NCBI GenBank assembly: GCA_903897715.1
Contig: CAIUCS010000072.1
Span: 1-35,457 of the forward strand
Direction: 5' to 3'
DNA length: 35,457 nucleotides
DNA from: an uncultured Synechococcales cyanobacterium
GTDB taxonomy: Bacteria; Cyanobacteriota; Cyanobacteriia; CAIUCS01
The notes under the pieces are model-generated. The model was given only the letters and a program-made list of their open reading frames with translations, was not told where the DNA came from and searched no databases. Position numbers and translations under genes: made by a program. Positions 1 to 35,457 of this stretch are shown here, in pieces. Position 1 is the stretch's first letter. The number at the start of each line of letters is the position of its first letter.

Positions 1-13
1 AGCCAAACAGCAA

Positions 14-50
14 GGGGGCATTCCAATTTTGCAGCCCTCACCCTAAATCC
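14..50. repeat. Dispersed repeat, partial copy
   Basis: This 37-bp stretch matches 13996-14032 at 34 of 37 positions, including the shared core CCAATTTTGCAG and CCTCACCCTAAATCC. It continues into a short hairpin (CTCTCCCAAGCTGGGAGAG, about 52-70). The copy at 13998-14099 has both ends; here the matching right end is not recognisable, so this looks like a truncated or diverged copy. It lies downstream of a transposase remnant, in a gene-free stretch. Confidence 0.6.
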
Positions 51-264
51 CTCTCCCAAGCTGGGAGAGAAACTTTGAAATTCTTGCTCCCCTTCTCCCC
101 AAGCTAATCTTGTGGGGGTTTGCTCAACACACTCATGGTCTTAAGCAAACCTCTGCGTGTCGACCCGCGATTGATCCGATATAGCAGTCCTATATTAGTT
201 GTGGAATTGTAGGGTAATACGATCTCCTCGTCTAGCCCTGACAGTTGGTTTTGTCCTTTCTTGA

Positions 265-441
265 TCAGTTGGGGTGCAAACTCTCCTTGCCTGGGCTGGT
301 GTGACTCAACGGATGAGCGGGCAGAAGCTCGTCCGTGACCTCCACCAGATCCACCTCATCGATGATGGATGCTACCAACCCCAAGTGATCCAGATTATCT
401 ATCTTCAAGGCACAATCCCATGGTTTGCCCTCAGACTACCT
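265..441 (-). pseudogene. Remnant of IS1634-type (DUF4277) transposase N-terminus
   Basis: Read on the minus strand, one frame between an upstream in-frame TAG and a TGA at 265-267 encodes IDNLDHLGLVASIIDEVDL followed by VEVTDELLPAHPLSHTSPG. The LDHLGLVAxIIDE pattern is, from memory, the start of the DUF4277 domain at the N-terminus of IS1634-family transposases. No ATG precedes it in frame, the following conserved part of the domain (a GLGF-like segment) is absent, and no DDE catalytic region follows. I therefore call it a decayed fragment rather than a gene. The rest of 1-465 holds only the repeat at 14-50 and nothing else I can name. Confidence 0.55.
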
Positions 442-465
442 CATCCGCCCCAAATATTCTTTTTG

Positions 466-1011
466 TCAACCTGCGGAATGTCGGATATATCCCTGATTCA
501 CTAGGCTTTGTAATACTTTAGTTGCGCTTTCATCTAAAGTTTCCAGATCTGTTCTACATTCAACTTCGGCATGGTCAGGAGGTTCGTAGGGGTCATCAAT
601 CCCGGTGAAATGTTTGATTTCTCCCGCCCGTGCCCTACGATACAACCCCTTCACATCACGACGTTCACAAACTTCCAATGGGGCATTGACAAATACTTCC
701 ACAAAGTTACCGATTTGTTCTCGAACCTGTTGTCGAACATCACGATAGGGAGAAATAGCTGAAACCAAAACAATTACTCCATTGCGAGTCAGCAAATGAG
801 AAACAAATCCAATTCGTCGTATATTTTCATCCCGATCCGCCTTACTAAACCCTAATCCTTTGGTTAAGTTTTCCCGAACAACATCACCATCCAGAACTTC
901 AACCTTAAGACTAGCAGCCCTTAATTTCTCCTCAACAGCCATGCGAATAGTTGTTTTTCCAGCACCACTGAGTCCGGTAAACCAAACTGTAACTCCCCGT
1001 TGTTCGGTCAT
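466..1011 (-). CDS. cysC: Adenylyl-sulfate kinase
   Basis: APS kinase phosphorylates adenosine 5'-phosphosulfate to PAPS with ATP, the second activation step of cytosolic sulfate assimilation. The 181-residue product has the usual length of a stand-alone CysC. A Walker A loop GLSGAGKT is at residues 13-20, DRDENIRRIGFV at about 59-70 is the conserved substrate-binding segment, and SPYRD at 87-91 contains the family's conserved serine. Start is ATG at 1011; a GAGGGA lies rather far upstream. It is transcribed away from the TPR/MCP-like gene, so the 170-bp gap to 1184 must carry both promoters. No other sulfur genes are adjacent. Its 3' end abuts the transposase remnant. Confident in the family. 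Confidence 0.95.
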   Translation of the reverse strand: MTEQRGVTVWFTGLSGAGKTTIRMAVEEKLRAASLKVEVLDGDVVRENLTKGLGFSKADRDENIRRIGFVSHLLTRNGVIVLVSAISPYRDVRQQVREQIGNFVEVFVNAPLEVCERRDVKGLYRRARAGEIKHFTGIDDPYEPPDHAEVECRTDLETLDESATKVLQSLVNQGYIRHSAG

Positions 1012-1183
1012 ATTTTTTATTTAATCCCTCGTTTTTTATAGTTGTGCGATTAACATTTTAAATTAATGAATGGCATAGATATAACCATTTCTACCGTTAA
1101 GACGCTTAGACCATACCGATTCGTTATGCTGTTGGAAGCAGTTGTCGGCGGATGGTAGTTTTATTCAATTTCAGGAGGTGCTG

Positions 1184-2164
1184 ATGGCTAGGGAATACGA
1201 TACTCAGCGATATGATCAAGCGTTTAATGCTTATATCGTAAACAATTATGAACAGGCTGCTGAAAACATTGATCTTTATTTAAGAGATTTTCCCAATGAT
1301 TTGAATGCCCATTTATTGAAAGGACATATTTATAGTCACGGATTCCATCGTTATCAAGAGGCAAAAATGGAATATGAATTTGTCATGGGTTCCACTACCG
1401 ATGCTGATCTTTTAACCTATGCCCAAGAAGGAATTGCTCAGATTCCTGAAGAGAGTTCAGACCCCCATGGACTAGGACACAATGAACCTTATCAACAATT
1501 TGAAGACAGTTCATTCATTCTTCCTAGGCAGGAGGAAGTTAATTTCATTGGGGAAGAAGGGTTTACCTTCGCTACTGAAAATGCTGATCTATACCATGGT
1601 CATTTAACCCATACCAACCCGAAGCAGGAGCTTACCCTAACGGATTCTTTTTTAACCACTTTTCCCAAAGAGGTTCCATTACCTGAATGGACACTTGGTG
1701 GGGAACCGGAAAATTCCGTAACGGAGAGGAGAGAAATTGAATACCGAAGGGAACACCCAACCTCTCTTCCCCAGACCATTAGGGATTTAGAAACGATGGA
1801 CGCATCAGCCCAGTCCAAGCTTAAGGCATTGATTACCCAAGTATATAATTCATCACGGGAGGTCATGGTTGCCATGGATACAGTTGAAGAACAAATGGCA
1901 GAGACCCGTCAACGGGTCAAACAGGTTACAGAGTCTTTCCAGGAAATATCAAAATTGATCATCACAATTACTGATTCGACCTATAAAATTTCTTCTTTGG
2001 TAGTCCATATTGGTGAAAAGGCATCCCAGATGGAGGCAATGAATCCACACCTCACCGGGATAACTGCGGAAATCCAACAATTGGCAAACCAAGCTACGTT
2101 AGCAATTCATGAATTAGAACAGTACCTATCCATTTTTCAAACTCCCATTCATCAGGGTGACTAG
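1184..2164 (+). CDS. TPR protein with MCP-like coiled-coil C-terminus (HmpD/PixJ-like N-terminus)
   Basis: The 326-residue product begins with a TPR-like helical segment (YDQAFNAYIVNNYEQAAENI, then DLNAHLLKGHIY) that resembles the N-terminus of cyanobacterial Pix/Hmp-type methyl-accepting chemotaxis proteins. A low-complexity acidic linker follows (about residues 90-200). The last 120 residues are a heptad-rich hairpin (VKQVTESFQEISKLIITI ... AEIQQLANQATLAIHELEQ) that looks like a degenerate MCP signalling tip. There are no membrane segments, no HAMP domain and no intact CheA-contact hairpin. A TTG at 1142 is in frame, but I chose ATG 1184 because AGGAGG sits at 1173-1178, five bases upstream. 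No che/pix/hmp genes are adjacent. Function is inferred only: a soluble adaptor or MCP relic is possible. Confidence 0.75.
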   Translation: MAREYDTQRYDQAFNAYIVNNYEQAAENIDLYLRDFPNDLNAHLLKGHIYSHGFHRYQEAKMEYEFVMGSTTDADLLTYAQEGIAQIPEESSDPHGLGHNEPYQQFEDSSFILPRQEEVNFIGEEGFTFATENADLYHGHLTHTNPKQELTLTDSFLTTFPKEVPLPEWTLGGEPENSVTERREIEYRREHPTSLPQTIRDLETMDASAQSKLKALITQVYNSSREVMVAMDTVEEQMAETRQRVKQVTESFQEISKLIITITDSTYKISSLVVHIGEKASQMEAMNPHLTGITAEIQQLANQATLAIHELEQYLSIFQTPIHQGD

Positions 2165-2238
2165 TTGTTGCTACCACCGTTTTGATTTGAATGTATCTAT
2201 TTACACACTTTAATTGCCAAAAAAAACAGATAATTTGA

Positions 2239-2411
2239 GTTTTATAGTTGGTTGACTGACAAAAGTTGTACGCTCTCACCCCCAACCCCTCTCCCAAGCG
2301 GCGAGGGGAGCCGATCCACCCCTCCGGTTCCCTCTCCCATCAGGAGAGGGCTAGGGTGAGGGCTTTCGGGGTTTTGGCTGAGAAGTTTTGTCAGTCAATC
2401 AGGTTTTGTAG
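2239..2411. mobile_element. MITE copy A with flanking 9-bp target duplication
   Basis: The element proper is 2248-2402 (155 bp). Its ends are TTGGTTGACTGACAAAA and, as reverse complement of the right end, CTGATTGACTGACAAAA. It is flanked by GTTTTATAG (2239-2247) and GTTTTGTAG (2403-2411), a 9-bp duplication with one mismatch. It is nearly identical, by eye, to copy B at 21814-21968 but inverted. It has no coding capacity and folds into a long stem with internal hairpins. It fills much of the 445-bp gap between the TPR/MCP-like gene and gltB; the remaining 200 bp upstream of gltB show no motif I can name. Confidence 0.88.
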
Positions 2412-2609
2412 TTAAGACAGTCAGAATTAATTTACATATATGACAATTTCCTTAAGAGAGTGAAAACTACGGTTTTCTCAGTAGAAAATCGGAAGATTAG
2501 ATTTATGATTTATTTTTGAAAAATCAGTGTAGGGTTAGTTGACTTCAATCATCACCCCACTTACTTTTTAAGGTTTTGCCCCCTGTACATACCACCCGCT
2601 ATTTTTATA

Positions 2610-5600
2610 ATGAATCGTTATCCATCACCGCTCCATTCCCCTTCTCCCTCCTCCCAATCCTCTCTAACGCTGGCACAACAGCAAGGGTTATATGATCCTC
2701 AATTTGAGCATGATGCTTGTGGAGTGGGTTTCATTGTTCACATTAAAGGTGAAAAATCCCACGAGATTATTGAAAATGCATTGCAAATCTTGATAAACCT
2801 AGAGCATCGGGGAGCTTGTGGATGCGAGGCAAATACTGGGGACGGGGCTGGAATCTTGATTCAAATTCCCCATGGTTTTTTGTGTAAACAGTCTGCTCAG
2901 TTAGGGTTCTCCTTACCTGATCCTGGTCACTACGGGGTCGGCTCCATCTATTCCTCCCCTGACCCTGTTCAACGGGAAGCGGGACGACGAATGTTTACCC
3001 GTATTGTTGAAGAAGAAGGGCAGCAGGTGATTGGTTGGCGGGATGTCCCAACCGATGATTCTATGATTGGTGCTACAGCCTTAGCGAGTGAACCATTTAT
3101 GGAACAAGTTTTCATCCAGCGATCCTCCTCCATTAACCATGATCTGGCATTTGAACGGAAACTCTATGTCATTCGTAAACGGGCTCACAACGAAATCCGT
3201 CATGCTGCCATTGATCCGTTTTGGTATCCTGCCAGTTTGTCGGCACGCACCTTAGTGTACAAGGGAATGCTAATGACTGCTCAGGTGGGGCAATACTATC
3301 CTGAATTACACGATCCTGACATGGTCAGTGCCTTAGCCCTAGTTCACTCCCGATTCAGTACCAATACCTTCCCTAGTTGGGAGCGTTCTCACCCCTATCG
3401 ATACATTGCCCACAATGGAGAAATCAACACCTTAAGGGGCAATATTAACTGGATGTATGCACGGCAGTCATTGTTTGAATCTGAGTTATTTGGAGAAGAT
3501 ATTAAAAAAATCTTCCCAGTCATCAATTTGTCAGGTAGCGATTCGTTGATTTTTGATAATGCCTTGGAATTACTCACCTTGTCCGGGCGATCCCTTCCCC
3601 ATGCCATCATGATGATGATCCCTGAACCATGGACTGCCCACGAATCCATGAGTCCAGAAAAGAAAGCATTCTATGAATATCATGCCTGCTTAATGGAACC
3701 CTGGGATGGACCAGCATCCATTGCTTTTACCGATGGCACCGTTATGGGTGCCGTACTGGATCGTAACGGCTTACGTCCTTCCCGTTATTACGTTACCAAG
3801 GATGATTTAGTCATTATGGCATCGGAAGCAGGTGTACTCCCCATCGCTCCGGAACGGGTAGCCTTTAAGGGACGGTTACAGCCAGGGCGAATGTTCCTGG
3901 TGGACATGGCAGTAGGACGGATTATCACTGATGAAGAAATCAAACACTCCATTACCACCGCCCATCCCTATGGGCAATGGTTGACCGAACATTTAACAGA
4001 CTTAAGTCAATTACCCGAAGGAGACCCTCAAGATGGAATCAAACTAGGGATGGATAACAGTTCCCAACCCCCCCTGGTTCAAAGACAGATGGCATTTGGC
4101 TATACCTTTGAAGATTTACGCCTGCTCCTCACCCCCATGGCACGGGATGGGGTAGAAGCCATAGGCTCCATGGGAAGTGATACTCCCCTGGCAGTTTTGT
4201 CAGACCGCCCTAAACTTCTCTATGACTACTTTCAACAATTATTTGCCCAAGTAACGAATCCACCCATTGATTCCATTCGCGAAGAAATCATTACCTCAGC
4301 GGTAACCACCATTGGATCTGAACGAAATCTACTCCAACCAGAACCAGAAAGTTGTCATCTGATCAAGCTAAAAACCCCCATCCTTACCGACAGGGAAATG
4401 GCTCAGTTAAAACGGTTGGATCAACAGGATTTTCGTTCCGTCACCCTGCCGATTCTATTTTCTGCGGCGGATGGTGCTGGAGGGATGGAAACCCAATTGC
4501 AAGCTATCTTTCGTGCAGCAGACCAAGCCATTAGTTCTGGTGCCACAATTTTAGTGCTGACCGATCGCGGTCTGAATGCTCAACAAGCACCCATTCCCGC
4601 CCTACTGGCAGTTTCCGGTCTGCACCATCATCTCATTCGTCAAGGAACTCGCACCAGGGTGGGTTTAGTTCTGGAATCTGGAGAACCTAGGGAAGTGCAT
4701 CATTTTGCCTTACTAATTGGCTATGGTTGCGGGGCTATTAACCCCTATTTAGCCTTTGAAACAATCCAAGACATGATCCATCAGGGGTTGTTGGTGAATG
4801 TGGACTATGGAACTGCCTGCCAGAACTTCATTAAAACCGTGACTAAAGGGGTAATTAAAGTTGCTTCCAAAATCGGTATTTCAACCTTACAAAGCTATCG
4901 AGGTGCCCAAATATTTGAAGCCATTGGGTTAAATCAATCCTTGGTGAATCAGTACTTTACCCGAACAGCTTCCCGAATAGAAGGAATTGGTTTAGATGTT
5001 TTAGCCGAGGAATCTATACTCCGTCACAGTCATGGGTTTGCTCAACGGTCTGGTCTTCCCATGTTGGAAGTGGGTGGTGAGTACCAATGGCGACAAGATG
5101 GAGAGTCTCACTTATTTAGCCCGGAGACCATCCACACCTTACAAAAAGCAGTACGTACCGGCAGTTATCATCTGTATAAGCAATACGCCTCATTGGTTAA
5201 CCAACAAAACCAAAAGCATTTCACCCTCCGGGGACTCCTCACATTTCAGGAACGTACCCCTATCCCCATTGAGGAAGTAGAGCCAATCACAGCAATTATG
5301 AAACGGTTTAAGACCGGCGCGATGAGTTATGGTTCTATTTCCAAGGAAGCCCATGAAACATTGGCGATCGCCATGAATCGTATTGGTGGTAAATCCAATA
5401 CAGGGGAGGGGGGAGAAGATCCAGAACGGTACACCTGGACGAATGAATTGGGGGATTCCAAGAATAGTGCCATTAAACAAGTTGCATCCGGTCGCTTTGG
5501 GGTTACCAGTTTATATCTGTCTCAGGCAAAGGAATTGCAAATCAAAATGGCACAGGGAGCTAAACCTGGAGAAGGGGGGCAGTTGCCTGGGAAAAAGGTA

Positions 5601-7262
5601 TATCCCTGGATTGCCCGTGTCCGCTATTCCACCCCTGGAGTAGGGTTAATTTCACCACCTCCCCACCATGATATTTATTCAATTGAAGATTTAGCAGAAT
5701 TGATCCATGACCTGAAAAATGCAAATCGTTCCGCTCGGGTTAGCGTGAAACTGGTATCCGAAGTAGGGGTGGGAACCATTGCCGCGGGCGTTGCCAAAGC
5801 CCATGGAGATGTGGTTTTAATTTCTGGCTTTGATGGAGGGACAGGAGCTTCCCCCCAAACTTCCATCAAACATGCTGGACTCCCATGGGAATTGGGATTG
5901 GCAGAAACTCACCAAACTCTAGTCTTGAACAACTTGCGATCGCGCATTGTTGTCGAAACAGATGGACAAATGAAAACGGGTCGAGATGTGGTGATTGCAA
6001 CCCTGTTGGGGGCAGAAGAATTTGGGTTCTCCACCGCCCCCTTAGTTACCTTAGGTTGTATTATGATGCGGGTTTGTCATCTGAATACATGTCCCGCCGG
6101 AATTGCCACCCAAGACCCCTATCTACGACAAAGCTTTGTTGGTGAACCAGAGCACACGGTCAATTTTATGCAGTTCATTGCCCAAGAAGTCCGGGAACTA
6201 ATGGCTCAGCTAGGATTCAGAACCTTAAATGAAATGGTAGGGCGAACGGATGTACTGGAATCAAAGCCTGCTGTGGAACATTGGAAAGCAAAGGGTATTG
6301 ATTTATCTAAAATCCTTTACCAACCTGACGTTAATCCACAAGTGGGACGTTACTGTCAAATTCCCCAAGACCATGGACTAGAAAAATCCTTAGATATGAC
6401 AGTCCTGCTGGATTTATGTCAGGAAGCCATTGAGCGGGGAAAACCCGTCAAGGCAACCTTACCCATTAAAAATACCGATCGCGTGGTAGGCACCATATTG
6501 GGTAATGAAATTACCAAGCGTCATTGGGATGGTTTACCAGACAACACGGTTCATTTACATTTTCAAGGTAGTGCTGGTCAAAGTTTTGGTGCATTTATTC
6601 CCAAGGGAGTAACCCTTGAATTAGAGGGAGATGCCAATGACTATACCGGTAAGGGGTTAAGTGGTGGCAAAGTTATTCTTTACCCACCTAAAAATTCTAC
6701 ATTTGTGGCAAGTGAAAATATGATCACTGGCAATGTGGCATTTTATGGAGCTACAAATGGTGAAGCCTATGTTGGGGGGATGGCTGGAGAACGGTTTTGT
6801 GTCCGTAATTCCGGTGTGCATACGGTGGTCGAAGCAGTGGGCGACCACGGTTGTGAATATATGACAGGGGGTAGGGTTGTGGTACTAGGGCTTACTGGAC
6901 GCAATTTTGCCGCTGGCATGAGTGGCGGTGTAGCCTATGTTCTGGACGAATTAGGGGACTTTGCTACCCGGTGTAACCAACAGATGGTGGGGTTGGAAGC
7001 TTTAGACGATCCTGAAGAAATCGCCGACCTACGCCAATTAATTCAGAACCATCTGGATTATACCCAAAGCCCTAAGGCTGCCCATGTATTGTCCACTTGG
7101 AACCAAATGATTCCCAAATTTGTTAAGGTTATGCCTAAGGACTATAAGCGTGTTTTGCAGTCAATTAAAAATGCACTGGCAAATGGGCTGAGTGGTGAAG
7201 ATGCTTTGGCGTCAGCTTTTGAGGAAAATTCCCGTGATGTGGCGCGGATTGGGGGTAGTTGA
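2610..7262 (+). CDS. gltB: Glutamate synthase large subunit, GltB type (no ferredoxin loop)
   Basis: This is the 1550-residue GOGAT large subunit, which transfers the glutamine amide nitrogen to 2-oxoglutarate. The class-II amidotransferase nucleophile is Cys37 in DACGVGF, so a 36-residue propeptide is expected to be removed. The FMN/central domain follows, with 3Fe-4S ligands C1150, C1156 and C1161 ([12 protein letters not shown]), and a C-terminal glycine-rich beta-helix domain. The roughly 27-residue insertion typical of ferredoxin-dependent GOGAT is missing: [20 protein letters not shown] runs directly into [31 protein letters not shown] also fits the pyridine-nucleotide type rather than GlsF. 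No gltD is in the window, so its electron-donor subunit would be encoded elsewhere. It ends 19 bp from the convergent folC. Confidence 0.93.
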
Positions 7263-7281
7263 ACATGGACTGACCCTTTTC

Positions 7282-8577
7282 TTATAGACATAAGTGACCA
7301 ATCAAATACAATGAACCACACAACACCCTAAGTTGAGAATGGGAAAACCCATTAGCAGTGATAAGGGCGGTATGTAAATCTGGATAGGTCTGGCAGTGAA
7401 AAAGGGGTAAACCCATGGAATTAACTAAGCTCATCAGCATTTCAGGTGGCGCCGAGTCACTATCAGGGACAGGAACCAAAAAAACACTATCACCAGGGCG
7501 CAGTAAAGCCTGAAAAATCTCCCGATGATCTTTGGTCGCCATCATTCCCATAACCCAAGAGACGCGCTGTCCATCCAGATTATTCCCATGGATTTGTTCT
7601 AAATAACTATCCACATAATCCCTGAGTACTTGAGCTGAAGCTGGATTATGGGCACCATCTACTAACCAACGGCATTCATGCCAGGTTGTCCATTGCAGCC
7701 GTCCGGGCCAGCGGGTGTTTGCCATGCCTTGTTGGATGGCAGTATCACTAATTTGCCATCCCTGGCATCGCAGGTGGTGGATGGCACCCATGGCTAGGGC
7801 AGAGTTGTATAATTGGGCTTTTCCAGCAAGGGGCAAGGGAAAGTTAACCCCTTGACATTCACCCCAAGGATGCACACTACCATTGGGTGACTCAATGATA
7901 GTTGTGGGGGAGGGAAATACTGCCTGACAACCTAGTTGGGCAACTCGTTCTTTAATAACCACTTGAGCTTCCATGGGTAATGAACCCACGATGGCTAGAC
8001 ACCCTGGCTTGAGAATACCAGCTTTTTCATGGGCAATGGCACCCAAGGTATCTCCCAGTATTTGCCAATGTTCTCGGCTAATGGAGGTGATGATTGATAT
8101 TAAGGGGCGATCGCACACATTTGTAGCATCCAGTCGCCCTCCCAGCCCAACTTCCATCACCGCCACATCCACCCGTAGTCGGGCAAAGTGCAGCCATGCG
8201 GCGGCGGTAATTAATTCAAATTGGGTGGGTGGTTTTGATTCCAATGGAATCACTGCCTGCACCTGTTCAATTAAATTAAGCAGCTCCATTGAGGGGATGG
8301 GTTGCTCATTCACCACAATCCGTTCATTCCAATCAATTAAATGGGGCGAAGTATATCGCCCCACCTGGTATCCCGCACAGGTTAATATGGAAGATAGGTA
8401 GGCACATACTGAACCCTTACCATTACTGCCAGCCACATGAATGATAGGCACTTGATGGTGGGGATCTCCCAATTTTCCTAATAAGCCCTGTATTCGTTCT
8501 AACCCCATGACTATACCCCCCTGTGAAGGGTGTAGAATCCCTTGAACCAATTGTTGAGTAGATGGGTTCCTTGCCAT
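7282..8577 (-). CDS. folC: Dihydrofolate synthase / folylpolyglutamate synthase
   Basis: FolC ligates glutamate to dihydropteroate and adds further glutamates to reduced folates in the cytosol, using ATP. The 431-residue protein has the family P-loop GSNGKGS at residues 50-56, SPHL shortly after (RYTSPHLIDWNERI), and GGRLDATN in the Mur-ligase-like core. The C-terminal domain contains WLVDGAHNPAS, another Mur-ligase/FolC signature that binds ATP. Length is normal. Start is ATG 8577. It lies downstream of psbO on the same strand, but the strong terminator at 8686-8710 separates the two transcripts. It is convergent with gltB. Confidence 0.94.
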   Translation of the reverse strand: MARNPSTQQLVQGILHPSQGGIVMGLERIQGLLGKLGDPHHQVPIIHVAGSNGKGSVCAYLSSILTCAGYQVGRYTSPHLIDWNERIVVNEQPIPSMELLNLIEQVQAVIPLESKPPTQFELITAAAWLHFARLRVDVAVMEVGLGGRLDATNVCDRPLISIITSISREHWQILGDTLGAIAHEKAGILKPGCLAIVGSLPMEAQVVIKERVAQLGCQAVFPSPTTIIESPNGSVHPWGECQGVNFPLPLAGKAQLYNSALAMGAIHHLRCQGWQISDTAIQQGMANTRWPGRLQWTTWHECRWLVDGAHNPASAQVLRDYVDSYLEQIHGNNLDGQRVSWVMGMMATKDHREIFQALLRPGDSVFLVPVPDSDSAPPEMLMSLVNSMGLPLFHCQTYPDLHTALITANGFSHSQLRVLCGSLYLIGHLCL

Positions 8578-8671
8578 GGGTTGAAAATCAGTGAACGAAT
8601 CCTTGGAAGCCCCAGTTTCATATTCCTCTAGATCTCAGGATTAGGTCATATTCCGACCCAGTCATCCCTAT

Positions 8672-8710
8672 GAAAATAATGAAAGCGTCCCCATCCCGAA
8701 GATGAGGACG
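8672..8710 (-). terminator. Rho-independent terminator of psbO
   Basis: On the minus strand CGTCCTCATC (8701-8710) pairs with GATGGGGACG (8686-8695) around a five-base TTCGG loop, with one G-T pair in a 10-bp stem. It is followed by the T-rich run CTTTCATTATTTTC. It sits 36 bp after the psbO stop codon, as expected for an abundant transcript, and insulates folC downstream. Confidence 0.78.
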
Positions 8711-8745
8711 AAGCCACAGAAGGGATTTATACAGAAAACTTCCGG

Positions 8746-9570
8746 TTAAGCTGCTGATTTTACCTTAGCGTAAAAAAGTCCCCGAATTTTAACCTCTAAA
8801 GGTGCCTTACCACCCATATCCGTATCAGAGGGTTGGTTAGACTCGAAAGTACCTGCAATTTCACCCGTTGCATTATTTACCTTGGCAACTTGCAAGGAGA
8901 TTTTACCCTCACCCACATCAAATTTTTTAACATTCTCAAATGTTTCACTATCGGCTTGGGCAGGAAGGGCAACGGCATTATCATAACCCGTGGCTAAACC
9001 TCTACCCTTGGGATCTAGGAAGTTGGACGTGCGGTAGGAGGGGACTCGATAGGTTCCTTCAAAATCAGTGGAGGTACTAATGTTGTCTAAGCCGGGCTGA
9101 GATGAGGCAACCAAACCTTTTACAGTAAATAAGAACGGAACTCGTTCCCCACCCGGTAATTGCACCGTGGTTGGCTGAAAGTCAATTCCATCTTTTTCAG
9201 TGAAGGTTACACTGCGATCGCCATTAATGGTTAGGTCTCCTGATACTTCATCCAGTGACGAAGTATAACGGGTAAGTAATTTGGTGGGAACAAATACTGC
9301 TTGTTTTCGTTTACTAACTCCCTCTTGTTTTACAAGAAATGCGGTAGGCTCTAGACATAATTCACTAATGGAAAAAGATTGACCGGAACTGACAGGAATC
9401 ACCCCTCGGGACGTATCATCCAATTGGGGACATTTATTAGCCAATCCTGTATTTCTAATCTGGTCATAGGTGAGTACTTGTGGAGTTGTTGCCACGGAAG
9501 CCTCGCTACAGGCAGATAATAAACTAATACATAAAGCTACAAATACAATGATTAAAGGGCGAAACTTCAT
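8746..9570 (-). CDS. psbO: Photosystem II manganese-stabilizing protein PsbO, predicted lipoprotein
   Basis: PsbO is the extrinsic lumenal subunit that stabilises the Mn4CaO5 oxygen-evolving cluster. The 274-residue precursor shows LTYDQIRNTGLANKCPQL (residues 33-50), EKDGIDFQP, LPGGERVPFLFTVKG and FESNQPSDTD, all diagnostic. Cys47 and Cys72 should form the conserved disulfide. The signal peptide ends in a lipobox LSAC with Cys21, so the mature protein may be lipid-anchored; Synechocystis PsbO, as I recall it, lacks this cysteine. An upstream in-frame ATG at 9630 exists, but ATG 9570 is preferred: it has GAGG just upstream and gives a normal signal peptide. It is monocistronic by position, with its own terminator. 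Confidence 0.97.
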   Translation of the reverse strand: MKFRPLIIVFVALCISLLSACSEASVATTPQVLTYDQIRNTGLANKCPQLDDTSRGVIPVSSGQSFSISELCLEPTAFLVKQEGVSKRKQAVFVPTKLLTRYTSSLDEVSGDLTINGDRSVTFTEKDGIDFQPTTVQLPGGERVPFLFTVKGLVASSQPGLDNISTSTDFEGTYRVPSYRTSNFLDPKGRGLATGYDNAVALPAQADSETFENVKKFDVGEGKISLQVAKVNNATGEIAGTFESNQPSDTDMGGKAPLEVKIRGLFYAKVKSAA

Positions 9571-9601
9571 AGTTGACCTCAATTTGTGATAAAACATTCT
9601 A

Positions 9602-9630
9602 TATAAATAGTAAGGGTATGCTTGACACAA
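9602..9630 (-). promoter_or_regulatory. psbO: Possible psbO promoter
   Basis: On the minus strand TTGTGT (9625-9630) and TTTATA (9602-9607) are separated by 17 bp and would start transcription about 25 bases upstream of the psbO start codon. This is a weak sigma-70-like match chosen mainly by position in an AT-rich 244-bp gap. No other regulatory motif was recognised in 9571-9814. Confidence 0.3.
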
Positions 9631-9814
9631 TCATAGATAAGCATTACCTAAAATATTTTCTTTTTTTTACTAGAGCTTAGGGTGGAGGTGATTTATGCCT
9701 TGCCACAAGCTCAATGTCGTTGTTAGGGTTATGGCGAATTTTACGGTTTATCCTTTCGGTTAAGAATATCTTTTTCCGGATAAAGACCCTAGATTATTCT
9801 ACACTTCTTGGTGG

Positions 9815-10678
9815 TCACGGATTGCAATAGGAACAATACATTGGATCAGCCAGTTTTCCCTGCGGAAACAGATGGTTATGGCGATGACCGCAGTGTTGAC
9901 ATTGGTATCTATCTAGTCGAATCAGGGGGGTGGGTTGGTTACATTGACTACAATTCAAACCAGATTGTTGTTCTACCCGTTCAAAACCAGGATAATTGCA
10001 AAGGGGACAGGTTTGGCGTAACTTTCGGACTAACTCATGGGTTGCTTGGGCGATCGCCTCCATTCGGGTTGGATTCATCATGGCACGCATATCTGTTTCT
10101 AGTTGCACCCTACTATGGGGATAGTGGGCTAAAACTTGTTCTATGGCAGTTTTTAATTGAACTTCTGTAAGAATGCCCTTAAAAATTAGTGGATGAGTTG
10201 GGATAGTTTCAGATGCCATCACCACCAGTCCATGACGAGGAAAACCAACTTGCCGTGCAAATTCCAAAGCCTCTGTAATATGACTCACTTGGGTCTGGCG
10301 GTAGTTAGTTTTAGTAGTAACCACCTCCCCTACCACTTCTAAACCAAGTTTTACATCCACTAATACCACTAATTCTCGATTAACGGCTAGCCAGGGAAAT
10401 GTGGGATGGGGACCAAAACTGCCTTCACTGGCAATACCCACCAATCGGTGTAAAATTTCCATGGCTTGTTTTGCTTTGACCCGTGCGGTGGTTCGTTGAT
10501 CTGCCCATCGATCCATTTCCCTGGTAAACGTCCCCCACTGGTCAGTATTAAAATCAGTGGGGACGATCACTTCAACCCCAAGTTCTTGGGTTAAGATGGG
10601 AGCGATGACCTGTTCTTTCCCATGCATGGTTCCTAAGACCACTACCTGATCAGACAATTGCACGTTATGTTCTGGCAT
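9815..10678 (-). CDS. DUF6671-like protein with C-terminal zinc-ribbon cysteines
   Basis: I recognise the 287-residue product only as similar to the uncharacterised DUF6671 group found in cyanobacteria. Residues 1-220 form a soluble alpha/beta region with LGTMHGKEQVIAPIL near the start, FPWLAVNRELVVLVD at about 94-108, and MASETIPTHPLIFKGI at 154-169. The last 65 residues carry four CxxC pairs (C224/C227, C243/C246, C260/C263, C282/C285), consistent with two zinc ribbons. No signal peptide or membrane helix is visible. It lies 25 bp downstream of the TldD-like gene on the same strand, so the two are probably co-transcribed. No function is proposed beyond likely metal-stabilised C-terminal binding. 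Confidence 0.8.
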   Translation of the reverse strand: MPEHNVQLSDQVVVLGTMHGKEQVIAPILTQELGVEVIVPTDFNTDQWGTFTREMDRWADQRTTARVKAKQAMEILHRLVGIASEGSFGPHPTFPWLAVNRELVVLVDVKLGLEVVGEVVTTKTNYRQTQVSHITEALEFARQVGFPRHGLVVMASETIPTHPLIFKGILTEVQLKTAIEQVLAHYPHSRVQLETDMRAMMNPTRMEAIAQATHELVRKLRQTCPLCNYPGFERVEQQSGLNCSQCNQPTPLIRLDRYQCQHCGHRHNHLFPQGKLADPMYCSYCNP

Positions 10679-10703
10679 AGAGTATCACAATTGAGACTGG
10701 TTG

Positions 10704-12140
10704 TTAATCTCCTCCAAACACTTCAATATTTTTGAAGGCACAGACAGGGGAGCCATGACCCACCCGAATGGATTGGTTTGGTTCTCCTTTGCCACAAAAG
10801 GGAGTCCCATAAATCTGCCAAGTATTGGCATCCCCCACTCGAACCAGATTATGCCAAAAGTCCAAAGTGGTTCCCCGATAATTGGGATTGCGCAGGGTTT
10901 CAGTGAGTTGACCATTTTCAATCAATCGAGCATATTCACACCCAAATTGAAATTTATGTCTTTGGTCATCAATTGACCAGGAACGATTTGTTTCCATATA
11001 TATTCCCAACTCAATACCACCAATAATTTCATCAAAAGTATCCGTTCCTGGCTCCAGGTTCAGATTAGCCATGCGATCGATGGCTGGTCTATTCCAAGAA
11101 CAGGCTCTGGCACAGGACACTCCTTCTATTCCAGAGCGGTGTTGACTTTCCAATCCACCCAACCCTTTTAATAATTGACCATTCCGAATCAGATAGTCCT
11201 TGCCCGCTGGAGCACCTGTATCATCAAAACCATAACTGGCAAACTCTTCCGGTACTGTAGGATTAAATGAAATAGTCATTGCCGTTGATCCGTAGGAGAG
11301 TTGTCCAAAATCATCTGGCTTGACAAAGCTACCTCCTGCATAATTGCGTTCATCCCCTAAAATGCGATCTAATTCTAGAGGATGTCCAACACTTTCGTGG
11401 ATTTGAAGCATCATTTGATCGGGTGCTAACACCAAGGTGGTGGTGGTGGTGGGACAATCCTCCACCGTGAGAAGTTCCACTGCCTGAACTCCAACCCGTT
11501 CTGCTCGAACCCACAGATCATCATTGACAAAAAACTCCCACCCCCCTTGATAGCAACGCGCCTGATAACCATTGTCTGTTCGGGTTTGGGTGAATCCTCC
11601 ATCCTGAGCAGTTGCTCCTAGATGAGTTTGAATGGATGATATGTTTTGATAAACCTCTGACCCATTGCTGCTCACCAACCATGACTCCGTTTGATTCGTG
11701 ATAACAGAGGCATTAGTTTGGACAATCTGGCTGGACACCTTTAATAAACCACTTAACTGGTGTAACACATCTTGGATTTCACTCGAACTAAGTCCACCAA
11801 AGGGTTGAAGAATCGGGGATAAATAGGTTCCTTTCACCTGAGGGCGTACATGGGATGAAAGGGAATTTAATGCCCACTTACTGGCTGCGAGAGCCTGTTT
11901 ATAGGCATTCCAGGCAGCAATTCGGATGGCAGGGGGGGTTAGGGAATTAGTTGCCCCATAGCCTATGTGTCCATTTACCAATACCTCCACCATGACCCCC
12001 TGACTCAGGGTTCTGCCATTTCCTTGGGGTATGGCATCTCGTGTTTGGTGAACCTGACTAGACTCTTTGACAACCCGCAGACCAATCCATTCCGCTGGTA
12101 TTTGGAAACTAGATAAAAGTTCTGTTAATTCAGCAAACAT
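10704..12140 (-). CDS. tldD: TldD/PmbA family metalloprotease, TldD type
   Basis: TldD is the zinc-binding half of TldD/TldE, which cleaves unstructured peptides and matures some modified peptides. The 478-residue protein has the HExxxH zinc motif HESVGH at residues 248-253, preceded by the strand LVLAPDQMMLQI. The C-terminal half has YGFDDTGAPAGKDYLIRNGQLLKG and the glycine-rich strands of the family. This HExxxH motif distinguishes TldD from the partner TldE/PmbA. Length is typical. No tldE is adjacent in this window. The order galE, tldD, DUF6671 on the minus strand with 40- and 25-bp gaps suggests one transcript. The gene symbol is assigned by family only; its cyanobacterial substrates are unknown to me. 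Confidence 0.9.
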   Translation of the reverse strand: MFAELTELLSSFQIPAEWIGLRVVKESSQVHQTRDAIPQGNGRTLSQGVMVEVLVNGHIGYGATNSLTPPAIRIAAWNAYKQALAASKWALNSLSSHVRPQVKGTYLSPILQPFGGLSSSEIQDVLHQLSGLLKVSSQIVQTNASVITNQTESWLVSSNGSEVYQNISSIQTHLGATAQDGGFTQTRTDNGYQARCYQGGWEFFVNDDLWVRAERVGVQAVELLTVEDCPTTTTTLVLAPDQMMLQIHESVGHPLELDRILGDERNYAGGSFVKPDDFGQLSYGSTAMTISFNPTVPEEFASYGFDDTGAPAGKDYLIRNGQLLKGLGGLESQHRSGIEGVSCARACSWNRPAIDRMANLNLEPGTDTFDEIIGGIELGIYMETNRSWSIDDQRHKFQFGCEYARLIENGQLTETLRNPNYRGTTLDFWHNLVRVGDANTWQIYGTPFCGKGEPNQSIRVGHGSPVCAFKNIEVFGGD

Positions 12141-12180
12141 AAATCATACAATTGACTGACCTGTGTAAAATATTCATACC

Positions 12181-13182
12181 TTATCCATGACGATACTGAT
12201 GCCACCGCCAAGCATGGGATAAAATGGTGGTTAGATCGGAGTATTGAGGACACCAACCCAGTACATGACGTGCTTTGTCACTACTGCCAACTAGCAATGG
12301 TGGATCCCCCGGGCGGCGATGGCACACTTCAGCATGAATCTCCCGTTGAGTGACCCTACGAGCGGTCTCAATGACTGACTGTACTGAAAAACCATTCCCA
12401 TTCCCTAAATTAAATACAGCTCCCGGTTCACCACTCAACAAATAACTTAAACCCAAAACATGGGCTTCGGCTAAATCACAAACATGAATATAGTCGCGGA
12501 TACAGGTGCCATCGGGAGTAGGATAGTCATTACCATAGATGGAAATTTTATCCCTCTTTCCCAAAGCAGTCATCAAAATCAAGGGAATCAGGTGAGTTTC
12601 TGGATGATGGTCTTCCCCTAATTGCCCCGATGGATGGGCACCTGATGCGTTAAAATAACGGAAAATAACTGATCGGAATCCATAGGCTATGGCAAAGTCA
12701 GCTAGGACTTGTTCAATCATTAACTTAGTTCTGCCATAGGGGTTAATGGGTTGTTGAGGATGGGTCTCGTTCAGCACCGTCACCCCAGACTGGGGATAAC
12801 CATAGGTGGCACAGGTTGATGAAAATACAAATTGCTTAATTCCAGCATCCACCATGGCTTCCAATAAGGTTAGGGTGGCAACTACGTTGTTGCGATAGTA
12901 CTTCCGCGGGTAGAACATTGATTCACCTACATAGGCAAAGCCAGCAAAGTGCATGACTGCATCAATCTTTCGGGTAGCAAACAAATGATCTAGCAAGGGG
13001 CGATCGCCCGTATCGCCCACAAGCAGTTCCGTTTTAAGAACTCCCTCAACTAGATCCCGATGACCGTGAACCAAGTTATCAAGTATGATGACTGTGTATC
13101 CAGCCTTTTGGAGTGCAACCACCGTATGGGTGCCAATATAACCTGCACCACCGGTTACCAGGATTGTTTTGGATGAGTGCAT
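12181..13182 (-). CDS. galE: UDP-glucose 4-epimerase
   Basis: GalE interconverts UDP-glucose and UDP-galactose with a bound NAD, feeding exopolysaccharide and galactolipid synthesis. The 333-residue extended SDR has the NAD Rossmann motif TGGAGYIGTH (residues 10-19), the catalytic pair Tyr149 and Lys153 in YGRTK, and SSTCATYG at 121-128 containing the catalytic serine/threonine. Later motifs such as YGNDYPTPDGTCIRDYIHV are specific for GalE. The start ATG is 16 bp after the ridA stop codon, so translation coupling or co-transcription is likely. Confidence 0.93.
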   Translation of the reverse strand: MHSSKTILVTGGAGYIGTHTVVALQKAGYTVIILDNLVHGHRDLVEGVLKTELLVGDTGDRPLLDHLFATRKIDAVMHFAGFAYVGESMFYPRKYYRNNVVATLTLLEAMVDAGIKQFVFSSTCATYGYPQSGVTVLNETHPQQPINPYGRTKLMIEQVLADFAIAYGFRSVIFRYFNASGAHPSGQLGEDHHPETHLIPLILMTALGKRDKISIYGNDYPTPDGTCIRDYIHVCDLAEAHVLGLSYLLSGEPGAVFNLGNGNGFSVQSVIETARRVTQREIHAEVCHRRPGDPPLLVGSSDKARHVLGWCPQYSDLTTILSHAWRWHQYRHG

Positions 13183-13198
13183 CTCGTCAGCCTATTGT

Positions 13199-13588
13199 CT
13201 AAATAACAGCAATACAATCAATTTCAACCATCACATCCTTGGGCAGACGAGCAACTTGAACAGTGGCGCGGGCAGGGGCAGATTCAGCATTAAAGTAATG
13301 GGAATAAACCTCATTCATGGCTGCAAAATCCTGTAAATCCTTTAAGTAGACCGTCGTTTTAACGACTTTGGCAAAGCTGGTTCCGGCTGCAGTTAAAATT
13401 GCCGATAGGTTAGACATTACTTGCTGGGTTTGGTGAGTTATGTTGTTTTCACCCACTAATTCACCAGTTAACGGGTGAAGTGGAATCTGTCCGGCAACAA
13501 ACACCAGTTGACCAGTGGCGACGATGGCTTGACTATAGGGACCAACGGGTTGTGGAGCTTGTTCTGTATATATAACCCTAGGGTTCAT
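13199..13588 (-). CDS. ridA: RidA family enamine/imine deaminase
   Basis: RidA hydrolyses reactive 2-aminoacrylate and related enamines released by PLP enzymes. The 129-residue product has normal family length and the signatures [23 protein letters not shown], and near the end [20 protein letters not shown], in which the Arg of the PARA segment binds the substrate carboxylate. I chose ATG 13588. The frame stays open to an ATG at 13744, but that 52-residue extension is foreign to the family and is probably chance. It is followed 16 bp later by galE. Confidence 0.93.
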
Positions 13589-13786
13589 TGAAGTTATAGG
13601 GAAAAAATAAGGTTTAAGAGCATAGTTTAAGGGAAATTGCCCACCACCAGAATCAGGAACAGGGAAATCTAGGACGAACCTTGATTGGGTTGAGCCCTTC
13701 CTTGTGTCACAGACGGGGCAGTGATTGTTTAATTTGATTCCCAATTCCTGTCTGGAAAATTGAGGGTGGGTAGAAAGAGGATTTCG

Positions 13787-13891
13787 TTATTCTTCCCCAC
13801 CTTGGATTTTTAACAATAGCTTGCCCACCCCTAATCCTACCAAAATTAAGATAAAGCATAAAAAGGCTGCATTAAAAATTTCACCACCCAT
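13787..13891 (-). CDS. petM: Cytochrome b6f complex subunit PetM
   Basis: This 34-codon ORF encodes a single-span peptide beginning [16 protein letters not shown] and ending [10 protein letters not shown], which matches what I remember of PetM (subunit VII) from filamentous cyanobacteria: an SGE-like start, a 20-residue hydrophobic helix, then LLLKIQGxEE. PetM is a small peripheral helix of the thylakoid cytochrome b6f dimer, which carries electrons from plastoquinol to plastocyanin or cytochrome c6. A GGAG lies ten bases upstream of the ATG on the minus strand. It is 198 bp upstream of ridA and divergent from the uracil-DNA glycosylase. At 105 bp it is shorter than common gene-calling cut-offs. 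Confidence 0.92.
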
Positions 13892-13997
13892 AGGGTATTC
13901 ACTCCGAATGTGGATAAAGGTCAATAGTGTTTAAGTTTATTTTATTCTACTCAGAGCCGATGAAAAAAAAACTTTAGTGTACATTGGAGAATAAAGG

Positions 13998-14099
13998 GTG
14001 CATCCCAATTTTGCAGACCTCACCCTAAATCCGGTTCCCCTTATCCCTTTTGGGGAAAAGAGGTTAGGGGATGGGGGTAAATGTGCAACATTGGGACAC
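13998..14099. repeat. Second dispersed repeat with imperfect terminal inverted repeats
   Basis: The left end GTGCATCCCAATTTTGCA and the right end, as reverse complement GTGTCCCAATGTTGCA, form imperfect inverted repeats around a C- and then G-rich interior. The left 37 bases recur at 14-50. No clean target duplication is visible. It is non-coding and looks like a MITE-type palindromic repeat unrelated in its ends to the elements at 2248, 21814 and 23162. It lies between divergent petM and the uracil-DNA glycosylase gene, ending 32 bp before the latter's start codon. Confidence 0.6.
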
Positions 14100-14131
14100 T
14101 CTCAAAATAAACAAACCTAAAAGCAAGTTGT

Positions 14132-14830
14132 ATGACCGCTGAGGAACAGATTAATCTCTTTTCTTTGCCTGAATCAGAGCCATCCAGTCATCCATCCTCT
14201 GGTGACTTTGATACTATCCCATTGAATAGTCAGATTCCAATTAACTCTAATACTTATTCCAGCCTAGATCAATTAACCATTCACTGCAATGGGTGTCAAC
14301 GATGTCAACTTTCCCAGACTCGCACCCATGTGGTCATTAGCCGTGGGAATCCCCACGCCTTAATCATGATTGTAGGGGAAGGACCAGGGCAGAATGAAGA
14401 TGAAACAGGTCTACCTTTTGTGGGTAAGGGAGGACAATTACTGGATAAAATTTTGGCTTCGGTGGAATTAACAGAAAATGATGTGTACATTTGTAATATT
14501 GTCAAGTGTCGTCCCCCTGGTAACCGGGTGCCAACGAAAGAAGAAGTTGATGCTTGCAAAGGTTACCTATTAGAACAAATTCGGATCGTGAATCCCATGA
14601 TTATTTTGTTAACTGGAGCCACAGCACTGAAAGGATTATTAGGAATAACTCAAGGGATTACAAAAGTCCGTGGACAATGGATTGATCACGAAAACCGATA
14701 CTTTATGCCTATTTTCCATCCTGCTTATTTGCTCCGCAACCCTTCCAAAGAGAAAGGGAGCCCTAAGTGGTTGATGTGGCAAGATATTCAAGCTGTTCGG
14801 AAAAGATGGAATGAAATTAAAACTGAGTGA
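14132..14830 (+). CDS. Family 4 uracil-DNA glycosylase (Fe-S)
   Basis: This enzyme removes uracil from DNA at the first step of base-excision repair. The 232-residue protein has the catalytic motif GEGPGQNEDETGLPFVG (residues 82-98) and a C-terminal HPAYLLRN segment. It also has the four expected 4Fe-4S cysteines C55, C58, C126 and C142, the third in NIVKCRPPGNR. The N-terminal 45 residues are a poorly conserved Ser/Pro-rich tail. The start is ATG 14132. It converges on the DUF3143 gene with a 22-bp gap. An older annotation name for relatives is phage SPO1 DNA polymerase-related protein. Confidence 0.93.
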   Translation: MTAEEQINLFSLPESEPSSHPSSGDFDTIPLNSQIPINSNTYSSLDQLTIHCNGCQRCQLSQTRTHVVISRGNPHALIMIVGEGPGQNEDETGLPFVGKGGQLLDKILASVELTENDVYICNIVKCRPPGNRVPTKEEVDACKGYLLEQIRIVNPMIILLTGATALKGLLGITQGITKVRGQWIDHENRYFMPIFHPAYLLRNPSKEKGSPKWLMWQDIQAVRKRWNEIKTE

Positions 14831-14852
14831 GTTTTTTCGGATCAGTAATTCT

Positions 14853-15125
14853 TTATGGTCCAGAAAATACAGCTGCTTCAATATCTTGCCGACTGAGGGA
14901 ATATTTGAAAGAGCGTTGAATGTCTTTCCCGTCCTCTCCTGAACCCAGATAACGCACCGTAATTTGATCAGTGTCTAGGGTAATTTCTGCTTGCCAATTT
15001 GGTCGGGATACAGACCAGAAATGGGGCTCGGTGGAGTTTTGGCAGCAGTCCATAGACATTAGCCACTGTTCAATATCCGGAAGGGGATGGTTGTAAAGGG
15101 GAGTTTCGCTGGAAGGAATGGACAT
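14853..15125 (-). CDS. DUF3143 family protein
   Basis: A 90-residue soluble protein that I recognise as the cyanobacterial DUF3143 family by TPLYNHPLPDIEQWL near the start, the WxAEITLDTDQITVRYL strand in the middle and the C-terminal FKYSLSRQDIEAAVFSGP. Function is not known to me. It lies 60 bp downstream of the J-domain gene on the same strand. I recall DUF3143 next to DnaJ-domain genes in other cyanobacteria, which would suggest a chaperone-related role, but that is inference from context. Confidence 0.85.
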   Translation of the reverse strand: MSIPSSETPLYNHPLPDIEQWLMSMDCCQNSTEPHFWSVSRPNWQAEITLDTDQITVRYLGSGEDGKDIQRSFKYSLSRQDIEAAVFSGP

Positions 15126-15185
15126 ATTTAAGAACAGTAACGGTAAGAAAGTTAAGGGGTTATAGACGGAGTAAAGGAAGGGGGA

Positions 15186-15782
15186 TCATCCCGATTTGGA
15201 TGATTTGAAGGTTAGTTGAATTGTCGTTTCCCCTAATTCTATCTCCTGATGAAAAATCATTGGAGAAGTGATGGCGGGAGAATCAGATGGGGAGGGATAA
15301 ATAATGGCAATACCTTTGGTGAATCCAATCGCGATCGCCAGTATTAAACATCCCACTACCGTCAATCCTAAAATGAATAAGGCAAAAACCTCTCCCGCTG
15401 ATAGGGGTCGATCAGTGGGATCTAAATACAGGGATGAAGTCTGATAGCCTTTAGTTTTGCCCCAAGTCCCATTAAGGTCTGGGGGTGGTTGGATCACCGC
15501 AATTCTGGAATATCCAATGGATTGATCGTAAAGGAGACGTCGTTCAGGATTGCTCAGCACTCCATAGGCTTGGTTGAGGTGATAAAATTTAACCGTTGCC
15601 ACATCGGTTGTTAAGTCAGTGGTGTCTGGATGAAAGCGTTTACTTAACTCCCGATAAGCAGCACGAATTTGTTGCACTGAAGCCGAGGGATGTAAACCCA
15701 GCAAACGATAATAATTTTCTGATGCAACAACGGTTTCCGGTTGTTCCTGGTTTGATTGTGCCTTCTGATTTTGCCAGTCCAC
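15186..15782 (-). CDS. J-domain protein with one transmembrane helix
   Basis: The 198-residue product has an N-terminal J domain at about residues 22-87 (YYRLLGLHPSASVQQIRAAY) with the HPD triad at 51-53 that stimulates Hsp70 ATPase. A single hydrophobic helix is at about 132-153 (VFALFILGLTVVGCLILAIA), followed by a 45-residue tail. There is no G/F region and no zinc-finger or client-binding domain, so it is a class-C J protein that would tether DnaK to a membrane. Start is GTG 15782 with AGGAAG upstream. It lies 60 bp before DUF3143 and 129 bp after the LPxxRP-repeat gene. Confidence 0.9.
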   Translation of the reverse strand: MDWQNQKAQSNQEQPETVVASENYYRLLGLHPSASVQQIRAAYRELSKRFHPDTTDLTTDVATVKFYHLNQAYGVLSNPERRLLYDQSIGYSRIAVIQPPPDLNGTWGKTKGYQTSSLYLDPTDRPLSAGEVFALFILGLTVVGCLILAIAIGFTKGIAIIYPSPSDSPAITSPMIFHQEIELGETTIQLTFKSSKSG

Positions 15783-15911
15783 ACTTACTTCCTAAGTTCG
15801 AATCCAAATAATGAACCAACTTGGTTGAAAACCTTGCTAGCTGATGGGATAACGATTTCCCATCAGACAATCATTCTTTTACACCAGTGTAATTGGGTAG
15901 TGGGGAATCCA

Positions 15912-16766
15912 TCAGTCTAGGTAACCCATCAACGTGGTTGAATCGTCAATTTCATTGGAAGCAATTGGGCGATGCCCTGGCAGGGAATGATTATTGGAAA
16001 TTTGTAAGTGACTGGCAACAATCGGTCGATGTCCAGGCAAGGAGTTGGTATCTAGAACTTCAATATCACTGGCAACTATGGGGCGTTGCCCATAAAGATT
16101 GACCGTTTCAATCACTTGAATATCACTGGGAGAAACGGGACGGCGACCCAGTAGGGACGATTTGGTGAGACGGGACTCACCGGCTGGAACGATGTCAGTG
16201 GACTGGGACGGAGGAGATACGTTGAATGGTTTGGGGGTACTCATGGGTTTAATTTGTTCAACCTTTAAACTATTGGATGCAATTGGACGGTTCCCTGGCA
16301 AAGGCAGGGGGGTATACCCTTCAGGAAATGTTGCTTTTACCTCCGGTTTACTATTGGAAGCAATAGGCCGATTCCCAGGGAGGGGGACAGCCTTAAATAT
16401 GTCCTTAGATTGTACCACAATGGATGATTCAGTGGGTTGTGGGGTAGGTCTGGGGACAAGTTGTAGGGGCGGCGATTGGCTAGGCTGGCTTGTACTGGGA
16501 GCGAGCCGATTAAGACGGTTTGCTGGTGGAGACAGTTGGGAATGAGGTTGGATTATTACAGAAGCCCCTTCTTCCCCAAGTTGTTCTGGGGGGTGGGGAG
16601 GATCAACGGGAATCTCCTGAATGTCTGCTTGAGGGGGAACAGATGGGGAGATTGTCTCAGTCACTGAAGGTTGGACTGCACTATTTTTTTCAGAAGTGCC
16701 AGAGGCTTTACTCCGACTTACTGCAGTGCGGCGACTACTGGACTTGGGTGTTGTATCAGGACTCAT
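15912..16766 (-). CDS. LPxxRP-repeat protein, long paralogue (function unknown)
   Basis: I do not recognise a characterised family. From ATG 16766 (AGAGGT eight bases upstream; a TTG at 16769 is also in frame) the 284-residue product starts with about 120 Ser/Pro/Thr-rich, probably disordered residues. Six copies of a motif with consensus LPGxRPI follow. Their RP dipeptides begin at residues 133, 160, 209, 228, 247 and 266; the last four are exactly 19 residues apart. A typical unit is SLPGHRPIVASHLQISNN. The protein ends LMGYLD. No signal peptide or membrane helix is seen. The divergent gene at 17190 encodes a shorter protein of the same design, so the two are paralogues. Confidence 0.85.
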   Translation of the reverse strand: MSPDTTPKSSSRRTAVSRSKASGTSEKNSAVQPSVTETISPSVPPQADIQEIPVDPPHPPEQLGEEGASVIIQPHSQLSPPANRLNRLAPSTSQPSQSPPLQLVPRPTPQPTESSIVVQSKDIFKAVPLPGNRPIASNSKPEVKATFPEGYTPLPLPGNRPIASNSLKVEQIKPMSTPKPFNVSPPSQSTDIVPAGESRLTKSSLLGRRPVSPSDIQVIETVNLYGQRPIVASDIEVLDTNSLPGHRPIVASHLQISNNHSLPGHRPIASNEIDDSTTLMGYLD

Positions 16767-17189
16767 CAAACCATACCTCTAGTCACACTGACCTCATAGT
16801 TTTCAAGGGTAAAGTTAGGTTTATTTCCTAGTTATAGGTGACCCTTAACTTCCCCCAAAAGAGGAACTAGCGAGGGTAGCCCACAACCTTCCTTACCTGG
16901 GGGAATGGAACAGTTACAGTTATGTGAAACTGGCTATTAGTTTTATTAAAACATGAATTGACATTCTCAATTGACATTCTTTTAGATGTAAATCTATCAG
17001 GAATATGATAGTACCTCATCATACCTTGTACTTAGGTGGATCAATACGCCACTAGGAGGAACAATATGCTAAAATAACGAAATAAAACCGGTTAATGGCA
17101 AACCTAATGGTTTGTTATTCATTATCCACCCATGACATCCACTGATTTTTTCTCAAAATTAATATTTTCATACTTTATTAGCGTTTTAC
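16767..17189. promoter_or_regulatory. Divergent intergenic region between the LPxxRP-repeat genes
   Basis: This 423-bp spacer must hold promoters for both repeat-protein genes. It contains a 13-bp tandem repeat, AATTGACATTCTC then AATTGACATTCTT (16956-16981). An inverted repeat CTATCA-6-TGATAG follows at 16994-17011, and an overlapping GTA-N8-TAC at 17011-17024 matches the NtcA consensus. A second inverted repeat, TTCCCCCA and TGGGGGAA, lies at about 16852-16907. No -10 box sits at the right distance from the GTA-N8-TAC for a class-II NtcA promoter, and such a six-base match occurs by chance about once per 4 kb. The motifs are visible; regulation by any factor is conjecture. Confidence 0.4.
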
Positions 17190-17660
17190 ATGATGACTCA
17201 AGACGAACAAGCGATCGAAGAACTACCCACTGGCGGCAAAATTCAAACCACACCTCCAAGTTCCGTCATTGAATCCGCTCACCTTTTTCAGACAGGGCGT
17301 TTACCAGGCAAATATCCTATTTTGAAAACAAACCTCCAGGTTCTAACCCACTCAGGATTGCCCAATGGACGACCAGTATTTGCCAGTCACCTCCAGACAA
17401 GGATTGATGCAGGATTACCCCATAATCGCCCGATCTTCATTACAGATGTACGGGTGGTGAGAACTGATTCTTTACCCCATAATCGACCTGTATTTGAGGA
17501 TGAAGTCCATATGGTGCCAGGCTTTGGCATTATGGGTCGTCCTGTGGCAATCAGTGATATTCCTATTCCTGACTATAGCCCCCTGCCCAATAATCGTCCC
17601 ATCGCTCATAATAATCAAGACTATGAAAACATAGAAGCAATCATTGGTTATTTAGATTAG
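17190..17660 (+). CDS. LPxxRP-repeat protein, short paralogue (function unknown)
   Basis: The 156-residue product consists almost wholly of six repeats. Their second conserved position (Arg, or Tyr in the first) falls at residues 42, 61, 80, 99, 117 and 136, a period of 19, 19, 19, 18 and 19. Units read GLPHNRPIFITDVRVVRTD, or variants with YP or MGRP. The C-terminus IIGYLD parallels LMGYLD of the divergent paralogue. There is no signal peptide or membrane segment. ATG 17190 is immediately followed by a second ATG; no clear ribosome binding site is visible. It lies 48 bp upstream of the CpcS-type lyase on the same strand, so co-transcription is plausible. I do not assign a function. Confidence 0.85.
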   Translation: MMTQDEQAIEELPTGGKIQTTPPSSVIESAHLFQTGRLPGKYPILKTNLQVLTHSGLPNGRPVFASHLQTRIDAGLPHNRPIFITDVRVVRTDSLPHNRPVFEDEVHMVPGFGIMGRPVAISDIPIPDYSPLPNNRPIAHNNQDYENIEAIIGYLD

Positions 17661-17708
17661 GAGCCGATTAATTGTATAAAACTACGATAAAAGGCACGTA
17701 AGCAGCTT

Positions 17709-18323
17709 ATGGACGGAATGGATTTTTTTCGGTTAAGTGCAGGACGGTGGCGATCGCAAAGAATTATCCACCATTTAGCATTTAAGCAGGCAGAACTAGG
17801 CGATTCAGAAATCACAGTCCAACCTTTAGAGTTGGATGATCCACAAGTAAAGGCACTTTGTCAATTTCATAAGGTTGATTATTCCCTTGCCGCTGGGGGA
17901 TGCCAAGTAATTTGGCAAGGTTCAATGTCGTGGGATAAAAGTGAAGAGGAAAATCATGAAGGGCAAACCGTTTTTGCCCTTGTTCCCAATCAAGACAACA
18001 TTCGTGAAGGTCGGCTATTGCGTGACCGGGGTTATGTAGAAATTGTCCCGATTGTAGGGTACTATCATTTGGATGAAGAAGATGCTCTAGTCTTAACAAC
18101 CGACTATGAAACCATGAGTACGGTTGAACGGTTTTGGTTTGTCAGCCCCGACCTTCGCATGAGAACCAGTACAGTAAAACGGTTTGGTGGACTCAGTAGT
18201 GCATCTTGTTGCACCGAAACTCGTATATTAGCAGCGAACGGATCACAAATACTGGAAAATCCATCCCAACCAGCTTTTGATCTTCAGGCTGCATCACCTT
18301 TTTATTCGTCTTTGGGATGGTAG
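17709..18323 (+). CDS. cpcS: CpcS/CpeS family phycobiliprotein chromophore lyase
   Basis: These lipocalin-fold lyases attach phycocyanobilin or related bilins to a beta-subunit cysteine (Cys-82/84) of phycobiliproteins and allophycocyanin. The 204-residue protein begins MDGMDFFRLSAGRWRSQRIIHHLAF, a typical CpcS opening, and contains the strand signatures LRDRGYVEIVPIVGYYHLDEEDALVL (split here across two strands), TVERFWFVSPDLRMRTSTV and SSASCCTETRI. Length is normal. Whether it is the CpcS, CpcU or CpeS subtype cannot be decided by eye. It follows the short LPxxRP-repeat gene by 48 bp. No phycobiliprotein structural gene is adjacent. Confidence 0.88.
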   Translation: MDGMDFFRLSAGRWRSQRIIHHLAFKQAELGDSEITVQPLELDDPQVKALCQFHKVDYSLAAGGCQVIWQGSMSWDKSEEENHEGQTVFALVPNQDNIREGRLLRDRGYVEIVPIVGYYHLDEEDALVLTTDYETMSTVERFWFVSPDLRMRTSTVKRFGGLSSASCCTETRILAANGSQILENPSQPAFDLQAASPFYSSLGW

Positions 18324-18505
18324 TTAACTGTCAATTTTTTTAGCTAGTAGACGGGAATTCCCCCGATCTCTCAAAAAGGAGCGTTGGAACGAAAAGGGAG
18401 TTTGATGCCCTCTCAATAAACTGAACACTTCCGACCTTCACCCTTTGGGTAGAGGTTGGAGATATGCCATTCTCCACCTGAATCACTCTTTAGAAATGAA
18501 CGGCA

Positions 18506-20305
18506 ATGCGTCTCTCCTCATCTTGGATACAACAAGGTACATCTCGTACCGTTGGTAAGGGATTTCAAGCCTTGGTTCTCATGCTGGGCATAACCCTGCT
18601 TTTATTTGGTGGCTTAGGAAGTCGGTTAGTTTACCTACAATTGATAGAGGGAAGTCATAATCGTCAACTTGCTAACGAAAACCGTATTCGATTGATCCCC
18701 AAACAACCCGAACGGGGAAAGGTATTGGATCGCAAAGGTCGATTATTAGCCAGCAGCCGGTTATCCCATGCAGTCTTTATTTGGCCCCTGGCGAAAAAGA
18801 AAGCTAAATGGGCAACTACCCTATCTCATTTATCAAATATCCTTAAATTATCGAAAGATACGATTCAACGGCGCGTTGAACAAGAAGGTTCAACTTCTAC
18901 CTCTTTATTAAGAATAGCCCGGAGTATTAGTCCAGCCCAAATTACTGCCTTACAAGAACGTAGGGATGAATTGGATGGGGTTGAAGTTGATGCGGAAGCG
19001 ATCCGTTACTATCCCAACGGTGACTTGGCAGCCCATGTACTAGGCTACACTGGTGAACTCACTGATGAAGAATTAGAAAAATTTAAACCAGACGGCTATC
19101 GTTTAGGGGACGTGATTGGTCAGATGGGGGCTGAGCAATCATTTGAGAGCCAGTTACGGGGAGAATGGGGTGGACAACAGGTGGAGGTAGATGGATGGGG
19201 ACAGGTACTCCGAATTTTAGGTGAAAAGCCTACCCGCGCGGGGAAAGACATTCATTTAACCATTGACTTAGACATTCAAAAGGCAGCAGAGAAGGCTTTG
19301 GGAAAAATAAAGGGTGCTGTAGTCGCCATGGATCCCAATAATGGAGCAATACTTGCAATGGTTAGCCGTCCTGCCTTTGACCCAAATATCTTTTCTGGAG
19401 TGATTTCCCAATCTGTTTGGGAAGATATCCAGAGTAGGGATCATCCTTTTGTAAATCGTGCCTTGCAGGCTTTCCCTCCCGCAAGCACATTTAAGATAGT
19501 TACAACTACTGCTGCTATTGAATCAGGAAATTACCCAGCTAACACAGTATTAAATACTTTCCCTTTTCTGACAGTGGGTGGAATTCAATTCTGGGACTGG
19601 AACCGAGCAGGGTTTGGTCCTTTGGATTTTCGTGGAGCAATGGCTATGAGTAGTGATACATTCTTTTATCAGGTTGCGGTCAGGATGGGAGAAAAACCGT
19701 TACTAGACTGGAGTCGTCGCTATGGCTTTGGTCGTAAAACTGGAATTGAACTGGGAATTGAAGAGTCACGGGGTTTAGTACCAGATGATGACTGGAAGCG
19801 TAAAGAAATTGGAGAACCTTGGTATGGTGGAGATACGGTCAATAGTTCGATTGGTCAGGGTTTTTTTCAAACTACACCGCTTCAAGTAGCAGTAATGTTT
19901 GCTGTTCCGGCAAACGGTGGATATTTGGTTAAACCGCATTTACTAAAAGATAACGAAGAATCTCGTAATTGGAGGGAATTCCTCAATTTACGTCCCGATA
20001 CCATAAAAGTACTGAAAGAAGGTCTACGACAAGTTGTCACGGGAGGGACTGGTCAAGCTTTGAACATACCAAATCTACCGCCAATTGCTGGCAAGTCTGG
20101 GACTGCCGAGGATCCACCCCGCAAGTCCCATACATGGTTTGGTGCCTACGCTCCGGATAATAAACCAGAAATCGTTGTAGTTGCTTTTGGAGAAAATTCA
20201 GGGGGGGGTGGCGGAAGTCTAATGGGTCCCATAGCTCTGAAGGTGATTGAAGAGTACTTTAAGTTATACCCTCCTAAAGGTTCACTGATAAATTCTAAAA
20301 CTTGA
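18506..20305 (+). CDS. mrdA: Penicillin-binding protein 2 (peptidoglycan transpeptidase)
   Basis: A class B PBP that cross-links peptidoglycan during lateral wall growth, working with RodA. The 599-residue protein has one N-terminal membrane anchor at about residues 21-46 and a dimerisation domain with RLIPKQPERGKVLDRKGRLLA split around 62-82. The transpeptidase domain carries catalytic Ser327 in ASTFK, SSD at 382-384 and KSGT at 530-533. The active-site block reads PPASTFK rather than the more usual PPGSTFK. Start is ATG 18506, 182 bp after the cpcS-type gene. It converges on the next gene with a 16-bp gap. No rodA or mreBCD is in the window. Confidence 0.93.
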   Translation: MRLSSSWIQQGTSRTVGKGFQALVLMLGITLLLFGGLGSRLVYLQLIEGSHNRQLANENRIRLIPKQPERGKVLDRKGRLLASSRLSHAVFIWPLAKKKAKWATTLSHLSNILKLSKDTIQRRVEQEGSTSTSLLRIARSISPAQITALQERRDELDGVEVDAEAIRYYPNGDLAAHVLGYTGELTDEELEKFKPDGYRLGDVIGQMGAEQSFESQLRGEWGGQQVEVDGWGQVLRILGEKPTRAGKDIHLTIDLDIQKAAEKALGKIKGAVVAMDPNNGAILAMVSRPAFDPNIFSGVISQSVWEDIQSRDHPFVNRALQAFPPASTFKIVTTTAAIESGNYPANTVLNTFPFLTVGGIQFWDWNRAGFGPLDFRGAMAMSSDTFFYQVAVRMGEKPLLDWSRRYGFGRKTGIELGIEESRGLVPDDDWKRKEIGEPWYGGDTVNSSIGQGFFQTTPLQVAVMFAVPANGGYLVKPHLLKDNEESRNWREFLNLRPDTIKVLKEGLRQVVTGGTGQALNIPNLPPIAGKSGTAEDPPRKSHTWFGAYAPDNKPEIVVVAFGENSGGGGGSLMGPIALKVIEEYFKLYPPKGSLINSKT

Positions 20306-20321
20306 ATGACCTTAAACTTTT

Positions 20322-20924
20322 TCAAAGAGTATCACGGGAACTCAGAATAACCTGGGCGATCGCCAGTCCCAACCGCGCCTGTTCCACATCCGACAGTGTA
20401 TGCCATTGTGAGTTACGATGAATATCCACCAATCGTTCAACCATATCCCCACTCCGCATAGCATAGACAAATGGACGAGCTAATACCCATAGATCCTCAT
20501 GGTCAATATGGGGAAAGGCACCATGAACACAAACGGTTAATTGTTCTAATAAGGACAAGTTAGAGTGATATAAACTGTGAGCACAGTTAACTATCCGTTC
20601 AATGATCCCCATCGGAACGACCCCAAACTGTAACTGTAGATTTAATAACTGCTGATCTACGTCAGAATACCCCTCAACTAGGAGTGATTCTGTTTCAGAC
20701 TTAAATCCATTCCAAAGTTCTTCTAACCCAGCAAAAAACGATTCTACATTAGGAGATAATTCATTGGCTGACCAAGCAGTCACTGAAAAACTATGGTCTT
20801 GAATTGAAAAGTAGTGATCTGCCATGGGATTACTTGGATTCCAAGGGTAAACTGTTTCATTCCCCCATATCAACTCAACCAAATCTGTTTCAACCGGGAA
20901 ATGTATTTCTAATTCATTATCCAT
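20322..20924 (-). CDS. Conserved cyanobacterial-type hypothetical protein
   Basis: I do not recognise a named domain in this 200-residue protein. The N-terminal third is acidic and aromatic (VELIWGNETVYPWNPSNP), the middle includes FFAGLEELW, and the C-terminal 110 residues look all-helical (LQLQFGVVPMGIIERIVNCA; LWVLARPFVYAMRSGDMVE; ARLGLAIAQVILSS). No signal peptide or membrane helix is apparent. Codon use resembles neighbours, and its convergent 16-bp spacing to mrdA and full-length frame support a real gene. It stands alone on the minus strand upstream of nothing obvious; clpP follows 174 bp later. Confidence 0.75.
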   Translation of the reverse strand: MDNELEIHFPVETDLVELIWGNETVYPWNPSNPMADHYFSIQDHSFSVTAWSANELSPNVESFFAGLEELWNGFKSETESLLVEGYSDVDQQLLNLQLQFGVVPMGIIERIVNCAHSLYHSNLSLLEQLTVCVHGAFPHIDHEDLWVLARPFVYAMRSGDMVERLVDIHRNSQWHTLSDVEQARLGLAIAQVILSSRDTL

Positions 20925-21098
20925 AGACCCTCTTTAGTCTTTATGTCTGGCTCACAATCAATTCTCTAAACTATGGACTGCTTTCTTGTCTGATAGGCAA
21001 AGCCTAAGTTTAAAGTTTTATGTTTGAGTAGAACTACAGCAATAGATCAGTGGATTCCATAAATGTAATTATCATTTTGGGCTCCACCTATCCGCAAC

Positions 21099-21707
21099 TT
21101 AATTGATCGCCCCAATGGGTAACTGGGGGGAGGGGCGACGGTCTATCACTTGATCAATTAAACCATAATCAACTGATTCAGAAGCCGACATAAAAAAATC
21201 CCGATCCGTATCGTGTTCAATCCGTTCTAGGGGTTGACCGGTATGATCAGCTAAATGTTCATTCAGTTTACGTTTGAGATAAAGAATCTCCCTAGCCTGA
21301 ATTTCAATATCAGTCGCCTGTCCTTGAGCACCCCCTAGAGGTTGGTGGATCATTATTCGAGAATGGGGTAAGCTCATTCGTTTTCCCTTTTTCCCAGCAC
21401 TGAGTAAAAAAGCGCCCATGCTGGCTGCTAACCCCACACAAATTGTGGAAACATCTGGTCGTATTTGGTTCATGGTGTCAAAAATTCCCATACCCGCCGA
21501 TACTGAACCACCGGGTGAATTGATGTAGAGGTAGATATCTTTCTCCGAATCCTCAGCATCTAGAAATAACATTTGGGCGACAACCAGATTTGCAACTTCA
21601 CTATCAATTGGCTGACCCAGGAAAATTATTCGTTCCCGAAGCAATCGAGAGTAAATGTCAAACGCTCGCTCTCCGCGACCGGACTGTTCAATGACAATAG
21701 GAATCAT
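21099..21707 (-). CDS. clpP: ATP-dependent Clp protease proteolytic subunit
   Basis: ClpP forms the tetradecameric serine-protease chamber that degrades proteins delivered by Clp ATPases. The 202-residue protein carries the full catalytic triad: Ser96 in GLAASMGAF, His121 in MIHQP and Asp170 in DTDRDFFM. The N-terminal loop and the [19 protein letters not shown] substrate-binding strand are intact, so this is not the inactive ClpR. AAAGG precedes the ATG by eight bases. Cyanobacteria encode several ClpP paralogues and a ClpR; which one this is cannot be told here. No clpX or clpR lies next to it. Confidence 0.95.
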
Positions 21708-21754
21708 AGTGTCAACCTTTGGTTAAAAAACAGGAATGTTGAATTTCATTCTTA

Positions 21755-21768
21755 TTAAACTAGTTTAA
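21755..21768. promoter_or_regulatory. 14-bp perfect palindrome upstream of clpP
   Basis: TTAAACTAGTTTAA is a perfect palindrome centred about 55 bp upstream of the clpP start codon, in an AT-rich stretch that probably holds the clpP promoter. It could be an operator for a dimeric regulator, but AT-rich palindromes arise by chance and no second copy was seen. Confidence 0.3.
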
Positions 21769-21804
21769 CGCTCTATCTGCCTAAGATTTAGATAGCCTAT
21801 CTGT

Positions 21805-21977
21805 GGATGTAGGCTGATTGACTGACAAAACTTCTCAGCCAAAACCCCGAAAGCCCTCACCCTAGCCCTCTCCCGATGGGAGAGGGAACCGGAGGGGTGG
21901 ATCGGCTCCCCTCGCCCCCTGGGAGAGGAGTTGGGGGTGAGGGCGTACAACTTTTGTCAGTCAACCAGGGATGTAGG
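21805..21977. mobile_element. MITE copy B with perfect 9-bp target duplication
   Basis: The element is 21814-21968 (155 bp), with ends CTGATTGACTGACAAAA and, as reverse complement of the right end, CTGGTTGACTGACAAAA. It is flanked by identical copies of GGATGTAGG (21805-21813 and 21969-21977). Interior complementary blocks (GCCCTCACCC with GGGTGAGGGC; CCCTCTCCC with GGGAGAGGG) allow a branched stem. By eye it differs from inverted copy A at about six positions. It sits in the 498-bp gap between divergent clpP and the CpcF-like gene; the 228 bp after it contain no motif I can name. Confidence 0.92.
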
Positions 21978-22205
21978 AGTCAATTGTGTCCTTACGCTTT
22001 AATTGGGAGTGTTTCCCCCCAACATCAAGTTGAGTTTCTCTTTGATGTAGGCTTTTCTGGCTTGAATACCCAAATAAAATAAATTGTCTGATTGTTTTAG
22101 GGTAATAAACCGGGTAGGATTGTTCATTATGTCTTTTTTATTCCTTATCAGACTCCTAAAAAAATACATCTCTAAGCTCTTCATACTTTCTAATCTAGGT
22201 TCAAT

Positions 22206-23039
22206 ATGACTGATATTGACATTTTAATCCAGGCTGTAGATAGGGCTGATTCTTCTATCAAATTATTAGAAGCAGTGGAAAAACTTGCCGATGTCCAGTC
22301 AGAAAAGGGGATCCCTACTTTAATTGCAGCCCTTGGTTATAATAATCCGGGTGCCGCCGTAGCTGCTGTGGATGGTTTAATTCGCATTGGGGAACCCGCT
22401 GTAAAGGGATTGTTAGATCAACTAGATTCCCATAATTACACTGCCCGTTCCTGGGCAATCCGAGCTTTAGCGGGTATTGGCGATCCCAGGGGGTTAATTA
22501 CCCTATTGGGAGCAGCAACGGCTGACTTTTCCATGAGTGTTAGACGAGCGGCTGCGAAAGGATTAGGGACAATGAAATGGCATTGGTTCCCCGATGACTT
22601 GTTGGAAATTGCCCAATATGAAGCTTTAGATGCCCTATTGTTCGTAATTGAACAGGATGAAGAGTGGGTAGTTCGGTACTCGGCAGTCGTCGGTTTACAG
22701 TCTTTGGGAATCACCTTTGGTCAACCAACATCTGAAATCAAGGGGGTTTGGCGATGCCAGATTGAACGTCAACTCGCCCAACTACTTTCCACAGATCTAA
22801 GTTTAACAGTACGAGCGAGAACAGAGAATGCGTTACAACAACTACGAAGTCAGTCACCTAACCCCCCACTCCTCTCAGTGCCATCATCCCTATCGACGAT
22901 GGACTGGCACCTAATTTTGGAAAAACTTTATGAAAGAAAGGGTGTTGAACGACAATCAATTGCTGAAGGTGACCCACGTAAATACCGAAAACTTGCCGTA
23001 ACAATTCACCATCGTCCCCATCCAAATCTGGAAAATTGA
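22206..23039 (+). CDS. cpcF: HEAT-repeat bilin lyase subunit, CpcF-like
   Basis: CpcF, with CpcE, attaches phycocyanobilin to Cys-84 of the phycocyanin alpha subunit. Residues 1-180 carry HEAT/PBS-lyase repeats with wording I recall from CpcF: ALGYNNPGAAVAAVDGLI, NYTARSWAIRALAGIGDPRG, FSMSVRRAAAKGLG and VVRYSAVVGLQSLG. The protein has 277 residues, about 60 more than the CpcF proteins I remember. The extra C-terminal part (MDWHLILEKLYERKGVER then GDPRKYRKLAVTI) has no function I can name. No cpcE or phycocyanin gene is adjacent, so a different lyase-isomerase or phycobilisome-related HEAT protein is possible. The symbol is provisional. Confidence 0.72.
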   Translation: MTDIDILIQAVDRADSSIKLLEAVEKLADVQSEKGIPTLIAALGYNNPGAAVAAVDGLIRIGEPAVKGLLDQLDSHNYTARSWAIRALAGIGDPRGLITLLGAATADFSMSVRRAAAKGLGTMKWHWFPDDLLEIAQYEALDALLFVIEQDEEWVVRYSAVVGLQSLGITFGQPTSEIKGVWRCQIERQLAQLLSTDLSLTVRARTENALQQLRSQSPNPPLLSVPSSLSTMDWHLILEKLYERKGVERQSIAEGDPRKYRKLAVTIHHRPHPNLEN

Positions 23040-23152
23040 ACTGGAAATTATGAACCCGCTAAGTCTTTTTGATGGTCATAGGATTTATATCAGTAGACCC
23101 TTAACATCCCGGAGCAAGGAAACTACCAAGCATCCACCATTGAAAAGTCACT

Positions 23153-23312
23153 GAATGGCACCTGATTGACTGACAAAACTTCTCAGCCAAAACCCCGAAA
23201 GCCCTCTCCCGATGGGAGAGGGAACCGGAGGAGTGGATCGGCTCCCCTCGTCCCCTGGGAGAGGGTTGGGGGTGAGGGCGTACAACTTTTGTCAGTCAAC
23301 TAGGAATGGCAC
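23153..23312. mobile_element. MITE copy C with perfect 9-bp target duplication, overlapping the leuA 3' end
   Basis: The element is 23162-23303 (142 bp), flanked by identical GAATGGCAC at 23153-23161 and 23304-23312. Ends are CTGATTGACTGACAAAA and, as reverse complement of the right end, CTAGTTGACTGACAAAA. Compared with copy B it lacks a 12-bp block (ACCCTAGCCCTC) and one further base. Its right terminal inverted repeat contains the leuA stop codon. It lies between the convergent CpcF-like and leuA genes, so its hairpin may also act as a bidirectional transcription stop, although no T-run is present. Confidence 0.92.
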
Positions 23313-24933
23313 TCTTTTCCCTAACAGTTTCATGATCCCGTTGAGGATGAACCGTACGTCCTTGCTGACGAAAAATAGATAACCGGTTCAGAGCATTGAC
23401 ATAGGCTTGAGCGGAAGCAACAATAATATCCGTATTTGCAGCATGACCAGAGAAAATCTTACTTTGGTAACGCAACCGAATTGTAACTTCACCAATGGCA
23501 TCAATTCCAGCAGTAACAGACTGTACCGAAAATTCAATCAATTCATTGGGAACGTCTGTCACGCGGTTAATTGCCCGATATATCGCATCCACCGGACCCG
23601 TACCAATGGCCGCATCTGTCAATTCTTGACCGTCTGGGGTGCGTAAAGTAACGGTAGCGGTAGGTTGAGACCGGTCTCCACAGGTCACTTGTACGAATTC
23701 CAAATGAAATAATTCAGGAGCTTGTTGAATTTCATCATTGACAATAGCTTCTAAATCCCAATCGCTAATCTCTCGCTTTTTATCAGCAAGTTCTTTGAAT
23801 CGAAGGAATGCACGATTTAATTCATCCTCTGTTAACTCAAAATCTAGTTGTTGTAGGCGATTACGAAAAGCATTTCGTCCAGATAGTTTACCCAAGACAA
23901 TTTGGTTGTCAGTGAGACCGATGAGTTGAGCATCCATGATTTCATAAGTCAGCTTATGTTTAAGTACCCCATCTTGATGGATGCCAGACTCGTGGGCGAA
24001 GGCATTGGCTCCCACAATGGCTTTGTTAGGCTGAACTAACATTCCGGTTAAACTAGAAACAAGTCGGGAAGTCTTATAAATTTGACGGGTATCTATTTGG
24101 GTTAGGGGGTCTTCTGACTGAATAGGGCGACCAAAGTAGGGGTTAAAATAGTGTCGGCGCACATGCAAAGCCATCACCAACTCTTCTAATGCTGCATTTC
24201 CAGCCCGCTCACCAATTCCATTCACAGTACATTCTAACTGCCGCGCGCCATTTTTAACCGCCTCTAAGAAGTTGGCCACTGCCAACCCCAAATCATTGTG
24301 ACCATGCACAGAAATTACAGCATGGTTAATATTAGGGACATTTTCCCGAATACCTTTAATTAATGCTCCAAATTCTTCTGGAGTAGTATAACCAACGGTA
24401 TCTGGAATATTAACTGTAGTGGCTCCCGCAGCGATAGCTCGTTCAAGAACCTGATACAAGAATTCTGGATCGGATCGCCCAGCATCTTCTGGCGAAAACT
24501 CCACGTCCTCAACCAATGACCGAGCGAAAGCTACCATTTCTTCAGCGATCGCCAATACTTCATGGCGGTCTTTTTTCAACTTATACTGTAAGTGGATATC
24601 CGAAGTAGCAATAAAGGTATGGATACGCTTCTTGGCAGCCGGACGTAACGCATCAGCTGCTGCTTGAATATCAGCCCGTGTTGCCCGAGCCAAACCACAG
24701 ATGATGGGTCCCTGTTCCTCCCCCACCACTTCAGCAATTCGTTGGACTGCTGCAAAATCGCCAGGACTAGCGTAGGGAAACCCTGCCTCAATGACATCAA
24801 CCCCTAACCGAGCTAATTGTCGGGCAATGGTCAGCTTCTCTTCTATATTTAAGGATGCACCCGGTGATTGTTCGCCATCACGGAGGGTTGTATCAAAAAT
24901 AATAACTCGATCCGGCTTGACTGAGTTGTTCAT
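23296..24933 (-). CDS. leuA: 2-isopropylmalate synthase
   Basis: LeuA condenses acetyl-CoA with 2-oxoisovalerate, the committed step of leucine synthesis. The 545-residue protein has [13 protein letters not shown] at residues 13-25, the metal-binding His210 and His212 in [10 protein letters not shown], and [14 protein letters not shown]. The C-terminal LeuA dimerisation/allosteric domain that binds leucine is complete. Start is ATG 24933. The last two codons (Pro, Ser) and the TGA at 23296-23298 lie in or at the edge of the MITE copy C. Removing the element and one 9-bp duplicate restores a frame ending SAIQ then TGA, so the insertion replaced only the last residue and stop. Confidence 0.96.
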
Positions 24934-25000
24934 ACGTTGGTTCGGTTGAGAAGTAAAATAAACAGAAGTAAAATAAACAATAGTTAAACTTAACCTTCCA

Positions 25001-25072
25001 AGCCCGTATCGAGAGTTGAACTCGAGACCTCTTCATTACCAATGAAGTGCTCTACCACTGAGCTATACGGGC
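25001..25072 (-). tRNA. trnT-GGU: tRNA-Thr (GGU anticodon)
   Basis: Minus-strand sequence begins GCCCGTATAGCTCAGTGGTA and ends TCTCGATACGGGCT. The acceptor arms GCCCGTA/TACGGGC pair perfectly. The D arm contains AGCTCAGTGGTAGAGC, the anticodon stem-loop is CTTCA-TTGGTAA-TGAAG with GGT at the anticodon, and the T arm contains GTTCAAC. It is 72 nt, with no encoded CCA. It lies 67 bp upstream of leuA and 27 bp after tRNA-Tyr. Confidence 0.96.
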
Positions 25073-25099
25073 GACAAACCCTTGAAAAATTCTAGTGGA

Positions 25100-25181
25100 T
25101 GGGCCGGGCTAGATTCGAACTAGCGTAGGCGTAGCCAGCGGATTTACAGTCCGCCCCCATTAACCGCTCGGGCACCGACCC
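25100..25181 (-). tRNA. trnY-GUA: tRNA-Tyr (GUA anticodon)
   Basis: Minus-strand sequence begins GGGTCGGTGCCCGAGCGGTT and ends AATCTAGCCCGGCCCA. The acceptor arms GGGTCGG/CCGGCCC pair with one G-T, and the anticodon stem-loop GCGGA-CTGTAAA-TCCGC shows GTA. A long variable arm (CTGGCTACGCCTACG) marks a class II tRNA, and GTTCGAATC is the T loop. It is 82 nt, with no encoded CCA. It probably shares a transcript with tRNA-Thr, which lies 27 bp downstream. Confidence 0.96.
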
Positions 25182-25226
25182 ATTCATTCCACGGATAATA
25201 ATAATAACACAAGACTTGCACAGATC

Positions 25227-26057
25227 ATGACAGTTCATTTCAATAATCTTAAAATTCCAATTGCATTAACAATTGCCGGTTCTGATAGTGGGGGCGGAGC
25301 AGGTATTCAGGCAGACCTGAAGACGTTTGCCTTCCATCAGGTTCATGGAACAAGCGCGTTAACTTGTATTACTGCCCAGAATACAATGGGGGTTACCCGA
25401 GTGGATGCACTTCCAGTGGAAGCAGTTATGGCTCAACTTGGAGCGGTTATGGATGATATGGGGGTTCAAGGGGTAAAAACTGGGATGTTGCTCAATCAAT
25501 CCATTATCAAAGGAGTTGCTCAACAAATCTCAATCCTGAAGTTGTACCCATTGGTGGTTGACCCGGTTATGGTATCTCGAACCGGTGACCGCTTAATTGA
25601 TGATGAAGCCATCGCCGCCCTGTACCGGGAATTAATTCCCCAAGCCACCTTGGTGACTCCAAATCGATATGAAGCTCAACTCCTGAGTGGAATCACCATT
25701 GAAACATTGGCTGACATGGAAACAGCTGCCCAACGCATCCAAACTTGCGGAGTAAAGGCTGTATTGGTGAAAGGAGGTGCCATGAAGGGAGATCTTAAAG
25801 GAACGGATATACTATGGGATGGAGAAGAACGGCTTACTCTGAGAACCAGTATTGTAGATACCCCCAATACCCATGGCACTGGTTGTACGTTATCAGCAGC
25901 GATCGCCGCTAATTTAGCCCTTGGTTACAACCTTAATCAATCCGTACAGCAAGGTAAAGAATATGTTACCCAAGCACTCCGTCATAGCCTGAATATTGGG
26001 AAAGGCCAGGGACCTGTTGGACATTTTTATCCCCTCAAAAACTTGAATGCAATGTGA
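25227..26057 (+). CDS. thiD: Hydroxymethylpyrimidine / phosphomethylpyrimidine kinase
   Basis: ThiD phosphorylates HMP twice to HMP pyrophosphate for thiamin synthesis. The 276-residue ribokinase-fold protein has TIAGSDSGGGAGIQADLKTF at residues 15-34, VDPVMVSRTGDRLI (about 111-124), TPNRYEAQLL, and the anion-hole/catalytic segment GTGCTLSAAIAANLALG from 217. Length matches stand-alone ThiD, with no fused ThiE. Start is ATG 25227. It is divergent from tRNA-Tyr with 45 bp between. No thiamin riboswitch fits in that gap. Confidence 0.95.
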   Translation: MTVHFNNLKIPIALTIAGSDSGGGAGIQADLKTFAFHQVHGTSALTCITAQNTMGVTRVDALPVEAVMAQLGAVMDDMGVQGVKTGMLLNQSIIKGVAQQISILKLYPLVVDPVMVSRTGDRLIDDEAIAALYRELIPQATLVTPNRYEAQLLSGITIETLADMETAAQRIQTCGVKAVLVKGGAMKGDLKGTDILWDGEERLTLRTSIVDTPNTHGTGCTLSAAIAANLALGYNLNQSVQQGKEYVTQALRHSLNIGKGQGPVGHFYPLKNLNAM

Positions 26058-26647
26058 TACAAGCCTTACGGTTTCTCCCAATGTCATAATTTGCCCCCTA
26101 TTCACCTTCGTTATCATCCAAACCTTGCTCCATAAGCATCACAACGCTCACAGGAATTATTCTGATAAAAGTAGTCAATGTAAACATATATGTAGTTAAA
26201 ATAAGTAAATATTGGAACATAAATTGAATATGTACAACGGGGATACTCCTTTGCAGTCAATGATGGGAAGATAAACCATGGGATATACGGCGGGAATTGG
26301 GGGGTTCATTAGAGGTAATACTTTAGGAAACTCTTTATGTTGGAATGGTTTCCCTTTCCAAAGCCCATCGAATTAGCCTATCAATGTCTCAATTAAGCAT
26401 CTATTGTGTAAGGATGTAGCCGTTAATATTTTTTTGGGAAGGAATTAACTTTTATCCATTTCGTTGCTCCCAGGGAGTATACATGGTTACTCTAGGTTTA
26501 ATCCACAATTTGTACATATTAATGGGCAATTTAATGGGCAAGCCGTCTCCTCATTTGGATTACCAGTGGAAGGAATAGCAATGTCAATTAGATTCAAAAA
26601 AGTGACGAATCAGTTCCCGATTTACAAACTCAGGAGGATTTATCTCG
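26058..26647 (+). promoter_or_regulatory. Long gene-free leader upstream of ftsH
   Basis: The 590 bp between thiD and ftsH contain no convincing gene. A 31-codon ATG frame (26483-26578) and a 63-codon frame running into ftsH are present, but neither has a recognisable product. The final bases hold AGGAGG (26632-26637), ten bases before the GTG start of ftsH, a strong ribosome binding site that fixes that start. The region is AT-rich and may hold the ftsH promoter and a long 5' UTR. Confidence 0.4.
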
Positions 26648-28483
26648 GTGAATAAACGGTGGAGATACGCTGGTTTATATGTGTTGTTAGCCATTGTGGT
26701 TGTGGTTTTAGCCACAGTATTGTTTGAACGTCCTACCCCTAACATACAAACATGGCGCTATAGTCGTTTCATCGCGGAAGTAGAGAAGAATCAGGTAGAG
26801 AGGGTGCGGATTCGTCCTGATCGCTCTATGGCTGAAGTGGCTACATCAGATGGAACGAAGGTGGAGGTAAATCTGCCCAATGATCCAGACCTATTAAAAA
26901 TTTTGATGGATCATAAAGTAGATATTTCAGTACGACCCCCAGAAGATGATAGTCTGTGGAGATTACTTAGCAGTTTATTTGTACCTGTTTTAATTTTAGT
27001 TGGATTATTTTTCCTGCTGCGGCGGGCTCAAAATGGTCCTGGTAGTCAGGCAATGAATTTTGGTAAATCACGGGCAAGGGTGCAAATGGAGCCCCAAACC
27101 CAGGTTACCTTTGGCGATGTTGCAGGGATTGATCAGGCTAAATTGGAGTTAAATGAAGTCGTAGATTTTCTGAAAAATGGCGATCGCTTCACAGCAGTGG
27201 GGGCGAAAATTCCCAAGGGTGTTTTGCTTGTTGGACCCCCTGGAACCGGAAAAACACTTTTAGCCCGTGCTGTGGCTGGGGAAGCTGGGGTTCCTTTCTT
27301 CTCCATCTCAGGTTCGGAATTTGTAGAAATGTTTGTGGGTGTGGGTGCCTCCCGGGTGCGGGATTTATTTGAACAGGCAAAGACCAATGCCCCATGCATC
27401 GTATTTATTGATGAAATAGACGCTGTTGGACGGCAGCGGGGTGCAGGTTTAGGAGGTGGAAACGATGAGCGGGAACAAACCTTAAACCAACTCTTAACTG
27501 AAATGGATGGGTTTGAGGGAAATACTGGCATTATTATTATTGCAGCAACCAACCGTCCAGATGTTCTAGATGCGGCATTATTACGCCCTGGACGATTTGA
27601 TCGGCAGGTGGTGGTTGACCGCCCTGATTATGCCGGACGGTCTGAGATATTAAATGTCCATGCCCGTGGCAAAACCTTAGCCAAGGATGTGGATTTGGAT
27701 AAAATTGCCCGTCGTACCCCTGGATTTACGGGTGCAGACCTTTCTAACCTCCTCAATGAAGCTGCGATCTTAGCAGCTCGTCGAAATCTAACTGAGATTT
27801 CCATGGATGAGGTAAATGATGCCATTGACCGAGTGTTAGCTGGTCCTGAAAAGAAAGACCGGGTGATGAGTGCGAAACGGAAGGAGTTAGTCGCATACCA
27901 TGAAGCGGGACATGCCCTGGTAGGTGCTCTCATGCCAGATTACGACCCGGTTCAGAAGATTAGTATTATTCCTCGAGGACGGGCGGGGGGGTTAACTTGG
28001 TTTACCCCCAGTGAAGATCGTATGGACTCTGGACTCTATTCCCGTTCCTACTTACAAAACCAAATGGCTGTTGCCCTAGGCGGACGAGTAGCTGAGGAAA
28101 TTATTTTCGGGGAAGAAGAAGTCACTACTGGAGCTTCCAATGACTTACAACAAGTCGCCCGCGTCGCCAGACAAATGGTGACCCGATTTGGAATGAGCGA
28201 TCGCCTTGGTCCTGTTGCTTTGGGTCGTCAGCAAGGCAATATGTTTCTAGGTCGAGATATCATGTCAGAACGTGATTTTTCAGAAGAAACTGCGGCTACG
28301 ATTGATGATGAAGTTAGGGGACTTGTGGATCAAGCCTATGGACGAGCCAAGAATGTTCTAGTTCATAACCGTGCTGTTTTGGATCAATTAGCCTCTATGC
28401 TGGTTGAGAAGGAAACAGTGGATGCAGATGAATTGCAAGAACTTTTATCGGTCAGTGATGTTAAGATTGCAGCCATCGCTTAG
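26648..28483 (+). CDS. ftsH: ATP-dependent zinc metalloprotease FtsH (FtsH3-like)
   Basis: FtsH is a hexameric membrane AAA+ protease that extracts and degrades damaged membrane proteins. The 611-residue protein has membrane helices at about residues 8-25 and 104-124. Walker A is GPPGTGKT (196-203), Walker B is IVFIDEID (251-258), and the second region of homology is around [20 protein letters not shown]. The zinc motif HEAGH is at 418-422 with third ligand Asp499 in GASND. From memory it is closest to Synechocystis FtsH3 (Slr1604), the common partner in FtsH1/3 and FtsH2/3 hetero-hexamers acting in iron-regulator turnover and photosystem II repair. Start GTG is supported by AGGAGG upstream. 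Confidence 0.95.
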
Positions 28484-28572
28484 GTCGTCTCGTTGAGCCT
28501 AAAATGTTGGAATTCAAGCCATCCCCTTTAGGGTGAAAGATAGCTGACTTAAATTTGGTTAGTTCTAAGCAA

Positions 28573-28609
28573 GTCATACTGTGCCGTGCTAAACACAGCA
28601 CAGTATGAC
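28573..28609 (+). terminator. Long hairpin downstream of ftsH (possible terminator)
   Basis: GTCATACTGTGCCGT (28573-28587) pairs with ACAGCACAGTATGAC (28595-28609) at 14 of 15 positions around a seven-base loop. It lies 89 bp after the ftsH stop codon. There is no T-run, so intrinsic termination is uncertain; an RNA processing or stability structure is an alternative. Apart from this hairpin the 353-bp gap to 28837 shows nothing I can name. Confidence 0.45.
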
Positions 28610-28836
28610 CCGAAAATTATTACCTCCTTAACCACCACCCTCGATTGGGATAGTGGCTGAGTTTTGATAGTTTCTAGGAATAGGGATAACAGCTATTATT
28701 TGGCTGTGAGATTTTACGCTTGGGGTAGATAGTCTCTAAAGGGCTCACTACTTCTCCCTGGCTCCGAAGCATTTCTGTGCCCTATCCCAGTAAAATTAAA
28801 AAGTAATTGCTGGTATTGAAATGAGCGATCGCCCTG

Positions 28837-29346
28837 ATGTATTACTTAATTGCTGTTTTTTCAGATCGGATCCAAGCTGAAGGTGTTTACTGCGAAATGG
28901 AGCAGGCAGGGTTATCCATGGCACAGGTAGCCATTTTAGGAAAGGGTTACAAAAGTGCAGACGAATACGGTTTGATTGACCCAGCAGAAAAAGCTCGCAG
29001 GCAGGCTCGTTTTATGGCGTATTGGTTGGTTCCATTTGGCTTTGTAGCCGGATTTGCCTTCAGCTTCATCACCGGACTCCAAACCTTTAGTTGGGCTGGA
29101 GAAGTTGGTAATAACCTGATTGGAGGTTTACTCGGAGCAGCATCCGGGGGGATGGGAAGCGTGTTTGTGGGCGGCGGAGTGGGGTTGGTTGTGGGGGGTA
29201 GAGATGTCCTACCCTATCGCAACCGTTTACAGCAAGGTCAATACTTAGTGATTGTAAAAGGGGGTAGCAACCTAATTCAAAAAGCGAAAGGTCTTTTACG
29301 GGAAGCGAATCCGGAACATTTACAGGGATACGAACTAGAAGAGTAA
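28837..29346 (+). CDS. Membrane protein with glycine-rich helices, unknown function
   Basis: The 169-residue product starts with a soluble ferredoxin-like or GSP17M-like segment (YYLIAVFSDRIQAEGVYCEM). Two hydrophobic stretches follow, at about residues 60-80 (AYWLVPFGFVAGFAFSFITG) and 94-120, the latter a glycine zipper (LIGGLLGAASGGMGSVFVGG). The C-terminal soluble part includes QGQYLVIVKGGSNLIQKAKG. I recall similar short proteins only as conserved cyanobacterial hypotheticals. ATG 28837 follows a HIP1-like GCGATCGC with no clear ribosome binding site. It converges on 29457 with a 110-bp gap. Confidence 0.75.
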   Translation: MYYLIAVFSDRIQAEGVYCEMEQAGLSMAQVAILGKGYKSADEYGLIDPAEKARRQARFMAYWLVPFGFVAGFAFSFITGLQTFSWAGEVGNNLIGGLLGAASGGMGSVFVGGGVGLVVGGRDVLPYRNRLQQGQYLVIVKGGSNLIQKAKGLLREANPEHLQGYELEE

Positions 29347-29456
29347 TCAATCGGAATTTTGTATCTTTTAGGTGAAACCGAGCAGCGTGTTGACTGTCCT
29401 TGCTGAATAACTGATCGTCTTCCCGCCATGAACCCACAATAACCCTTGGCGCATCA

Positions 29457-29984
29457 TTAAGATTTCTGACAGTGAGCAAGAATCCTTCGGTCATTTCGAC
29501 TAATCAACGAAACAGGATAAAGCCCCTCCAACGTAACATGTTGACGGTAAAGCCCTTTATATACTGGTATTTGTTGACGTTGAAAGGCAATTTTATGGGG
29601 ATAGGATGTCCCTTCATAACTATCAATGATGGTCATCTGTAATTCATTGGGGGTTAACGTACCATAGATACAATCAAAGGAAGATAGGGGCATATAAAAT
29701 GCTCCCACTACATTGGCATTTTTGACTTCGAAAATTAGGTAAGCATTGCCAAGAACATTAGGACGGGATGATTCCCCATATAAATAAACCCCACTCCTTA
29801 AGGGAAGATACGGGAAGGAAAGTGATTGGACTTGGGCTTTGACAATTGGCACCCCGATACCGATTAACCCAATTAAAATCAAAAAAGTGGCAGTTACCTT
29901 AGACTTTAACAGTCGGAAGAACAAATACCACCATCGCTTAATAAAATTTGCCCCTGTTACGAAGTTTTCACATTGGTTGATCAT
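29457..29984 (-). CDS. Exported or membrane-anchored cyanobacterial hypothetical protein
   Basis: The 175-residue product has a positively charged N-terminus and one hydrophobic segment at about residues 30-50 (TATFLILIGLIGIGVPIVKA), followed by a soluble, beta-rich domain. This contains YLPLRSGVYLYGESSRPNVL, NAYLIFEVKNANVVGAFYMP and FDCIYGTLTPNELQMTI, a pattern I have seen in unnamed cyanobacterial proteins. The segment may be an uncleaved signal anchor or a signal peptide ending near VKA. The segment around SSFDCIYG and the HCQKS C-terminus place two cysteines that could form a periplasmic disulfide. No function is assigned. Confidence 0.75.
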   Translation of the reverse strand: MINQCENFVTGANFIKRWWYLFFRLLKSKVTATFLILIGLIGIGVPIVKAQVQSLSFPYLPLRSGVYLYGESSRPNVLGNAYLIFEVKNANVVGAFYMPLSSFDCIYGTLTPNELQMTIIDSYEGTSYPHKIAFQRQQIPVYKGLYRQHVTLEGLYPVSLISRNDRRILAHCQKS

Positions 29985-30101
29985 ACTTTTTTCGACTCCT
30001 CTATAATTAATTATAGAAATGGTAGGGGTCGCTTTCAGTTATTCACAAAAAATTTTAAATTTCCCTGAATCATTCATTGAGCAATCAATCTCGGTTTAAT
30101 C

Positions 30102-31100
30102 ATGAAACTATCTAGTAAAAATTTAAGTATCAGACTAGAAACCATCTATGATGCCATCATTGTAGGGGGTGGCATGGGTGGGTTATCAGCAGCGATTTAC
30201 CTGGCAAGATATGGCTTGAAGTGTTTAATAATTGAAAAGGGAAAGGGGCGATCGCTATGGATGCAAGACCTCCGTAATTATTTAGGTTTACCCCCAGACA
30301 CCCCAGGCAGAGATATTTTGAAAAACGGAACTCAACAGGCGATTGAGTGGGGAGCAGACCATCTGAGAGGATATGTGGAAGATGTGGTCGATGAAGGGGA
30401 AACTTTAGGGGTGAAAGTCAAGGTCGGTAAAACAGAAAGTATCTATCCAGTTTTTCGGAGCAACTATCTAATTGCAGCTTCAGGGATCATTGATCATTTA
30501 CCCCATCTGGAAAATATGCAAAATGTTTATGATTATGCCGGTTATACACTCCACGTTTGTATGATTTGTGATGGATTTGATATGTGGGATCAAAAAGCAG
30601 TTCTAATTGCTGGTTCAGAATCCCAAATCAATGCTGCATTTGTTTTAAATTGGTTTACTCCCTATATTTCTGTACTCACCCATGGACTTTGTTCCGTTAG
30701 TCCTGAAATGAAGTATAAATTGGCAGACCATGGATATCCTCTTTATGAAGCCCCGATCGCCAGATTTTTAGGGGAAAACCATCAAATGAGTGGGATAGAA
30801 CTGGTGGATGGAACATTAGTACAGGCAACTACTGGGTTGATAAATATGGGTTCTTCCTATCATAACCATTACTTAAAGGGCATTGCCGGACTAGAATGGG
30901 ACGGGGAAAACCTAATTACCAACGATATGGCTCAAACCAGTCATTCTCGTATTTTTGCCATTGGTGACTTAAAAAAGGGGCTGAATCAAGTTTCCATTGC
31001 AGTTGCTGACGGAACCCTGGCTGCCACTCAAATCTGGCGTAATATCCGGCGTAGCAGCCCCGCCCGAAAATGGTTAGCTAACATTCATATGGCATCTTGA
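30102..31100 (+). CDS. Thioredoxin-reductase-like flavoprotein, DDOR-type candidate
   Basis: The 332-residue protein has an FAD Rossmann motif GGGMGG (residues 22-27) and a redox CxxC at Cys153/Cys156 (CMICDGFD, cf. CATCDG in TrxR). A C-terminal FAD motif IFAIGDLKKG is at 285-293. The second nucleotide domain is not a normal NADPH site: it reads IAGSESQINAAFVL instead of a GGGDSAxEEA pattern, and no HRRxxxR follows. That matches the cyanobacterial diflavin-linked disulfide oxidoreductases (DDOR; Synechocystis Slr0600 type) known to me, which bind a second flavin there and do not use NADPH. It converges on rimM with a 13-bp gap. The reductase fold is certain; the DDOR subtype is inferred. Confidence 0.88.
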   Translation: MKLSSKNLSIRLETIYDAIIVGGGMGGLSAAIYLARYGLKCLIIEKGKGRSLWMQDLRNYLGLPPDTPGRDILKNGTQQAIEWGADHLRGYVEDVVDEGETLGVKVKVGKTESIYPVFRSNYLIAASGIIDHLPHLENMQNVYDYAGYTLHVCMICDGFDMWDQKAVLIAGSESQINAAFVLNWFTPYISVLTHGLCSVSPEMKYKLADHGYPLYEAPIARFLGENHQMSGIELVDGTLVQATTGLINMGSSYHNHYLKGIAGLEWDGENLITNDMAQTSHSRIFAIGDLKKGLNQVSIAVADGTLAATQIWRNIRRSSPARKWLANIHMAS

Positions 31101-31113
31101 ACAGTGTCACGTT

Positions 31114-31731
31114 TTAATTCACTAACCCCTTGGGTGGTGTAATTTCAATGCGACGAGACTCTAAATCGACGATGGGTACAATGACCTTAACAAATGGGAT
31201 TAGGATTGGCAGGACTGACTGTTGATGGTGTTGCAAATAATCTGAAAACGGTTCAACTGCCAGCAAGTCGTTTCCAGCAGTGATCACATCCTTGACAACC
31301 CCAATGGGTTCCTGACTGATGTGATCAATCACCGTTAATCCAATGAGGTCCCTAACATGATATTCATCCACCCCTAACTGGGGGCGATCGGTAATGGGAA
31401 CCATCAACTTGGCACCCCGTAAAGCCTCAGCATCATTGCGATGATGAGTACCCGATAGTTGAATCACATAAATTCCCTTCCCATCCACAAATCGTCCGTG
31501 GATTAATTCAACGGGGTAGGGTTGGCAGTGGTCTTTCGGCAACAACCAACGAGTTCCTGGGGTAAGAAAACGCTCTGGAAAGTCTGAGTCTGGATAAACC
31601 CTAACTTCTCCGTTTAAACCCTGGGGAGCAACGATTTTACCAATGGTTATCCATTCATCCTCAGGAAGAACCAGCTTGGGGGTGTCATTATGGGAGTCTT
31701 TAGGAACCGTGGGTGAAGGGAGGCATCTCAT
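31114..31731 (-). CDS. rimM: Ribosome maturation factor RimM
   Basis: RimM binds ribosomal protein S19 and aids 30S head assembly and 16S rRNA processing. The product has the N-terminal RimM strand WITIGKIVAPQGLNGEVRV and a PRC-barrel C-terminal domain (EYHVRDLIGLTVID ... GVVKDVITAGNDLLAVEP ... ILIPFVKVIVPIVDLESRRI). About 27 residues precede the conserved WITIGK, longer than the usual start, and are probably disordered. ATG 31731 is preferred; a GTG at 31734 is in frame immediately before it. It is convergent with the flavoprotein gene and divergent from 31905. Confidence 0.93.
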   Translation of the reverse strand: MRCLPSPTVPKDSHNDTPKLVLPEDEWITIGKIVAPQGLNGEVRVYPDSDFPERFLTPGTRWLLPKDHCQPYPVELIHGRFVDGKGIYVIQLSGTHHRNDAEALRGAKLMVPITDRPQLGVDEYHVRDLIGLTVIDHISQEPIGVVKDVITAGNDLLAVEPFSDYLQHHQQSVLPILIPFVKVIVPIVDLESRRIEITPPKGLVN

Positions 31732-31904
31732 CACTGTATTTGAAGGGGAAATAAATTAATGGCAGTACAATGGTATGTCATCTAAGTTACTTTTAAATAA
31801 AATATAGATGTCAATGGTTGAACCCTTGGGAAGCGATCTTTAATTTTATCCTATTCCCTTCAATGACTGCTACAATTCTAACGGGAAAGTTTGAGGAAAT
31901 TTTC

Positions 31905-32375
31905 ATGTCCAGAACCTGGTTGATTTCTATTTTTAGTTTGTTAATTTCTCCCCTGGTCACAACAAGTCCAGTCATAGCTCATAGTGTCCAAACAGATTAC
32001 TGGATGAAAGCTGGAGTAATGGAAATTCAGTCTACATTCAGTACGGGTGAGTCCTTAGAAGGGGCGCCCGTTTCCATCTATGCCCCTGGTGTAACCCAGC
32101 CTTGGAAAGAAGTTATAACGGATAAGGATGGTAAATTTGAGTTTAAGCCTGATGCCTCCCTGCCTGGCAACTGGACAATTAAGATTGGTAGAGGAGACCA
32201 TGGCGATATTTTGACCGTACCAGTGGGTAAAGAGGGAGTGAACATTCAGTTGGTGAGTCAAAACTTGATGGATAAACCCCACCGCCACTCCATACTAGGT
32301 CAGGTTCTGGTTGGCGCAGGGGTATTAACTGGTGGCGTTGGACTGTGGCTAGCCAAGCGTCCTGCAAAAGGTTGA
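31905..32375 (+). CDS. Exported small protein with carboxypeptidase-regulatory/DUF4198-like domain and C-terminal membrane helix
   Basis: From ATG 31905 (GAGG at 31893-31896, eight bases upstream) the 156-residue product has a cleavable-looking signal peptide (TWLISIFSLLISPLVTTSPV then IAHS). A beta-sandwich domain follows, with FSTGESLEGAPVSIYAPG, TDKDGKFEFKPDASLPGNWT and GDHGDILTVPV. It ends in a hydrophobic helix GQVLVGAGVLTGGVGLWLAK. The domain resembles those in NikK/CbiL-like metal-uptake accessory proteins, and the two His residues in the DKPHRH linker would suit a metal ligand, but no transporter genes are near. An upstream in-frame ATG at 31818 would bury the signal peptide and is disfavoured. 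Function is not assigned. Confidence 0.78.
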   Translation: MSRTWLISIFSLLISPLVTTSPVIAHSVQTDYWMKAGVMEIQSTFSTGESLEGAPVSIYAPGVTQPWKEVITDKDGKFEFKPDASLPGNWTIKIGRGDHGDILTVPVGKEGVNIQLVSQNLMDKPHRHSILGQVLVGAGVLTGGVGLWLAKRPAKG

Positions 32376-32553
32376 ACGTTCCCACACCCCATTAATTTGA
32401 ACTATGATTCAATAGTGGGTGGTGGTAAAAAGGAAAGGATTTCAGTGGGGTTGTAGGGGCGTTGACCCCAAATCCCCAACAAATCTCTATCCTTACTTGT
32501 TTAGGACTATCCAGTAGGGTAACAATTCATCTATCAAAGGAAGCAGGTTAGGG

Positions 32554-33993
32554 ATGCGGGTAGCGATCGTTGGGGCAGGTTTAGCCGGGCTGGCAGCAGC
32601 AGTTGATTTGGTAGATGCTGGTCATGAAGTGGAAATTTTTGAATCGCGCCCATTTGTTGGAGGTAAAGCTGGTAGTTGGATAGATGGCAATGGTAACCAT
32701 ATTGAAATGGGGTTACATGTGTTTTTTTTCAACTATGCAAATTTGTTTGCCCTCATGGAAAAGGTGGGAGCTCGTCAAAATTTGTTAGCGAAAGCCCATA
32801 CCCATACTTTCATTAACCGTGGAGGTCAAGTAGGAGAGTTGGATTTTCGTTTCCTAGTTGGCGCTCCCTTCAATGGATTAAAAGCATTCTTTACAACAAA
32901 TCAGTTGTCATGGTTAGACAAAGTCAGAAATGGGATTGCCCTTGCCACCAGTCCAATTGTTAGAGGATTGATTGATTATGAAGGAGCCATGGGTCAGATC
33001 CGGTCTTTAGATTATTTGAGCTTTGGGGAATGGTTTCGTAGCCATGGGGGATCCAATCATAGTCTGAAGCGGTTGTGGAACCCCATTGCCCTAGCTTTGG
33101 GGTTTATTGACACTGAAAATATATCGGCTCGGTGTATGTTAACCATTTTTCAAATGTTTGCAGCCAAGACCGAAGCTTCAAAATTAAATATGCTGAAAGG
33201 GTCTCCAGATGAGTACCTCCATAGACCAATTGTGCAGTATTTAGTTAACCGTGGAGCTAAAATCTATACCAGACGAGGAATCCGAGAGATCGAGTATGAA
33301 CGTGTTGATAACCATATCCAGGTAACAGGATTGGTTGTATCCAATGGAGAAGAAACAGAAACCATTACAGCTGATGCCTATCTTTGTGCCTGTGATATTC
33401 CGGGTATTCAACGTTTATTACCCCCAGATTGGCGGCAGTGGTCAGAGTTTGATAACATTTATAAGCTAAGTGCTGTTCCTGTCGCTACTGTTCAATTACG
33501 GTTTGATGGTTGGGTAACGGAACTGAATGATACCCAACAACAAAAACAACTCCATCATGCTGCTGGCATCGATAATTTACTCTATTCTGCCGATACGGAT
33601 TTTTCTTGTTTTTCCGATCTTGCCCTTTCCAGTCCGGCGGATTATTACCGCCAGGGTCAAGGTTCCTTGATTCAACTGGTTCTTACCCCTGGCGATCGCT
33701 TTGTTGCCATGGGAAATGAGGGGATCGCCCAATACTCCCTTCAACAAATTCATGACCTTTTCCCCTCTTCCCGACAATTAACCATGACTTGGTATAGTGT
33801 GGTAAAACTTGCCCAATCCCTTTATCGTGAAGCCCCTGGTATGGATCCATTCCGTCCTCCTCAAAAAACCCCGGTGGCTAATTTTTTCCTGGCGGGGAGC
33901 TATACCCAACAAGATTATATTGATAGTATGGAAGGTGCTACGATTTCAGGTAGGCAAGCAGCATCAGCAATTTTAAATTCCCCAGGATTCTGA
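32554..33993 (+). CDS. zds: 9,9'-di-cis-zeta-carotene desaturase
   Basis: Zds (CrtQ) desaturates zeta-carotene to neurosporene and lycopene in the plant/cyanobacterial four-step carotenoid pathway. The 479-residue flavoprotein starts with the FAD motif [17 protein letters not shown], then [23 protein letters not shown], a Zds hallmark. Near the end [20 protein letters not shown], typical of the CrtP/CrtQ class, is present. The GSWxDxxGxHIEMGLH wording separates it from phytoene desaturase (CrtP). Length is normal. ATG 32554; the 178-bp upstream gap has only a weak C/G-rich inverted repeat. It converges on crcB with 53 bp between. Confidence 0.95.
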
Positions 33994-34046
33994 CAATCGT
34001 CCAGTCCATGGGAACGAGAACCCAAAGCAGTTGATTGAATGGTTTA

Positions 34047-34454
34047 CTAGGAGCGGGTTAACCATGTCCCCAGTTGTACACCCATTAACCCCAAGATTCC
34101 ACTGCCACCCCAATATAACAAGGCAGTATATTCTTGACCATTCTTGACCAATTGAACTGTATCCAACGCAAAGGTAGAGAACGTGGTGTAGGAACCTAAA
34201 AACCCAACAAAAATGAATAATCCCAGTTGGGGGGGAAGGGAAACATGGTGGAGAAATAAACCCGAACAAAACCCTATCCCTAGCGTCCCGGTCAGGTTAA
34301 CAAAAAATGTACCGTAGGGAAAGGTAACCCCAAAGCGTTGAGTGAACCAAAGGGTAAGAAAATATCGACTCAATGAACCAACAATTGCACCCAAACTAAT
34401 GGCAATGGAATTTTTGACTACGGGGTCGTCTAAAATTTTAATCAGCATGAACAA
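34047..34454 (-). CDS. crcB: Fluoride channel/exporter CrcB (Fluc)
   Basis: CrcB/Fluc forms antiparallel dimeric channels that expel cytosolic fluoride. The 135-residue protein has four hydrophobic helices, the N-terminal GAIVGSLSRY (residues 22-31) and the pore motif GTFFVNLTGTLGIGF (48-62), where the Asn is conserved. GFLGSYTTFSTFA (84-96) provides the conserved phenylalanine/serine-threonine track. The two start codons of crcB and truB are only 26 bp apart. An alternative start is ATG at 34448. There is no space for a fluoride riboswitch ahead of this gene. Confidence 0.94.
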   Translation of the reverse strand: MFMLIKILDDPVVKNSIAISLGAIVGSLSRYFLTLWFTQRFGVTFPYGTFFVNLTGTLGIGFCSGLFLHHVSLPPQLGLFIFVGFLGSYTTFSTFALDTVQLVKNGQEYTALLYWGGSGILGLMGVQLGTWLTRS

Positions 34455-34480
34455 AGAACTATAAGGAACAAGGACTCAAC

Positions 34481-35434
34481 GTGGATGGTTTCCTAAATTT
34501 ACACAAACCTAGTGGCTTAACATCCCATGATTGCGTAATCCGGGTACGGAAATTATTGCATATTAAACGGGTGGGACATGCTGGCACCTTAGACCCAGCC
34601 GCAACGGGGGTATTACCCATTGCCCTAGGACGAGCAACTCGTTTATTACAATTCCTGACCACGGACAAAGTTTACGAAGCATTAATTCGTTTTGGATATC
34701 AAACCAGTACAGATGACCTAGAAGGAGAGATTATTCGGCAAGCCCCTCCCCAGGTGATCACTGGGTTATCCTTGGCACAAGTCCAAGCTCATTCAGCACA
34801 TTTCTTGGGAAAATTCTCACAGATTCCTCCCCAATATAGTGCGATTCAGGTGGATGGACAACGGCTTTACCACCTTGCCCGAACCGGACAAACTGTGGAG
34901 GTACAACCCCGCTGGGTACAGGTATTTGATGTACAAATCTTGGATTGGATCCAAGGGGACTACCCCGAGTTACGGGTTACAATTGCCTGTAGTGCTGGAA
35001 CCTATATTCGTTCTATTGCCAGAGATTGGGGAGAACGGGTACAAACCGGAGCCACTTTAGCCCAATTAATTCGTACCCAAAGTTGTGGATTAAAGTTATG
35101 TGATAGTCTCAACTTATCAGAACTAGAAACTCAAGTAGGGTTGGGTCAATTCCAACCCATTCATCCAGAAACAGTTCTTGCCCACCTTCCCCAAGTCCAA
35201 CTGACCCCCCAATTGGCAAAACCATGGTGCCACGGTCAACCTATTTCCATCAATCTGGTAGACATTCTGCCAGTCAACCATGAGTTACCCCCTACCGTGC
35301 GGGTTCATCTTCATGACGGAACGTTTTTAGGAATTGGAAAAATAGAATCTGAAAACCCTGAAGCATTGGCTGTTTGGGGGCAAAGAATAGAACTAAACCT
35401 GATGCCTCAGGTGGTTTTTATGCCAGAGCCCTGA
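34481..35434 (+). CDS. truB: tRNA pseudouridine-55 synthase
   Basis: TruB makes pseudouridine-55 in the T loop of tRNAs. The 317-residue protein begins MDGFLNLHKPSGLTSHDCV and has the catalytic Asp38 in GHAGTLDPAATGVLPI. It also has the conserved KxYxAxIRFGYQTSTDD region, the Y-containing GTYIRSIARDWG (residues about 168-179) and a C-terminal tail. Start is GTG 34481, with AAGGAC about ten bases upstream. It is divergent from crcB by 26 bp. The last 23 bp of the window after the TGA contain nothing identifiable. Confidence 0.95.
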   Translation: MDGFLNLHKPSGLTSHDCVIRVRKLLHIKRVGHAGTLDPAATGVLPIALGRATRLLQFLTTDKVYEALIRFGYQTSTDDLEGEIIRQAPPQVITGLSLAQVQAHSAHFLGKFSQIPPQYSAIQVDGQRLYHLARTGQTVEVQPRWVQVFDVQILDWIQGDYPELRVTIACSAGTYIRSIARDWGERVQTGATLAQLIRTQSCGLKLCDSLNLSELETQVGLGQFQPIHPETVLAHLPQVQLTPQLAKPWCHGQPISINLVDILPVNHELPPTVRVHLHDGTFLGIGKIESENPEALAVWGQRIELNLMPQVVFMPEP

Positions 35435-35457
35435 TGGTTGAATTCAAGGCTTAACCC

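Follow-up and report, generated by a model that had tools for sequence, protein, structure and literature searches.

A cyanobacterial family of RP(I/V)-repeat proteins with a constant C-terminal peptide and its possible link to the beta-carboxysome

What do two neighbouring, divergently transcribed genes encode whose products share a short repeat and an identical end, and why would such proteins be needed in cyanobacteria? The genes, A and B, lie in a 35,457-nucleotide stretch of DNA analysed here as a whole (the window; Table 1). A first-pass annotation described them as paralogues with six repeats each of a 19-residue unit and a common GYLD end. The paralogy, the repeat and the shared end are borne out: the two ORFs lie on opposite strands, their products are related (BLASTP, E ~4e-10), and in 20,000 shuffles of either protein neither the number of RP(I/V) motifs nor the 19-residue spacing is reached. 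Six units are present in each, but the period of 19 does not extend over most of A. The spacings in A are 27, 49, 19, 19 and 19, the array comprising only the last four units, whereas B has five RP units spaced 19, 19, 18 and 19 in addition to a degenerate first one. At about 127 residues, the Ser/Pro-rich arm of A is longer than the 120 given earlier. It is basic near its start (residues 1-35 include six K/R and carry a net charge of +4), while B is a divergent paralogue without a basic arm (net -4 over the same stretch). The leading MM of A suggests a start at ATG 16766 rather than at TTG 16769. Searches of Pfam, NCBIfam and PDB sequences with A and B give no family match, in agreement with the earlier statement that no known domain explains them; a likeness to Apidaecin in Pfam (E 0.2) is under the cut-off and was rejected as chance. 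A 58-bp DNA match (L002) occurs elsewhere in the window's genome. Gene A is the best match in its own genome to the family profile (A1, E 2e-39) and to a tail profile (A3, E 1.9e-28); both A and B are rows of the family profile, and independent support comes from a search with B as a single query, to which 46 of 59 related genomes have a match. A and B are real paralogues of an unannotated family characterized by a 19-residue RP(I/V) repeat and a GYLD end.

Table 1. Coordinates of genes A and B, their parts and neighbours, and of related loci in other genomes (positions without a locus name are those of the window; where several loci are given, the strand follows each position)
Feature	Position	Strand	Basis or remark
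Gene A	15912..16769	-	ORF, 285 residues, canonical family form; ATG 16766 likelier start
A, N-terminal arm, Ser/Pro-rich, probably disordered	16389..16769	-	sequence
A, two separated LPGNRPIASN repeat units	16251..16388	-	repeat mapping
A, array of four 19-residue RP(I/V) units	15933..16160	-	repeat mapping
A, C-terminal peptide LMGYLD	15915..15932	-	tail conservation and motif search
A, stop codon	15912-15914	-	directly after LMGYLD peptide
A-B spacer	16770..17189	.	420 bp between the two starts
Gene B	17190..17660	+	ORF, 156 residues; family profile match E 5.7e-37 (B itself a row of the profile)
B, six repeat units, first degenerate (LPGKYPI)	17295..17639	+	repeat mapping
B, C-terminal peptide IIGYLD	17640..17657	+	tail alignment, motif search
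J protein gene	15186-15782	-	domain match
DUF3143 gene	14853-15125	-	domain match
p195 in the window's genome	G000:C9:13200-13748	-	adjoins putative class II fructose-bisphosphate aldolase gene
p195, 195 residues	L190:5187-5771 (-), L191:5375-5971 (-), L213:1501-2085 (-)		near ccmK in most retrieved loci
Acidic sub-family loci	L205:5050-5487 (-), L206:4869-5258 (-), L207:4889-5290 (-), L208:4845-5192 (+)		IDGxRPI-like repeats
ParA and small LMG(Y/F)LD-tailed gene, f17	L184:5740-6875 (-), L185:5167-6236 (+), L193:5747-6762 (-), L202:5089-6161 (-)		

The common layout of the family is a low-complexity arm, a series of RP(I/V) units with the consensus LPG(N/H)RPIxxSxLxVxxT, and an end-peptide. 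Successive RP motifs are exactly 19 residues apart in 171 of 228 spacings, and for 47 of 48 members the distance between the last RP and the C-terminus is 17-21 residues. The end-peptide, directly preceded by about two acidic residues, has the consensus (L/I)(M/I)G(Y/F)(L/I)D-COOH. With one member lacking it set aside, the last D is found in all 47 tails, and G at -4 and Y/F at -3 in 45 each; conservation of the GYLD end, which the first-pass annotation had proposed to look for, extends over most of the family. The number of repeats per member ranges from 0 to 12. In genomes of family f17 and in G056, G041 and G201 the protein has shrunk to about 45-70 residues and holds at most one RP motif, but the peptide is kept; in some lineages an arm and the peptide, together 45-65 residues, are all that is left. 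In G050, G328 and G020 additional copies are of this short kind. What varies least across the family is the end-peptide and not the number of repeats, and the six equal binding sites that had been proposed are not a general rule. In genus g5 (G004, G028 and G042; loci L115, L116 and L117) the repeats are kept and the end-peptide is missing. In f14 genomes (L040, L041 and L045) there are 11-12 repeats, with an end that is diverged (ELISFD) or missing; two of these genomes, G013 and G046, are presumably those of Gloeobacter violaceus and G. kilaueensis. Both groups are possibly early-branching, which suggests that the tail arose or became fixed later than the repeats. An acidic sub-type with IDGxRPI repeats and ends such as DFID and DYVD is found in G033, G036 and G209; three of the four acidic sub-family loci in Table 1 end in DFID, DFVD or DYVD.

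The regular period had been taken to argue for a solenoid or for a multivalent peptide. An ordered scaffold of this kind would suit the spacing of mostly exactly 19 and the alternating hydrophobic residues (LxVxxT) of the unit. However, an AlphaFold2 model of a six-repeat relative of close architecture, built from 37 aligned sequences, reaches a pLDDT of 54 and a pTM of 0.22, values that apply to a monomer, exclusive of induced or oligomeric folding, and to an alignment without the last residue of most relatives. Repeats are also variable in number and sometimes missing, and A tolerates spacers of 27 and 49. The family monomer is probably disordered, a solenoid is very unlikely, and the multivalent peptide is the part of the earlier interpretation that stands.

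With a tail profile of 60 residues, 306 of 390 Cyanobacteriia are positive for the family. With a whole-protein profile the count is 99 of 292 genomes of the phylum, all within the same class among the matches listed. CsoS2, the marker of alpha-carboxysomes, is present in 64 of the 390 genomes, all belonging to family f2, and none of the 306 family-positive genomes is from f2. As judged from profile matches, the family is present in nearly every non-alpha cyanobacterial genome sampled and has so far been unannotated. A literature search finds no string LMGYLD and no GNRPI paired with cyanobacteria, and the main text of the CyanoTag and native carboxysome papers names no match to the family. 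Strong evidence from sequence comparison points to purifying selection on the family. Absence of the repeats from close relatives had been named as an argument against the earlier interpretation, together with a lack of purifying selection; it does not apply, because the repeats recur across the class and purifying selection is strongly indicated. Even without any link to a particular cellular structure, an unannotated family that is near-universal outside the alpha group merits naming and tagging.

The genes that flank A and B in the window encode a J-domain protein, a DUF3143 protein, a CpeS-like bilin lyase and a PBP2-type transpeptidase. The single protein with J and DUF3143 parts described earlier is two genes, which adjoin on one strand (14853-15782, -) and are unlinked to the repeat family in other genomes. 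No neighbour is common above the lineage level in 47 canonical neighbourhoods (those seen include menD/menB, valS and uvrB). Conserved synteny of the canonical genes was rejected as a guide to operon partners, the neighbours being lineage-specific only, and so was the menD/menB context as a clue to function, being limited to a few lineages. Reciprocal or joint control through a shared regulatory region had also been suggested for the pair. Two adjacent divergent copies are found in the window's genome only, out of 47 genomes or loci, and a promoter scan of the 420-bp spacer gives no promoter-like signal above chance; neither the conservation of the arrangement nor the joint control is upheld. 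Two adjacent tRNA genes lie at 25001-25181 (-) of the window.

The short members have another context. In a search for BMC shell genes (PF00936), these adjoin three short tail genes: G056, G201 and G041 each have on one strand, in this order, the tail gene, a gene for a 195-residue protein (p195), ccmK and ccmK. Two of 80 p195 loci, L290 of Kastovskya adunca and L280 of an uncultured cyanobacterium, show this order again; both were retrieved through p195 and not through the tail. In G050 the short tail gene lies immediately ahead of a ccmK pair with no p195 between them. In all, six genomes have a short family gene ahead of a ccmK pair, directly or via p195. By our own rough estimate, the chance that a random gene in a 4-Mb genome is no more than 2 kb away from a particular ccmK pair is about 0.1%. 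The six genomes may share ancestry and so are not fully independent. ccmK genes are near p195 in 48 of 75 loci (named-genome loci with at least 1.5 kb downstream), and in six genomes of f17, which we take to be Thermostichaceae / Thermostichus, the tail gene directly precedes p195. For p195 itself, there is no Pfam, NCBIfam or reliable PDB match; a lysozyme assignment from a PDB chain match (E 4e-4 over 66 residues) was discarded as unreliable. p195 is missing from both alpha-carboxysome genomes tested. It is also missing from G029, G068 and G023, which have the family, and therefore p195 cannot be the general partner of the tail.

A carboxysome role is proposed because short family genes precede ccmK, the family is missing from the CsoS2 genomes, the family gene decays with shell genes in reduced genomes, and a tailed protein is linked to a ParA ATPase (both described below). 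On the likeliest reading, the A/B family would be a disordered, multivalent beta-carboxysome adaptor that docks by its C-terminal peptide, a reading drawn from genome context and, in our estimation, evenly poised between right and wrong. The docking site of the end-peptide would be a component of the shell or a factor in its assembly, as suggested by genome context and by analogy with McdB. Multiple low-affinity contacts with a second partner would be made by the RP motifs, and the arm, where basic (in A, not in B), would add a third, electrostatic contact, A and B being basic-armed and acidic-start versions of one linker. Alternatively, the tail might dock on a widespread complex of photosynthesis or central metabolism outside the carboxysome, the proximity to ccmK being secondary, via p195. 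Such a role would explain why canonical genes are not near ccm genes, and it would suit the loss in endosymbionts, as any photosynthesis-linked role would. It is also consistent with p195 adjoining a putative aldolase gene in the window's genome and with the tail gene adjoining p195 in f17, since no ccmK3/K4 is listed for Thermostichus (PMC9120777). Nevertheless, the tail gene of G050 precedes its ccmK pair without p195, p195 itself is near ccmK in most retrieved loci, and p195 is missing from some family genomes; a non-carboxysome target is rated as unlikely.

The second genomic tie is to a ParA-type ATPase. In four f17 genomes (G034, G016, G326 and G353) a protein of 89-108 residues with an LMG(Y/F)LD tail is encoded immediately after such an ATPase. 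It is basic at its start and contains a single RRP motif and what may be a strand-helix-helix segment; helices are predicted at 45-61 and 67-84 with modest or low confidence, no strand is predicted, and no PDB fold match is found. The gene order, ParA followed by the tail-bearing protein, is that of mcdAB, and the two might form a McdAB-like pair with an unusual partner. It could be argued from this order that the family works in ParA-type partitioning, the cargo being DNA or something else positioned on the nucleoid, with the tail or the basic arm contacting the ATPase. The predicted helix pair after a possible strand is reminiscent of ribbon-helix-helix partners, and at least four K/R are found in the first 35 residues of 36 of 45 arms. 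However, the ParA link is seen in one family only, and the ribbon-helix-helix fold is a low-confidence prediction with no fold match in the PDB. Net charge is mixed over the same residues of the 45 relatives (+2 or more in 18, -2 or less in 14), and B is acidic. Moreover, the common part of the family is its C-terminus, while ParA partners usually contact ParA through the N-terminus (PMC12204374), and a general partitioning role is rated as improbable, more so than a non-carboxysome target of the tail.

McdB is a carboxysome positioning adaptor and the partner of the ParA-type McdA (PMC6328274, PMC11321042, PMC8262871). Its binding to carboxysomes depends on a C-terminal motif in which an aromatic residue is essential; alpha-McdBs end in R(V/I)WPD, and in McdB-like proteins from other microcompartments a Y or F is among the five final residues (PMC11321042). 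Beta-cyanobacteria widely carry McdAB, which alpha-cyanobacteria lack (PMC8262871). The family resembles McdB in being largely disordered (as predicted), variable in length, basic at the N-terminus in A and many relatives (not in B, the charge being mixed over the family), and missing from alpha-cyanobacteria, in having a short conserved acidic-plus-aromatic C-terminal peptide (aromatic at -3, D at the end), and in the ParA-linked gene of f17. On the other hand, the C-terminal tryptophan invariant in McdB is absent from the tails of A and B, the family has a long RP(I/V) array, canonical members have no ParA gene beside them (A and B neighbour DnaJ, DUF3143, CpeS and PBP2 genes), and S. elongatus-type genomes carry the family in addition to McdB. 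CsoS2, a scaffold of the alpha-carboxysome, is disordered, carries short motifs in repeat and is tied to the shell by a terminal region, and the family would resemble it in this manner of working. It has, however, no sequence match to CsoS2 (PF12288), its repeats and tail are unrelated, its members are shorter, and the two never occur in the same genome among the 390 Cyanobacteriia. CsoS2_M repeats give no Pfam match in A or B, and PF12288 is missing from the window's genome. Membership of A and B in McdB or CsoS2 is not claimed, because the defining tryptophan and the CsoS2 repeats are missing. Parts of the beta-carboxysome are also linked by a terminal peptide or by repeated modules, as in the encapsulation peptide of CcmN and the SSUL repeats of CcmM, which the layout of the family recalls. 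The modules of CcmM are folded, neither protein has LPxxRP units or a GYLD end to our knowledge, and A and B have no CcmN or CcmM match in Pfam. CcmS is an assembly chaperone of beta-carboxysomes, encoded near ccmK1/K2, that acts via the short C-terminal peptide of CcmK1 (PMC11635287). It is, as is proposed for the family, an accessory factor of beta-cyanobacteria associated with a short C-terminal peptide and ccmK proximity, but it is a folded dimer whereas the family is predicted to be disordered; no CcmS structure was matched in the PDB sequence search with p195. An adaptor might act outside the shell, like McdB, or inside it, like CcmN or CsoS2, and the ParA pairing favours the outside.

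Several observations count against the carboxysome role. No ccm gene adjoins the long canonical genes, to which A and B belong. Absence from alpha-cyanobacteria may reflect a single loss on one branch. Gloeobacter and genus g5 have shell genes with a divergent or missing tail, and G101, G017, G324 and G359 have shell genes without the family. The likeness between McdB tails and the family peptide spans about three positions, the tryptophan not being among them. A bolder form of the carboxysome reading, which is held tentatively and is somewhat doubtful, is that the family is a near-universal, unnamed component of beta-carboxysomes, a disordered linker docking on the shell by LMGYLD as a counterpart in the style of CsoS2 or McdB, and that the same peptide on the ParA partner makes it a general carboxysome address tag. 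If the link to carboxysomes holds, a carboxysome protein has been missed in most cyanobacteria outside the alpha-carboxysome group. Its six-residue end would then be a small portable tag by which proteins could be directed to beta-carboxysomes, of use in studies of how shells are assembled and positioned and in the engineering of CO2 fixation.

Reduced genomes of genus g70 provide the evidence on decay. In G189, which we take to be the non-photosynthetic diatom endosymbiont EtSB, the family gene is eroded (L315): RP has changed to RS, RF, LP and RT, the tail reads LMKFFD, and there is an in-frame stop. In G302 (L314) the tail and RP motifs are lost, the protein diverging after ...SELL to read ...LLIVSKDSSGF, and no significant family match is found in G222. 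In all three genomes BMC genes are only broken or partial, and p195 is broken. Endosymbionts losing photosynthesis lose many genes, which counts against the carboxysome role; the decay is what a function in carbon fixation or photosynthesis would lead one to expect, without singling out the carboxysome. With family, shell and p195 genes all in decay, these genomes constitute a natural knock-out series; in the relative G185 all three are intact.
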